Source of the DNA: Enchytraeus crypticus
Lineage: Eukaryota; Annelida; Clitellata; Enchytraeida; Enchytraeidae
NCBI GenBank assembly: GCA_905160935.1
Contig: CAJHZI010000415.1
Location: 585,501-649,500 of the forward strand
Length of the DNA: 64,000 nt
Reading direction: 5' to 3'
The stretch's first letter is position 1. Each line of letters begins with the position of its first letter. The notes under the pieces are model-generated. The model was not told where the DNA came from. It did no database searches and worked only from the letters and a program-made list of their open reading frames with translations. This document shows, one piece after another, positions 1-64,000 of this stretch. Made by a program: the position numbers and the translations under genes.

Positions 1-23
1 CCTCTCAATACCTCCCTCCTCCT

Positions 24-31
24 CCTCGAGT
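24..31. repeat. Left target-site duplication of the hAT element
   Basis: CCTCGAGT, identical to 2768-2775. The 8-bp length is characteristic of hAT insertion. Confidence 0.85.
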
Positions 32-966
32 CAGTGGCGGTTCTGAGGGGTGGCCTGGGGTGGCCACGGCCACCCCAAATGAAGGCCTGGCCACCCCAGT
101 GGCCACCCCAAAAATGGTCAACCAGAAATTGATATTTATTGATGACTAACATAACATAACAGTTCTGTATCAGGAAGCATCAGATGCTTATTTAAGACGA
201 TTCTTGTTCAAGCTGCTCGCTTAAACTGTGATGCACTTTAATAACGACAACCGAACAGTGAATTTAGGCCACACCGTCAGAACCCGACATCAGTGATATC
301 ATGTTACTTACGAGCAGACTCGCACTGTACCCGAGTCCACTCACTGTTTAAAATGGAAGGACTGCTGAACTAGAACTCAAGGTGTTAGCTGCAAGCCATG
401 AGTTACGTGTATTTTTCTTAGAACGGAGGAAGTTGAGTGCACAGCTGTTATACGATGCGATTGATCATAAATGGGTCACGTTAATCTAGATATGGTATTG
501 GTCCACAAACTTGTATTTCTTTACTTCGGGCTTCTGACCTTGACGTTAAACCCACATCATCAGTTCAGTTCAGATATGGTATTGGAAGCGCTCAGTATAC
601 GTGTGAGCAGCTGCGTAATTCGTGCTGGCTCCTTGTTTCTCGGCCTGTGCTTTATACTGATATTAGGATGCCATATATAATGACAACGTAACTTAAGAAT
701 CTGATGAATTGTAACGCTATACATAGAGTAGAATTACGTAATAATAGCTACGGAAATTTTAAAATTTTAATTAAGTCGTCTTTATTTCTGCACGTAATTT
801 ATGGATTATAACTTAATACTCTTCCTTCAAAAAATTAAAAGTTTCTTCACTGGTAAGTTGATAGCCCTATAATTATTGATTCTACGAATCCTACGATATT
901 GTTTAGTCAAATGGCACAAAACTGAGAGAAGTAAAGAATTTGAAATATTTAGGCTATATACTTTTC

Positions 967-1260
967 CCCGTGTTGTGTCCGGGTTGTTTGAAGACTTGAC
1001 CAACCGGTGACTGCATGTGTCGTAGAAGGCGACTAAAGCACTAAGATCCATACTAACGTCGGAAAGGGCATTCGGTTAGTGAGCGCCTAGGCTCCAGAAA
1101 TTGCTACAAAAATCTAAACGAATGGAAAAGTCTCAAATAGGGCATTGTCTGGTAGTGTGGTGTAGGAGACAGAGGATTTGAGACAGTCTATTTGTATCCC
1201 GATCCTAGTTAAACTGGGATTCAAGGGAGGATGACGATGATGATGAATAGCAGATGATAA
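967..1260 (+). repeat. Family D dispersed repeat, nested in the hAT element
   Basis: Starts CCCGTGTTGTGTCCGGGTTG and ends near a GATGATGATG tract. It aligns by eye with copies at 9196, 15033, 60893 and 63348. Confidence 0.75.
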
Positions 1261-2424
1261 GAGATGCGAAGAGGAAATAAAGTGTAGGATTGCTCGGGTC
1301 AAAGTGGTATTTACCAAGAGAAAAGAACGACTAACAAAAAGCCTGAAGAGATTCAAGAAAATAAATATAGTCAAAACTTTGCGGTCTAGGCTGCTATAAG
1401 GCTCTTAAACGTGGACGCTAAAGGAGAAATTTATTAGAAACTGGAAGCTTTAGAAACGTGGTTGTGGATGATGATGGAAAAGATCAAGTGGACCTACAAA
1501 AGGCCAATGAGAAGGCGCTACAGAAAGTTGGTACAGATAGATTAAGACAAGTAATAAACACTTTAAAAATAGGAAGAAGAGTTGGTTAGGAGTTAGGAGT
1601 TAGGAATGTTCTAAGAGGAGATGTCTTGATATAAGAGGTGATTGACAGTAGAATGCAGGGAAAAATAGTTCAAGAAAAACCGTGACAATTGATACGTTAG
1701 ATTTTTTATTATGCATTTAAATGTGGATATGAAGGGAAAGGTGGAGGGTATGGATCTAAACATTGTTGTTGACGAATTTGATGCACGACGTAATAGGCCA
1801 AATTGAATTATCAATCTTTATTAGACTGTCGGTCGAACATCCTGATCAGTAGGCTATGCAGGTGTGCAAAAATGAAATGAAAAAATGAAATGAAAAATGA
1901 AATGAAAAAATGAAGGTGTGCACAGTGTGCATCGCAAGTTGACTCAACTCTTGCTTGATGCAATTATTTTCTATTATATCTGAGGTCAATCGATATAATA
2001 TTTACCTTACGAAAATTACTGAGAGTAAACTAATGAGTTGCACTGACAAGACAATGCAATATGATTATTTTGTTGCTGCTCCAACTTAGCTAACTGAGCG
2101 ATATAGGGTTGAATGTACACATTTGTAAACGCCTATAATACTAGGGTAGTATATGTCAAATTTATATTTCAACCAGTGAAATTCATCTAAATTTCAATTC
2201 AGTTAATTAATAAATCGCTTAATTTCAATCTAATATCAATTGTGAAAATTACATATTTTTCAATTTAGAGGAAATTCTTAAGTAGTCATTTAAGTTTCAT
2301 TTGAGAAATTTATTCCAATTGCGATTTTAATTTCTATTAATCGTAAGTAATCATTTATTTTACAATTTCAATGACAAGATATATCACTGCATTGTGTGAA
2401 TGAAATATACTATTACAATATTAT

Positions 2425-2520
2425 TATGACGAGATGGGCATCTATGCCTTCCTCAGCTTCGACTAACATTTACTGGGCAGGGGCTTCATTCCCTGAGAAA
2501 ACAATCCTGTTTACTCAATA
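2425..2520 (+). repeat. Dispersed repeat shared with 57556-57650
   Basis: The segment GACGAGATGGGCATCTATGC through the 'ctgggcaggggc...ccctgagaaaac' stretch reappears at 57556-57650 with moderate divergence. Its first part resembles family C. Confidence 0.55.
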
Positions 2521-2767
2521 TTACAATATATTTACAGCTTAATATGAGACGACATCTTAATCCTGATTTACATAAGATCTTATGATAGATTAAGCGCATG
2601 AAAATGGATTTCCTTAATGCTTTGTACGTAGCGATCATGAAGATGAATGATATCGTCTAGAGTAAAGTGTGTGAGAACATCTAAAGAATGCTTCATATGT
2701 GCCCCCCTAAATTTTCCCTTGCTACCCTTATGGCTACCCTATTTTTCATAAGCCAGAACCGCCCCTG

Positions 2768-2775
2768 CCTCGAGT
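2768..2775. repeat. Right target-site duplication of the hAT element
   Basis: CCTCGAGT, immediately after the right terminal repeat and identical to 24-31. Confidence 0.85.
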
Positions 2776-3225
2776 GCGTCCTTAGAGCCTGATATAGATC
2801 GACAACAGTTTTCTGGGCTGACCCTCAGCGAGAAAAAGGAGATACTAGAGGCTAGAATGGTCTCGGCGTCCCAGGGGTCCCTCCCACTAGGGCCACAGCA
2901 CCAGGGTCAAGGTCTGAACCAGATGTTGGCCTCAGGGCAGGCTGAGGCGGAGAGGCAGAGCTCATCGGGTTTTACGAATCAGAGCCCTAATCAAGCGGAA
3001 ACTAGATCCCAGAATTCTCTAGGAGCAGCTATCCAGATTTCAGGGTTGTTGACTTCTAAAGGCGGTTCTCTCAACAGAGTTCTCACAACTGCCTCATCAA
3101 CGCCCAATCAGGGGAGTCACCGTCGTGGTGGATCGATAACAGATGAAGTGGGGACGGGCGCTGCTGGAGCCAAAAGCAGTGGATTCAGGGCAATGTCACC
3201 CGCTGCTGCGATCAGCAACGTTTAA
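2768..3225 (+). pseudogene. 3' part of an unrecognised Ser/Gln/Gly-rich coding frame interrupted by the hAT insertion
   Basis: I do not recognise this protein. From the right transposon junction the frame is open to a TAA at 3223-3225, with an internal ATG at 2857. The segment just after the junction looks helical and charged (LSEKKEILEARM). The rest is low-complexity and rich in Gln, Ser, Gly and Asn, as in disordered regulatory proteins. Base composition is GC-rich compared with the surrounding AT-rich DNA, as for the RRM gene downstream. If the transposon and one target copy are removed, the frame continues upstream to the window's first bases (codons from position 2, a run of Ser codons). 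It could be a disrupted terminal exon, an allele carrying the insertion, or a chance open frame. An acceptor-like AG inside the transposon end (about 2749) could also allow exonisation. Confidence 0.4.
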
Positions 3226-3230
3226 CTTTC

Positions 3231-3233
<3 letters not shown>

Positions 3234-3278
<45 letters not shown>

Positions 3279-3475
3279 GTATTGATGATAATAATAATAA
3301 TAGTACTAATAAATAAATAATTAATTAATTAATTAATCTTAAATAATAACAATAATTAATCTAATTAAATAATATTTAATTATAATAAAAATTATTATTA
3401 TTTTTATTATAATTATAATTATAATAATAAAATAATAATAATATCAATAATAGGCCTAATAATAATAATAATTTG
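3234..3475. repeat. AAT/ATT microsatellite and AT-rich tract
   Basis: Uninterrupted (TAA)n from about 3234 to 3278, then degenerate AAT, TTAA and ATT repeats to about 3475. It begins right after the stop codon of the upstream open frame. Confidence 0.9.
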
Positions 3476-4290
3476 GGCGAAAACTTGCTAACCGTATATT
3501 TGCCCCTGCGGTCATGAAGTCGATGCTTTTGGTCTCCACGGTCTCTCCTGCCAATGCAGCTCAGGTAGAATGTCTCGCCATAACAATTTAAACGACATAA
3601 TATAGTGAGCCCATTCGCTCGCTAGCGGGCATCCCTTCCTTGAAGGAACCAAGTGGATTATCTAGACCAGATGGCAAACGCCCATTCGCCATATCTTTAG
3701 TGCCTTGATGTGGCTTCTAGTTGCTGCTTGCTGTTCACATTATGTAACTTTTCTTTTTCGGCAATGAGTGTATGTTTCTTTGATCTGTGTTTGGTTCCTT
3801 GTCCTATTTTTAATGACAATGCTCGATATTTTCACGGATCTCATTGTTGCTGTTCAGTTTGTGGAATATCCAATAATGGTACCTCTAAATTGTAATAGTG
3901 AGTTGGTAACTACAGAAGATCAGTAAACAAGAAGAAGCCGGCATTGTTTGTATGTTTTTGTTTTTATTTGTATTGTTACTTTTTGTTAAAGTAAGTCGCT
4001 TAGTAGGTTTCAACTAGTGTCAGCATTAAGTAAAGTAATTAAGATTAGGTCTCAACTGAAGTATTAAGGTTTTGTTTTACCGTCACTGTTAGTTTTCGAA
4101 TAATTTATTAAAGTTTATCTACACGTTTTTTTGGAGAAAAAATTAATTTGGCTGTTTCTTATGGCAATATAAGTGAGATTAAACTTAATTTTGAATTTAA
4201 TAGATGCAGAAATATTAATTTTTAATTTCTTGTTTATATGTAATTTTAGAATGTCTTAATATAATATAGGGGTAACATCATTAAGAGTTT
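3476..4290. other. No gene seen
   Basis: AT-rich sequence. A 61-codon open frame at 3710-3895 has no recognisable features and probably overlaps decayed repeat sequence. I see nothing else supportable. Confidence 0.5.
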
Positions 4291-4296
4291 TAAATG

Positions 4297-4385
4297 ACAG
4301 ATCCAGAGGGATTTGAACCCTCATGTGTTCGAATCACAGCCGCGCTGATATGAGAGTAAAATCTCGGACATTCAGTGTGCTGGTT
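4297..4385 (+). repeat. tRNA-like SINE fragment (third family)
   Basis: Contains a B-box-like GTGTTCGAATCAC followed by TGAGAGTAAAATCTC. The same tail occurs in reverse at 59020-59110 and 59283-59405. Confidence 0.6.
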
Positions 4386-4929
4386 ACACGGAAATGGACT
4401 AAATTTGCTTAAGGGTTTAAACATGTGGTATTAAACGTGACAGATATCAACATAGTTGATCATTTTACCATAATGCGTATTTCTTTTTTTACTTACTTTA
4501 CTACTATAGATTAGAAATTCTGCATAGATCTACTATATATCTGTTTTCTTTTCGCAGCGTTGGATATACTCTCTGAGAATAAATTGAAAGAATTCTTATT
4601 ATCTTTGCAAAGGTTTGAGCTATATTTTTCTCATTGATTATGATTCCTGTAAATAATTATATCCAAAGACAGTGACAGCTAATGGAATTAGTAATTTATT
4701 AACTTCCACTTTGGGCATAGTGTAAAAAAGCTTAAGCCAGGTCAATCTTGGAACTTAGGATCTGTAGAATGAACTAATTCGGCGAAATTGACTTCACGAG
4801 AAATATATAGTAGACAGTTAGTGCTATTTATTATCAGTAAGTGCTAATTTCATTTCGTGTCCTAATTCTATCACTGTAAAAGCAACTCTAAACATGATGA
4901 GCTATAAAATTGCTTCTATTCAATAATTT

Positions 4930-5066
4930 GGCTGGAGCCAGTGGCGATGTCAGTAAGATATTTGACCGCAGATCAGTATGTTCATGGTCCAAATCCTGTG
5001 CTCCTCCGTCACTGACATTGGTTTTTGAGTAAGGAAACTGACATTAACAATAGCTTTTTTAGCTTT
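4930..5066 (+). repeat. SINE subfamily A1, diverged copy
   Basis: tRNA-derived SINE with an A-box-like TGGCGATGTCAG and B-box-like GGTCCAAATCC. The tail runs ..GAGTAAGGAAACTGACATTAAC. and ends in a repeated TAGCTTT. Confidence 0.8.
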
Positions 5067-5339
5067 ATAATTTTTGCTAATGAGTTTGACTAGTATTCTG
5101 AATATTTGGAGAAAACTATTTAGAGAGTCTTGGTCTCGTTAGTTCTATCTTGCACTAGCAGTACTCGAAGATATAACGAATGGTAGTTGCTATACATCTG
5201 TACATTTTTGTTATATCATAAATCTTTCCGTACATTGTTATTTTTTAATATGTGGGTATCTATTTATCAGTGTTTTACTTAGTGACAAACAAAATATCAC
5301 TAATTATTTCTTCCTTTTTTGTGTTGTGATATACCATTC

Positions 5340-5545
5340 TCACGTTCTAAGAGGGAAAGTCCATTAAAAGAGGTCATACAAGGTAGAATGGAAGGAAAAA
5401 GATGCAGAGGCAGGCGGAGATTAGATATGTTAGATGATTTAAAGATCCACTCATATATGGACAGCGGAAAGCAGAAGACAGAGTAAAATGGAGGCATTTT
5501 ATACCATGGATCTGCCAGTAGGCAGTGCTCTAAGAGAGATTTCTC
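5340..5545 (+). repeat. LINE tail, family T1
   Basis: 3' end of a non-LTR retrotransposon. One frame reads [18 protein letters not shown]-like and then a DREEWRR-like motif before a stop, typical of a LINE ORF2 C-terminus. It ends GCAGTGCTCTAAGAGAGA. Seven other copies lie in the window. Confidence 0.75.
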
Positions 5546-5654
5546 CCTTGTGGAGAATTATCTGACTAATTAAGTACATGTTTCTAAATAATATGCAGAT
5601 GCCTATTTTGTACGTATTTTATTTTTTTAATTTAATTTTTTATATTACTCACAG

Positions 5655-6322
5655 GAAACACTACAATCTCTTCAACCATGCAATCCTATGAGGATGCAGG
5701 AGGATATGGACTGCCCGCCTACTACAACATGGGACTGGCTGCGGGAGGCTTTTCAGGAGCCGGCGGCTTCATGGCCAACCCCCTGCAAGCTCTCTCCGGC
5801 TTGGGCGGTGCCGGGATGGGCTCGGGATTTGGCCTGGGGGGCGGGAGAGGCCGGGGCGCTCCCAGGGGGCGGGGGGGTGCCATGAGGGGTGGTCGTGGTG
5901 GAATGGGTGGGGGACTGGGTGCTCCTATGGGTAGGGGAGGTTTTTCTGGCGGTAGGGGTGGAGTCGCCGGAGGTAGGGGAGGTAAGATGATGCGAGGGCG
6001 CGGGGGTCCGTCGCAGAGGTTTAATCCTCTCTCCGGCGGTGGAAAGAAGAACGGTGGAGATGACGCAGCACAGGGACACATCGTGTTCTGCTACAACATC
6101 GGACAGCACACGAGCGAAGAAGACGTGAGAGCGCTGTTCTCGCTCTATGGGGCCGTGTCGAAGGTTGACGTGATCTGGGACCATGCCAAGAACATTACGA
6201 AAGGCTATGCCTTTATTACAATGCCCGACCATTCGGAGGCGTCTTACGCCATTGAGCAACTCAACGGGTACAACTATTCGGGAAAGCCATTACAGGTGTC
6301 GTTCAAGTCGGACAGAAAGTGA
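5655..6322 (+). CDS. RGG-box protein with one ELAV/Hu-type RRM (CDS 5678-6322)
   Basis: A 214-residue protein predicted to bind RNA in nucleus or cytoplasm. Residues about 20-130 are Gly-rich with many RGG/RGRG repeats. Residues about 133-211 form one RNA recognition motif with RNP2 (VFCYNI) and RNP1 (KGYAFITM). The ending LNGY...LQVSFK is the signature of the third RRM of ELAV/Hu proteins, and a QRFNPLSGG stretch before it recalls the Hu linker. ELAV proteins normally have three RRMs; here RRM1 and RRM2 are missing and replaced by the RGG region, so function cannot be carried over directly. The coding part is one exon. A good acceptor (pyrimidine-rich, ending ACAG at 5654) suggests an upstream non-coding exon, and the ATG at 5678 is in a favourable AACCATG context. 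The exon is strongly GC-rich in AT-rich surroundings. Open frames on the opposite strand are shadows of the GC-rich repeats. Confidence 0.85.
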
Positions 6323-7185
6323 ATTTTTAACGACTGAAGTTAGACTAGTGTATCGTCTTAGATAAACATTGGACTGCATTTTGTACATGATTTTGTAACG
6401 TATAAAATATTAACTTATATAGAGCATTTAATCCAACATAAAATTTAATCTTCTAACTGGGTATCACTTTTTTTAATCTGCGTGTTCATTAGTATTTTAA
6501 AGTCTATGTTGATATGAACATTGTGTACAGTTGTTTGTATTAATTTGTGATGCTAAAATATTTTATATCTGTTTTATTACAGATCTCTGCATTATATCGA
6601 CATCTCGTTACAGATTACAATATAGTGCATGTAACAGTATTATTCGCTTACAATTTTGTAACTGTCTTCAATTGTCGAAATGTTGAAATATAAATATAAT
6701 TATATTATAATCCAGTTAAACATTAGATGAGACGGACTGCTTGGTTACGACACATTAAATATCCATATTACTCCTTGTGATACTTCCAAATTTTGTAGCT
6801 GTGGCCAATTTTTAGAACAAAGCAGTGTTGTGGCAAATTAGTCTGCTAACAGTAATCTGTTATTAATCTGTTGGTCTGCTAACAGTAGGTGAGCCCTTTT
6901 TTTTCAGGCTATCAGAATACTTTGTAATTTACATTGATTTAATCTTTATTCCTGATCGAGATTAGGCTATGCTTTGGATATGTGAATGGTACAATTAACA
7001 TATGCTTGGTCTTAGCTGAAGATTGTACGTTTCATGTGCGTAATAGATTCAGTTCTGGCAATCCTGAAATTAAAATAAATTACTCTTACGATACCACTGA
7101 TATTGCACGTTGATTTAGACCTCCATGTTATTAGAGTTAAGATTTTAAAAAGGATGTTGTAGCTGTTTTCTGTTGAGTCATATAC
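6323..7185. other. 3' flank of the RRM gene, AT-rich
   Basis: Probable 3' UTR at the start. Possible poly(A) signals are the AATATA-type hexamers near 6685-6700 and ATTAAA near 6753; none is decisive. No other gene seen. Confidence 0.5.
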
Positions 7186-7189
7186 CAGT

Positions 7190-7250
7190 TGGATGGTTGA
7201 TTTAGCAGTACCTCTGCTTGTGAAGTTGAAGGCCACTGGTTCCAGTCCCC
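7190..7250 (+). repeat. tRNA-like SINE fragment
   Basis: TTAGCAGTACCTCTGCTTG followed by a B-box-like CTGGTTCCAGTCCCC. It resembles the head of a tRNA-derived SINE, not an intact tRNA. Confidence 0.45.
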
Positions 7251-7660
7251 GGCAAGATGATCAGCTGTAATTTCTGTATAATAATGAAAACCATTGGAAT
7301 CCTTTCTCGTTATCTCATTTAGTGTAAAGCCTGTTGCTGTACTGTTTCATTGAACTATTGCCAACGTTTAAGTAAACTCTAAATTTAGTTGCATGACTGC
7401 AATATATGATTCATGAGAAAGCTGTTCTGCTATTGTAGATGACGAAACTGTTTCGACAGTTGACTAGTTCTTAAAGATCTGAAATCTGAGTCGCGTTGCT
7501 TGCCTGATATCAAATATTACATTGATTTAGTTATGCTGAAAGTTTTCAAAGAAGAACTTTTAAAGCATAACTGTTGAATATTTTAATTGGGTTGCTGTTA
7601 GACAATATGCAATGCTGAAGTTTTGATTAATTGTGTACATGCTGGATAGTTTTTTTTCAA

Positions 7661-8016
7661 TTCATATGTTGTCAGCATTAATTTCATGTCATATTTTCTT
7701 AGTTTTTTTAAATTCATATGTTGTCAGCATTAATTACTTGTCATATTTTCTTAGTTTTTTTTAAATTCATATGTTGTCAGCATTAATTACTTGTCATATT
7801 TTCTTAGTTTTTTTTAAATTCATATGTTGTCAGCATTAATTACTTGTCATATTTTCTTAGTTTTTTTTAAATTCATATGTTGTCAGCATTAATTACTTGT
7901 CATATTTTCTTAGATTTTTTAAAATTCATATGTTGTCAGCATTAATTACTTGTCATATTTTCTTAGATTTTTTTAAATTCATATGTTGTCAGCATTAATT
8001 ACATGTCATATTTTCT
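7661..8016. repeat. 53-bp tandem repeat, about 6.7 copies
   Basis: The unit begins ATTCATATGTTGTCAGCATT and ends in a TTAGTTTTTTTTAA tract. Copies are nearly identical, with T-run length and a few bases varying. Confidence 0.95.
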
Positions 8017-8261
8017 ACTCAAAAGTTCTGGTCTAGTTAGGAACAGATTAAATGCATGAGCACTGCATGTGTAACAAGAACCTAAAATCAGAAACGTAGG
8101 AAGTCAGTAGAGATCCATTTATATTATTTTCTTAGCAATCCTTGTTGTAGTTGATTAGAAGTGGTCCCTTAGAGCACTATGTTTCATTACGTCAGTCTCT
8201 CAATTATTATATGGTATCCTTAGGCAATTCAAAGTTAACCAACCATAATAATTAATACAAT

Positions 8262-8340
8262 ACATACAAATTATAATAATAAAGATTTAACGTCCGTTTC
8301 CTCATACAAGGATGGTGTCAGGGACGTCCCCCATCACAAA
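8262..8340 (-). repeat. LINE 3' end, family T2
   Basis: Reverse copy of the T2 3' terminus: (TAA)n then AAGATTTAACGTCCGTTTCC and a GATGGTGTCAGGGACGTCCC block. It lies downstream of the DDR stop codon. Confidence 0.75.
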
Positions 8341-8445
8341 TATATTGCCAATACTTATAATCAACCCAAAACACTTAGACAAATATTGCCTGTGAAATTT
8401 TCGTAACGTTACCAAAACACCAAAGCTTTCTGTTCTCTCAAACAC

Positions 8446-8747
8446 GACTCACACCTTCACTATGTAATCAGCGCACAACTCACGTCTTCGCTATGATATC
8501 AGCGCACAACTCACGCCTTCGCTATGATATCAGTGCACAACTCACACTTTCACTATGATATCAGTGCACAACTCACACTTTCACTATGATATTAGTGCAC
8601 AACTCACACTTTTGCTATGATATCAGTGCACAACTCACACTTTCGCTGTGATATCAGCGGACAACTCACACTTTCGCTATGATATCAGTGCACAACTCAC
8701 ACCTTCACTATGATATCAGCGCACGCCTTCGCTACGTTATCAGCGTA
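8446..8747. repeat. 31-bp minisatellite, about 9-10 copies, reaching into the DDR stop codon
   Basis: The unit is close to GATATCAGTGCACAACTCAC followed by ACTTTCGCTAT. The last, degenerate units (8720-8747) contain the DDR stop codon at 8732-8734 and its last few codons. Confidence 0.92.
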
Positions 8748-9082
8748 GTTCTAAAGGAAGCATCGAGAAGTCCATTCAGCTCATCCTCCGGATTATATCC
8801 CATGTTCTTGCGCTGTAGAAACATGTGGATCTCTCTGAACGTGGGTCGCTTGGAGTCGTCCTGATGCCAACACTCCATCATAAGGTCGTAGATTTCTTTG
8901 GGACAGTTGTCTGGCTGCGAGAGGTACGTCTCGTGCTCGTCTAGGCCCCTGTAGCGGTAGGAGCAGATCTCGAGGATCTGATCGTCGCTGAGGGTAGAGA
9001 AGGGCTGCTGGCGAGCTAGGGTCAGGATCTCCCAGAGTGTCACAGCGAACGACCAGACGTCTGTCTTACACGTGAACTTGTT
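8732..9082 (-). CDS. DDR terminal coding exon: kinase C-lobe and tail
   Basis: Starts [20 protein letters not shown] and includes [19 protein letters not shown], the end of the kinase fold. Human DDRs stop about here. This protein continues for about 23 more residues (from [11 protein letters not shown]), with its last codons and stop lying in the 31-bp minisatellite edge. Acceptor TTGTAG. Confidence 0.93.
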   Translation of the reverse strand, partial: NKFTCKTDVWSFAVTLWEILTLARQQPFSTLSDDQILEICSYRYRGLDEHETYLSQPDNCPKEIYDLMMECWHQDDSKRPTFREIHMFLQRKNMGYNPEDELNGLLDASFRTTLIT

Positions 9083-12000
9083 CTACAACAACAACAATAC
9101 ATCGTCATCTTCCCTTGAATCCCGTTGAACTAGGGTTGGAATACGCATGGAATTATAAGTAACGCTGGATTTTCGTGAGGTATCAGCTAGCTGACGGTTC
9201 CCCGTGTTGTGTCCACGTTGTTTGAAGAATTGACCAACCGGTGACTGCACGTGTCGACTAAAGCACTAAGATCCATACCAACGTCCGAAGGGGCATTCGG
9301 TTGGTGAGCGCCTAGGCTTCAGAATTGCTAGAAAAACTTATTGCTACATGGCAATTCTTAACGCAGCAAACCTGTTCAAGGAATGGGACATATAGCGTCG
9401 GAAAAATTAACGTCGGTAATGATGTTTGAAGTCATCTTAAATTACAATTCATCATCATCGTCGTCTTCCCTTAAATCCAAGTTTAACCAGGGTCGGGAAT
9501 TCGTTTAGGTTTTTGTAGCAATTTCTGGAGCCTAGGCGCTCACCCACCGAATGCCCCTTCTGACGTTGGTAAAATTACAATTAAATTAAAAATTGGTAAT
9601 ACACAAGAAGTAAGACAGAAGTATTCACTTACTAGTACAGCTTGTACATACTAGTACAACAGTAGTACACAATTATTCACTTACTAGTACAACTTTAGGA
9701 CACAAGTATTCACTTACTAGTACACTTACGTATTCATATTCACTATTATTACTATTATTTTTATTATTATTACTATTATTATACTTAATATTCACTTATT
9801 AGTACACAAGTATTCACTTAGTAATACAAAGTATTAACTTACTAGTACAACAGCCTCCCAGGCCATCCAACGTATAGGTAAAGGCGCCAGACCGTCCACT
9901 TTGTAGTAGTCTGTTGGATACAGGACATGACTCACTCCGTAGTCTGAAATCTTCACGAGAAATCTTTGTCCTATCAAGCAATTCCGTGCCGCCAAATCCC
10001 TATGAACCAGGTTCAGTGATTCCAGCAGCTTCATCCCGGACGCTATTTGTGTTGCCATGAAGATTAGGCAACCATAGCTGGAAAAAGTTACAAAATTTCT
10101 TTAACCGATTGAATCAGTTGATGGATTAACTGCTAGCGTGATAAATTGTAAGACAGAGAAATTGAGTTATTATTTTATCAATTTAGTTATTTCTTGATTG
10201 AGTCTTTAATTGATAGAGAGAACTATGTTTATTTCAATACACTCAAAATATACAATGACATCTCAAACAAGGCCGTCAAAGAGGTCACAAGTAACCTATC
10301 TAGTTGACAAATTACCTCAGTCAAATTACAAATGACCTCAGTCATACAAATTGGAAAATAACTAAAATAACTTGATTGACTGGCTGGTTAATTGATTGCT
10401 TGCTTGCTTTTCTTATTTATTAAATGATTTAAACAGGTATCGATGACTCGATCAAGCTGTTTTCAATAATTATAACCGACAGAGCCATTGATTGATTACT
10501 TTTTGATTTATTAAATGATTTAAACAGGTATCGATGAATCGATCAAACTTTTTCAATAATTATAACCGACAGAGCCATTGACCAAAGGTAAACTGGCTAA
10601 TTGATAGATTTCTAAGACATGATTTTATCGATTTGCCTGACTGCATTCCTAACCTCAGTCTAGGACCTGGAGCAGAAGTCTCAGGACAGTCTTCAGACAC
10701 AGATCTCTGGAGATACTGATGGAGAGATCCTCTCAGATACTCCACCACCACACTGGGGCAGTCCCGGACCCTACAAATCCCGATCACCTGGGCTATGTTA
10801 GAGTCCTGTAGTGTCAGCATCAGATCTATCTCGCTGTAGAACTGTAACCTGAACAAAACAGAGTTTAACGTCAGTTTTGTCGCTGGAAATGTTAAATGTT
10901 AAAAAACTTAGCTTAACTTAACTATGCTAGGCTGGAGACTGTGGCGACGCCGGTCAACCGCGGATCAGTATGTTCAGGGTTCAAATCCTGGGCTCGCCCA
11001 TCACTAACATCGCCTTCGAGTGAGAAAACTGACGTTAACCTGAGCTATGTTAGAGTCCTGAAGAGTGAGCATCAGGTCTATCTCGCTGTAGAATGTAATC
11101 TGAACAAAACAGCGTTTAACGACAGTTTTGTCGCTGGAAATGGTACAGGCTGAAATGTAACTCCTCAACCATTTTTACCAAAACTTCCGTCGCTAAGTCT
11201 TCTATACCAAATTAATAATGAAAAATGAAATAATTCTAAATGACAGAGAGAACCTATGCGTCCAAGGCATTACAATTACCGATTTCAGATGCAAAATATT
11301 AAGGGCATAAGAGTATAGAAAGGACCTATAAATCACTTGATTTAAAATAGTAGTAAACAGAATGACAGTAAAGAAGAATGAAATGTATATTTTAAGAAAT
11401 GTAATTTTTCACGTAGACTGTATTTCTTCTAATACCTTATTTTATTAACCCTTATGTGATTTAGTACTCAAATAAGGATTTTATTCTGTGATGCTTCAAT
11501 TAGGAGAAAGTACACAACTAGATCTCTCTCTCACTCTCAGTTAGTACGTTACCAACCTGATAAATTCTAAGGCAAATATTTCTACTAGAGTCTACAATCA
11601 CCATCGATGAACACTAATAAAGCTATAGGTCATCATACACTATCAACAATATAATTTTGTAGCCAAGTCTAAATTCAGCTTTCATTCTGAAGTTATCTTT
11701 GGCAAATGCGTTCTCAGATTTTGTATTTCATAACGCAAGTTTTTCCAATATATCATATGGTAAGCAAAGAAGTCTCGCCCTAAACCTAATATGAGAAGCC
11801 GGCTTCTGCAGTAGTTTGACAGCAACTAGAATAGGACCCTGAAGTGATTTCTCTTTGTTATCAATGGCATCGTCGTCAGAAATACGAAGCTCTGCCAGGT
11901 TAACCTTTAAATATGTAAAAATATGTAAAATTATTTATTACTGAGTATTATTTTAAGACTATCTAACAGCGAACCTCATATAAGCAAGCGCTAAGTACAC

Positions 12001-13348
12001 CTGAGGTAATATTAAGAAAATTAAAGTCCATATACTTCATGTTACATATTCATTTATTTTCGCATATAAATTAGTATTTATGTTAAATGGCTTCAAATTA
12101 GAATAATTTCAAATCTCTTCATAAACATAATTTTTAATGCTAGCAAAATAATTCACAAGAACGTTACAATTAGACTTTTCCAAGTGTTTGGAAAAGATTT
12201 TGTGCTAATGTGAAGGTGTGTGTAAGATCTTACATGTATTTAATGAATATTCATTGAGAAATCTGTTATCTCAAAATTTAAGCTTAGTTTCAGGAACTGT
12301 ATTTGCCTGTCCTAAATTAACTTTTCAAATGAATTCGGGAACTTCATTATAGAGCGTTCTAAACGGACAATGATCAGGAATTTAAACCTCCAAAAAGAGT
12401 TATAGATCGCAAAATATATAACTTTCGATAACATAAGAAATACTCAGATTTGTGCATGTTGCAGTTAACACTTAAAACAACTAGATTGGTGTTATCCTAG
12501 ATCGGTTACATAGTTCTCTAAAAATGTCAACCACAGTCATAATTTTATTATAATTGACATTTAATATACAAATACTTTCTCATTTTAGAGGTGTCATAAA
12601 TGCATTTATAATATTCATCACCGAACTGAGATCATGGCATCAGGCTAATAATTATCTTTGTTGAAGCGAAACAGTACTAATTTTTATGATCGACAATTCA
12701 AACAATATGTTATCTCATTTTAGCGGTGTCGTATAAATAAAATAATTTCTTACTACACTGAGAGCAAAGCATCTTTCTAATATTATACACAAAAACGACC
12801 GTCAGACGTTTTTTTAAAATGTGCTAAATCACATTATCCACATTACCTCTCCGAATACACCCTCGCCCAGCTTCATGATGTGCTTCAGCTCCGTTTCCCT
12901 CAGCAGAAGATGCTGAAGATTTAGCGGAAGCTTTTCCGACGAATTCGCCGCAGCAGATGGAATGGTTGGTAGTTCATGATCGGGGCTGATGGCTCTCCGT
13001 CGGATTAAAGTCCCCTGGACGGGCCGAGTGTCGAGCAACTGAGGGGTGAGATCCCTCGAGTCAGGGTACATCGGGTGAACGGCCCCCCGGTGAGGATTAG
13101 AGGCAGGGGGGTGGACGGGGTAATGAAAGGCTTGGCCGTTAGGAGAACTGTGGGTTAGTCCTCCGTTGTGTTGTGAGCCAGTTAGTAGCAGCATGGCTGC
13201 GTTATCATCTGAAAGAGATGTTAGATGAGTGAAAGTTAATAGCTTAGAGAGCTACGTTCTTTAATTCGTAGTTTTTATATAGAACACACACACATACAGT
13301 ATATATATAATAAATATATAATGTATATACACACTTAATATACTGTAT

Positions 13349-13415
<67 letters not shown>

Positions 13416-14167
13416 CTGGGGCATAAAAAAACAATCCCCTAGCGAATTCTCAATAACTTCAACAAAACTCCAAATATTTATACTAAATTTTTGGATCTTC
13501 TAGAGGAGTAATTTCTGCGTATATCCTGCAAATTTGGTGAAAATATATTCCGTGGTAAAGAAATTACAGCGTTTCTACGAGAAAAGTACTAAAATCAATT
13601 TTAACAAGGCTTTTTTTAAATGTGAGTAGTTCCATCTTAGGAAATTAACGACCCTGAAAAGGATAGTTTACTTATATGGTGGAGTATAAGTATACACTAC
13701 CTATTTAGCTGCTCAAATAGAAGATGTTTAAAATTCATTCTTCGCTTAAAATTATTCCAAAATTTTGAAGAAAAGTTTTCGTACTTTTGTTTAAATAAGG
13801 CTTGTTATAATTGATTTTGAAATTTTTCCAGTAAAAATGTCATATTTTTGTTGCTTCTAAGTATATTTTCACCAAATTTGTAGGATATGTGCAGAACGTT
13901 CTTCTCTAGCAATTCTGAAAATTTTGTAAAATTATTTTGAGTTTTGTTGCAGTTATTAAGACTTTTGATCCAAAAAACCTTGTTAAAATAGATTTTAGCA
14001 CTTTTTTCTTAAAAACGGTGTAATTTGGTTACTACTTAATAGATTTTCACTAAAATGGCTGTTTATATGCATAAGTTTCTCTTCTAAAGGCTCCAAAAAT
14101 TTTGTACAAATAGTTTGATTTTTGTTCAAGTTATTGAGATTCCGCTAGGGGATTTTTTTTGCCCCAG

Positions 14168-14243
<76 letters not shown>

Positions 14244-17200
14244 TATTTATTCGCCATGTGGGCAACCAAAGGACACACAGAACAGAATAATCTCAAATGT
14301 GCAACAAACAAAGCCAATGAAATATAAAGAAAACAGTAGACTGCATTTCGAAAGGTATGCAATAAGCACATAAATCTCATCGACGCTTAAACCGCACAGG
14401 TTATGTGACAAATGCACACAAAAATACTTATAGGTATTCTATTTTACTTTCAGAAGTTTTCAAATTTGAGGTTTATTAATTATTATATCTAGCTAATTTA
14501 TAACTAATTTATATTTTTTTAAGTAAAAGAAATACACATCATCTTGTGACATCTAAACAACTCTATAAGATTAATAACCTGTTGCTTTACTCGGTCTAAT
14601 CTGAAACGTTAGGTCGTTGCACTGAGACTGTTCATTAGGTAACAATCTACTTCTCGTCAACTCCTGAAGAGCCAAGTCCTTCTCAGTCCCATCGGATGAC
14701 GTCATCGTGCGATACTCACTTCCGGTCGTCTTCCTGCTGTACGTCATAACGTGGGTCGGGTCGAAATCACCGAGACTCAACTGGACCCGATCGGCGTGGA
14801 GGGTCGATTTGAGCTTCGAGTTCTTTCCCGAACTCTTCCGCCTTCGATAGCGGAACAACACTAGACAGCCGACGACGAACATGAGCAGGATGAATGCGGA
14901 GAGGGTCCCGATGATGATCCCGATGTAGGCGTCGCTCAGACGAATCCGGGTGGACGCAATGTCTCCTTCAGTGGATGAGTCTTCGGAGTTGTCTTCCACT
15001 GGAAAATTAGTGAAGTAAAATATTTACAATACCCGTGTTTTGTCCGGGTTGCTGAAGGGTAGACCAACTATTGACTGCAGGTGTCATAAAAGGCGACAAA
15101 GCGCTAAGATCTAAATCAATGCGTGGAAAGGTATTCGGTTGGAGAGTAAAGCTGGTAAAGCTAGGGTCAACGTCAGTTTCCTCACTCGTAAGTGATGTCA
15201 GTGACGGGCGAGCCCAGGATTTGAATCCGCACCTACTGATCCGCGGTCGAGTATCTTACCGACTTCGGTAAGATCCAGAAAGTGTCTAAGCTCCAGAAAT
15301 TGCTACACAATTTTCTAAAACGAAAGGAAAATTTTATGCCTACCCTAGTTTACTAGGGATTTTGAATAGGGCATAGAAATAGGAAGAAGAGATGAATAGG
15401 ACACATCTTAGGGGGAAGGTCTATTAAAAGAGGTCATAGAAGGTAGAATGGAAGGAAAAAGAGGCAAGGGCAGGCCGAGATTAGGTATGTTAGATGATTT
15501 AAAGACCCACTCATATGTGGAAATGAAGAGGAAGGCGGAAGACAGAGAGGAGTGGAGGCGTTATGTACCATGGACCTGCCAGTAGGCAGTGCACTAAGAG
15601 AGAGAGAGAGTTTACTAGGGATTCAAGGGGAGATGATGAAGATGAATATATTTTACAAAACATGGCCAAGTGTTTTAATAGCTGTATACAAGATGAAATT
15701 AATTCTCGTGTATTCCATTGCTATTGAGCCATTTCGGATTAAACTGCCTAACGTTTGAGCGTGTGATATTAAATGCAATAAATCAAATACTTGACCGTTT
15801 TGATAACTACAATGTCGTCTAAATTTAAAACATTAATATTCCCTGAGTAGGTTCATGATATAGCATAGAATAAGAACAATTAGAGTGCTGCTGTCATCAA
15901 TAGCAACATCAAGCCGGTGAGTAAAAAGAAGGTCCGAAGAACGGTGCACATTCCAAAACAACAAAATCAGTCCAAGGATAAATGAAATTAAGAAAACTAG
16001 GTTCTGATATTTAAAATTGAAGTTCTGATTAATAAAATAATTTTAATACTAACACTTAACTTTTTTATTATACTAAATATTATGAATTTCACAGTGTATT
16101 AATACTTAATAATATAAGTAGTAATTCAAATAGAATGACTCTACTTGGGGGTTTGATGGTGAAAGGTGCCTCGTTAGAAGTGTTGTTGGAAGAAGCGAGA
16201 TGTTTCTTTCTCTGTTTGTTCTCCACTAAGCTATCCAGATACGAGATCTTTGTGTCTAGAGGTAGCTCCACTGGAATGTTGCCCAAAACTCGTTCTACAA
16301 TGAAAAAATCAGCATTAAGAGGAATTAGACGTAAAATACTTTAATTTATAAGTAATTTATATGGAAGCTTAAAAATCATTCTGATCTTCAATACTTTTAA
16401 TGCCATTGGTCAATCCTGCACCTACTGATCAGCAGTCGAACAACTTGCCAACAAGCTACCGGCTCAGTCCAAAGATTGATAGATTGTAAAATAGATTGAT
16501 TAAATGATTGACTGATCGGTAATAATATATTCGTTTATTTGCGTTCAATCTGACAACCGCAGAAAGTTACAGTACAGAAATTCCAGCAGAAACAGCATAA
16601 CAAATTACAGATATAGCATAAACAGTTAATAGGCTAGATATAAGAGAGATAAAACTAAAAATTGTTCTCGCTAACATTTACCACATGTATATTACATTAC
16701 ATAAATCAATGGTTTATACTATTCATAATTGCCATATAGGGCGAACTGTACTATGAGTAAAGAAGAATCTTTTAGTATTCATTAAATTAACTAGCATCAT
16801 CTAGAATCATACGAATAATGAAGTTTTTATCGCTCAGACTGCTTCGTTTTATGTGAAGGGAAAAGCATCTCTTAGCAGTATTTCTTCGGGTTGGGCAATT
16901 ATGATGATGTATTTATTTATTTAATTGCTCGATTGATTGAAAGATTGATTGATTGAATGATTAATTAATTAATTAAGTGATTCAAACAATATCTTAACAT
17001 AATCTTGTTCTCTATATTTAGATAGTTGGTTTAAAATTAAATATCTGCTCGCATATTCATAATACATTTAAAATTAAATATCGACCTCCGACGAATCTGA
17101 TCTCGCTGATCATCATCCATTTCATATCGAAGTAGAAGGAAGCTCTGACGAATCTGCCTATCTTCTGCTCTAGAGGGACGACCACCCTCCTGCCCGCCTG

Positions 17201-20200
17201 TAGCGCCGTGTCCCTCAAATACCTGAACACAACGACCTCACCCCCGTACCTCTCTCCCCCAACGCTGAATTGAACTCTGACCTCCCTAAACACACTCACC
17301 TGCAATTATGACAATTGCTTGGTTACTAGAGAGCAATGTACAGTAGCTCTATTGATATCAGATTCTTCGGAGGTCGATATCTAATTCCAAATGATATTAT
17401 CATTAATAATGATTATTTTATCAGTTATACTAATGTTTTGTCCGGGATATTGAAGAGTACATTTATGCAGTATCTAAAAGCTGTAAAGCTAAGTTTGACG
17501 TCTGTTTTCGTTTCGTAAAGACACTATTAGAGACGGTCCGGCTGAGATTCGAAATTATGGCCTCCTACTTCTCAAACAAGTTTGCCAAGCATTCGGCCAT
17601 AAAACCGTTAAAGTAGAAGACCAATAGTGGTAATACAGTAGTAGTGATACAACCGTCATAAGAGGGTTCCCGTGTTATGTCCGGGATATTATAGGAATAG
17701 AGCACCAGTTACCTGCAGGTGTCGGAATAGATAACAAAGCAAGAACTGAGGAAGACAACCGGAAAACACCTAGTCATATTTTCTCAAGTGATAGGCTACG
17801 TAAGGCAAGGATGAGTAAGATTTAGCCTTTTATGAAGAGATTAACTGTTAATCTTGATTGAGCCGGTAGCTTGATTGCAAATTGTTTCACAGCGGTTCAG
17901 TTTGTGCAGGGTTCAAATCCAGTGTTCCCATCGTCATTGACACGCTTTCATGAAAGAAATTAACGTTAAACTTGGATTTAAGAGTTATATTTTTCCTCTT
18001 CTGTCCATGTTCTCTTTCTTTTTTTCATCATTTTTCTCTCTATACATTCATTTCTTTTTGAAAAACATTAAACGAAACGGAATTTCATTATTAATTTTAC
18101 ATTCTATTTTCAATATTTGAATTTCTTAGAATGAGAATTTCAGATTTTAATTGTCTTATTTGCAAATAAATTAAATAAAAATTCCACCTCTCGATTGAAA
18201 GCATTGTTAGCCGTGACGATCATGGATGAAAAATTTCGAATTGAATCGAACTGGAATATGATTTCCAACGGATCGTCTGAAGTTGCTTCGTGTTTCCAGG
18301 CCATCCATTCGTAGCCCTTTTTTCCGATTTCCTTCAGATCCAGACGGAAGTTGGAATCACCTTCATCCAGGTCCGTCAGCTGACCGAGTCCCCCAGATAG
18401 GAATCCGTCTACTACGCTTCCATCGTAAGTAAAGTCATGGAAATCCATGTCAGGACCCCTTCTGTCTCCCTGCCTCGTGTTGTAAGATATTGTGCCGTCT
18501 GAATAGAGAAATAGTAGTAATTAAATAAAAATAAATAAACAAATTGCTTCGTGTTGTACGATATTGTGCTATCTGAATACAGACGTATTAGTACTGAAAT
18601 AATAATAAATAACGTATTGTCGTGTGTTGTAAGATATTGTGCCGTCTGAATAAAGTAATGAAATAATAATAATTATATAAAAGTAAATAACAAATTGCTT
18701 CATGCTGTACGATATTGTGCCATCTGAATAAAGAAATAATAATAAGAATAATATAAAAATAAATAAACAAATTGCCTCGTGCTGTAAGATATTGTGCTAT
18801 CTGAATAAAGAAATAATAATAATTCAATAAAAATAAACAAATTGCCTCATGTTGTACGATATTGTGCCGCCTGAATAAAGAAATAATAATAATTTTAAAA
18901 AATAATTAATAAATTGCCTTGTGTTGGACGATATTTTTTCATCTGATTAATAAACTAAAAGTAATAATAATATTTAAAAAAATAATAATATAAAAATAAA
19001 AAAATAATTATATAAAAATAACAAATAATTATATAAAAATAAACAAATAATTATATAAAAATAAACAAATAATTATATAAAAATAAACAAATAATTATAT
19101 AAAAATAAACAAATAATTATATAAAAATAACAAATAATTATATAAAAATAAACAAATAATTATATAAAAATAAACAAATAATTATATAAAAATAAACAAA
19201 TAATTATATAAAAATAAACAAATAATTATATAAAAATAAACAAATAATTATATAAAAATAAACAAATAATTATATAAAAATAAACAAATAATTATATAAA
19301 AATAAACAAATAATTATATAAAAATAAACAAATAATTATATAAAAATTAACAAATAATTATATAAAAATAAACAAATAATTATATAAAAATTAACAAATA
19401 ATTATATAAAAATAAACAAATAATTATATAAAAATAACAAATAATTATATAAAAATTAACAAATAATTATATAAAAATTAACAAATAATTATATAAAAAT
19501 TAACAAATAATTATATAAAAATAAACAAATAATTATATAAAAATTAACAAATAATTATATAAAAATTAACAAATAATTATATAAAAATTAACAAATAATT
19601 ATATAAAAATTAACAAATAATTATATAAAAATTAACAAATAATTATATAAAAATTAACAAATTTCCTCGTGCTGTACGATATTGTGCTATCTGAAAAAGA
19701 AACAAACAAATAATTATATAAAAAATAAACAAATTGGTTTGTGTTGTACGATTTGTGCTATCTGAAAAAAGAAATAAACAAATAAATATATAAAAATATA
19801 AAAAATTGCCTCGTGCTGTACGATATTTTTTCATCTGAATAAAGAAATAATAATAATTAAATAAAAATAAATAACATATTGCCTTGTGTTTTACGATATT
19901 TTCAATCTGCATAAATTTAAAATAATAATTAAATAAAAATAAACAAATTGCCTTGTGTTGTACTATATTGTGCCATAACATTAAATCAAAAATAAATAAT
20001 TAAATATAAATAAATGAACAAAATGCTTCGTGTTGTACGATATTGTTCCATTTGGATAAAGAAATAACAAAAAAATAAATAAAAATAAATAACAAATTAA
20101 AGCTAAAGAAACTTTAACGTCAGTTTTCTGCTCGGCAGCAGGTCAGAGACGAGTAGAGCACTGGATTTGAACCCTGCACCTACTGATCCACTGTAGGACA

Positions 20201-20974
20201 ACGTGCCAGCAAGTCACCGGCTCAACCACAACAAATATTACAATAAAATAAAACTAGATGAATTAATTTACAAAATAGGAAATAAGTTAATCGATGGTAG
20301 AAAGTAAATTAAATAAAGAAATACTGAGAAAATATACTAGTAAGAAACGAGTTAATTAATGCTTATTATTACATCTTACAAGAAATACTCTTTACTGTTA
20401 TATTCTTGTATATTTTTGTGTATACTTAGTATTCGGTTTATGGTAACTAAAGAATGAAGTGGATAAAATTTAAGTTATTAAGTTACGAACTTAATTACCA
20501 ATACACTGAATAATATCTAAAAGTAAGAAGTCGTTGCTCGTTAATTAAGCTATTATAGGATAAAGTACAAACTATTTCGATTGTATAATTATCATTTCAT
20601 CATGTCTCATTGCACCACAATTTTATGTTTTTGAATACGTTAAATTCACTTTGCTATTAATATCGGTATATTCCAGATTCTGGGTTTTCTTCTCTAAAAA
20701 ATGTTAACGTTGTATTATCAAAGGCATCAGTCAATCTGAATCAGATGGAACTCAGCTCATGCGAGTTGCTACCCAATGAATTACTTAGTAGGTATTTATG
20801 ACGGTAGCTCGAGTGTGTCGAGTCGTGTCGAAGCGAAGCCTTGTATGTATCCGAACCTTGGCGTAAAGCACACCACATCCCTTATTCTTTTGTGGATATA
20901 AGGCAGCAGAAAGTTTATTTTTGGATGAATTGGAAAAACAATGACACATTGCTATCTCTCGGTCTGTCTGTCTA

Positions 20975-21008
<34 letters not shown>

Positions 21009-24000
21009 CGAAGTAACGCTGATTGCAGCGCTGTCAACTGGCGTGTATCAATATAATCGCAGCGTCATATTTAAAATTCCTAAATTAAACATCTTCTTTC
21101 ATATATGAGAAATTTTTAGATATTGATTTCTTGAGAGAGGTATTCTATATTGATGGAACGTTTGCCTTAGGATTGATAGATTAGGATTCAAATCCAGATT
21201 CAGTTAAATTTGACCATTTTTCCTAGATGTGAGCATTTTGTACACGGGTACATCTAGTTATTAAATAAGGGATGTAAGAAAATTTGATAAAGAACCTTTC
21301 CAGGGGCAGCCATAAATCTCCACCCTCATGCAAACAGTCCTGGGATGATTGGCGTAGGGAATGAAGCGAAGGCGTTGAGCGATAATAGGAGGACGAAGTT
21401 CTCTCATTTCAGCTAAAAATGTGTTCACGTTCCCTTCAACCAGCTGAAAAAATTACACAAAGTCATCCAAGATTGCTCCTGAATATATGAATCCAGAATA
21501 TACATTATTACATCTAATGAGTAGGACTCTTTACTGTTATTTTCTTGTATATTTTAGCGTATACTTATTATTAACTTTTATAATAACTAAAGAATGAAGT
21601 GGATAAAATTAAAATTATTAAGTTACGAACTCAATTACTAATAAACTATACTGAAAGAAATCTAAAAGTAATGAAATTGTTACTCGCTAATTAAGTTATT
21701 ATTAGATAAAGAACACACGTTTTCGATTGCATAATATCCTTTCATCATGTCTCATTGCACTACAGTTAAAAAATTTTGAATACGCAGATATGTCGGTAAG
21801 ATACCCGACTGCGAATCAGTATGTGCGTGGTTCAAATACTGGGCTCAACCGTCACTGATATCGCCTTCGAGAGATGAAACTGGCTTTAACATTTGACTAA
21901 ATATAATAAAAGGAATTAAGAAAGTTTTGGAATTTAACCATAGATCTATTTTGGTGATCTGATTGATACTGATCACCTGGCTGGCGACATGACTGTACGG
22001 GCTTCTGCTGACTCTAAACATTAGCACCAAAAATACAAGAATTTTTTACCTCGACTCCCTTCAGGTCTCTAAACCGAAGCCACCTGTCTCCAGTCTCTCT
22101 TTGGTATTCCAGGAAATAGTATGGAGCAAATTCCTGACCCTGTAACATAGCAAAAATTATCATAAACATACCGGTAGCTCGAATACTTCCAGATGACTCG
22201 GCACATTCCAACTACCTTCTCCGAGACCAATAAGCTTAAGACTAAGCTTGTTAGAATTTAACTTTTTCACTCGTACCGAGTTGTCTTAATCTCTAGCGAT
22301 TATTATGAGTTTTTATGAAATTTATAAGAGAAATTATTATGATATTTATTTCAAAATACTGGAGTCTAAACTTCCTTTTTTAGTGTCCTTTACAAAGGAT
22401 TGACTTTTGATTGAAATAGCTCTATTAACTTTCAAAACTCTGCGATTTGGTAAGCCCTCGTACTTATCTGAAATTCTTCTTCCCTATCGCCCCTCACGTT
22501 CACTTCGTTCCACCGATGCCAATCTTCTCTCTGTTCCAAATATTCTCACATCATTGGGCAGACGTTCTTTTTCTTACGCAGCACCCACAATCTGGAACTC
22601 TTTACCTGCTAATCTTCGCTCTTGTTCATCTCTTTCAACATTCTCTAGCAAGCTTAAGACTTACCTTTTCCCACCGTAGACATAATCAATCTACCCTGAC
22701 CATGTTTGATCACCGGACTGGCTTTCGTTTAGGACCTTACTTCTCCTCAGCACATTTCTTTTGCAGATTGGTCTGGGTGAATTGATCTGTAGTGATGTGT
22801 GCTGTTGGGGACGTCCCTGACATCATCCCTGGATGAGGAAACGGACGTTAAACCTTTATTATTATTATTATTATTATTATTGAGCCTCACCTTGCTTGTA
22901 CATGTTAAAGAAGGAAATAGTTAAATTTGTAACAATTATAAAGAGTATAGCTAACAATAGATAGATATACAATTGGACCCCACACTCTGCTCTTCGGATC
23001 GGATTTGGTACCATAGTGCTCAATGTTGTCGTGGACGACGGTAACTCTAATTCTGTTGTTGTTGTTGTTGTAGTACCTGACCATTTTTGACCACCGGACG
23101 GGCTTTCATTTAGGACATTTCTTCTCCTCATTTCTACGCACATTTCTTTTGCAGAATGGTCTGGGTGAATTGATCTGTAGTGATGTGTGCTGTGGAGACG
23201 TCCCTGACATCATCCTTGGATGAGGAAACGGAGGTTAAACCTTTATTTTTGTTTATTAATTATTATTATTATTGTCGTTGTTGCTGTTATTACCTGACCA
23301 TTGCCAAACCGCCCCTGTGTCTCGACCATAGATATGACAAATAGATCCCTGAGATCCACCTCTAACCACTCGTACGTATGTTTGCCTATCTGCTGTTTGG
23401 GACACCACGCTCCTCCGTTCTTCTCAGTTCTAATTCTACAAAACATAAATATCTGCACTGAAATCTAAATAAAACACAGCAACGTCGCTTGAAATTAATT
23501 TTTCACATGTACAGCTGGCGTTGAACGTTTAATAAATAATTTAGTAGATAACCCCACGTCATATCTATAATTGTCAAAAGTTTACATGCACTAAATCAAT
23601 ATCATTTACATACGAGATACACAAGAAAGGCATCGTAAAGCAAAAGCGCAGCAAACGCTCAATGGAAGCACCTGTGGTTCAATTTCTATTTTTTATTTCC
23701 TTTATTTTTTTATTTTTTTATTCTAAGTTGGTGCGATTTCTATTTGGTGTGATGGCTAACAGTCGCGTAATGACTACATTAAAAACAATGGAGGATTCCA
23801 AATGTGTGTTGCATAAGTGCTCGATATTTTCATGGACACAGTATCGCTCTAACAACAGTCGCTACTTCTGCTCGTAAGGCTAGCCGTGTCACAGAGCTGG
23901 CTCGTGAGGCTCGCGAACCGGTCTATCTAGAGCTGCCCTCTAGCTCTCGACTAAGTGCGTCTCGTGGGAGAGACGGGAAATCAAAGAAAATGCGTTTTCC

Positions 24001-26724
24001 AAGTAAAGCGGCTTCATTCTCTCAGTAGATTACCGGTGCTCTTCACTCCACCATATCCGTTACTTAACTCAGGCTACCTCGTTCCTTCCAGTCACTTTTA
24101 GAAATTATGGGAGGGGATGAGGTGGGGGGGTTCGACCATATCTCTATATCAATCGTTATTTCACCAAAAGGCAGCAAATTAATACAACAGTGACAAACTA
24201 ACATAGTCTACAGCGCACAAGAAAAAATAAAGAATAAATAAATAAATTCATGTGGGGAATACTATCAATGAGTTAAATTGCGCAAATTACTATTATTTAT
24301 TGTCTTCAGCATTGACGTAAATCTGTCTTTTTTCAACAGATATTTATCTTATATTCTATGAATGTTAAAAATATTCATATAAAACAAAAAATCATTCATA
24401 ATCTATTTTATATAATCTTCATTTCACTAAATGCATGGCAGTAGAAACATTGCAGAGTCAAAACAGAGAAAAAATCAACCTAAGCATGTAATAAATATGG
24501 TGAACGTATGTATGAATATAATTTTCAGCAATTTAGAGTTACACTCATACAATGCAGGATATTCACTGCACTATTTTATTCATATTTCTCTTTTCTGCCC
24601 ATCTTGAAACGAGCGATTTAGTAAAATTTCATTCGAAACGAGACTTAAAATAAAAAGCCAGGTTTAACGCCAGATTCCTGCTCGATTGCAAGCCAATGAC
24701 GGAGTGAGTACTGAATGGAACCCTGCACATACTGATCCGCTATCGAACAAATTATCAACAAGCCACTGGCTCAGCTCACCTAAATGGCGTTCAACTCCCC
24801 CCCCCCACCTCCCTTTACAATTGTTTTAGACCATCAAGAAGCAACAGTTTATGGTAACTCCATTAGAAATGAGTTTAAAACGAAATTCAAATTCAGACTT
24901 TGTTTCAATTAAAAGTAGTTATGAATAATTGGAAGGAAAAAGAGGCAGAGGCAGGCCGAGATTAGGTATGTTAGATGATTTAAAGACCCCCTCATATGTG
25001 GAAATGAAGAGGAAGGCGGAAGGCAGAGAAGAGTGGAGGCGTTATATACCATGGACCTGCCAGTAGGCAGTGCACTAAGTGAGAGAGATTGATAATTAAT
25101 AATACTTTGTTTTTTGTTGTTGTTGTTGATAATAAATGTTATTGATATTTGTTGTTCTAGATAACATCATTAATTAAGTAGTGATATATCATCATTTAAA
25201 GATTGAATTACTATCAGCCAATGCATAATAATTTCTAAATAATTTTATAATATTAGCCTAATTGTACTTTAAATATATTCTTCTAGTCCAGCGAAATATT
25301 TTACTGATATTAATTATTATATAATTGTTCTTTATACTTAATTATTATATAATTCTTTATACTTAATTATTATATAATTCTTTATATTTAATTATTATAT
25401 AATTCTTTATATTTAATTATTATATAATTCTTTATATTCAATTATTATATAATTGTTCTTTATATTAATTTATTTAATTATAATATAAATAATTATATTT
25501 AATTATATTAGTACAGTGGATTACAATTTAATTATATTATTCTTTTAAAGACTGAAATCATTACCTTATATTACATTAGATACGAGATGCATGGAGTCCC
25601 TTATAATTGTTGTATCTGGAAACAGACGTGGAACTTTTTCTACTGAATTATTTCTTTAATAATAACAAATACTATTATTCTTTCTAAAGCAAAAATCGAT
25701 AATACATCGCTTTTAAATAGCGAACACTTACACAAATCGCTACACTGAAGTCAACAAATCATCACTGAATGAATGTGTTCGAACCGGGTCAAATTTAAAA
25801 GAAAATTTGCCAAAATTTTCAAAGTTTGAACTAAATTGAATGTCCGTCACTTTGTGTCCGTTGTAAAATTAAATTTCGTCGCTGCGATTCTGTTTTCGTT
25901 TTTCATTATCTCTTTTGCTTTCCTACGGCGGAAATGTGCCAAGACAGTTTCAAAGGATTTCACTGAAAATCCGATTACGATCCTGCTTTGGAAGTTGACA
26001 GATCTTCTGAAAACCGAAATGCGGGTTAAAAGCATCTCATGTCGTCACTACAACATAGACGAGTTCTATAACAGGTATCACATTAGGTTTTGAGTTTTTA
26101 AAATAATTGTAGTTTGTAAAATTGCGAACCTCTTTTGTAAACTTAGAGTTATATTTATGATTTTCAATCTACAAGTAGTCTTGATTTATAACTAGTTTAA
26201 AGTATGTCCTCTTAGTCACTGGCTAGTTTAACGAACGTTCTCTTAGGTCGTCACTAGTCTAAGGAATGATGAATGTTCTCCTGAGCTGCTATAATCGCAT
26301 AACTAGTAAGTAATCATGTATACTTGTTAAATGTCGTTCTTTAAAAAAGGAAATAGTAAAGTTCAATAAAATATTATATAAAAACAGTATTCGAGCAGCG
26401 TTAAGTGGCGGGCATAGTAAGTAGCTAAAAACTTAAAAATAAAAATAAAAATAATCATTTTCTTGGATACAAATTTTGCGTTATGAAAGCCAACAAAAAT
26501 TCCACATCCTATTTAACGTCAGTTTCCTGCTCGATAGTATTTTAGTGATGGAGAGAGCAGTGGATTTGAACCCTGCACTTTCTAATCCGCTGTGGAACAA
26601 CATGCCAACAAGCCACCGGCTTAACGCAATAAAAATCCGACAAATTCAGCCAGTAGGAAGAAAATGCTGATAAAGCTAAAGTTAACGTCAGCTTCCTCAC
26701 TCGAAAGCGATGTCAGTGACGAGC

Positions 26725-26765
<41 letters not shown>

Positions 26766-26890
26766 ATTAAGATGGAGGACACACCTGGAGTTGTGTGGAC
26801 CCACGCTCTTCTTGTCGTAAGAGGAACTGGCGCTGATGAAGCTGTCTTCAATAAGTCCTGAGTTCATTCCCAGGTCTGTCCTACAGGATG
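8732..26890 (-). CDS. Discoidin domain receptor tyrosine kinase (13 exons joined; signal-peptide exon not found)
   Basis: DDRs are single-pass receptors that bind fibrillar collagen and autophosphorylate slowly. About 947 codons join across 13 exons, all with GT/AG borders and matching phases. Domain order is discoidin (26890-21296, first Cys in SCRTDLGM and last in [10 protein letters not shown]), DS-like (ending MMISEIRF), an extracellular linker with N-glycosylation sites, a transmembrane helix ([10 protein letters not shown]...), a long juxtamembrane region and a kinase. Kinase motifs seen are [11 protein letters not shown], the alpha-C Glu in [35 protein letters not shown] and [11 protein letters not shown]. 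Oddities are Tyr in place of Phe in DFG, Val before the hinge Glu where human DDRs have Thr, a hinge one residue shorter, and Tyr and Ser where human DDR2 has collagen-contact Trp52 and Thr56. Catalytic residues are present, so activity is expected. The gene spans over 18 kb with repeat-filled introns. The first retained exon starts in phase 1, so at least one upstream exon is missing. Confidence 0.93.
9093..9140 (-). repeat. Family D 3' fragment next to the last DDR acceptor
   Basis: Reverse copy of the D 3' end (GATGACGATG side and the CGGGATTCAAGGGAAGATG block), about 10 bp upstream of the terminal exon's acceptor. Confidence 0.6.
9196..9335 (+). repeat. Family D repeat in a DDR intron
   Basis: Starts CCCCGTGTTGTGTCCACG and continues through GGGGCATTCGGTTGGTGAGC. 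A reverse copy at 9455-9575 makes an inverted pair. Confidence 0.8.
9455..9575 (-). repeat. Family D repeat, inverted copy
   Basis: Reverse complement of the D 3' half: TCATCATCGTCGTCTTCCC ... GAGCCTAGGCGCTCACC ... ATGCCCCTTCTGACG. Confidence 0.8.
9600..9842. repeat. Degenerate ACTAGTACA / TATTCACTT repeat up to the DDR donor
   Basis: TATTCACTTACTAGTACA recurs at least six times with variable spacing, interrupted by a TTATTATTAC microsatellite at about 9740-9785. It runs into the donor of the activation-loop exon; the exon's ACTAGTAC motif at 9841-9848 is part of the pattern. Confidence 0.75.
9843..10077 (-). CDS. DDR exon: catalytic and activation loops
   Basis: Contains [48 protein letters not shown] and [12 protein letters not shown] is intact and DFG is DYG. 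The Y-x3-YY activation-loop tyrosines of DDRs are kept. Acceptor TTCCAG, donor CTA|GTAAGT, leaves in phase 0. Confidence 0.95.
10654..10848 (-). CDS. DDR exon: kinase alpha-C helix and hinge
   Basis: Reads [20 protein letters not shown], then [20 protein letters not shown] and SLHQYL. The alpha-C Glu is kept. Val occupies the gatekeeper position that is Thr in human DDR1/2, and the hinge is one residue shorter than in human. Acceptor GTTCAG, donor TGAG|GTTAGG. A frameshifted partial copy lies at 11046-11145. Confidence 0.92.
10930..11046 (+). repeat. SINE subfamily A1 in a DDR intron
   Basis: Starts GGCTGGAGACTGTGGCGACG, has B-box GGTTCAAATCC, and ends GAGTGAGAAAACTGACGTTA. It lacks about 10 bp between the A box and the TCAACCGCGGATC segment. 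Confidence 0.85.
11046..11145 (-). pseudogene. Frameshifted partial copy of a DDR kinase exon with its acceptor
   Basis: Nearly the same sequence as 10796-10888, which holds the 5' part of the alpha-C exon, its acceptor and adjoining intron. One base of the coding part is missing (exon GTTACAGTTCTAC versus copy ATTACATTCTAC), so use of this copy would shift the frame. It directly abuts the SINE at 10930-11046. Confidence 0.85.
11786..11904 (-). CDS. DDR exon: kinase beta3 strand with catalytic lysine
   Basis: Reads [15 protein letters not shown]...[17 protein letters not shown] and follows GEGVFGE in phase 0. The VAVK lysine is intact. Acceptor TTTAAAG is pyrimidine-poor; donor TTAG|GTTTAG, leaves in phase 2. 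Confidence 0.88.
12847..13208 (-). CDS. DDR exon: juxtamembrane region and kinase glycine loop
   Basis: About 90 Pro/His/Ser-rich residues, then [14 protein letters not shown], the ATP-binding glycine loop. Acceptor TTTCAG, donor GAG|GTAATG, leaves in phase 0. Confidence 0.92.
13346..13411. repeat. TA microsatellite, left of the MITE
   Basis: Long (TA)n run touching the left MITE end, preceded by a mixed TA/CA-rich stretch from about 13285. Confidence 0.95.
13412..14171. mobile_element. Foldback MITE with Tc1/mariner-like TA flanks
   Basis: A 760-bp element. The left end CAGACTGGGGCA... is mirrored on the right by ...TGCCCCAGTCTG, and the inverted match runs on through CCCCTAGCG and TCAATAACTT for about 45 bp with small indels. 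Internal segments are also inverted copies, for example ATTTTCACCAAATTTG near 13870 against CAAATTTGGTGAAAAT near 13530. No coding sequence. Both sides are (TA)n, compatible with TA target use followed by microsatellite expansion. Confidence 0.82.
14172..14239. repeat. TA microsatellite, right of the MITE
   Basis: (TA)n of about 68 bp starting at the right MITE terminus. Confidence 0.95.
14579..14998 (-). CDS. DDR exon: transmembrane helix and juxtamembrane region
   Basis: An acidic stretch ([12 protein letters not shown]) is followed by a hydrophobic helix from AYIGIIIG to CLVLF, the stop-transfer RYRRRK and about 90 cytoplasmic residues with tyrosines in TYSRK and SEYRT. Acceptor TTCCAG, donor ACAG|GTTATT, phase 1 on both sides. 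Confidence 0.9.
15033..15146 (+). repeat. Family D repeat, 5' part
   Basis: CCCGTGTTTTGTCCGGGTTG through GGTATTCGGTTGGAGAG. It is split by an A1 SINE and resumes near 15275. Confidence 0.75.
15147..15270 (-). repeat. SINE subfamily A1 nested in family D
   Basis: Reverse copy: AAAGCTGGTAAAGCTAGGGT ... GATTTGAATCC (B-box complement) ... CTTACCGACTTCGG. Confidence 0.88.
15275..15395 (+). repeat. Family D repeat, 3' part
   Basis: Resumes with CTAAGCTCCAGAAATTGCTA and continues through the CTAGTTTACTAGGGATTTTG block. Confidence 0.65.
15407..15610 (+). repeat. LINE tail, family T1
   Basis: One frame reads [20 protein letters not shown], then [14 protein letters not shown] and a stop. It ends GCACTAAGAGAGAGAGAG, so the 3' tail is a GA repeat. 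Confidence 0.85.
16145..16294 (-). CDS. DDR exon: extracellular juxtamembrane linker
   Basis: About 50 codons, including overlapping N-glycosylation sequons in NNTSN. This region is poorly conserved in the family. It is supported by acceptor TTGTAG and by phase: it completes the codon from the DS-like exon and leaves in phase 1. The donor (CCAA|GTAGAG) is the weakest of the set. Confidence 0.75.
16415..16468 (-). repeat. SINE subfamily A2 fragment
   Basis: CCTGCACCTACTGATC...CAACTTGCCAACAAGCTACC, the reverse of the A2 head. Confidence 0.65.
16520..17080. other. DDR intron, no recognised element
   Basis: AT-rich, with a TTGATTGA-type simple stretch near 16920-16980. Nothing else supportable. 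Confidence 0.5.
17086..17299 (-). CDS. DDR exon: DS-like domain, second part
   Basis: Reads [20 protein letters not shown]...[19 protein letters not shown] then [12 protein letters not shown], matching human VTVPLHHR...WMMFSEITF. Acceptor TTGCAG, donor GGAG|GTCGAT, leaves in phase 1. Confidence 0.92.
17468..17610 (-). repeat. tRNA-like SINE (another family)
   Basis: AAGCTGTAAAGCTAAGTTTG tail, then GACGGTCCGGCTGAGATTCG, then GCCATAAAAC. Related fragments lie at 28175-28260 and 30628-30712. Confidence 0.5.
17650..17855 (-). repeat. Family C repeat
   Basis: CCCGTGTTATGTCCGGGATA, then AGAACTGAGGAAGACAACCG and GAAGAGATTAACTGTTAATC, the reverse of the family C consensus. Confidence 0.65.
17858..17980 (+). 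repeat. SINE subfamily A2
   Basis: TTGAGCCGGTAGCTTGATTG ... GGGTTCAAATCC ... ATTAACGTTAAACTTGG. Confidence 0.8.
18188..18498 (-). CDS. DDR exon: DS-like domain, first part
   Basis: Reads [12 protein letters not shown]...[21 protein letters not shown]...YEWMAWK...[13 protein letters not shown]. It matches the human YDG...GLGQLTDG and FEFDRIRNFT motifs. N-glycosylation sequon at NFS. Acceptor ATTCAG, donor GAG|GTGGAA. Its 5' edge is the seed of the satellite at 18500-20100. Confidence 0.93.
18500..20100 (-). repeat. Satellite seeded from a DDR splice acceptor (about 12 units of ~73 bp) with a nested 22-bp array
   Basis: Units near 18545, 18619, 18697, 18774, 18843, 18916, 19664, 19737, 19808, 19882, 19951 and 20025 each carry a copy of the DDR exon edge at 18468-18500: GCCTCGTGTTGTAAGATATT then GTGCCGTCTGAATA. 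On the minus strand each reads as a branch/acceptor-like TTATTCAG followed by about 25 nt of exon sequence. Spacers are AATAATAATTATATAAAAAT-like. Between the sixth and seventh units a 22-bp spacer-derived unit is amplified (19002-19660). Confidence 0.9.
19002..19660. repeat. 22-bp AT-rich tandem array, about 30 copies
   Basis: The unit is AAATAATTATATAAAAATAA plus AC, with 21-22 bp variants (AACAAAC versus TTAAC). Very homogeneous, which suggests recent expansion. Confidence 0.95.
20101..20224 (-). repeat. SINE subfamily A2
   Basis: Reverse copy: TTTAACGTCAGTTTTCTGCT ... GATTTGAACCCTGCACC ... GCCAGCAAGTCACCGGCTCA. Confidence 0.82.
20362..20638 (+). repeat. ~280-bp direct repeat, copy 1
   Basis: Matches 21502-21784 in order and orientation (CTTTACTGTTAT..., AACTAAAGAATGAAGTGGAT, CATCATGTCTCATTGCAC, TTTTGAATACG), with roughly 15-20% differences by eye. 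Confidence 0.85.
20945..21010. repeat. CTGT/CTAT microsatellite
   Basis: (TGTC)n-type repeat with CTAT variants. Confidence 0.9.
21296..21443 (-). CDS. DDR exon: end of discoidin domain
   Basis: Encodes ...[20 protein letters not shown] then [13 protein letters not shown]. Acceptor TTTCAG, donor AAAG|GTTCTT, leaves in phase 1. It was missed as a long open frame because it is short. Confidence 0.93.
21502..21784 (+). repeat. ~280-bp direct repeat, copy 2
   Basis: Second copy of 20362-20638. The last discoidin exon lies between the two copies. Confidence 0.85.
21785..21893 (+). repeat. SINE subfamily A1, 5'-truncated
   Basis: ATGTCGGTAAGATACCCGAC ... GTGGTTCAAATAC ... CACTGATATCGCCTTCGAG. 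Confidence 0.8.
22050..22139 (-). CDS. DDR exon: discoidin domain
   Basis: Thirty codons reading [20 protein letters not shown] and on to KGVE. The Glu matching DDR2 Glu113 is present in the EFAP motif. Acceptor TTACAG, donor GAG|GTAAAA, phase 0 on both sides. Confidence 0.93.
22385..22872 (+). mobile_element. 5'-truncated LINE, family T2, with reverse transcriptase C-terminus
   Basis: The frame at 22407-22679 reads [20 protein letters not shown] ... [13 protein letters not shown] ... [18 protein letters not shown] and ends in KTYLFPP. This is the C-terminal part of a CR1/Jockey-type non-LTR reverse transcriptase. The 3' UTR follows, ending GACGTCCCTGACATCATCCC, TGAGGAAACGGACGTTAAAC and (TTA)n. 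It is antisense to DDR, inside a DDR intron. Only this last piece of the element is present. Confidence 0.87.
22967..23075 (+). repeat. LINE 3' end, family T3
   Basis: CCACACTCTGCTCTTCGGAT ... ATAGTGCTCAATGTTGTCG ... (GTT)n tail. Shares blocks with 33690-33775, 50195-50270 and 55130-55220. Confidence 0.7.
23076..23270 (+). repeat. LINE T2 3' UTR, second copy
   Basis: Near-identical to 22695-22870 (CTGACCATTTTTGACCACCG ... GTCTGGGTGAATTGATCTG ... GAGGAAACGGAGGTTAAAC). It stops about 25 bp from a discoidin exon donor. Confidence 0.85.
23294..23435 (-). CDS. DDR exon: middle of discoidin domain
   Basis: Encodes GGAWCP...WLEVDLRDL...[11 protein letters not shown]. The Arg matching DDR2 Arg105 is kept in TQGR. 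Acceptor TTTGTAG, donor CAG|GTAATA, leaves in phase 0. Confidence 0.92.
23460..24655. other. DDR intron, no recognised gene
   Basis: Includes overlapping open frames at 23662-23877 and 23804-24028 with no recognisable protein features. Otherwise AT-rich sequence. Confidence 0.45.
24657..24779 (-). repeat. SINE subfamily A2
   Basis: Reverse copy: GGTTTAACGCCAGATTCCTG ... CCTGCACATACTGATCCGC ... CAACAAGCCACTGGCTCAG. Confidence 0.78.
24928..25092 (+). repeat. LINE tail, family T1
   Basis: GGAAGGAAAAAGAGGCAGAG ... TTAGATGATTTAAAGACC ... CCATGGACCTGCCAGTAGGC ... ending in GTGAGAGAG. Confidence 0.82.
25310..25472. repeat. 25-bp AT-rich tandem repeat, about 6 copies
   Basis: The unit is TTAATTATTATATAATTCTT plus TATAC/TATAT; the end units carry GTTC variants. 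Confidence 0.88.
26510..26625 (-). repeat. SINE subfamily A2
   Basis: TTTAACGTCAGTTTCCTGCT ... GGATTTGAACCCTGCAC ... CAACAAGCCACCGGCTTAA. Confidence 0.82.
26664..26725 (-). repeat. SINE subfamily A1, 3' fragment
   Basis: GATAAAGCTAAAGTTAACGT ... CTCGAAAGCGATGTCAGTG, then it runs into (GA)n. Confidence 0.8.
26726..26763. repeat. GA microsatellite next to a DDR donor
   Basis: (AG)n of about 36 bp, some 20 bp past the donor of the first discoidin exon. Confidence 0.95.
26785..26890 (-). CDS. DDR exon: start of discoidin domain
   Basis: Encodes the [11 protein letters not shown]...ISASSS region, matching the CRYPLGMSGG...ITASS start of human DDR2 discoidin. Acceptor TGTGCAG, donor AG|GTGTGT. 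Enters in phase 1 and leaves in phase 2. A LINE T2 tail ends just upstream of the acceptor, and a (GA)n tract lies just past the donor. Confidence 0.9.
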
Positions 26891-26899
26891 CTGCACACA

Positions 26900-26955
26900 T
26901 AATAAATAAATAAATAAATAAGAATTTAACGTCCGGTTTCTCGCCATAAGGCAAG
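26900..26955 (-). repeat. LINE T2 3' tail next to a DDR acceptor
   Basis: (AATA)n followed by GAATTTAACGTCCGGTTTCT, the reverse of the T2 terminus. On the minus strand its (TTTA)n lies just before the acceptor of the discoidin exon. Confidence 0.75.
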
Positions 26956-27175
26956 AGAGAGGCATATGTTTATTTTTCGACAAAAACAACATCAGTGTAA
27001 AGTCGCATACATACAAAGTGTACAAAAAGAGAAATAAAATTGCAAGATTACAACATAATCAATAATGCAATTAATTAAAACAAGCCCAATACCATTCAAT
27101 CGGTTCCTAGTGAGAGCATTGCTCTATTTAGCTAGTCGCCTATATGGTAAGGGAAAGTGCTTCTATCAGTATAGT

Positions 27176-27510
27176 TTACCAGTTCTTGAATAAAAAAGAT
27201 TTGTATAGGATACTAAAATTATATACATTTCTATCCGTTTTTATGGAATCAGGTACACTATTCCATACTTGAACACTAGAAAAAGTAATCGAGTTAAAAA
27301 TTGTATCATTGTAATGAAAATACAAATAGTTAGTTTGTGATATTCTAGTCTCATACTTATGATTGGCAGTTCTGTTGACAAAATATTCTTTATTAATATT
27401 GGAAGCAGGTCTATTGCTATCAGATTGAATATATTTGTATATTAGTTTACCAATTGCTAATTTAAATAATAAATTAACAGGAAGTACATTAAAATTTCCT
27501 GACAGGCAAT
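27176..27510 (-). pseudogene. LINE reverse transcriptase C-terminal remnant
   Basis: Reading the minus strand gives LFKLAIGKLIYKYIQ, then NRTANHKYETRISQTNYLYF, SSVQVWNSVPDSIKT and FLFKNW before a stop at 27176-27178. The NHxYxTR...F...WNSLP pattern is the usual end of CR1/Jockey-like reverse transcriptases. It differs from the T2 frame at 22407. 5'-truncated. Confidence 0.75.
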
Positions 27511-27729
27511 GTCAGGAACGTTTCCTGCAGAATCTAAACAAACAGTACAATAAGAAAAAAGCACATCATAAAAACACACCGTATTATTGTCATGCAATAT
27601 AACTTTGGGCTTTCTATAAGCAGTTAGTTTTGCAGGAGATTTTTCCCTCAACCGCACCCCAGGTAAAAACTCAAATAACTTTCACCGAAAACTGTGGTGT
27701 ATGTGCCCATTAGAGGCCACAATTAGTAA

Positions 27730-27792
27730 TAAATATTAATAAAGGTTTAACATCCATTTCCTCATGCAGGGATGATGTCAGGGACGTCAATT
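27730..27792 (-). repeat. LINE T2 3' end
   Basis: AATAAAGGTTTAACATCCAT ... GATGATGTCAGGGACGTC, reverse orientation. Confidence 0.8.
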
Positions 27793-28069
27793 AATTGATA
27801 GGATCTTTCAGAGAGTGGTTTACCGAGATCTGGTATAAACTGATTTAGGAATAAAACGACGTTATATTTAATAGCATAAGATAAAATTTAGAAATTTAAA
27901 TTAATTTTTAATTTTAGGATAATCCCATCCGTTTTAAATACTGATGCTTAGTTTTTGAAACGATATCATTTTAAATTCATCGTGTACGAGTTTGATTTAT
28001 GAATCGTCATTTTAACATCACGCAGCAATATCTTTCTCTAGAGTTTAACCAAGTTGTAGGTTCAAGTTA

Positions 28070-28172
28070 CATATTTCTCCTCATCCGCTGATTTCAAGCT
28101 TCATAAAGAGCACTCCATCGATTAACGAGTTTTTCCCTTCACAAAAGGATATGCCCTATCCACACAGTAATA
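28070..28172 (+). repeat. Family C fragment
   Basis: AAGAGCACTCCATCGATTAA, then CCCTTCACAAAAGGATATGC. Confidence 0.65.
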
Positions 28173-28174
28173 CA

Positions 28175-28262
28175 CTGTCAGTAACGGTCGGGCTGACATT
28201 CGAACCGATAACCCTTCTATTTCTCAGACACGATTGCTATTCATTAGGCCATCAAACTCATA
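28175..28262 (-). repeat. tRNA-like SINE fragment
   Basis: GTAACGGTCGGGCTGACATT then CGAACC, CTCAGACACGATTGC and AGGCCATC. Related to 17468-17610. Confidence 0.5.
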
Positions 28263-28459
28263 CAAAAAAATATTAAAAATATTTACTTACCCATGTCTGT
28301 TGTATTCAGTCGTAGATCAATGGTGTCGTTTGAGACATGCAAATACAAAACACAAACATTCAATATACATGTACATACAAATTTATTATCGTTACAAAAT
28401 TCCATCAGTACGCATCATACATTACAATAAAATAATATACGCTACTATACATTACAATT

Positions 28460-28596
28460 GGCTGGAGCCAGTGGCGAAGTCGGTAAGATACTCGACTGCG
28501 GATCAGTTGATGCGGGTTGAAATCCTGGGCTCGCCCGTCACTGACATCGCTTTCGAGTGAGGAAACTGACGTTAACCTTAGCTTTTTTTAGCTTTT
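28460..28596 (+). repeat. SINE subfamily A1, well preserved
   Basis: GGCTGGAGCCAGTGGCGAAG (A box within) ... GATACTCGACTGCGGATCAG ... GGGTTGAAATCC ... GAGGAAACTGACGTTAACC ... TAGCTTTT tail. Confidence 0.92.
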
Positions 28597-28884
28597 ACAA
28601 TAAAAATTTCCGTTCTTCGGTTCTTCTGAATGCTATATCAGGGACGTCTCAAACTGAAATTAGAATTTCAATCACTTGTAAGGTACGTAAAATTCATGCT
28701 TGACCGTACTGACGTAAGTTCTTATATACCTTTCATAGGCTATTTACATGATTTGCAGAATTTATTTAACCTTTACTAAGATGTTTGATGATAAACTCGA
28801 CTCTTAAAATAAGCAATGAATCTTTAATGAAAACGTTACGCAATCGTGACGTATAGGTTGATCGTAAAGTGGAAGAGGTGAATA

Positions 28885-28955
28885 AATAAATAAATAAATA
28901 AATAATAAAGGTTTAACGTCCGTTTCCTCATCCAGGGATGATGTCAGCGATGATG
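28885..28955 (-). repeat. LINE T2 3' end
   Basis: (AATA)n, AAAGGTTTAACGTCCGTTTC, CTCATCCAGGGATGATGTC. Confidence 0.82.
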
Positions 28956-29055
28956 TCGTGACCAAGGGTTGAGTGATTTGTGCGGAGTTCTATTGATTCC
29001 TTTAAAATTAACTACAGATATCCGGTCAAAGTCTAGACGCCCGGCAAGTTAGACG

Positions 29056-29310
29056 TAAAAATAGTACTGGATGTAGAAATAGGTGTAGAATTAGTAAATG
29101 TAAAAATAGTGCATGCAGAAGTAAATATAGAATTAATAAATATAAAAATAGTGTATGTGGAAATAAATGTAGAATGAAAAAATTTAAAAGTAGTGTATGC
29201 ATAAATATATGTAGAATTAATAAATATAAAAATAGTGAATGTATAAATAAATGTAGAATTAGTAAATGTAAAAAGAGTGCATGTTGATATAAATGCAGAA
29301 CCAAATAAAA
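29056..29310. repeat. 42-bp tandem repeat, about 6 copies
   Basis: The unit starts AAAAATAGTGCATGCAGAAG and ends near ATTAATAAATAT. Because 42 is a multiple of 3, it leaves a Leu/His-rich open frame on the minus strand (29026-29355) that is not judged a gene. Confidence 0.9.
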
Positions 29311-29459
29311 AGAGTAATCAATCATTGTAAAAATAGTACTGAAGAAGAAAGACATGTAGAATTAAATGTACTACTGGTATAGGAATTAAAAAAACTTCTG
29401 CAGTACAAAAGTCAGAAAGATACTATAGAAAGAGAATAACTATAATATCTACGAGTGTG

Positions 29460-29597
29460 CTGGTAGTGACAGGTTTATCCTCTCCCCCTTACTCAGCTCC
29501 TGCCTTAGTCGCCTCCTACGTACAAACGGCAGATAGTTTGCGGTTGTTCTATTCCGTATTGGTTTCAACCACACCCGAGCACAACACGGGGTAATAT
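29460..29597 (+). repeat. Family C, 3' half
   Basis: CTCAGCTCCTGCCTTAGTCG ... TTTGCGGTTG ... CACACCCGAGCACAACACGG. Confidence 0.82.
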
Positions 29598-29599
29598 TA

Positions 29600-30210
29600 A
29601 TATTTCTCTCTTTCAGACTACATACAGTATATGTTTGTTTCAGATTTAAACTTAGGCCTAGATTAAAGTCTATTAAAGACGATATCTATAACTCGTTGCT
29701 TAAATGTACCCAAGAAAATTATTAGCTTTATAATTAATACCCACTTTTATGACGCAAAGTTGTTTTATATTAAATTTAAATTCAGAATTTAAACAATTTG
29801 AATCTTCTATGAACATCCTTGACAACTTCGTTATTAAAACACTGTATCCGCTTGAATGGAAGTGTTTCCATGTCAATAGATTATCATCTGAACTGACCCT
29901 AGGCTCATAAGTGCAGAATCCCTCGTGGACCCTTGGCACACATTATGACACCCTGGTGACTAATAACACATAATCTTTGAATGAATCAACATGAACATTA
30001 AGTACAATATGAAGGTATCTCTCAAGTCTTTGCATTAAGTTAAAAAGTCAGCTTTGAATCTTATTGATTGATGATTTGATTATCAATAATTCTCATAATC
30101 ATCGTCTAGAATCAATTATATTGCTCATTTGTGAGCACATTCACTAAGTTTTATTTAATTATGGCAATTCTTTCTCTAATCATACTCTAAACGACATTTT
30201 AAAAGACAAT
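29600..30210. other. No feature seen
   Basis: AT-rich unique-looking sequence without a supportable gene. Confidence 0.5.
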
Positions 30211-30214
30211 ATAC

Positions 30215-30365
30215 TGGCATCATTGTAACAATAGGCTATGTATGCCACTGTGATGATAAGACTTTCTTCTATGAAGAGATTAACTCGTTAATAGAGGGAG
30301 TATTCCTTAAAACGCCTTAAAGCAGCATGGAGTAAGGAATATGAACATTGGGCCAGCCATTTGAC
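30215..30365 (-). repeat. Family C, internal part
   Basis: ATAGGCTATGTATGCCACTG, then GAAGAGATTAACTCGTTAAT and GAGGGAGTATTCCTTAAAAC, the reverse of the C middle. Confidence 0.6.
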
Positions 30366-30627
30366 TGAACTCTAGGGAAAGATACCTGCATATTTGATGA
30401 TCCACTTCATCGCCTACGTTAGTCGGTTAATACCTAGTACAAGCGGTGCTCGTTTGTTAGAATTCCATAAGTTCATGGAACTAATGCGAGAACATAGATG
30501 GCAAAAATATAATGCATTAACTAATGACTTTTCGACAGTCTACGCTAGCTGCGTCAAAATATTATTAATGAAATAGCATTACTTTAAAACAGTTTTTAAA
30601 ATATTAAATAGAATATTAAAAGTATAT

Positions 30628-30712
30628 TGTCAAAGACGGTCCAGCTTGTTTTCGAACCTGCGCCTCTTGCTTATTAAACAATTTTTCAATCACTATGGCC
30701 ATCTCAAATTAT
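30628..30712 (-). repeat. tRNA-like SINE fragment
   Basis: AGACGGTCCAGCTTGTTTTC, GAACCTGCGCCTC, then TATGGCCATC. Same family as 17468-17610. Confidence 0.5.
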
Positions 30713-30719
30713 ATATTCT

Positions 30720-31630
30720 AACTGATAAACATTCATGTAAAACAAAGAAATGAGCATTCTTGCTTAACTCGTATAGGCTACACTTTATTTTCAGATGATT
30801 AATAATTTTGGTAAAATTCTACCATTGCAATCTGAAGTGTTGAAAGGATAACATTTCTGAAGTTTCTATGACAGATTAACGTAATTTTACATTTCTAATG
30901 TTGTTTTGATTGATTAACGTAACTTTTACTATCTCGGGTGTATCAAATTCTGAGTTAATGCACATTTTTAGAAGAACCTGAAATGCTATGGCATTTGACA
31001 AATAATCCTTTCCGCATTATACTCTTGAGAATCCTTCTGAACCTTGATGTTAAACACCCCACATTCTTTCCACCCTAGCCACATAATAATTCTCATAAAA
31101 GCGACTTTATGAATAGACAGGTGTTCCGAAATCAGAATTAATAATTTCTGGCTTCCAAGATAAGTACAAAATCTAAAAAGATAGCTATATAATATAATGG
31201 TAGCTAGGCAGTAGACGGTCAATAACAACATAGAAAAGAGTGTATACGCTACTAAGATTCTACTAATTGTTTTGAAGAAACCGTAGGTATGAAAAGAAAA
31301 ATTGAAGAGGGAAAATTATCAGCGATGATATTGAGTAGGCAATGGAAAACTATGTAAGGGCAGAGAGCAGTAATAATCACGCATAATCAGTAATGAGGAA
31401 GATACAACATCATATGGTAAACAATAAGACAGGGGCGTACATCCACACATAACAACGACGGATGCTTCCCCCCTCGCCTAACTCAAGATGTGCAATTTTT
31501 CCAGTTCCGTAAGGTTTCCACTGCCCTCTAGTTTTTCCAACGACGTTGCTAACATTGAGTAGACTCCAATGCATTAAGATAATTTTGCTATTAAATTCTG
31601 GAAGAGAGTTAAAAGAGGGGAAATGGTGTT
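30720..31630. other. No gene seen
   Basis: AT-rich. A CAGGGGCGTACATCCAC at 31431 resembles a transposon end but has no partner in the window. Confidence 0.45.
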
Positions 31631-31635
31631 GACTT

Positions 31636-31780
31636 GGCTGGAGCCAGTGGCGAAGTCGGTAAGACATTCGACCGCTGATCAGTATGTGCGGGGTTGAAAT
31701 TCTGGGCTTGCCCGTCACTGACATCGCCTTCGAGTGAGGAAACTGACAATAACCCTAGCTTAACCAGCTTTATCAGCTTT
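31636..31780 (+). repeat. SINE subfamily A1, well preserved
   Basis: GGCTGGAGCCAGTGGCGAAG ... GGGTTGAAATTC ... CCGTCACTGACATCGCC ... AGCTTTATCAGCTTTTT tail. Confidence 0.92.
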
Positions 31781-31789
31781 TTGAACAGC

Positions 31790-33020
31790 CTATTATTGAG
31801 ACTACAACAATAATTTCACTTCCAGCCTCACGCCCTCCAATTTACCCACAAGTAATTAAATTAATTTAATTTAATTACTTTAATACACGTTTATTTAGTT
31901 TATACGTGGTGGAAAGTCGCAGAAGATTTCTCTACTATGACGTCTGATTAAATCTTCCAATGTCTCACTACCCATTCCATGCCCCAGGCTTCCATCAAAC
32001 CGTTATGGAAACAACCGGAAACGGAAAGTGAAGGCGTTCAGAGCGATATTAGATTAGAAAAAAGCTGACGCCAAGTCAGAGATTGAGAAAGAGTTTCTCG
32101 TTTAGGAAATTTATTAGCGAATTCGGTTTTTAATACAAACAGGAAGTGACAGAGGATACTGCATCGCTACATGGATTAAATCATCGACGTATAATTTAGA
32201 TTACTCATAATTACAGTTATTAATCCCGAGTGATTTATTAAATATATATTAATATATTATATTGGCATATTATTGTATTTTATACTAATCTGCTATTCGG
32301 GCAATCGACAATTGTTTCATCAATAAATCAATCGATCAAATTTCTGATACACATCTATATATTTAAACAATGAAGTACGGTTAGAATGTAAAGAAGATCG
32401 GATACTAGTGCAACAAATCGTATAATAAAACATACAACTAATAAACTTGCTTTGATTCAGGATGAAAACAGTCTTCGATTAATTATCAATAATTGACTAT
32501 CAATCATTGATTAGCAATCACTGATTATAAAATTTTAAGTGAAACACATTCAGATTATATAGTTTCTTTAATAATGCTTACATGTAAGGCAATTGTACAT
32601 GTACATGTATTGTACATGTACAATACATGTACAATATAATATATATAATATAATATATAATATTATAATATAATATATAATATGCATTGTATTATATATG
32701 CATTGTGAAAATCAAGCCACTTCTAAATATTTAACGTTACCGAGCATATCAAACAACAGATGTCAACAGTTATCAACGATAAAGTAAAACTAGATCTATT
32801 TAATCATAGAGTTGTCCTACGCTTAATGTAACAATAATTCAATTTTCTGAAGAATTCAGCAAAATATTCCTCGTGGATACAGGAAAATGTTAACTGGATA
32901 TGAAACTAATGTCTTAGCTATACTATACATTTCATATAGTATTAACCAAAGGGTTCCAACCACTGACGCTTCTCTGGTGATACAAGAATAATGTTTTTAT
33001 ATACAATTTTCACTAATTTT
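31790..33020. other. AT-rich sequence with a palindromic cluster
   Basis: No gene. At 32594-32640 TGTACATGTACATGTA and TGTACAATACATGTACA form self-complementary runs, followed by (TAATA)n-like AT palindromes to about 32690. Confidence 0.6.
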
Positions 33021-33023
33021 ATG

Positions 33024-33101
33024 TAAAGCTGGTAAAGCTAATGTTAACGGCAGTTTCCTCCATTGAAAGCGATGTCAGTGACGGGCGAGCCCAAGATTTG
33101 A
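33024..33101 (-). repeat. SINE subfamily A1, 3' fragment
   Basis: AAAGCTGGTAAAGCTAATGT ... GAAAGCGATGTCAGTGACGG ... AAGATTTGA. Confidence 0.82.
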
Positions 33102-33589
33102 ATAATAGTAATAATGATGGTGATTTCCTAATATTTAACTATCATGGAAAATTTTATCCATACGCCAGACTTTCAGATTGAGTGAGAGTGTGAGAAAACG
33201 ATTCCTGCTGATTATATATATTATCATGTACATGTACTTGTAGACTGCAGTAGAGTTTACTACGTAAGGTCTTCCATTCTCTCATTGAAGTCTGACTGAT
33301 TAACAAAGCAGTTAAGTAACTCTGTGGTCCTTACGACCAGCTGTCGCAAATCAAATTAGAAGCTTTTCCCACAACGCAGGGACTTCATGTAAATCTAATT
33401 AACAGTACACTTAGAGGCCTAGAGTCATTCGCATCGCAATGTGTACATATGCATGTAAAAAATTGGGCTAATTCTGCAACCTAAACTGCAACAACTGCTC
33501 GTAACAGAATATTGTGGTTAACATAACGCTCATGTTTGGAGCATCATATTTTAAATTTTCTTTAAAAGAATGAAAATGCAATAGCTACT

Positions 33590-33778
33590 ACTTTGGACTG
33601 AATTTCTTTAACACCCTTTACTTTGGACTGAATTTCTGGATTTTGGAATTTGCACCGTTTTTGGACCTTCTTTTTTTGCTCGCCGGCTTGATTTTGTCTC
33701 AATAGTGCTCGATGTTGTCATTGATGACTGTAGCACTCTAATTGTTGTTATTATTATTACTATTATTATTATTACTAC
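33590..33778 (+). repeat. LINE 3' end, family T3
   Basis: A CTTTGGACTGAATTTCT duplication, then GGACCTTCTTTTTTTGCTCG, ATAGTGCTCGATGTTGTCAT, GACTGTAGCACTCTAATTG and a (GTT)/(ATT)n tail. Confidence 0.72.
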
Positions 33779-34339
33779 CTTTGTCTTCATGACCTCTATA
33801 TTTTTGTCTGTTTTCAGCACTGTATATGAAAAGCTCACTTCTAAATTTCTTTGCCTTTCTAAACTTACTTACGGCGCCACTTTACGTCGCAATTTGAGTT
33901 CGAAAAAAGCAGAATAATCCAAACGAAAAACTACCTAGTATGATTAATTCCCTATATTGAGCAGCTACTGAGAAATTTAGTTAACATTTAGTCTACGATT
34001 TCTTAGAATTTTCTTACCCGCAAATTATTTATTGCTACGCAATGCCAAGGTCAGGGTTGAATTGCTCGGTTGACTTAGAGTTTGCCAGTGATGTGACCAT
34101 TCTAGTGCGTTAAATTAAAGCCTTGGACTTGCCATGTGAATAAGCACTAAATGGTATCACATTTTACTATCGTCTATGATTAAAAATATGAGATTTTCTC
34201 ACACAAATTACTGGCGCTCATGTCCTGGTGCAGTAGTAAAACTATTTGGCAGACCGCAGATGTTATTGTATGTAGACCATGTTCTATGCAAATAGTAAGT
34301 ACCTATAACAATATAATTATTCTATTTTCCTCTCTTTCT

Positions 34340-34414
34340 CTCTAGTAGTCTCTCTCTCTCTCATTGTTTTAACAATTTCTGTATTGTTTCCTTTGTCTCT
34401 GTCTCTTTTTCGCG

Positions 34415-34456
<42 letters not shown>

Positions 34457-34540
34457 GTCCCTCTCTTTCCTTATCTTTTTTCTCTCTTTCTAACTTCTAC
34501 TGTTTCAGTCATTCTCTTTTCTTCTTCCTGCCTTTCTCGT

Positions 34541-34587
<47 letters not shown>

Positions 34588-34665
34588 ATTTCTTTTCCTC
34601 TCTTATATCTCTCTCGCTTTCTCTCTTTCTCTCTCTCTATCTCTCTCTCTTTCTCACTCTTTCAA
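34340..34665. repeat. CT-rich microsatellite cluster
   Basis: Several (CT)n runs separated by TTTC and TCTG variants over more than 300 bp. Confidence 0.95.
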
Positions 34666-34679
34666 TCTGTCAAACTTTC

Positions 34680-35200
34680 TATCAATCCACTGGTTTCTAC
34701 GGACGCACAAGGAATACACAATCCGAAGTCCTCAACAACAACAACGACAAATTGGCACAAGCGAATAATTTCTCGACGATGGATCGCTTCACAGAATGAA
34801 AAATACGTCATCAAGGATTTAATATGACGTATTAGCCGCCATAGCGATATCACCAGTCCGGAACCAACCGAACAACATAAAACAGAAAATCCAAATCTGA
34901 ACGCTCTCAACCCGTCCAAGCACCGGTTGCGGAATAATCCACAATGACATCCAGCTCGCTTAGACAGTGATATATTGCAATCTCGGGAACAGCTAGATCG
35001 ATCGGATGGCTTTGATAGATTACCTGTGGAATACGGAAGGTTTGGTTTATTTTTGAGACGCGATTCAGTTTCAAGTGGTGAAAGAAATCATGTATGGAAT
35101 TATGAGAGAAATAGTAAACTGTAGGCAACAGATGATTCCATTCATAAAGAAAATGACTTCCGGTGCAGATATGACAGTCAGAAAATTACATTACTCTAAG
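34680..35200. other. No gene seen
   Basis: Two adjoining minus-strand open frames (34662-34919 and 34907-35128) show no recognised motif. Confidence 0.4.
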
Positions 35201-35202
35201 TA

Positions 35203-35262
35203 CCCCATCATTATCATCTTCTCTTGAATCCCGGTTTTAACTGTGATCGGGATTATTCTAAC
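35203..35262 (-). repeat. Family D 3' fragment
   Basis: CATCATTATCATCTTCTCTT then GAATCCCGGTTTTAACTGTG, the reverse of the D end. Confidence 0.6.
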
Positions 35263-35419
35263 TACATAATAATAACTTTCACAAATGAAAGAAAATAACA
35301 ATTATAGGTCGAGGCTAATTTTAAGAGAGAGAGAGACTATTTATTATATCAAAGTCTTTCAAAACAGTTTTAACAGTTTAGTCAGACAATCGAAATGTGG
35401 AAAATAGTATAAATCGATA

Positions 35420-35505
35420 AGGCGATGTAGTTGGTAGCAAGCACGCCTCATAAACGGTAGGCAGGACATGGCAGGTAGGTTCGACTCTTAGCTAGTACTT
35501 CGCCG
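35420..35505 (+). repeat. tRNA-like SINE head
   Basis: AAGGCGATGTAGTTGGTAGC, then GTAGGTTCGACTCTTAGC. A- and B-box-like, but it does not fold as a tRNA gene in the expected spacing. Confidence 0.45.
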
Positions 35506-35624
35506 GAGTATCTTTTGTCATGAAAAGCAGTTAAACTTAGTTTAGAAGCTTTCTAAATTAATTATTTACTAACTAATTTATTATATTTAGGGGGTCTATT
35601 AATACATTTATTTTCTCGTGTTGT

Positions 35625-35890
35625 CTTGGAAGCTGGAGAATAGAACAACCGTAAACAGGACGCGTCGTATGAGGAGACTGAGCAAAAACTGAGGAAGGCA
35701 ACGAGAAACGACTTCAGAAGCCATATTATTCTAAAGCTACAGGCTACACTAAGGTGTGGCTAAGGTATGATCTCTAGTGAATGGATTAACTCGTTGATCG
35801 ATGGAGTGCTCCTTGTGAAGCATGACAAGCGGCATGTGCGTAGGAATATGTATCTTGGACCTGCCAGAAGCCTGACATACTTGAGAGAGA
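35625..35890 (-). repeat. Family C repeat
   Basis: GTGTTGTCTTGGAAGCTGGA, AACTGAGGAAGGCAACGAGA, AGCCATATTATTCTAAAGCT, GATTAACTCGTTGATCGATG and GAATATGTATCTTGGACCTG, all reverse of C blocks. Confidence 0.8.
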
Positions 35891-36548
35891 CTTACTTGTG
35901 AAAAGATTGTCTCTGATTCTAAAAAGAAATCATTAATTTCTCATGCATTCCTATTAAGTCTTCAACAGCGTTGATGAAACGACCGTTAAATCTACATTTA
36001 AGGCTCTGACTCATTTGCACTGACTCTACAGGCGTAGCCAAATCTACAGAGAAAATCTGGTATACATCCAGTGCTATAATTATTGCAAACGATGTCGTAG
36101 GCTGATGAGTTTGAAACAAGAGAATGAATTAGCTGTTCTTGTTCTGTCTTCTTGTTCTGAGAAGAACTGCGCAGGATGTTAGGAATTAGGTCGACTGACA
36201 TCAGCACAAGAATTAGGTCACCACCACTAAAATTATGTCACCACTAAAATTAGGTCATAGCCTGAACGAGATCATCCATCACAAGGTTAGCATTAGATAT
36301 TGAAAGAAATAAGACAACTGAAATATACGCACTTATGCAGAACGCGAAGCACATGCATACACACATACACACCTACATACATACACATATAATACAAAGA
36401 CCACCGCATACACATGAAAATTGAGTGAGTCGTCTCTATGTAATTAAAATTGCAACTAAAAAAAATCATATGCTGTTGACCAAAAGTGCTATCAAACCCT
36501 TTTTAAATTGTAAATTAAAATAAATAAATAGCGACATACTGACATACT

Positions 36549-36685
36549 GGCTGGACCTATTGGCGATGTCGGTAAGGTACTCGACCGCGGATCAGAATGT
36601 GCGAGGTTCAAATCCTGGGCTCTCCCGCCACTGACATCGCTTTCGAGTGAGGAAACTGACGTTAACAATTGCTTTACCAGCTTTA
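36549..36685 (+). repeat. SINE subfamily A1
   Basis: GGCTGGACCTATTGGCGATG ... GAGGTTCAAATCC ... GAGTGAGGAAACTGACGTTA ... GCTTTACCAGCTTT. Confidence 0.92.
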
Positions 36686-36699
36686 AATAACGACATATC

Positions 36700-37640
36700 T
36701 GTAATAACGACAAGTAAAATAAACAAATTATAAATAGTTGCCTTATCTTTAAATCTTTAACCTATTCATCTTTCATCTTCCGATAGATTGTGAGGTAAAG
36801 AGTGCGGTATCAGCAGAAAATCTCCAATCAGTCCTCTGTTTAATTTTAGTTGTTTGTTTGCACCACTGGGCCCCCTACTCACAGACAGGCCGTGTCAGTA
36901 ATTATTTACCCATTTCGTTGTTGAGATCACTCGCTAAGTACCGCGATATGCGCTAAATGAACTCGCGAAGTTTCGCAGATTGGTGACGAATATGTGGAGA
37001 TTATCATTCTGGGAGGTTTGCGAGCTACTTGAATACAAATCTATGTAGTGAGATCGTTTGAGCGAGCTTATAAGCACATTTTTAAGCACTGTGCCAAATC
37101 TCTTTGCACAAGTGAGGCTCCAAGACGTCTAATCGGTAAAATATGGCACAACTATGTGCCAAATTCTAATGTATTAACTATGTGCTAAATCTATAGCATT
37201 CGGAATGAGCCAGTAGTAATGGCTATCCTTTATTGCCAATTCCATTGCGTAATTGTAAGAAAATAATGCAGTAAATAAGATAATATTATAATGTGGCATA
37301 TGTAAAACAGTTAAGTGCTGTGCTTTTTGTATATTTTATATCTATCTATATAAAGCATGTTGGCTATATTAGTACGCTGACATCGATATGCACTTTGCAT
37401 TGCTAGCAACCTTTTATAGACTATGTGCAGATAAACAGGTTTATATCATCTACAAGACTAGAAGTAGCAAATTTTGCTTATAGAAGTTATCAATATAATA
37501 AACACGTTTTCTTTCGGATAACACCAAATTAAATACTTAGATAATAACAAATTGAAATATAAATATAGCAAACTCTTATATAAATCAGCTTCTCAAGATA
37601 TGCACCCCCAGAGCATATAGGTGACGTATATATACATCCA
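36700..37640. other. No feature seen
   Basis: AT-rich unique-looking sequence. Confidence 0.5.
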
Positions 37641-37649
37641 CAATTTTAC

Positions 37650-37706
37650 ATCTGACACCGCTTTCGATCGAGGAAGCCGACGTTAACATTAGCTTTAGCA
37701 GCTTTA
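37650..37706 (+). repeat. SINE subfamily A1, 3' tail only
   Basis: CATCTGACACCGCTTTCGAT, GAGGAAGCCGACGTTAACAT, then TAGCTTTAGCAGCTTT. The 5'-truncated form is consistent with target-primed integration. Confidence 0.75.
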
Positions 37707-37735
37707 CATCAGCAATTTTTTAAAGTGGTTAACAC

Positions 37736-37874
37736 GCTGGAGCCAGTGGTGATGTCGGTAAGATATTCGTCAGCAGATCAGTAGATAAGTGCGGGGTTCA
37801 AATCCTGAACTCGCCCGTCACTGACTTCGATTCTGAGTGAGGAAACTGAAGCTAACATTGGCTAACCAGCTTTT
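37736..37874 (+). repeat. SINE subfamily A1
   Basis: GCTGGAGCCAGTGGTGATGT ... GGGTTCAAATCC ... GAGTGAGGAAACTGAAGCTA ... ACCAGCTTTT. Confidence 0.9.
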
Positions 37875-38206
37875 ATCTGTTTTAAATATACTAATTGAAT
37901 TGTGTTGATGAATAAAAATTGCCAGTAGGAATATCAAACACTTAAAAGCACGTTAGTTTGAAATACTCGTCCATTATAATATCTGCACGTTTAACATTAC
38001 ATGCTTAAATCGCTAGACAGCGCAGATAAATAGTATCCATTTACCGGTCCTCTATATGTTAGAGATTTTATTATGAGATAGAGACTTCAATTCGCTTTAG
38101 AATTGTTTATATAACACTTCGGATGTATATGTAATGTTATCATATTGTAATTTGTATATTACTATATTAAAACTCTGCAATGCTGTTTAAATAAAAAATA
38201 TATAAC

Positions 38207-38337
38207 TTGGGCTGAGACGATGGCTTGTTGTCAAGTTGTTCGACAGCGGATCAGTAGGTGCAGGGTTCAAATCAAGTGCTCTCCCTGTCACTGACATGCT
38301 ATTCGAGTGGGAAACTGACGTTAAACTTAGCCTTATA
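38207..38337 (+). repeat. SINE subfamily A2
   Basis: GGGCTGAGACGATGGCTTGT ... GGGTTCAAATC ... GTCACTGACATGCTATTCGA ... GACGTTAAACTTAGCC. Confidence 0.88.
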
Positions 38338-38339
38338 TA

Positions 38340-39125
38340 ATCGTATACTTTAACAAAATAATAAAATATATAAAAATGTTTTTAGGTGAACAATGGCTTT
38401 AACAGATGTGGCACTCTTGTAAGAATTAGTGGGTGAGAGTTCATTGAGACGATAAAACACTTGTAAGCATTCACGTCTCGGTGTATATTACATACACGAG
38501 GAGTGGAGAGGTGAGATGAACACTCGTGAACATTGTGTAAATAGATTCAGTCCTCGCCTAGCCACTTGATCGCGCATTCCAACTCTGTCTACAAAAGCCC
38601 GTCGTGAATAAGTGCAAATATGATGATGACAATTTTGCGCTGAATGTTTAGAGAAAATTCAAGCCTTTCAACTGAATAGAGAAATTAAAGTTCAGTGAGG
38701 ATCCAGATTTTTGTAATATTGGCCTCCAGAGGTTTTTCTTCATTTCAAAATTGTATAGGTTTTAGATTCAAAAAGTTAAATTGAGAAATTTAGGTTATAC
38801 TCGTAGCAGTTTATATAATTATAGTTTTCTAAAAGCCGCTGTACGCAGCAAAATATATGACTGACTAGGATCCTCAATGGTATGATTTAAACACTTAAAC
38901 ATAAAGACTGGCCATCGGGTATGACACCGCTATAGAAGTAGTCTCTTCAAAGATAAAATTGGTATGCTAATTATTATCCTAAGTTCTTTTTCAAGATAAA
39001 ATCTAGTCAGGAACCAATTTCCTGGGAATTTGTTACATTTCGGGCTTTACTGTATGTTCGTTTCATATTCTAAGTAGACTGTTATTGGTTGCAAACCTTA
39101 TGTTATTAAAACAGGTTATTTTTCT
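38340..39125. other. No feature seen
   Basis: No supportable gene or repeat family member. Confidence 0.45.
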
Positions 39126-39144
39126 TGCTTTCTCCAATTCATTT

Positions 39145-39370
39145 CATCATCATCATTATAATCATCATCATCATCACAATCATCGTCATCGTCATCATCA
39201 TCATCATCATCATCATCATCAATAATTGCTAATGATCATCATAATCTTATATCTGCTCATAATCTTCTCCTTCTTCTTCTTCTTCTTCTTCTTGAGCTTC
39301 TTGTTCATATTGTTGTAGCTGTTCTTCTTCATATACTTCTTCTTCTTCTTTTTTTTTCTTCTTCTTCTCC
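39145..39370. repeat. CAT and CTT trinucleotide microsatellites
   Basis: (CAT)n around 39145-39220, then (TTC)n around 39265-39370. A Lys-rich minus-strand frame results and is not a gene. Confidence 0.92.
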
Positions 39371-39799
39371 TACTTCTAGACAAGTATCTAGTGACGCCAG
39401 ATATGGATCTGTTAAATTTTACTGAGCTCATGTGACTAAGTTCTTGATCAAAATATCCGTGGGATCAAAATTTAGTTTTGATAGCAAGTGCTAGATGTAT
39501 CCTAGCACCGGCCTATCTTGCAACCAATGTCTTTCTCTTTCACTAATCAAAAGACCTCTTCTGGATGGCACGCCTAGCATGGGACCAACACGACCTTCGC
39601 AGCCTGAAAGCAAGCACGGATTAGGTGAGCTTTTATGCAGGTTGTATGAATATTTTACTCTGCTATTTATCATCGGAGAGCTTACAGTCTAAAGCCGGAT
39701 AGCGAGAACGTAGTGGCGTCATTTCTGTTAAAATAATCATAAGTGAAATAAACGACGAGGAAGGTAAGACAGATGGGATCGTAAAGCAAGAGCATTAAC

Positions 39800-39800
39800 G

Positions 39801-39832
<32 letters not shown>

Positions 39833-39850
39833 AAGAGAAGGAGAGAGATA
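39800..39850. repeat. GA microsatellite
   Basis: (GA)n with AAAG interruptions, about 80 bp before a T1 tail. Confidence 0.9.
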
Positions 39851-39929
39851 AAAGATGTAACAGGACAAAAGGCACTTCTGACTAAATGCTACGGATTTGC
39901 AAATATATATTAAATAGAATAGCAAAAAG

Positions 39930-40122
39930 GGTGAAGGTCTATTAAAAGAGGTCATAGAAGGTAGACTGGAAGGAAAAAGAGGCAGAGGCAGGCTGAGATT
40001 AGGTATGTTAGATGATTTAAAGACCCACTCATATGTGGAAATGAAGAGGAAAGAAGAAGACAGAGAATAGTGGAAGCGTTAAATACCATGGACCAACCAG
40101 TAGGCAGTGCACTAAGAAGAAG
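39930..40122 (+). repeat. LINE tail, family T1
   Basis: GGTCTATTAAAAGAGGTCAT ... GGAAGGAAAAAGAGGCAGAG ... CCATGGACCAACCAGTAGGC ... CACTAAGAAGAAG. Confidence 0.85.
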
Positions 40123-40454
40123 AAGCAAAAGGTTTTCGCATGACATGATTCTTTGAATACACGATGACGAGAAAACACGATAGCACGGTTAGGTGTAGAA
40201 AAGACATGATACGAGCGGCGTTACAATAACAGAACGTCAATCTACGCCCAAAAATATTGATTACACGTTTACATTGATTCCACGATATTGATTGCCGTAC
40301 CCGCTTGTCAATCGATCTTCTTTCACACTCCGCTATGTCATTCCATCTCATCCCACCCATTCCCCATTCCCTCAATTAATGGAAACAACATCACTTTGCT
40401 AATGCACGGATTCCTTTCGGTTCTTTTTAATTCCTTCTCCTGAGTAGATTTCTC

Positions 40455-40508
<54 letters not shown>

Positions 40509-40585
40509 CTATATCTCCCCTTCTCTAGCTCTCTCGCTCTCTCCTTCTACCTCTCTCTATCTCTGTCTGTCTCTCTCTCTCTCTA
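40455..40585. repeat. CT microsatellite
   Basis: (CT)n of about 45 bp followed by interrupted CT-rich sequence, leading directly into a family C copy. Confidence 0.95.
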
Positions 40586-40748
40586 TGCACAAGTGAGGCT
40601 CCAGTGTTCTCTCAAGTGGCAGGCCCAAGGTACACATTCTTACACATATTCTGACCTCACATTAATACGGAGCACTCCGTCGATTAACGAGTTTATCCCT
40701 TCACCAAAGACTATGCCTACTGTACATCTAAGTTTAACGTCTTTCAGG
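40586..40748 (+). repeat. Family C, 5' half
   Basis: GCACAAGTGAGGCTCCAGTG, CAAGTGGCAGGCCCAAGGTA, GGAGCACTCCGTCGATTAAC. Confidence 0.78.
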
Positions 40749-41017
40749 TAAGCATTTCACAAACTTGCCACTGACACTACATACACGGTAATGTTATGAT
40801 TCATATGGGCAAGGCTTTAAAGTCAATAGGAAAAATTTAAATCTCTTTTGTAGATTTGATCTTCATCTCAGATTTACCTTTCTGATGCAAGCTCAGCTCC
40901 AAGATAAACTCTAATTAGTCGAGTTTCCAAATTAAAACGTTAAAACAAATTTAGGTACGTTTCGCTCTCCTGCTCTTCACAACTGGAACCTACGAGGCGC
41001 ATCCGCTACTTCTGGAC

Positions 41018-41018
41018 A

Positions 41019-41049
<31 letters not shown>

Positions 41050-41063
41050 GACTTTCTCTTTCT

Positions 41064-41106
<43 letters not shown>

Positions 41107-41140
41107 ACTCTATCTCTCTGGGTCTCTCTCTCTCTCTCGT
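41018..41140. repeat. CT microsatellite
   Basis: Interrupted (CT)n runs. Confidence 0.95.
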
Positions 41141-41418
41141 TCTCCAGTCTCCATCGACTTCCTTTCCATCAGCGCATAACGGGTAGAAATGTGATTTTAG
41201 GAATGGTTTTCAGGAAGATCTGAGGCGATCACGCGCAGTGGGCTGATTAAATTTGCTCTTGCGAAACGAGTAGCAGAACATTCCATAGGATATCTTTCCA
41301 GGTCTAACTAGACCACAAAAGTAGATATTAAAACGACATTCTCGCCGATTTCAGATTTTTAATTTTTTGCGTGCGAAGATTTCTCTGATAGTTACCATCC
41401 TCAATTTAACCCACGCTT

Positions 41419-41556
41419 TCTGGAGCCAGTGGCGAAGTGGGTAAGATACTCGATCGCGGATCAGTATGTGTTGGGTTCAAATTCTGGGCTTGCCCGTCAC
41501 TGACATAGCTTTCGAGTGAGGAAACTGACGTCAACGTTAGCTTTACCAGCTTTTTA
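41419..41556 (+). repeat. SINE subfamily A1, well preserved
   Basis: CTGGAGCCAGTGGCGAAGTG ... GGGTTCAAATTC ... GTCACTGACATAGCTTTCGA ... GCTTTACCAGCTTTTT. Confidence 0.92.
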
Positions 41557-41959
41557 CCATTATCAGGCTTTTTCCAGAATGACAAATCATCTCCATAGTC
41601 TACATATATTGTTTTCAGAACTCTCTCTGTCTGGAAATGCTCGGTTTATAATATTGGTGATTCCACACCGACGACCCAGACCCCAACAATACTCCATCAC
41701 CTTTCTCTTGCGTCGTTTAATCAACCAACGAAAGTTGTGAAGTTACGCTTAATAAATATGTAACTAACACTTTGCATAATCTCACGTAAAAATATGCGTC
41801 AGTACTATTAGAAACACATTTCACTTATAACTTAGCACATATTCCGTTTTATCGCTTATTTTAAATTGATAGCACTTATTCACATCCCTGACGAAATCTT
41901 TTCATGAGGAATTAGACATTTAAGCCACTAAGGAAAACTGCATCTTGAATATATTAGGC

Positions 41960-42048
41960 TGTGCCGTGTGGCTTGTGTGGTTTAGCTGTTAGCGTACTTG
42001 CCCGATAACTAAATGGTAACAACCTCTAATCTCAGCCTGGCAAGTCTG
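41960..42048 (+). repeat. tRNA-like SINE head
   Basis: GTGGTTTAGCTGTTAGCGTA, then CTTGCCCGATAAC, resembling the tRNA D-arm/A-box region. No intact tRNA. Confidence 0.4.
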
Positions 42049-42184
42049 CGGAGTATGGAATTATACTTCTTATTTAGCATACCTTTTTGTAATAATGAAA
42101 TACAAGAGAAATTCCATTCCATGTTTTGCATAAAATAATGACACTAGATGGAAAATAATGACAGAATGAAATAATGTCAATAGA

Positions 42185-42265
42185 GGTAAACGGAAGACTG
42201 AGCAGAGTGGAGGCGTTATATACCATGGACCTGTCAGTTGGCAATGCACTAAGAGGGAGAGAGAA
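42185..42265 (+). repeat. LINE tail, family T1, 3' fragment
   Basis: AGTGGAGGCGTTATATACCA, TGGACCTGTCAGTTGGCAAT, then GAGAGAGAAAGAG. Confidence 0.82.
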
Positions 42266-42269
42266 AGAG

Positions 42270-44060
42270 TGAGGGAGAATGGAACTATTAACAACGTCCC
42301 ACTAACTTGTAATAATTTTATGTAAATATCCGAAATTTTGCCGATAAATCTGAATAATTTAATTTAATTAAATTGAAAATCATCTTCACCGTTTTCAAGC
42401 TACATGTAGCTGCTGCTTCAGCTTATTATAAGCTGCATTCCTGGACTATAAACTATCGACGCAATAACTAATGGCAACAACAGCAGTTCGCTTTTGTTAA
42501 ACGTTTGCCGAACCGTCTTTCAGGAAGTCATGCAAACAATCCATTAAAGATTTTATTAAATCTACGACATACGGCTGACTGTCAAATCGATTTCGTCAAA
42601 ATGAAATTGTATTACATGTGTGCAGCTGCAGATAAATCCGTGAGTCAATGAAGTATGTTATATATAATCAGATTTAATCTGCTTTTAACCTTATTTGAAG
42701 CAGGATAGAATTTGGATGCTTGTATATTGGAAGCGATCCCACTTTTCAAAAGACTCGTCATAAAGAAGAATCATTTGATTTGTTATTTAAAATGTAAGAA
42801 GTTAACTTATTGAATATTTTAAAAGTAACAATTTATTTCTACTCTTATTAGACATGTAAGCAGTAAATTGAATGGATTTTCACAAAGAAACAATTAATTT
42901 AATAATTTATTGAAATTTAAAGTAGTTAATTGGTTTACGATTCATAACTTAAGATTTCTCTATCTACAAGGATCTCCTAGGCGATGGTACTTCTCTATCA
43001 GCTCTATCATCTCTACCATCTCTACCATTTCCGATTGCAGGGCATCAGCATAGCTCCGTCCAGAGAATGAGTATATTCAATCAATCAATTATGCCGTTCA
43101 GTCAATCATTCAAACAACAGCTCATTTACTAGAACTTTCTCAATCATCATCATCTTCACCATATTCTCATGTAAACAAGTATTTCCTCAAACATTTAGGA
43201 AAACTAATTTTTTAAAGAAAGTAAACTGTTACAAACAGGGCCGGAATAAAGTAAATTAATCTATCATTAAGTATATTCTAGTTTGAACATCGGGAAAACG
43301 TAGTTCATGGTTCTTCAGCAAATGGTAACAACTTCCGCCTTGCGCAGAACTAGAGAATAAATATAATAAACTTTACAACAACCGCGCTATAGCGAATAAA
43401 TGCAAACTACATGTATATTCTAACAAAGCTATATTCTCACAAACTATATCTAAAAATCGCAAAGATCTCATTTTTAAATGGAATCGAACTAATTAGAGTG
43501 AAAGTAGACGGTAACAACGCATACCTGCACAACATGCATGACTAGAACAATTGAAATGGAATAGAACACAAGGAAGGCTGTTGCTTTGCGCAAAATTCAA
43601 ATTAATCGATTTCTTCAAGATTGGAACTGATTGACAATCCATTTTCATTTATACTATTGACAGCATTAAAGTAATTTATTTTCTTTAAATTAATATATTA
43701 ATTGCTAATAGCTTACACGCACTAAGAGCAATACGAATGAATGGATGGAAACAGCCACAAAACTAGACAATGCAGAACAAAATAATAAAACATAGATAAT
43801 GTAAAACAACAACATAGATATTCAACATCGTTTTATCGCTCAGCTGCTGGCAATAAAGCTGTTCAAGTGCGTTTAGTGTGATAAAACGAATCCAACGTGG
43901 AATATGTTCAAAGGAATTGATGTCCTCCAGAATAGGACACTAGATAGAAGACATGAGGAAAATTCTCGGAACAGGAAAAACCCAAAAGCAAACATAACAC
44001 GACAAACTGATTTGTTTCCGCAAGCTCAGTTCTGCTTTTAATATTGAACTCTGGTTAAGA
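42270..44060. other. No feature seen
   Basis: AT-rich unique-looking sequence, with no open frame or repeat family that I can support. Confidence 0.5.
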
Positions 44061-44089
44061 ATAGAATATGAGGCAGGAAACTAGTTTGT

Positions 44090-44196
<107 letters not shown>

Positions 44197-44205
44197 GAAC
44201 CTATC

Positions 44206-44520
44206 TTTCTCTCTCTAGTGTTCCGCCAAGCTACTGGTCAAAAGATACATATTCCTACTCACACGCCGCTTTTCACGCTCCATTAAGAGCACACCGTCGA
44301 TTAACAAGTTAGTCCCTTCACAAATGGCTATGCCATACCATAACTTAATGTAGCCTATAGCTTGGGAATAATATGGCTTCTGATGTGGCTTCTCGTTGCC
44401 TTCCTCAGTTCTAGAATGGATGAACTGTTATTTAATCCTGGAGACAAATTTAATGGTGAGGTGGGTTCCCTCTACCTTCTTCAGCTCCTGCCTTAAGTTG
44501 CCTCTTATGTACACGCGTCA
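44206..44520 (+). repeat. Family C
   Basis: TTAAGAGCACACCGTCGATT, TAGCCTATAGCTTGGGAATA, GATGTGGCTTCTCGTTGCCT, GTGAGGTGGGTTCCCTCTAC. Confidence 0.85.
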
Positions 44521-44947
44521 GTATACATTAAAAAATAAAACTTTACTAAGGTTACTCTTCCATTTTACGCAATTTCTTTAAAAATTCTTATGATAACTTC
44601 TATAACAAGCAAAAACTACTACACAATGTATGATGAATCCAAACACAATATCCACATGATATTCACAAGTATGCACTCAAGCTCTTCAATGAATCAACCA
44701 TAATTAATTATATACATGTAATTCTCGTTGTTTCAGAATTCTGCAGATGGCTATAGCCATAAGCCGCTTCAATAGCTATTGGACAACGTGAACAATACTA
44801 GAACCTGACATGAAACATGATTTGACCACACTGGTGAAACAGACACAACACGGATATGTTACATGGGCTTGTGGAAATGTTATGTCTATCATCTGTAATA
44901 GAACTCTAAAGTACTTTTTATAAACGTCTTAGCATTTATAAAATCAC

Positions 44948-45080
44948 GGCTGAAGCTGTGGCGGCATCGGTAGAGTTTCCGCGGAGCAGTACCGCGGAGC
45001 AGTATGTGCGGGGTTCAATTCCTGGGATCACCCGCCACTGGTATCACTTTAGAAGGGTGAAACTAACGTTAACACAACTT
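44948..45080 (+). repeat. SINE subfamily A1 with an internal 15-bp duplication
   Basis: GGCTGAAGCTGTGGCGGCAT, then CCGCGGAGCAGTA twice in tandem, then GGGGTTCAATTCC and AACTAACGTTAAC. Confidence 0.82.
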
Positions 45081-45089
45081 TAGCCTATA

Positions 45090-47500
45090 CACGCATAGCA
45101 AATATTTAATAATTTAGATAATTATGATTCAGATAAAAAAAATATAAAAATAATATTTTGCATATATGATAATTTTAATAATTAGAATTTAAATATTTAA
45201 TATTTAAATAACTTTGAATTTTATAATTTTAAATACTTTAAATCGTATGCATAGGGACTGAGAATGATTTTCCTTGTACGTCAAGTTTTATGTGCGGAAA
45301 ACGTGTATGGATGAAGTCAAACTAAACACCACTTTAATTGACGATTAACTCACGACGTTCCGCAATTAAACCGAGTCGATATCTTTTACAAAACCTGAAG
45401 TAATGCTTAACAAACCGAGAATTCTATCGAGTCAACAGCAGTCCATTGCTCTGAGCTTAGCACGGTATATCACAATGTTTAAGATCAAATAGAGAACAAC
45501 AAATACGAAATATGGAGAGGAACCTTCGAGAGCGCAACCTTTAGATACTAATGCTCTCTCATTATCTGGATCCGCTTTGATCATGCAGCATTATCATCTA
45601 TTGAGCAAACAATTCACGTATGCTTGGTCGATGTATGAACTATAATATAGTGCCGGTAGCGACGTTGGCTTAGCCGATGCCGGAGTGTGTGCTATTGGAA
45701 CAAAATTATCTGGGCCACAAATTGAAAATGCCGATAAAAGTTGTAAAGCTAGGTTTAATTAACGTCTGTTTTGTGTCAAAATGTGTGCTATTAGAGAAGT
45801 TCGGGCATGGATTAGTACACCGGACTCTCAGTATCTATAGTTACTACAGATTTTATGTAGCTGTTGGGGCTGTTAACGATTATATTTTTTAATAGTTAAC
45901 ATTTTGAAAATAAAGATTACTTAATCGTTATTTTAAATTTTCCACAAATTTAGTAATTTTAATGCTATACATTCGATTCATGATTAGTGAATGGTTTGTG
46001 GCAAATCACAAAGAATCTGAATCTTCAGGATGTACTGTACCGTCATCAAAGAAATTAAATAACATGTTGTCTACCATACGATCAGAAACGTCTTATATTT
46101 AACTTGCCGTCGGTCATTATGGTTTACTTTAAACGCCCGAAAATTGCTTTAAGTTATGTCAAGTAAGCAAAACAAGATTTATATTAAACCTAGTCAATAA
46201 CCAAATCGTTAAAATTTCTTTAATCATTAACGGTTAAATGAATCGTAAACTTTTGCAGCGCTTGTTACATTACATTGTATGTTAAATCAATTCAATAACG
46301 GTGTGCAAAAATAATGCGTATCTGCTATAATGAAGCCAACTAAATTATGCACTGTCAATTAGGATTATTACTCAATTATATTAACAGTAACTTCTTCAAC
46401 AGACGATGAAGACTTACATAGTTCCTCGCTTTCTGATGATATAACAATTCTACAGGAATGCAGCAGTATCAATAGAAGTATTTCGTTCAGTGTGATAAGG
46501 TAGCCAGTGAAATCCATGTACATCGTGATGGCGAGCTTTATCCTATCAAAATTCCTTTCTTCCAGCATGTGGTGTGTCGAGTTATCATTATAGCCAAGTG
46601 TTCCTTATCACTTATCACTGAACAATTCAAACGGCTTCCAAATAGATTAACAGTTTAACTTTGTCTGCAAAACACAAATCAAGTCATTATAGATTAATCT
46701 TTATAGAAAATATAGAGCAACATTGGTAAATATTGAAATACAGTAACTCTATTAAATGTCTTAGTTTTTCAATCCAATTTATCTTATGTTATTTTATCCA
46801 AGACTGCCTATTAATCATTGAAGGCCCGCAATATTTTGAAATACTGTAACTTAATCCGGGGAGAGAATATGTAATCCGCAGAGTAATTAAGCTCTGTTTA
46901 GTAAATACGGGCATAAGATGCAGTAGTTAAGTTCGTTGTTTGGCAACGCAGCATCGCTTGAATCAAGTCACTGAAGACATTAGCATTGAGAATTGTCACA
47001 AAACTTTTGTTTAAACAGAGAATGACCGTTTAGCATGGATTTCAATTTACGCTCCAAATTAGATTTATATCTTGAGCAATTCATTTAAGCCTAAATCCAC
47101 ACTGTTTGCTCATTCGATGGTTTCAAATACTAAGCCTCTAGAATATCGCTGAAACTCGATAAGGAAACAACGAGTTTTCTCCTGGGAAATCTAGCGATTG
47201 TAAACCATGCGTGGTTTAACGAGGTATGGCCTGGGTAGAGTTAAAATAGTCTACTTTTTACATCAAGGAAGTTTTATTGATCGCTAGCATCGTCTGTCAT
47301 TTAGAAAATGAACGTTAAACGTTCCCTGACGATAGCATTGTCTACTTATATATCGCTAAGAACAGTTGAAACCACTTGTAACAGGCTTGAATTCATATTA
47401 CTTTCTATTTAATTGCTGTTTAGCATTAATAAAAAGGAAAACACAAGGTAAATGAGCAATTAACAACCACGATTATTAGTAATAGCTTGTAATTGACATA
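45090..47500. other. No supportable gene
   Basis: AT-rich. Weak SINE-like matches only near 45655-45830 (AAAGTTGTAAAGCTAGGTTT). The minus-strand frame at 46368-46568 has no recognised motif. Confidence 0.5.
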
Positions 47501-47502
47501 TT

Positions 47503-47662
47503 TTTAGAGGGAAGACTAATAAAAGAGGATATAGAAGGCAAAATGGAAGGAAATAGAGGCAGAGGCAGGTCGAGATTTGGAATGTTAGATGATTTAAAGA
47601 TCTACTCGTACGTGGACATCAAGAGGAAAGCGGATGACAGAGAAGAGTGGAGGCGTTATTAT
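47503..47662 (+). repeat. LINE tail, family T1
   Basis: AGAGGGAAGACTAATAAAAG ... TGGAAGGAAATAGAGGCAGA ... GAAGAGTGGAGGCGTTAT. Truncated at the 3' end. Confidence 0.8.
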
Positions 47663-47904
47663 AATTAATTGTAAAATATACACAGAATATTACAAAATGA
47701 AGAAAAATAACATAACAGTTTCAGATCGCTTATGTATCTAAATAATTTATTAGTAATGCCTATGTGCAGTATAGTCTACAGAAGGTAATATACAGCATAT
47801 TTAGACTGTTATTCTGCATATCGCATCTTCATAGTTTGCAGAATCTTCTCGTCTTTTGTGCAACGGTTTAGCTTTTTCTAAATTTCTAAATTTTAATATA
47901 TATT

Positions 47905-48065
47905 ATCATTGATGACGATGTCATTCTAATTACTGTTGTTTGCTGCTGTTGTTTGTTATTGTTGCCTATATACTGACGTCCCTGACATTATCCTTTTATG
48001 AGGAAACGGACTTTAGACCTCTATTATTATTATTATTATCATCATAATCATCATCATCATCATCA
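47905..48065 (+). repeat. LINE 3' ends T3 then T2, fused, with ATT/CAT microsatellite
   Basis: A T3-like CATTGATGACGATGTCATTC with (GTT)n, then the T2 terminus CTGACGTCCCTGACATTATC and GAGGAAACGGACTTTAGACC with (ATT)n/(CAT)n. This is the same T3-T2 order as at 22967-23270. Confidence 0.75.
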
Positions 48066-49360
48066 TCACCATATGCTTCAGACATGGTGGGCAACAGTCA
48101 ATCGATCCAAGTAAATTTCCACTGTTTAAAGTTAAACTGGAGAGATCTTCGTTTCCGAATGCAATTTATAGTCGGAAGATAGGCGCAAACAGAGGCTGAA
48201 CGATCAGAGGGTCAATTATCGAACTGATTGACTTATCTATCCGATACCCCGTGGAATCGACTCGATATCGTACGTTTTATCACGCTTTCTCTTCCACTAT
48301 CTCATAAAACAAAGCTAGGTATCAACGGTTCTGTCTAGTAAAGTTCAGCGCAATTTCGCATTTCTTTCAGAATGATGACAGTTGTGGAGAATAAGAAAAA
48401 CAATATCATAAATAAATAAAGAAATAATAATTGGAATAAATAATAATAATAAGAAGAAGAATAGTAATAATAATAATAATTGGCTCCCCAATATCTTAAT
48501 CATAATAGGTGTAAATATAAATCATAAATTTACATCTTAGTACAATATTATTTTTAATCTAATATATCATTTAAGTCATGAAATGAAACCTAGAAAATGC
48601 TTTCACAAATATGATAGATAGTGAATTTGCAAACAACGACTGTTCCAAGAAAATTTGAAACTATTACGTCCAAGGTTATTTTCCGGTATCTTCCTTTATC
48701 CCGACTCTATCTAAACTGAAATTCAAGGAAAGATGATGGTGATCTTTCCAATTCGGTTTGCACTTAGTCATCTCTTGCGACATGTGCAGTTACGGTTGGT
48801 CTATTCAATAATAACCCGAACCATAAACGGGCAAAAAACAGCATATTTAGGCTAAAACACAATAAAAACCTTACAGTTCTCAGACACAAATCCATAGATT
48901 TGGTTTGCCGTTTCTGAGCGTTTATTTATCAACACCACCACAACGGCATGGTATATTCCTGATAACATCGTATCCCAGTTGTAAGGTGATATAAAGAATA
49001 TACTTGTAGCCAATAATGCAGGTGTGGAATTGCGAAGAAAAACTAAAGAAATATTGTAAAATAGTACAGGCAAAGAGCTCCTGCGCGAAACATTTGACCT
49101 TTGGATAAGTGAAAATAAAATTCTAAATGAATAAATACAAATAAAAATAATTATATCTAGGTTGAACACTGAGAAGTAGTAGCAATCACTTTAGGTAGAA
49201 ATGTAAACATTATAAATAACTTATCTTTATCTATGAGTCTGCTTTTTTATTAACCAAATTAATTAATTATTAATTTCTTCAAATTGTTTGTTCAATTGCC
49301 TGTTTGTTTAACCTTAGTGTGCGTTTTTTAATAGACACTGAGATTATATTATGCTATCAT
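48066..49360. other. No gene seen
   Basis: AT-rich. (AAT)n around 48410-48480 and a small family D 3' fragment near 48695-48740 (CCCGACTCTATCTAAACTGA). Confidence 0.5.
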
Positions 49361-49369
49361 AATTTGCTT

Positions 49370-49640
49370 CTTCTCTTCAGTGCAATGCCAAGTGGCAGGT
49401 TCAAGGTACATAATCATACTCAAAGTCTTTTTTCTCGTTTCATAAGAGCACTCCTTAAATCAACAAGTTAATCCCTTCACAGAGTCTATTCTTTAAAATA
49501 TTTCATGGTGATGTGGGTCCCCTCTTGCCATTCTCAGTTCCTGCATTAGTCGCCTCTTACGTACACGCAGCAGATTGTTTGCGGTTGCCCTATTTTGCAG
49601 TGGTCCAACTCACACCCGAGCACAACACGGATAACATATG
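49370..49640 (+). repeat. Family C
   Basis: CAAGTGGCAGGTTCAAGGTA, CAACAAGTTAATCCCTTCAC, CTTACGTACACGCAGCAGAT, CACACCCGAGCACAACACGG. Confidence 0.88.
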
Positions 49641-50154
49641 TGCATGTATATCTATAGATGCCAGGCACACGTGTTTAGTGAAATATCTCAATTATTTTCA
49701 TCGCTGGCGCTTAATCCATGAACAAACATACCTAAAGCAATTACTATTTTCCTAATAAATATTCTATAAAGCAATTTGTGTTTCTAATGCGCTTAACAAG
49801 CGAAGATGTTACATTCAGCAGAAAAGGCAACAGCAGTTCTACAATAGAGTGATGAGGTGTATTTAGACCCTCTCCAAACCAAGTTTTATTAATTCCTTTT
49901 AACAAAGATAGATATAGGAGAGGATGAAAAATTCCGTAGTCAATGATAGCTTTAGCCACTTCTTATTTTTTATTAGGAGTTTCCCTATGAGAATCACCAT
50001 AAATAATACATGGCACAAAATAACAGACATAATATCAGTGAAATAAACAGTGAATAATATCTACGAGAAATTAATAGAGTTCATTAATTAACTAAGGATT
50101 GAGAACATATTCCTACAAGTTTCACTCTTATCAGTTACCGTTAAAATGGTTTAC

Positions 50155-50275
50155 GGGATACTGGATTTGCACCGGCATTAGACCATTCTTGCCTGCCGGT
50201 TTGGCTTTGATTCCATAGTGCTCGATGTTGCTGTTGAATTCAGTGTCTTCAGATTATTGTTGTTGTCTAATCTTA
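50155..50275 (+). repeat. LINE 3' end, family T3
   Basis: CTGGATTTGCACCGGCATTA ... CCGGTTTGGCTTTGATTCCA, TAGTGCTCGATGTTGCTG, then (GTT)n. Confidence 0.72.
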
Positions 50276-50804
50276 AATCTCCTAGAATTCTCGGAAACTT
50301 TTTCAGAATAGACTAAACTATAACCTAGAGAGGCGCTTTCAATATTGACCTATTTAATTTTAACAAAAAGATCAAACAGTTAATGTTCAAAGACAAAACT
50401 CCTATTTACATCTCTGTATCATTCAAGCAGGCTTCCTAATACATTAAATTGCTTATCTATCGGCAATTTTAAATCCCAGAATTCCTAGTTTTTTCAGATT
50501 GATCAAAACTTAAATTCCCAAACTGAAATTCGGACTACGACGTTAATATTCAGCAATTAGAATCAAACGTTCAGATTCTAAATGTAAAGTTGTAAGACTA
50601 TAGCGGATAAATTAAAACCCAACACCCAACTCTGTAATTTTTCAGCAGCTCTCAAGGGTAGGCTTTTAAGCAGAGGATTAGTGGCATGCAATGCGGGTGT
50701 ATTACATTAAACTCTTACTCTCACTTGTTATTTGAATACACTGATTTCAATAACGAGCAAGGTGAATTGAAAGGAAATGCGTGACTGTGACATTTCGTCA
50801 TTTT

Positions 50805-50880
50805 AAAGCTGGTATAGCTAACGTTAACGTCAGTTTCCTCACTCGAAAGTGATGTCAGTGGCGCACGAGACCAGAGTTGA
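50805..50880 (-). repeat. SINE subfamily A1, 3' fragment
   Basis: AAAGCTGGTATAGCTAACGT ... CTCGAAAGTGATGTCAGTGG. Confidence 0.82.
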
Positions 50881-51077
50881 ATCGTGTTAATTTAAATTTT
50901 CATTAAATCAGAAATTAAATTAAATCTGGATTAGAAATTCAGAACAGATTAACTGATAGCTGTGTTTTATGGGAGTCTGCATAAGCAGCGGATGAGAAAA
51001 AAAAACTTAATTTTGTCTTCATTATTATTACCCACTTAAATCAATGAAATGCTCATTAAAAAGGAGCGTTGCACCAG

Positions 51078-51161
51078 ACTCTCTCTCTAAAATACACATT
51101 CTCTCTCTCCCTCTCTCTCTCTCTATCTCTATCTGTCTATCTCTCTCTGTCTCTCTCTCCA

Positions 51162-51214
<53 letters not shown>

Positions 51215-51305
51215 CTATCGCTCTCTGTCTCTATCTATCTATCTCTTTCTCTCTCTCTCTCTCTCAGTATACTGCCTGAAGGAATCTCTTTCTCTCTCTC
51301 AGTAT
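51078..51305. repeat. CT/CTAT microsatellite cluster
   Basis: (CT)n with CTAT and CTGT interruptions. An internal CTCAGTATACTGCCT block occurs twice (51264 and 51298). Ser/Leu open frames here are artefacts of the repeat. Confidence 0.95.
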
Positions 51306-51449
51306 ACTGCCTAAATGTAAGTCCATAACGTGTAACTTCTCAAATTTCTCTCATCTGTTTTCTACTCATATCAGTTTATTAATACATGTAGCACACCCCG
51401 GATAGAAATTATTTAATCCTGCCATTCTACAAAATACTGAGTGTGAGGT

Positions 51450-51465
51450 GAGAGAGAGACAGAGA

Positions 51466-51498
<33 letters not shown>

Positions 51499-51510
51499 GA
51501 GAGAGAGAAA
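51450..51510. repeat. GA microsatellite
   Basis: (GA)n with GACAG interruptions. Confidence 0.95.
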
Positions 51511-52330
51511 ACCATGATAATTTATTTGTAACTGAATCAAAATTTACACAAAGCGCATACAACGAATACAAATACAAATTAAAACATAAACAAATACAAA
51601 TACAAAAAATACAAATAAATAATTAATTTGGCAAATAATTAAGTATTAATTTGACAGAATACAAATTAAACGGCCGTCAGAAAGAGCACAACTGAGCTCT
51701 ATCTAGCTGACAACCGCAAAGAATGAAACATAGTAACATAGCAACATAGGATCGTAGAAAAAGTGAAGATAAGACACATAAAAAATAAAAATAACATTAA
51801 ACTGTAAAGAGAAAAACATTGCGGACTAACTAAAGCAGAAACTAAAGATTTGAAGAGCTAAAAATGCATTAAAATTTAAACCGGATTCAAATAATGGAAC
51901 TGGCAGGACTAACATTAGTAGATAAGTGGATGAGCGGAAAGAGAGACAGTAAGAGTGACTATTTTATAATAATCGGCTTTGCACTACATTGTGAGAGTAA
52001 AAACAGTTTAATGCCTGACTTGGATCACTTAGCTGCGATATTTTAACGAGAAAGCCCAATAGTAATCCAGACAAAAAATGGAAAACACAACCGGATCATA
52101 TTTCATGGATGTTTTGACGTGTTGGAATCGTTCTTACAGCAGCCGTTGCGTTATTTTAAACCGAATCCACAAAGCTTGCAAATACTAAGTACGATGGAGA
52201 GCCCAGTGTTCAGTTTCAGTTAAAGTAATCAATGAGTTTTAGGCATGAGGAGCCTAACTTAGTAGGCCCATATATAATATGACAGAAGTGAGAAAAACGG
52301 CAGATGTCATTTTTAGTTTTCGTAAGAATA
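51511..52330. other. No gene seen
   Basis: A-rich sequence, including an ACAAATACAAAT-type stretch at 51560-51620. Confidence 0.5.
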
Positions 52331-52341
52331 TTTCCTCTAAC

Positions 52342-52393
52342 TATCTCTCTCTTTCTCTCTTTCTCTCTCTCTCTCTCTCTTTCTCCCTCTCTC
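52342..52393. repeat. CT microsatellite
   Basis: (CT)n with TTT interruptions. Confidence 0.93.
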
Positions 52394-52483
52394 CTGTACT
52401 CGGTCAATTGAGAGATCTTAGAAATATATTCTTATTGACCAAAGCTCACTACAAACACTCTAAGCATACGAATGATCGTAAAG

Positions 52484-52617
52484 TGTAAAGCTAGTGAGGT
52501 TAACGTCGATTTCCTCTCTCGAAAGCATGCCATGCATCTACGCGACAAGCAATAATTTGAACCTTGGACCTACTAATCCGCATTGGGGCAATCTACAAAT
52601 ATGCTATCGGTTCAACT
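52484..52617 (-). repeat. SINE subfamily A2, diverged
   Basis: TAAAGCTAGTGAGGTTAACG ... ATTTGAACCTTGGACCTAC ... TATGCTATCGGTTCAAC. Confidence 0.7.
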
Positions 52618-52732
52618 CTTATAAAAATTATAACTAATTGTTTGCCACATAATAAAGTAACCTTTATTATTTATATCTAATTAAAGTGATTAAGAATAAA
52701 AGAAGTCCATAATATGTCTTTAGTATCGTCCT

Positions 52733-53105
52733 ATACTCTCTTCAGTGGACTCTCAAGTGGTAGGTTCAAGGTACATATTCATACTCAAAGTCTGCTTTCT
52801 CGCTCCATAAAATCACTCCTTAGATCAACAAGTTAATCCATAAACAAGATAAGTTTATGCTTTTCCATACCTTATGTAGCCTATAGCTTGGGAAAAGTAT
52901 GGCTTCTGAGGTTATTTCTCGGTGCCTTCCTCAGTTAGATGGATTAATTTCAATTTATTCCTGGGGAAAATATTTAATGTTGAGGTGGGTCCCCTTTTGC
53001 CATCCACAGCTCCTGCCTTAGTCGCCTCTTACGTACAGGCAGCAGATTGTTTGCGGTTGCCCTATTCTGCAGTGATCCAACCACACCCGAGCACAACATG
53101 GGGAG
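52733..53105 (+). repeat. Family C, the most complete copy
   Basis: Runs from CTCAAGTGGTAGGTTCAAGG through TAGCCTATAGCTTGGGAAAA, GTGAGGTGGGTCCC-like sequence and TTGCGGTTGCCCTATTCTGC to CACACCCGAGCACAACATGG. Confidence 0.9.
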
Positions 53106-53539
53106 ACACTACACTATGCTGTCCTACACTATGCTGGTAAAGATTCATTTCTCACAGAGCTCATGTCTTCATATATCGTTAGTCTATACTACAGATTTCC
53201 AGACGTTTTTCGTGACTAAATCGTAACGTGTAAACATATTTTACTACATAGTATATCATCTCGTTCCTGCCACTGGAATTCTGGAGTCAATTATCCTCAA
53301 TTACTCAGTCTTCATTCATAATTGTACGCACACCTCGATATGCACTCTCGAGAAACTATTAAAAAAATTCCGGATGAAAACTACAAAAAAACCTAAAAAT
53401 ACTCCCCTATCAAGTAGAATCTCTGCCCTATTCTGATAAACTGTAATGTAACGTGTAAACTTTTGACGATGCAGGAGAAGTTCACTTTATCATTGCTACT
53501 GTGAGTAGCATTTGTTGAGCTGATATGTTAAGATATGTT

Positions 53540-53668
53540 GAGTCGATGGCTTGTTGGTGTGTCGTTTGACAGAAGATTAATAGATGTATGGTTCAAATGC
53601 AGAGCTCTTCTCGTCAGTGACATGCTATCGAGCAGTAATCTGACGTTAAACTTGGCTTTAGCTTTACT
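53540..53668 (+). repeat. SINE subfamily A2, diverged
   Basis: GTCGATGGCTTGTTGGTGTG ... TGGTTCAAATGC ... GTCAGTGACATGCTATCGAG ... GACGTTAAACTTGGC. Confidence 0.82.
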
Positions 53669-53989
53669 GTATATCCACAAATGTAGAAAATGACTAGCCA
53701 ATTATTCTGCGCCGTACCTAAATTGCAAGCGCTCAGGATATAATCAGAATGAGAATCCTGAATATTTATTCGGGGTAGCTTGCAGCTATACCCAAGAAAT
53801 ACATGTAGAGAAAATGAAATGGGACACAAAGGCCCGAAGGTACTTACATATTCCCCAAATATAACATGCATGTATAATGACGTTATATCATTCACTCAAA
53901 CGTGTCCCGCGGAATAACAGTAAAATCACAGTTTATGCAAATTGTATATAACAATTAAAAGCTTACAATTCTTTCAACTCAAAACATAC

Positions 53990-54040
53990 ATACAATGAAG
54001 ATTTAACGTCCGATTCCTCACACGGATACGATGGCAGAGA
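53990..54040 (-). repeat. LINE T2 3' end
   Basis: GAAGATTTAACGTCCGATTC, then GATACGATGGCAGAGACAG. Confidence 0.68.
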
Positions 54041-54176
54041 CAGTCCTAGGCAGAACTTAAAGCTGCATTCAATTCTATACCATCAGCAGGTATATGGAAA
54101 TGCCTACACTAAAGACCGCATTAGATCTCGCTTTAGATCTTAAGCTAGACCAATACTTGTGCCGTCCTTGAACAAC

Positions 54177-54385
54177 TCATATGCAACAAGTATGAGTTGT
54201 TTCAATGCAACAATTATGACTTGTTTCAATGCAAAAAGTATGAGTTGCTTCAATGCAACCAGTATATTATTAAGTTGTTTCAATGTAACCAGTATAAGTT
54301 GTGTCAATGCAACAAGTATGAGTTGTTTCAATGCAACAAGTATGAGTATTTTTAAAGCAACAAGTATGAGCTGTTTCAATGCAAC
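54177..54385. repeat. 24-bp tandem repeat, about 9 copies
   Basis: The unit is ACAAGTATGAGTTGTTTCAA plus TGCA. Being 8 codons long, it leaves open frames on both strands (repeat peptides TSMSCFNA and VALKQLIL). I regard both as by-products of the repeat. Confidence 0.93.
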
Positions 54386-54849
54386 AACCACCACAGACGC
54401 ACTAAGGTTGTACTAAACTATATAGCAGATAACACAACTGAATGCAGATGTTATACACATGCCTGTGACGCCACAAAACTTCTCGGTTTGTAAGATATCT
54501 AAGATAAACATTTACTCTCCCTATCTCTCACGCATTGTCGTGGCTTTCTATCTAACATATCCCATTCATATTAGAAAGAGTCGAGTTCGACTCACATTGG
54601 AGCTAACAAAAGAGGAAATCATGATGTGCAACAGTTTGATGTGCAACAGTTGGTAACAATTGCAGATCATCTCGTGATTATGATACAATACGTCTTACAT
54701 TTTGACCTGGCGACCATACCAACGGAATTTTTTTTTCCACAGTTGAGCCAGAGAAGCTGGATAACGTTCCTGGCTGCCAGCCCATTCAAACGACTTAATT
54801 TTTTCAGTCTATATGGCTGGTCAAGAATATGCAACGTATTCTTGCTAAT

Positions 54850-55222
54850 TTGATTCAAGTATTCCGTCTCGCAGCAAGCCGTCTAGGCGCTCCTTCCAGC
54901 ATGCTGCCCCACAGATCTGGAATTCTCTTCCTTCTACTCTGCGCACTCACTCATCTACTCCTGATTAGTCTTTCCTTCTTTATGAGCAGTTTCACAGGCG
55001 GTTAAAAGCTTTCTCTTTGAACTTTCCTATCCATCTAATGTCCATGAACTGAGACCAACATGCAAACCTCCATTCCGCTACTATTCTTCCTTGGACTGAT
55101 TACCCGGATTTTGTCTCGTACCGTTTATGGGGCCCTCACTCTGCTCATCGGCTTTGATTAGGTTCCTCAGTGCTCAGTGTTGTCATGGACACCAGTGTCA
55201 CTCTAATCGTATTGTTGTTGTT
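54850..55222 (+). mobile_element. LINE remnant, family T3, with reverse transcriptase C-terminus
   Basis: A frame around 54870-55020 reads ...AAPQIWNSLPSTLRTHSS, then, after a stop, FHRRLKAFSLNF, a decayed reverse transcriptase end. The 3' UTR follows: TTCCTTGGACTGATTACCCG, TCATCGGCTTTGATTAGG, CAGTGCTCAGTGTTGTCATG, (GTT)n. Confidence 0.78.
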
Positions 55223-56015
55223 TCTCGATCACTAAAGAGCCATCCATCGAATACAAGTTGATTTCATCACTATGTCAAATTATGTACCAAACCTTATTGT
55301 AGTCTTAATCTTGAGAAAAATATGGCTTTGGAGATAATTATCCATTGTCTTCCTTTGTTCATACTAACATCTACTCATACCCTTACAACACGCACAGCAT
55401 ACGTTTTGTCTATTTTTTGAATTTTTTTCGAACACAACAAAGACATACAGCCAAACTTCTCTAAAGAACATTCCTAGAAAATCATACAAGATAATTTTAT
55501 TAAATGAATTTGCGTTACTAAAAATCCAAACTTAAATATTATATATTGTTTAGAGCAATGCGGATACACAAAATTTATTCAATTATTACGTATAATTAAC
55601 TCGCAAATAATTTATGATTATACGGCAACTAGAACCAACTCTATCCAAGAAGCATGCTACTTCATTCCTAGCCAAGCCTATCTATAGAAATATCGTATTT
55701 AAATTATACAATAGCTGAATACCTAACTGTTTCTTTAAACCATATACCAGCGTAATCCAAATAAACTCACTCCTAGTTTTAGATTTCTAATGTTTATTCT
55801 CACCTATGCATTAGTAATCCATTGAAATCAGTAACCTACGGGTAAATCGAATGTACTCCGTGACGCAGTTAATAGTTCTGAGCTAACAGTAACGTTCTGA
55901 TCTATGCAGTCAAACCGACTGAACCTTTCAAACACGCTTGACTATTGAATGTTACCCGGTTAACACTCTAGAGTCTAGAGTCTAGACCCACTGCAAGCGT
56001 GTAGAGTTATACATG
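55223..56015. other. No feature seen
   Basis: AT-rich. A short GAGTCTAGAGTCTAGA repeat near 55975. Confidence 0.5.
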
Positions 56016-56019
56016 TACA

Positions 56020-56223
56020 TGTAGATCTTCCATACCACATAACCCGCGATATACTTGTAAACCTACGAGGACATTCTCTCTCTCTCTCTCTCTTTCTCCC
56101 TCTCTCTCTCTCTCTCTCTCTATCTTGTTAAGCTGTAGATCCAAGGTACATATGGCAATTGATCTTCCATAGCACAAAACTCGCGGTATACTTGTACATG
56201 TAAACGTTCGAGGACATTCTCTC

Positions 56224-56274
<51 letters not shown>

Positions 56275-56433
56275 TGTTATGTTGAGCAGTAGATTCAAGT
56301 TACATATTCCTATTAATCTTCCATAGCACACAACCCGCGATACGCAATCATGTACAAGGACATAAGAGTGCAGAAAACCGTATAAGCACGGATTTTCTCT
56401 CTCTCTTTCTCTTTCTCTTTCTCCCTCTCTCTC

Positions 56434-56475
<42 letters not shown>
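56020..56475. repeat. Higher-order tandem repeat of ~165 bp with embedded CT arrays, about 3 copies
   Basis: Each unit has a GATCTTCCATA(C/G)CACA block, an ACCCGCGATA(T/C) block, a GAGGACATT-like block, a (CT)n run and a CTTGTTA...GTAGAT block. Units start near 56026, 56161 and 56318. Confidence 0.82.
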
Positions 56476-56518
<43 letters not shown>

Positions 56519-56662
56519 GTATGTGTATATATGTATATATATATATATATAAGTAAAATTATATATGTAATATATTATATATATATATATCTGTATGTGT
56601 ATATATGTATATATATATATAAGTATAATTATATATGTAATATATTATATATATATATATCT
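56470..56662. repeat. TA microsatellite with a ~110-bp internal duplication
   Basis: (TA)n runs with TCTGTATGTGTATATATG and AAGTA(A/T)AATTATATATG each present twice. Confidence 0.9.
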
Positions 56663-56720
56663 CTTAGTGCACTGCCTACTGGCAGGTCCATGGTACATAA
56701 CGCCTCCACTCTTCTTTGTC
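56661..56720 (-). repeat. LINE tail, family T1, 3' fragment
   Basis: CTCTTAGTGCACTGCCTACT, GGCAGGTCCATGGTACATAA, CGCCTCCACTCTTC. Confidence 0.88.
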
Positions 56721-56729
56721 CGATCTTTG

Positions 56730-57395
56730 TTTGACATCAATACACCTGACAATTAAACTAACTCTTAACGTTCTTAAAGTCTTATAAGAAGCTCTGATTG
56801 GAATATAAAGCCTTTAGTTTCATGTCCAGTCTAATTGCCAAATACCAGAGAGAAGAAGTTGGAGTTTTCAATGATTATATAATTATTAGCAGAAACCAAA
56901 CGTGTACTGCAGCATCTTACGAAAAAACGAATAAATCTTACACTAGATACAGAGTAATTAATACACTAGATACAAATTAAAACAGAAATAGTACTAAAAT
57001 AGATAAAGTAACTGATTTAAATATGTACACAAAGTGCAGTTATGTACTTGGTTTTTTTTGCTATAATGTACAAAAGTTATAAATTAAGTGCAGGAACGAG
57101 GCAAGAGAAATACGGTGTCTTGCTGATATGATGGGAAAATAAAACAGCTTAAGTGAAGTCTGGACTCTGCTTTCCTAAAAGAACTGGGATCAAGTTACTG
57201 CGCCAGATGATCCAAAACGTTACCACGTTGCGCAGTAAAACCCCCAACTGTTCAGAAAATTAAAATCCCACAGATTTGCTTTATTCATCAATCCCTTTCT
57301 AGCTGCGCAGTCAACTTACATCTGTCTTCTTTCTTTTAACGGTTAATAGTTATTCAGCGATACAGACAGTATCGATTAAGGTTTCTTTTATAATA
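56730..57395. other. No feature seen
   Basis: No supportable gene. Confidence 0.45.
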
Positions 57396-57401
57396 ATCTC
57401 T

Positions 57402-57520
57402 CTCTTAGTGCACTGCCTACTGGCAGGTCCATGGTATATAACGCTTCCACTCATCTCTATCTTCCGTTTTCCATTTCATGTCCACATATGAGTGGATCTT
57501 TAAATGGTCTTTAACATTCC
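57402..57520 (-). repeat. LINE tail, family T1
   Basis: CTCTTAGTGCACTGCCTACT ... ATAACGCTTCCACTC ... CCACATATGAGTGGATCTTT. Confidence 0.88.
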
Positions 57521-57549
57521 TTTTGATATACCATTATTCTTTGGGGATT

Positions 57550-57655
57550 CTGCTTATGACGAGGTGGACCCCCTATGATTTCCTCAGCTTCTACTAATGT
57601 TTAAGCCTACTGGGAAGGGGCGTTGTTCCCTGGGAAAACTATCCCGTACACCCAA
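57550..57655 (+). repeat. Dispersed repeat shared with 2425-2520
   Basis: GACGAGGTGGACCCCCTATG ... CTACTAATGTTTAAGCC ... TTGTTCCCTGGGAAAACTAT. Confidence 0.55.
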
Positions 57656-57768
57656 TAATAATAACAATTAAGTTTATTGTATATTTTCTCCTTGAAGTAT
57701 AATAATGCAATCGTCATTGGTTGCTATAGGTGCCAGCGGTTATCTTACATGATATTAAACATATTATC

Positions 57769-57888
57769 GACTTCGCTTGTCGATAAGATATTCGACCGCG
57801 GATCAGTATGTGCGGGGTTCAAATCCTGGGCTCACCCATCACTGATATCGCTTTCGAGTGAGGAAACTGACGTTAACATTAACTTTAC
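57769..57888 (+). repeat. SINE subfamily A1
   Basis: GATATTCGACCGCGGATCAG, TGCGGGGTTCAAATCCTGGG, GAGTGAGGAAACTGACGTTA. The 5' end is altered. Confidence 0.88.
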
Positions 57889-58204
57889 TTTTTTCATCAT
57901 ATGCACTATATGTTACCATGCTATTCGTACCAAGGTGATTGTGTGCACAATATCTGCACAGCGAATACATTTGAGTTGATGATAAAATTTGATATGAACG
58001 ATTTTCTCACCTGGGAGCAATGAATCAAACCACAAATTCACCCTCTAAGTTCTGAGCTAAGCCGCTGCGGCTGACGGATCATAAATCCTGTCATTGATTT
58101 TAAAAATCTCCAACATTAGAATGTATGGGAAGAGGCTGGATATTTGAAAAAGAAATATATCAAAACGGAGACTTTTTAAAAAAATTCCAGCATTCGTTTT
58201 ATTT

Positions 58205-58255
58205 GACTGGAGCCAGTGGCGGTGTCGGTACGATATCCGACTGCGGATCAGTATA
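58205..58255 (+). repeat. SINE subfamily A1, 5' fragment only
   Basis: GACTGGAGCCAGTGGCGGTG ... CCGACTGCGGATCAGTAT, then it breaks off before the B box. Confidence 0.82.
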
Positions 58256-58860
58256 TCTACAACATTTGCACTTGTCAGTAACATTCCAGCACCATGTTTT
58301 CATATTATTTAGTTGGGATTTAATAAATAAATAATTAAATAAATAAGTAAATAAATGTTGCTAATCAGTTGTTTTCCGATAGTGAATTTGAACTCGATAA
58401 GTTATAACGACTATGCTAAGCACAAAATTACTTTTCAGTTTGTTAGTTGACATTCAAATAGGAATTTTTCAGGGTCTCTTCTGCTGATTTACTTTAAAAT
58501 CAAAAATCTTTTCAAACTTCGTTATGATGACATTGAAAACTTGCATAGACGTTTGTAACATAGCGTTGCTACTTTTAATTATTTGCTGAAAGAAGAAGTC
58601 TAGCAGAGATGAATGTGGAAAGGTCCAGGTGTGCAGTAGTGGCGTGCTTCCTATTCCATGTCATCCATCATTCCAGCTATTCACAGCTAATTCCCTACAA
58701 ACGACTCGCAACACGCCTCCAGACAGCTCAATGGTGGGTGCTGAAGTATGGGGTAAAGTCACCCCCAGGAATTTCGATGGTTTCGATAGAAGTTGCTATA
58801 ATTGGTTTGCTCCGTTATATAGCAAGCATTTAAAAAAAGTAAACACGCATTATAGTGATA

Positions 58861-58984
58861 TGAGCAACTATATCGATATCTATTACTTTTACTGCCACAT
58901 GTCTAAACCGATAGGAAATTTTGAGCAACTATATCGATATCTATTACTTTTACTACCACATGTCTAAACCGATAGGAAATTTTG
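58861..58984. repeat. 62-bp tandem duplication
   Basis: GAGCAACTATATCGATATCT ... CATGTCTAAACCGATAGGAA ATTTT occurs twice with one base difference. A third, partial copy lies near 59143-59170. Confidence 0.95.
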
Positions 58985-59019
58985 TCCATTTTTCGTATAG
59001 CCAGTTAAGTGAATGTCTG

Positions 59020-59110
59020 GGATTTTACTTTCAGATCAGCACGGCTGCGATTCGAACCCACGAGGGTTCAATTCACCCCAGGATCTGTCAGTTAAAACTT
59101 CATGACATTA
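59020..59110 (-). repeat. tRNA-like SINE (third family)
   Basis: GATTCGAACCCACGAGGGTT is the complement of a B box. Same family as 59283-59405. Confidence 0.65.
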
Positions 59111-59199
59111 CCCATACGCTATTAAGACATCCTAGTGAAAAGATCAACTATATTGATATCTATTATTTTTAATACTTCATGTTTGAACATTTAGTCTAT

Positions 59200-59278
59200 T
59201 TCAGTGTATTCAGTTCAGTGTATTCAGTTCAGTGTATTCAGTTCAGTGTATTCAGTTCAGTGTATTCAGTTCAGTGTA
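59200..59278. repeat. 14-bp tandem repeat, about 5.5 copies
   Basis: The unit is GTGTATTCAGTTCA, identical in all copies. Confidence 0.97.
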
Positions 59279-59282
59279 TGTT

Positions 59283-59405
59283 GGAGATTTTACTCTCAGC
59301 TCAACACGGCCGGGAATCGAACCCACGAGAGTTCAATTCACCTCATGATCTGTTTGATAAAACTTCACTACGTTAACTGACGCCTTAAACCACTAAGCTA
59401 CTGAG
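59283..59405 (-). repeat. tRNA-like SINE (third family), most complete copy
   Basis: Read on the minus strand: GTCTCAGTAGCTTAGTGGTT (A-box region), then GTGGGTTCGATTCCCGGCC (B box) and CTGAGAGTAAAATCTCC. The boxes are too far apart (about 75 bp) for a functional tRNA gene. Confidence 0.75.
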
Positions 59406-59409
59406 ACTA

Positions 59410-60890
59410 CTCTATAGACATTAACCTGCAAAAGTCTTGCAGGATGTAGTGATAATAACGTCTAGCTTTCAGAAGCTCAATGATTCCCTTTAAAACTGTA
59501 ACCTTGAATTAGTCCCTCTGTGACGGTAGCTAGAATGTGTCACTCTGTTGTGACGTTTTGAAGAGAACTGGCAAACGTCTGCTCCTGAAGTCATGTGTAT
59601 CTTATCATACTGCAATATTGTGCGTAGACTTTCCTCATGAATTCAACACGGCGAAGCATTACACTGTGCAATAAAATATTTCATCGATCCATCATGGTTT
59701 CAACGACTGTCATTTCTTTGTAGATGGTGAAAATAGGGAGAGAGAGAGGGCTGAGACCTCAAATATTTGACGCGGATTGGCACAATATCTGCCGTGCTAA
59801 CATTAAATATGTAACTGAAGATTTTGTTCCATCGAAAACCGCAAATGATAGTAAGAAGATCTTAACGCAGATTCTTCTGTGAAGTTTATATTACTTTGCG
59901 GCTTGAAATCTTTGTAGTAGCTTGACAGGTTACTAAATTCTAAGATTTGTCAAATTTTTTTATTATCGATTTTAATTTCGGTTTTACTTTTCATTCGCTG
60001 ATAAAATGCTTTTTACACTTTGTTCGATATCGAATGGAATGTTGAGCAGCTTCTGCTGTTTTTAGCTTTCAAAAACATTCATTTTTTGGAGGCAAGGTAA
60101 ATGGTGTTGTTTATTAGACGCAACGACAAGATTGTGATATTTTAGCATATTTGTTTAATTTAAAACACAAAATAAGGAAAATCCCGACAGCTGCCCGACA
60201 GAATTCAATTTGTGTGTTGACATTGCAAGCTCAAAGTGTCTCTTTCCCTACCCCCCCCCCCCCTCACTCCACTCTCTGCCATTCTGTGGAATTATACAAT
60301 TTTAACTTGGGAGGAGGAAAATCATCCAAACTTTTTCGCACAATTGAGCAAGCAGCCGCCAGTCCTCACAAGCCATAAGTAGCTTAAAATAAGGTATCAT
60401 TCATACAAATGTAAACCCAAGACTCCCCCTCTCCCTCTCATCACTCCAGTATTCTCACTCTGTCACTGCTAATCCGGCATACCAGCAATTTCTCCGCTGC
60501 TTCCATCATTTCTGTTTCCACAACCAATAAAATAGCAATTCCGTCGTCACCTTGAGTCAGAATTTCAGCGATAAAACTCGCTCTGTCAATAGCGGAAGGG
60601 CTGAGGTGTCAAGAGAGAACATATTGCTGACTTGGTCGTGAAAACAAAATTATTGCCTGCATGTCTTGATGGGCAGTTTAACATTCTGGATTCTGAGACT
60701 GGTCATTTCTCCCAGTTCATCTCTGCATTCCTCGTCAGTACGCTACCAACGAGTTGTAGGATTATTTTTCTATGCACATAAGTTGCATACTTTAGTCCTT
60801 AATAGCATTCTGAGTTTTAATTTCTAATATCGAGATTATTTGTTTTATATATCATATTTATTTTGTCATATATTATTTTAGTCCTCGTGT
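59410..60890. other. No feature seen
   Basis: Contains a poly-C run at about 60250-60263. The 75-codon frame at 60151-60378 is not recognised. Confidence 0.45.
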
Positions 60891-60892
60891 TG

Positions 60893-61150
60893 TGTCCGGG
60901 TTGTTTGAAGAATTGATCCACCGGTGATTGCACATATCATAGAAGGCGACTAAAGCACTAAGATCCACACCAACGTCAGAAAGGGCATTCGGTTGGTTAG
61001 TGCCTAGGCTCCAGAGATTGCTAAAAAATTTAATCGAATTGAAAAGTCTCAAATAAGGGATTGACAGTTGAATGATATGATGTAAGACAGAGAGGATTTG
61101 TGACAGTCTATTCGTATCCCGACCCTTGTTAAACTGGGATTCAAGGGAGT
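60893..61150 (+). repeat. Family D repeat, well preserved
   Basis: CTCGTGTTGTGTCCGGGTTG ... AAGGCGACTAAAGCACTAAG ... GGGCATTCGGTTGG ... CCGACCCTTGTTAAACTGGG, ending in TATGATGATG. Confidence 0.9.
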
Positions 61151-61787
<637 letters not shown>

Positions 61788-61789
61788 TT

Positions 61790-62390
61790 GTAAAGATTAA
61801 AGAGTTAGTAAACTATAATTATACGTAGTTTATGAACATGAAAACTAATACTAATATAAATCTGAATCTTCTGATTAATTCAGAGCGATTGTTGTGCTTG
61901 TTGTGATTGCGTCAAATCTCTATGGTGACTGATGACTAGGTGGTCAACTAGATAGCGTGCCATATACCCTCTTGAAGGCCTAATGTCTTTTTGTGTTAAT
62001 CTGCATGTTGTTGTACTTTTTATTTCTCGTTTTTGTACAGAATGTAGGTTTGCGACATATACGTTGTTATTGTTGTTGTCGTCGAAATAAACATACATGT
62101 ACATGTATATTCTTAGATACGGCCGTGTGTTTTACTAAGTCTACATTTAGAACTTATTTGTAAATCAATATAATTTAACTGAAAAATATCCAGCTTGGAC
62201 GTGATATTTTTAAGAAATCAGATTAAATTATTATATAAATTCTACGGGAAGGAATGGTGTTTTATCACCCATACTCGAGAAAAGTCTTACTAGTATGTTT
62301 TGTAGAATTATTGCATGTTTAATAAAACATGTAATGTTACACACTTACAGTGAAATATACGCATGCGCGGGAGCATATGAACACCCAGAC
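61790..62390. other. No feature seen
   Basis: The minus-strand frame 61880-62104 is unrecognised. AT-rich sequence with a CATGTACATGTA palindrome at about 62095. Confidence 0.45.
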
Positions 62391-62392
62391 AA

Positions 62393-62393
62393 A

Positions 62394-62425
<32 letters not shown>

Positions 62426-62443
62426 TTCTCTCTCTCTCTATCC
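62393..62443. repeat. CT microsatellite
   Basis: (CT)n with TTT interruptions. Confidence 0.95.
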
Positions 62444-62572
62444 TAATGTACTTAAACTTAGTAATTAAGGTAGGCCTACCACTGAATACCAGGTTCAGGA
62501 TACACAAAGCTTACAAGTAATTATAAGCTGCTCTCTTCTTTCCTATTCATTCTACCATACATTCATTCTTGG

Positions 62573-62625
62573 GGGGATTTAGCTCACTCAGTTAAGCTGC
62601 TCGTCAATTGAACGAAGTAAAGCCA
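62573..62625 (+). repeat. tRNA-like SINE head
   Basis: GGGGGGATTTAGCTCACTCA then GTTAAGCTGCTCGTC recalls a tRNA 5' half. No matching 3' half was found. Confidence 0.45.
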
Positions 62626-62629
62626 CGTT

Positions 62630-63345
62630 GCACGCGGTTAGTAAATTGTGGGCGACCACTTTGGATGACCGCGTTTAGACATCTTTGAAAGTAAGATAAT
62701 CCCGAGGGCGTTGGAGGTTATTCTTAAATCCTCGCCGGCTGCTATTGGAGCGCCAACAAAAGGCAACGATTACTAATAACCATGGAAAGGAATGGAGGAA
62801 ATAACGAAAACTACACAACAAAACTTAAGAAAGGAAACATTGTAAACACATGCCGTATGTCATGTGTGTAACTATACGAAAAAACATACTAATGTTTTTC
62901 ATACCTTACAAAGCTGTTTACACCGGTATTCTTATATGGTAATGGTACATAAATTAGCCAGAAAATAATAGTTAGACAATTTTGGCCTATTAATTAAAAG
63001 ACGAACTCTAACTATATGGCTTCTACTTTCAATTTGAAACTCAAATAAGGGTGATTTAGTTCTTCATATTGGTCCCTGTTTATTGCAAAAAATCGCATTC
63101 ATGATATTGTTATATTTATTTCAATGAGCTTCAAAAGGCGGCTAGATATAAAAATGATGTATGGGATTATAAAACAAACTATATTAATTTTTAAAATGAT
63201 GAATAGTTTCGATTTCCCGTTAATCTATACTTTTCTCCATAATCAATTATTTAACTCTTTACAAGTATCGTATCTTTATTGTCTGTAAATCTATTTATCA
63301 AATAGACTTTTGAACAATAAATAAGCGATATTTTTTATCAAATGC
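62630..63345. other. No feature seen
   Basis: AT-rich unique-looking sequence. Confidence 0.45.
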
Positions 63346-63347
63346 CG

Positions 63348-63545
63348 AGTTCTGTCTAGTCTGCTGAAGGATAGACCAAACGTGAACTGCACTTATCATA
63401 AAAGGCGACAAACCACTAAGATCCAAACAAACGTCAGGAAGAGAATTCAGTTGGTGAACGTTTAGGCTCCAGATATTGCTGCAAAATTTTCCAATTCCCG
63501 ACCCAGGTTAAACTGAGATTCAAAAGAAGACGATGACAATGATGA
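63348..63545 (+). repeat. Family D repeat, diverged
   Basis: TAAAAGGCGACAAACCACTA ... GTTTAGGCTCCAGATATTGC ... GACCCAGGTTAAACTGAGAT, ending near GATGACAATGATG. Confidence 0.75.
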
Positions 63546-63629
63546 AATATCTATGTATATAATTCGAATAGCTTAGTGCATTTCACCCAGCTAATAATTC
63601 ATGAACTGAGCCTTAGAGTACAACTACTT

Positions 63630-63757
63630 GAGCCGGTGGCTTATTGGCAAGTTGTTCGACAGCAGATCAGTAGATGCAGGGTTCAAATCCAATGAAATCC
63701 TTGTCACAAACATGCTATCGGGCTAAAAATTGACGTTAAACTTGGTATTAGCTTTTT
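63630..63757 (+). repeat. SINE subfamily A2
   Basis: TTGAGCCGGTGGCTTATTGG ... GGGTTCAAATCC ... ACATGCTATCGG ... GACGTTAAACTTGG. Confidence 0.85.
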
Positions 63758-63773
63758 TAAAAGTTGAGTATTT

Positions 63774-63888
63774 AAAGCTAAGTTAAAATTTAAAGTCAGT
63801 TTTCAGATTGATAGCATATCAGCGACGGGACGAAAACTAAATTTGAACCATACCCCTACAGATCCGCTGTACGCTATCTACCGATCTT
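63774..63888 (-). repeat. SINE subfamily A2, inverted neighbour
   Basis: AAGCTAAGTTAAAATTTAAA ... AATTTGAACCATACCCCTAC ... GATCCGCTGTACGC. It lies tail-to-tail with the copy at 63630. Confidence 0.72.
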
Positions 63889-63895
63889 GCTACTG

Positions 63896-63968
63896 CTCAT
63901 TGCCGAGGTGGCAGCACGCTTGTCTGATACGTAAGAGGCCACGGGGTTGAAATCACGCCTGATCGGTA
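63896..63968 (+). repeat. tRNA-like SINE head
   Basis: GCCGAGGTGGCAGCACGCTT, GTCTGATACGTAAGAGGCC, then GGGGTTGAAATCACGCC. The A- and B-box-like blocks are spaced as in a tRNA, but the arms do not pair cleanly. Confidence 0.5.
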
Positions 63969-64000
63969 ATGGTAGTAAATTTGTAGGATGGCGTTAAATT

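Follow-up and report, generated by a model that had tools for sequence, protein, structure and literature searches.

A minisatellite of twelve decoy splice acceptors in a DDR gene, probably a harmless mirage of an annelid-type genome

Described repeats at exon–intron boundaries

The available sections of two papers on amphioxus (PMC3087553, PMC3902484) describe mirages, namely tandem repeats that run across exon–intron boundaries, in the Adh3, globin and TnC genes, and liken to them the similar but imperfect boundary repeats of the PGBD5 gene. According to the same sections, one acceptor of the globin gene BflGb6 carries six units in one haplotype and three in the other, the units being 81–100% identical, and the globins (BflGb6, BflGb9) also provide a case in which the boundary at the 3′ end of an exon is affected. 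AG or GT is retained in many of the amphioxus units, though not in all. The mirages are reported there not to disturb splicing, which for PGBD5 was suggested, and one of the two papers suggests that they may occur in cephalochordates generally.

In human CBS, the variant 844ins68 is, in the available part of its description (PMC4479818), a 68-bp insertion that duplicates the splice site at an intron/exon junction; it is a human polymorphism and adds one extra copy, unlike the array described here. The available sections of PMC3087553 also present a model of intron gain in which duplicated AG/GT sites and tandem exon–intron copies could become new introns. For an earthworm metallothionein gene, minisatellites in an intron and extra exon copies missing from the transcript are reported in the accessible part of PMC12783039. 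Outside amphioxus and the human CBS case, no boundary-spanning minisatellites were found in the literature searched, which covered few subscription journals.

The analyzed window, that is, the whole stretch of 64 kb (C322:585501–649500, on a contig of 1.4 Mb in a genome of 524 Mb and 802 contigs), contains a DDR gene with an array similar to the amphioxus mirages. Its repeat unit spans an intron–exon boundary, many of the units, not all, keep splice signals (AG in 10 of 12; a score not below that of the true acceptor in 8 of 12), and acceptor and donor sides are both affected here (three acceptors and two donors of the 74 edges tested). However, the array has 12 decoys at one acceptor, as against six and three units in BflGb6, includes a nested 22-bp satellite and belongs to a host that, by mitochondrial gene order, is not a cephalochordate. 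The mitochondrial contig C802, translated with code 5, has the order nad3, nad2, cox1, cox2, cox3, while nad1 is absent from the mitochondrial piece examined; the location of nad3 between nad1 and nad2 appears to be a change confined to annelids and their relatives, as stated in the available part of the Sipunculus paper (PMC2639372). The gene order points to an annelid, and the COI protein also looks annelid-like. The presumed atp8 ORF on C802 had no Pfam match and was assigned by position only.

In contrast to the intron-gain model, as given in the available sections of PMC3087553, the DDR units have acceptors and no good donors (none of 59 GTs at the 10th percentile of real donors, two at the weakest) and therefore supply no new intron as they stand. 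The earthworm gene is alike in being an annelid gene with intron minisatellites, but its repeats lie within intron 1 and, in the accessible part of PMC12783039, are not described as built from exon edges. By its anatomy, as known here from the sequence of one assembly, the DDR array would be classified as a mirage.

The DDR gene, the array and its units

The DDR gene is located on the minus strand of the window, where discoidin exons (approximately 26.9–21.3 k) are followed by DS-like and then kinase exons.

21296–21443, minus strand: upstream DDR discoidin exon, ending in ...TGGAAAG/GTTCTT (the slash marks the exon–intron boundary), found by alignment with the C322:761 k paralogue
18188–18498, minus strand: true DDR DS-like exon (PF21114), acceptor ...TCTCTATTCAG/ACGG, donor CGAGAG/GTGGAA (donor score 6.5)
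About 17.3 k, minus strand: second DDR DS-like exon
10.85, 10.08 and 9.08 k, minus strand: DDR kinase exons

The DS-like exon 18498–18188 was attributed to PF21114 by Pfam (E = 5.9e-29), the kinase exons matched PF07714 (E = 1e-24 and 1.4e-22), and the identity of the gene as DDR was indicated by matches to PDB DDR1 chains (E = 4e-11). The discoidin exon 21296–21443 had only a weak match to the Pfam F5/8 type C domain (E = 0.27). The DS-like and tyrosine kinase domains appear to belong to one DDR gene, with order and strand as in the C322:761 k paralogue. In all eight paralogue loci fetched, the homologue of the exon 18498–18188 is preceded by AG at the identical place; the preceding exon, and hence the phase, was seen for the DDR gene of the window and the C322:761 k paralogue only. 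The exon starts with (G)AT or (G)AC followed by GGC, encoding Asp-Gly, the G being supplied by the preceding exon. A profile search of the genome also showed that DDR-like genes are expanded, with at least 17 PF21114 matches on 10 contigs. The DS-like exon of the C322 paralogue ends in TCAG/GCAAGT, an apparent GC-type donor.

The array is located in the intron 21295–18499 (approximately 2.8 kb) and contains the features listed below; scores of U2–U10 are from the stricter of the two acceptor matrices.

18499–20097, minus strand: exon-edge array of 12 decoy units (acceptor and edge) and the 22-bp satellite, by local alignment and tandem-repeat search
18545–18572, minus strand: exon edge of U1, AG intact, score 2.8 (stricter matrix) or 7.1 (first matrix)
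18618–18645, minus strand: exon edge of U2, AG intact, score 8.9, first 22 nt as in the true edge
18696–18723, minus strand: exon edge of U3, AG intact, score 10.1
18773–18800, minus strand: exon edge of U4, AG intact, score 10.1
18843–18870, minus strand: exon edge of U5, AG intact, score 10.1
18915–18942, minus strand: exon edge of U6, AG intact, weak tract, score 2.8
18975–19662, no strand: 22-bp AT-rich satellite between U6 and U7, 31.4 copies, 97% matches
19663–19690, minus strand: exon edge of U7, AG intact, score 12.2
19734–19761, minus strand: exon edge of U8, AG intact, score 13.8
19807–19834, minus strand: exon edge of U9, AG intact, score 10.1
19879–19906, minus strand: exon edge of U10, AG intact, score 10.6
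19949–19976, minus strand: exon edge of U11, AG lost
20024–20051, minus strand: exon edge of U12, AG lost

Local alignment revealed 13 copies of the acceptor with its exon edge on the minus strand, namely 12 decoys and the true exon edge. The array unit of approximately 73 bp consists of about 45 nt of intron end and 28 nt of exon edge, and the units are spaced 70–78 bp apart with the single exception of a 748-bp step, which contains the 22-bp satellite. An earlier sequence-only reading had placed such an array at approximately 18468–20100 and had derived its units from the 5′ edge of the exon and its acceptor. The array is real and lies there, and the derivation was confirmed by alignment, since the decoys scored 50–100 against a best score of 40 from 200 first-order Markov shuffles of positions 18540–20100. 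The decoys were aligned over 72 bp and have a mean identity of approximately 84% to the true copy (75–89% in the exonic part, 77–91% in the intronic part); identity among the units is 70–94%. Each acceptor had been said to be followed by about 25 nt of real exon sequence; the exonic part found is 28 nt. Of the dozen near-identical acceptors of that reading, 12 copies were found, but the exact TTATTCAG is present five times in the array and not about 12 times, and AG is kept in 10 of the 12 decoys, being lost in the two most distal ones. A dimeric higher-order unit (TRF period 147) was considered and rejected, the pairwise unit identities having no clear two-unit pattern. Searches with Rfam (positions 8000–24000) and ARAGORN (whole window) gave no matches.

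The second exon base is T in 10 of the 12 decoys and C in the true exon; the C is also found in U2 and U5. The exon starts with ATGG, i.e., (G)AT GGC, in six of the eight paralogue loci. Because T prevails in the decoys and ATGG in the paralogue loci, the Asp codon of most decoys seems to be the older one, with a silent change in the true exon. The claim that many units keep an ATG-like coding start did not survive: the exact ATGGCACAATAT is present twice in the array, and the "ATG" is part of the Asp codon and not a start codon. In addition, the first 22 exon nucleotides of the true edge are identical in U2 and not in its neighbor U1, which, within this one assembly, suggests a later exchange between the decoys and the working exon edge.

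Splicing potential of the decoys

Two position matrices were used for scoring the acceptors. The first was built from 24 DDR-family acceptors with the true site excluded; it took in homologous DS-like sites and two exon bases and was thereby biased toward the decoys. The stricter matrix was built from 30 of 39 acceptors, nine being dropped, and contained no DS-like site of this intron and no exon bases. By these matrices, both of them small, 9 and 8 of the 12 decoys, respectively, have scores equal to or above that of the true acceptor. The latter has a score of 4.9 by the stricter matrix, and U1 and U6 (2.8) are lower. According to the first matrix, 12 of the intron's 100 AGs score above the lower quartile of the real sites, namely nine decoy acceptors and three others. 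This scoring of the units bore out the view that most of the decoys are credible acceptors, and the sequence-only reading was also right that strong definition of the true exon would be needed.

The same reading had proposed alternative short exons, and here the result was different. Self-contained short exons inside the array are unlikely, because none of its 59 GTs reaches the 10th percentile of the 35 real donors; two reach the weakest real donor. Joining to the true donor is the main way in which a decoy could be used; the resulting exon has a length of 385 to approximately 1860 nt and a stop is met after 1–53 codons in 12 of 12 cases, both AG-less units included. Splicing to a decoy would therefore be unproductive. 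U1 is the nearest decoy, and its leaky use is plausible, because it would add only 74 nt to the exon and its score is above that of the true site by the first matrix and below it by the stricter one. In exon definition, a splice acceptor is used when a good donor follows at normal exon distance. This offers a simple reason why decoy use may be rare.

Edge copies elsewhere in the genome and the origin of the array

In order to count edge copies, 74 edges were tested (39 acceptors and 35 donors; 44 from DDR genes and 30 from P450 genes), which represent two gene families, one of them chosen for having the feature, with the prompting locus included. A local copy with at least 9 exonic nt and a score of at least 21 was counted. 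The L041 donor (motif not found), the L045 and L050 acceptors (position unclear) and the L037 donor (last exon) were left out before the count, and for ten of the 17 P450 loci the flanking sequence was limited to about 300 bp on each side. Local copies were found at 5 of the 74 edges (3 acceptors and 2 donors), namely the acceptor described above, the acceptor of the kinase exon 10848, the donor of the kinase exon 10077–9843, the donor of a DDR paralogue on C158 and the acceptor of a P450 gene on C435. The array had been treated as a one-off and is not, with edge copying at four other boundaries among those tested. The copies at the kinase exons are as follows.

9649–9850, minus strand: second edge array, the 3′ edge and donor (TACTA/GTAAGT) of the kinase exon 10077–9843 (PF07714, E = 1e-24) copied downstream
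11040–11141, minus strand: single copy of the acceptor and 60 nt of edge of the kinase exon 10848, adjoining an antisense SINE at its 3′ end

By eye, the C158 donor has eight further, diverged copies of CAGTTTGAATCAG/GTAAACAG, and the C435 acceptor has two further copies. Among matched random positions, 118 of 2220 (5.3%) had a local copy (binomial p = 0.60); these positions were taken from a 264-kb stretch of one contig with matched search length and with low-complexity windows excluded, and none of the 74 edges is a low-complexity window. Because 5 of 74 is close to this background, exon edges look to be copied about as often as other sequence, neither targeted nor spared, and the idea of edges as a favored target was rejected. 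A copy within 2 kb was found for 13.9% of 3000 random positions with low-complexity windows and for 6.4% of 2659 without them. Four edges remained below the threshold and were not counted. The donor of exon 23437–23294 of this gene and that of the C322:761 k paralogue both reached a score of 20, with 9 and 2 exonic nt, respectively; a donor on C151 reached 18 in a simple repeat without exonic nt; and at a C101 acceptor, where a 37-bp array ends, the best match was 12 with 1 exonic nt.

This C101 array (paralogue L031, 1022–1491) consists of 12.7 units and reaches as far as the acceptor of the homologous exon; TTCAG is present in most units, with no clear exon sequence. The copy of the kinase exon start (11099–11040, minus strand) has the form of a 60-nt pseudo-exon with an acceptor of 8.8, a donor-like CAG/GTTAAC of 7.7 and a SINE border, and an apparent early stop was seen by eye in the frame of the true exon. 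The next DS-like exon is preceded directly upstream by an inverted copy of its own 3′ edge and donor (17346–17400, plus strand, against 17060–17110, minus strand), and a transcript hairpin around this second DS-like exon is possible (by eye). In the C322 paralogue L002 (approximately 864 and 981), the donor of the preceding exon, AG/GTTCGATTAATC, is repeated with the following intron sequence about 120 bp downstream.

A SINE is located at the distal border of the array.

20098–20238, minus strand: tRNA-like SINE whose 3′ end adjoins the first array unit (profile match 20238–20103, E = 2.8e-40)

Its end at approximately 20098 was set by eye against other copies, and the profile match stops at 20103. 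A possible 7-bp target repeat, ATTTGTT, flanks the element on both sides (by eye). Box-like motifs would make this SINE tRNA-derived in our own reading; ARAGORN finds no tRNA. In the 64-kb window, one SINE profile matched 25 times, and the tandem-repeat search gave 85 rows that partly overlap.

No more than about 6 bp separate the start of the array from the 3′ end of this SINE, and the same holds for the end of the kinase acceptor copy and the 3′ end of the antisense SINE. These borders are a lead only. They would fit a duplication initiated at the 3′ junction of an inserted SINE, with retroposition breaks seeding the copying of exon edges, but the coincidence was noticed after the fact among 25 profile matches, no SINE was found at the borders of the C158 and C435 arrays in the sequence examined, no SINE end was seen by eye at the start of the window's other arrays, and the SINE may have been inserted after the array had formed; such an origin is unlikely. 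An assembly artefact is extremely improbable: although low-complexity tandem sequence is involved and the near-identical stretch of the 22-bp satellite could be mis-sized, the units differ from each other (70–94% identity) and so are not copies of one read, their spacing is regular on a contig of 1.4 Mb, and similar edge copies were found on other contigs.

An alternative is unproductive-splicing control, in which some transcripts would be joined to decoys, extend to the true donor, meet a premature stop and be degraded, so that the copy number of the array would set the DDR dose. Most decoys are good acceptors and are transcribed before the true one, a stop is met in all 12 extensions, and the 60-nt pseudo-exon of the same gene has an acceptor of 8.8 and a donor of 7.7, all of which would suit such control. 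We nevertheless consider it quite improbable, since no sign of upkeep was seen (AG in 10 of 12 is near the drift expectation at this divergence, 8–9 by our own estimate), the extended exons are long (385 to approximately 1860 nt) and the amphioxus mirages are reported silent in the available sections of PMC3087553 and PMC3902484. The further idea of a length-variable rheostat, in which each extra decoy diverts some DDR transcripts to extended, stop-containing exons, the unit number sets the receptor dose and varies between individuals, and the mirages of other edges act likewise on other genes of this lineage, seems very improbable.

The array is quite probably a mirage-type minisatellite that arose as a neutral by-product of a repeat-rich genome. 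A segment of approximately 73 bp, comprising the AT-rich intron end, the 3′ splice site and the first 28 exon nucleotides, would have been tandemly duplicated, would have grown to 12 upstream copies and would have gained the nested 22-bp satellite. Frequent local tandem copying in this genome, exon edges included, could yield such an array without selection. Splicing probably still takes place at the true acceptor, which alone has a good donor at normal exon distance, and the array may be tolerated because only this acceptor has a donor nearby. We infer its functional silence.

Overall, the array is a real and striking, probably harmless mirage, apparently in a new phylum, and edge copies are not rare in this genome. 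This clear case of 12 decoys in an annelid-type genome, together with the copies at an unrelated gene family, suggests that mirages are a more general result of high rates of local tandem copying. In addition, the array is a natural test of exon definition, with approximately eight acceptors that score as well as the real one and whose main difference from it is the lack of a nearby donor.
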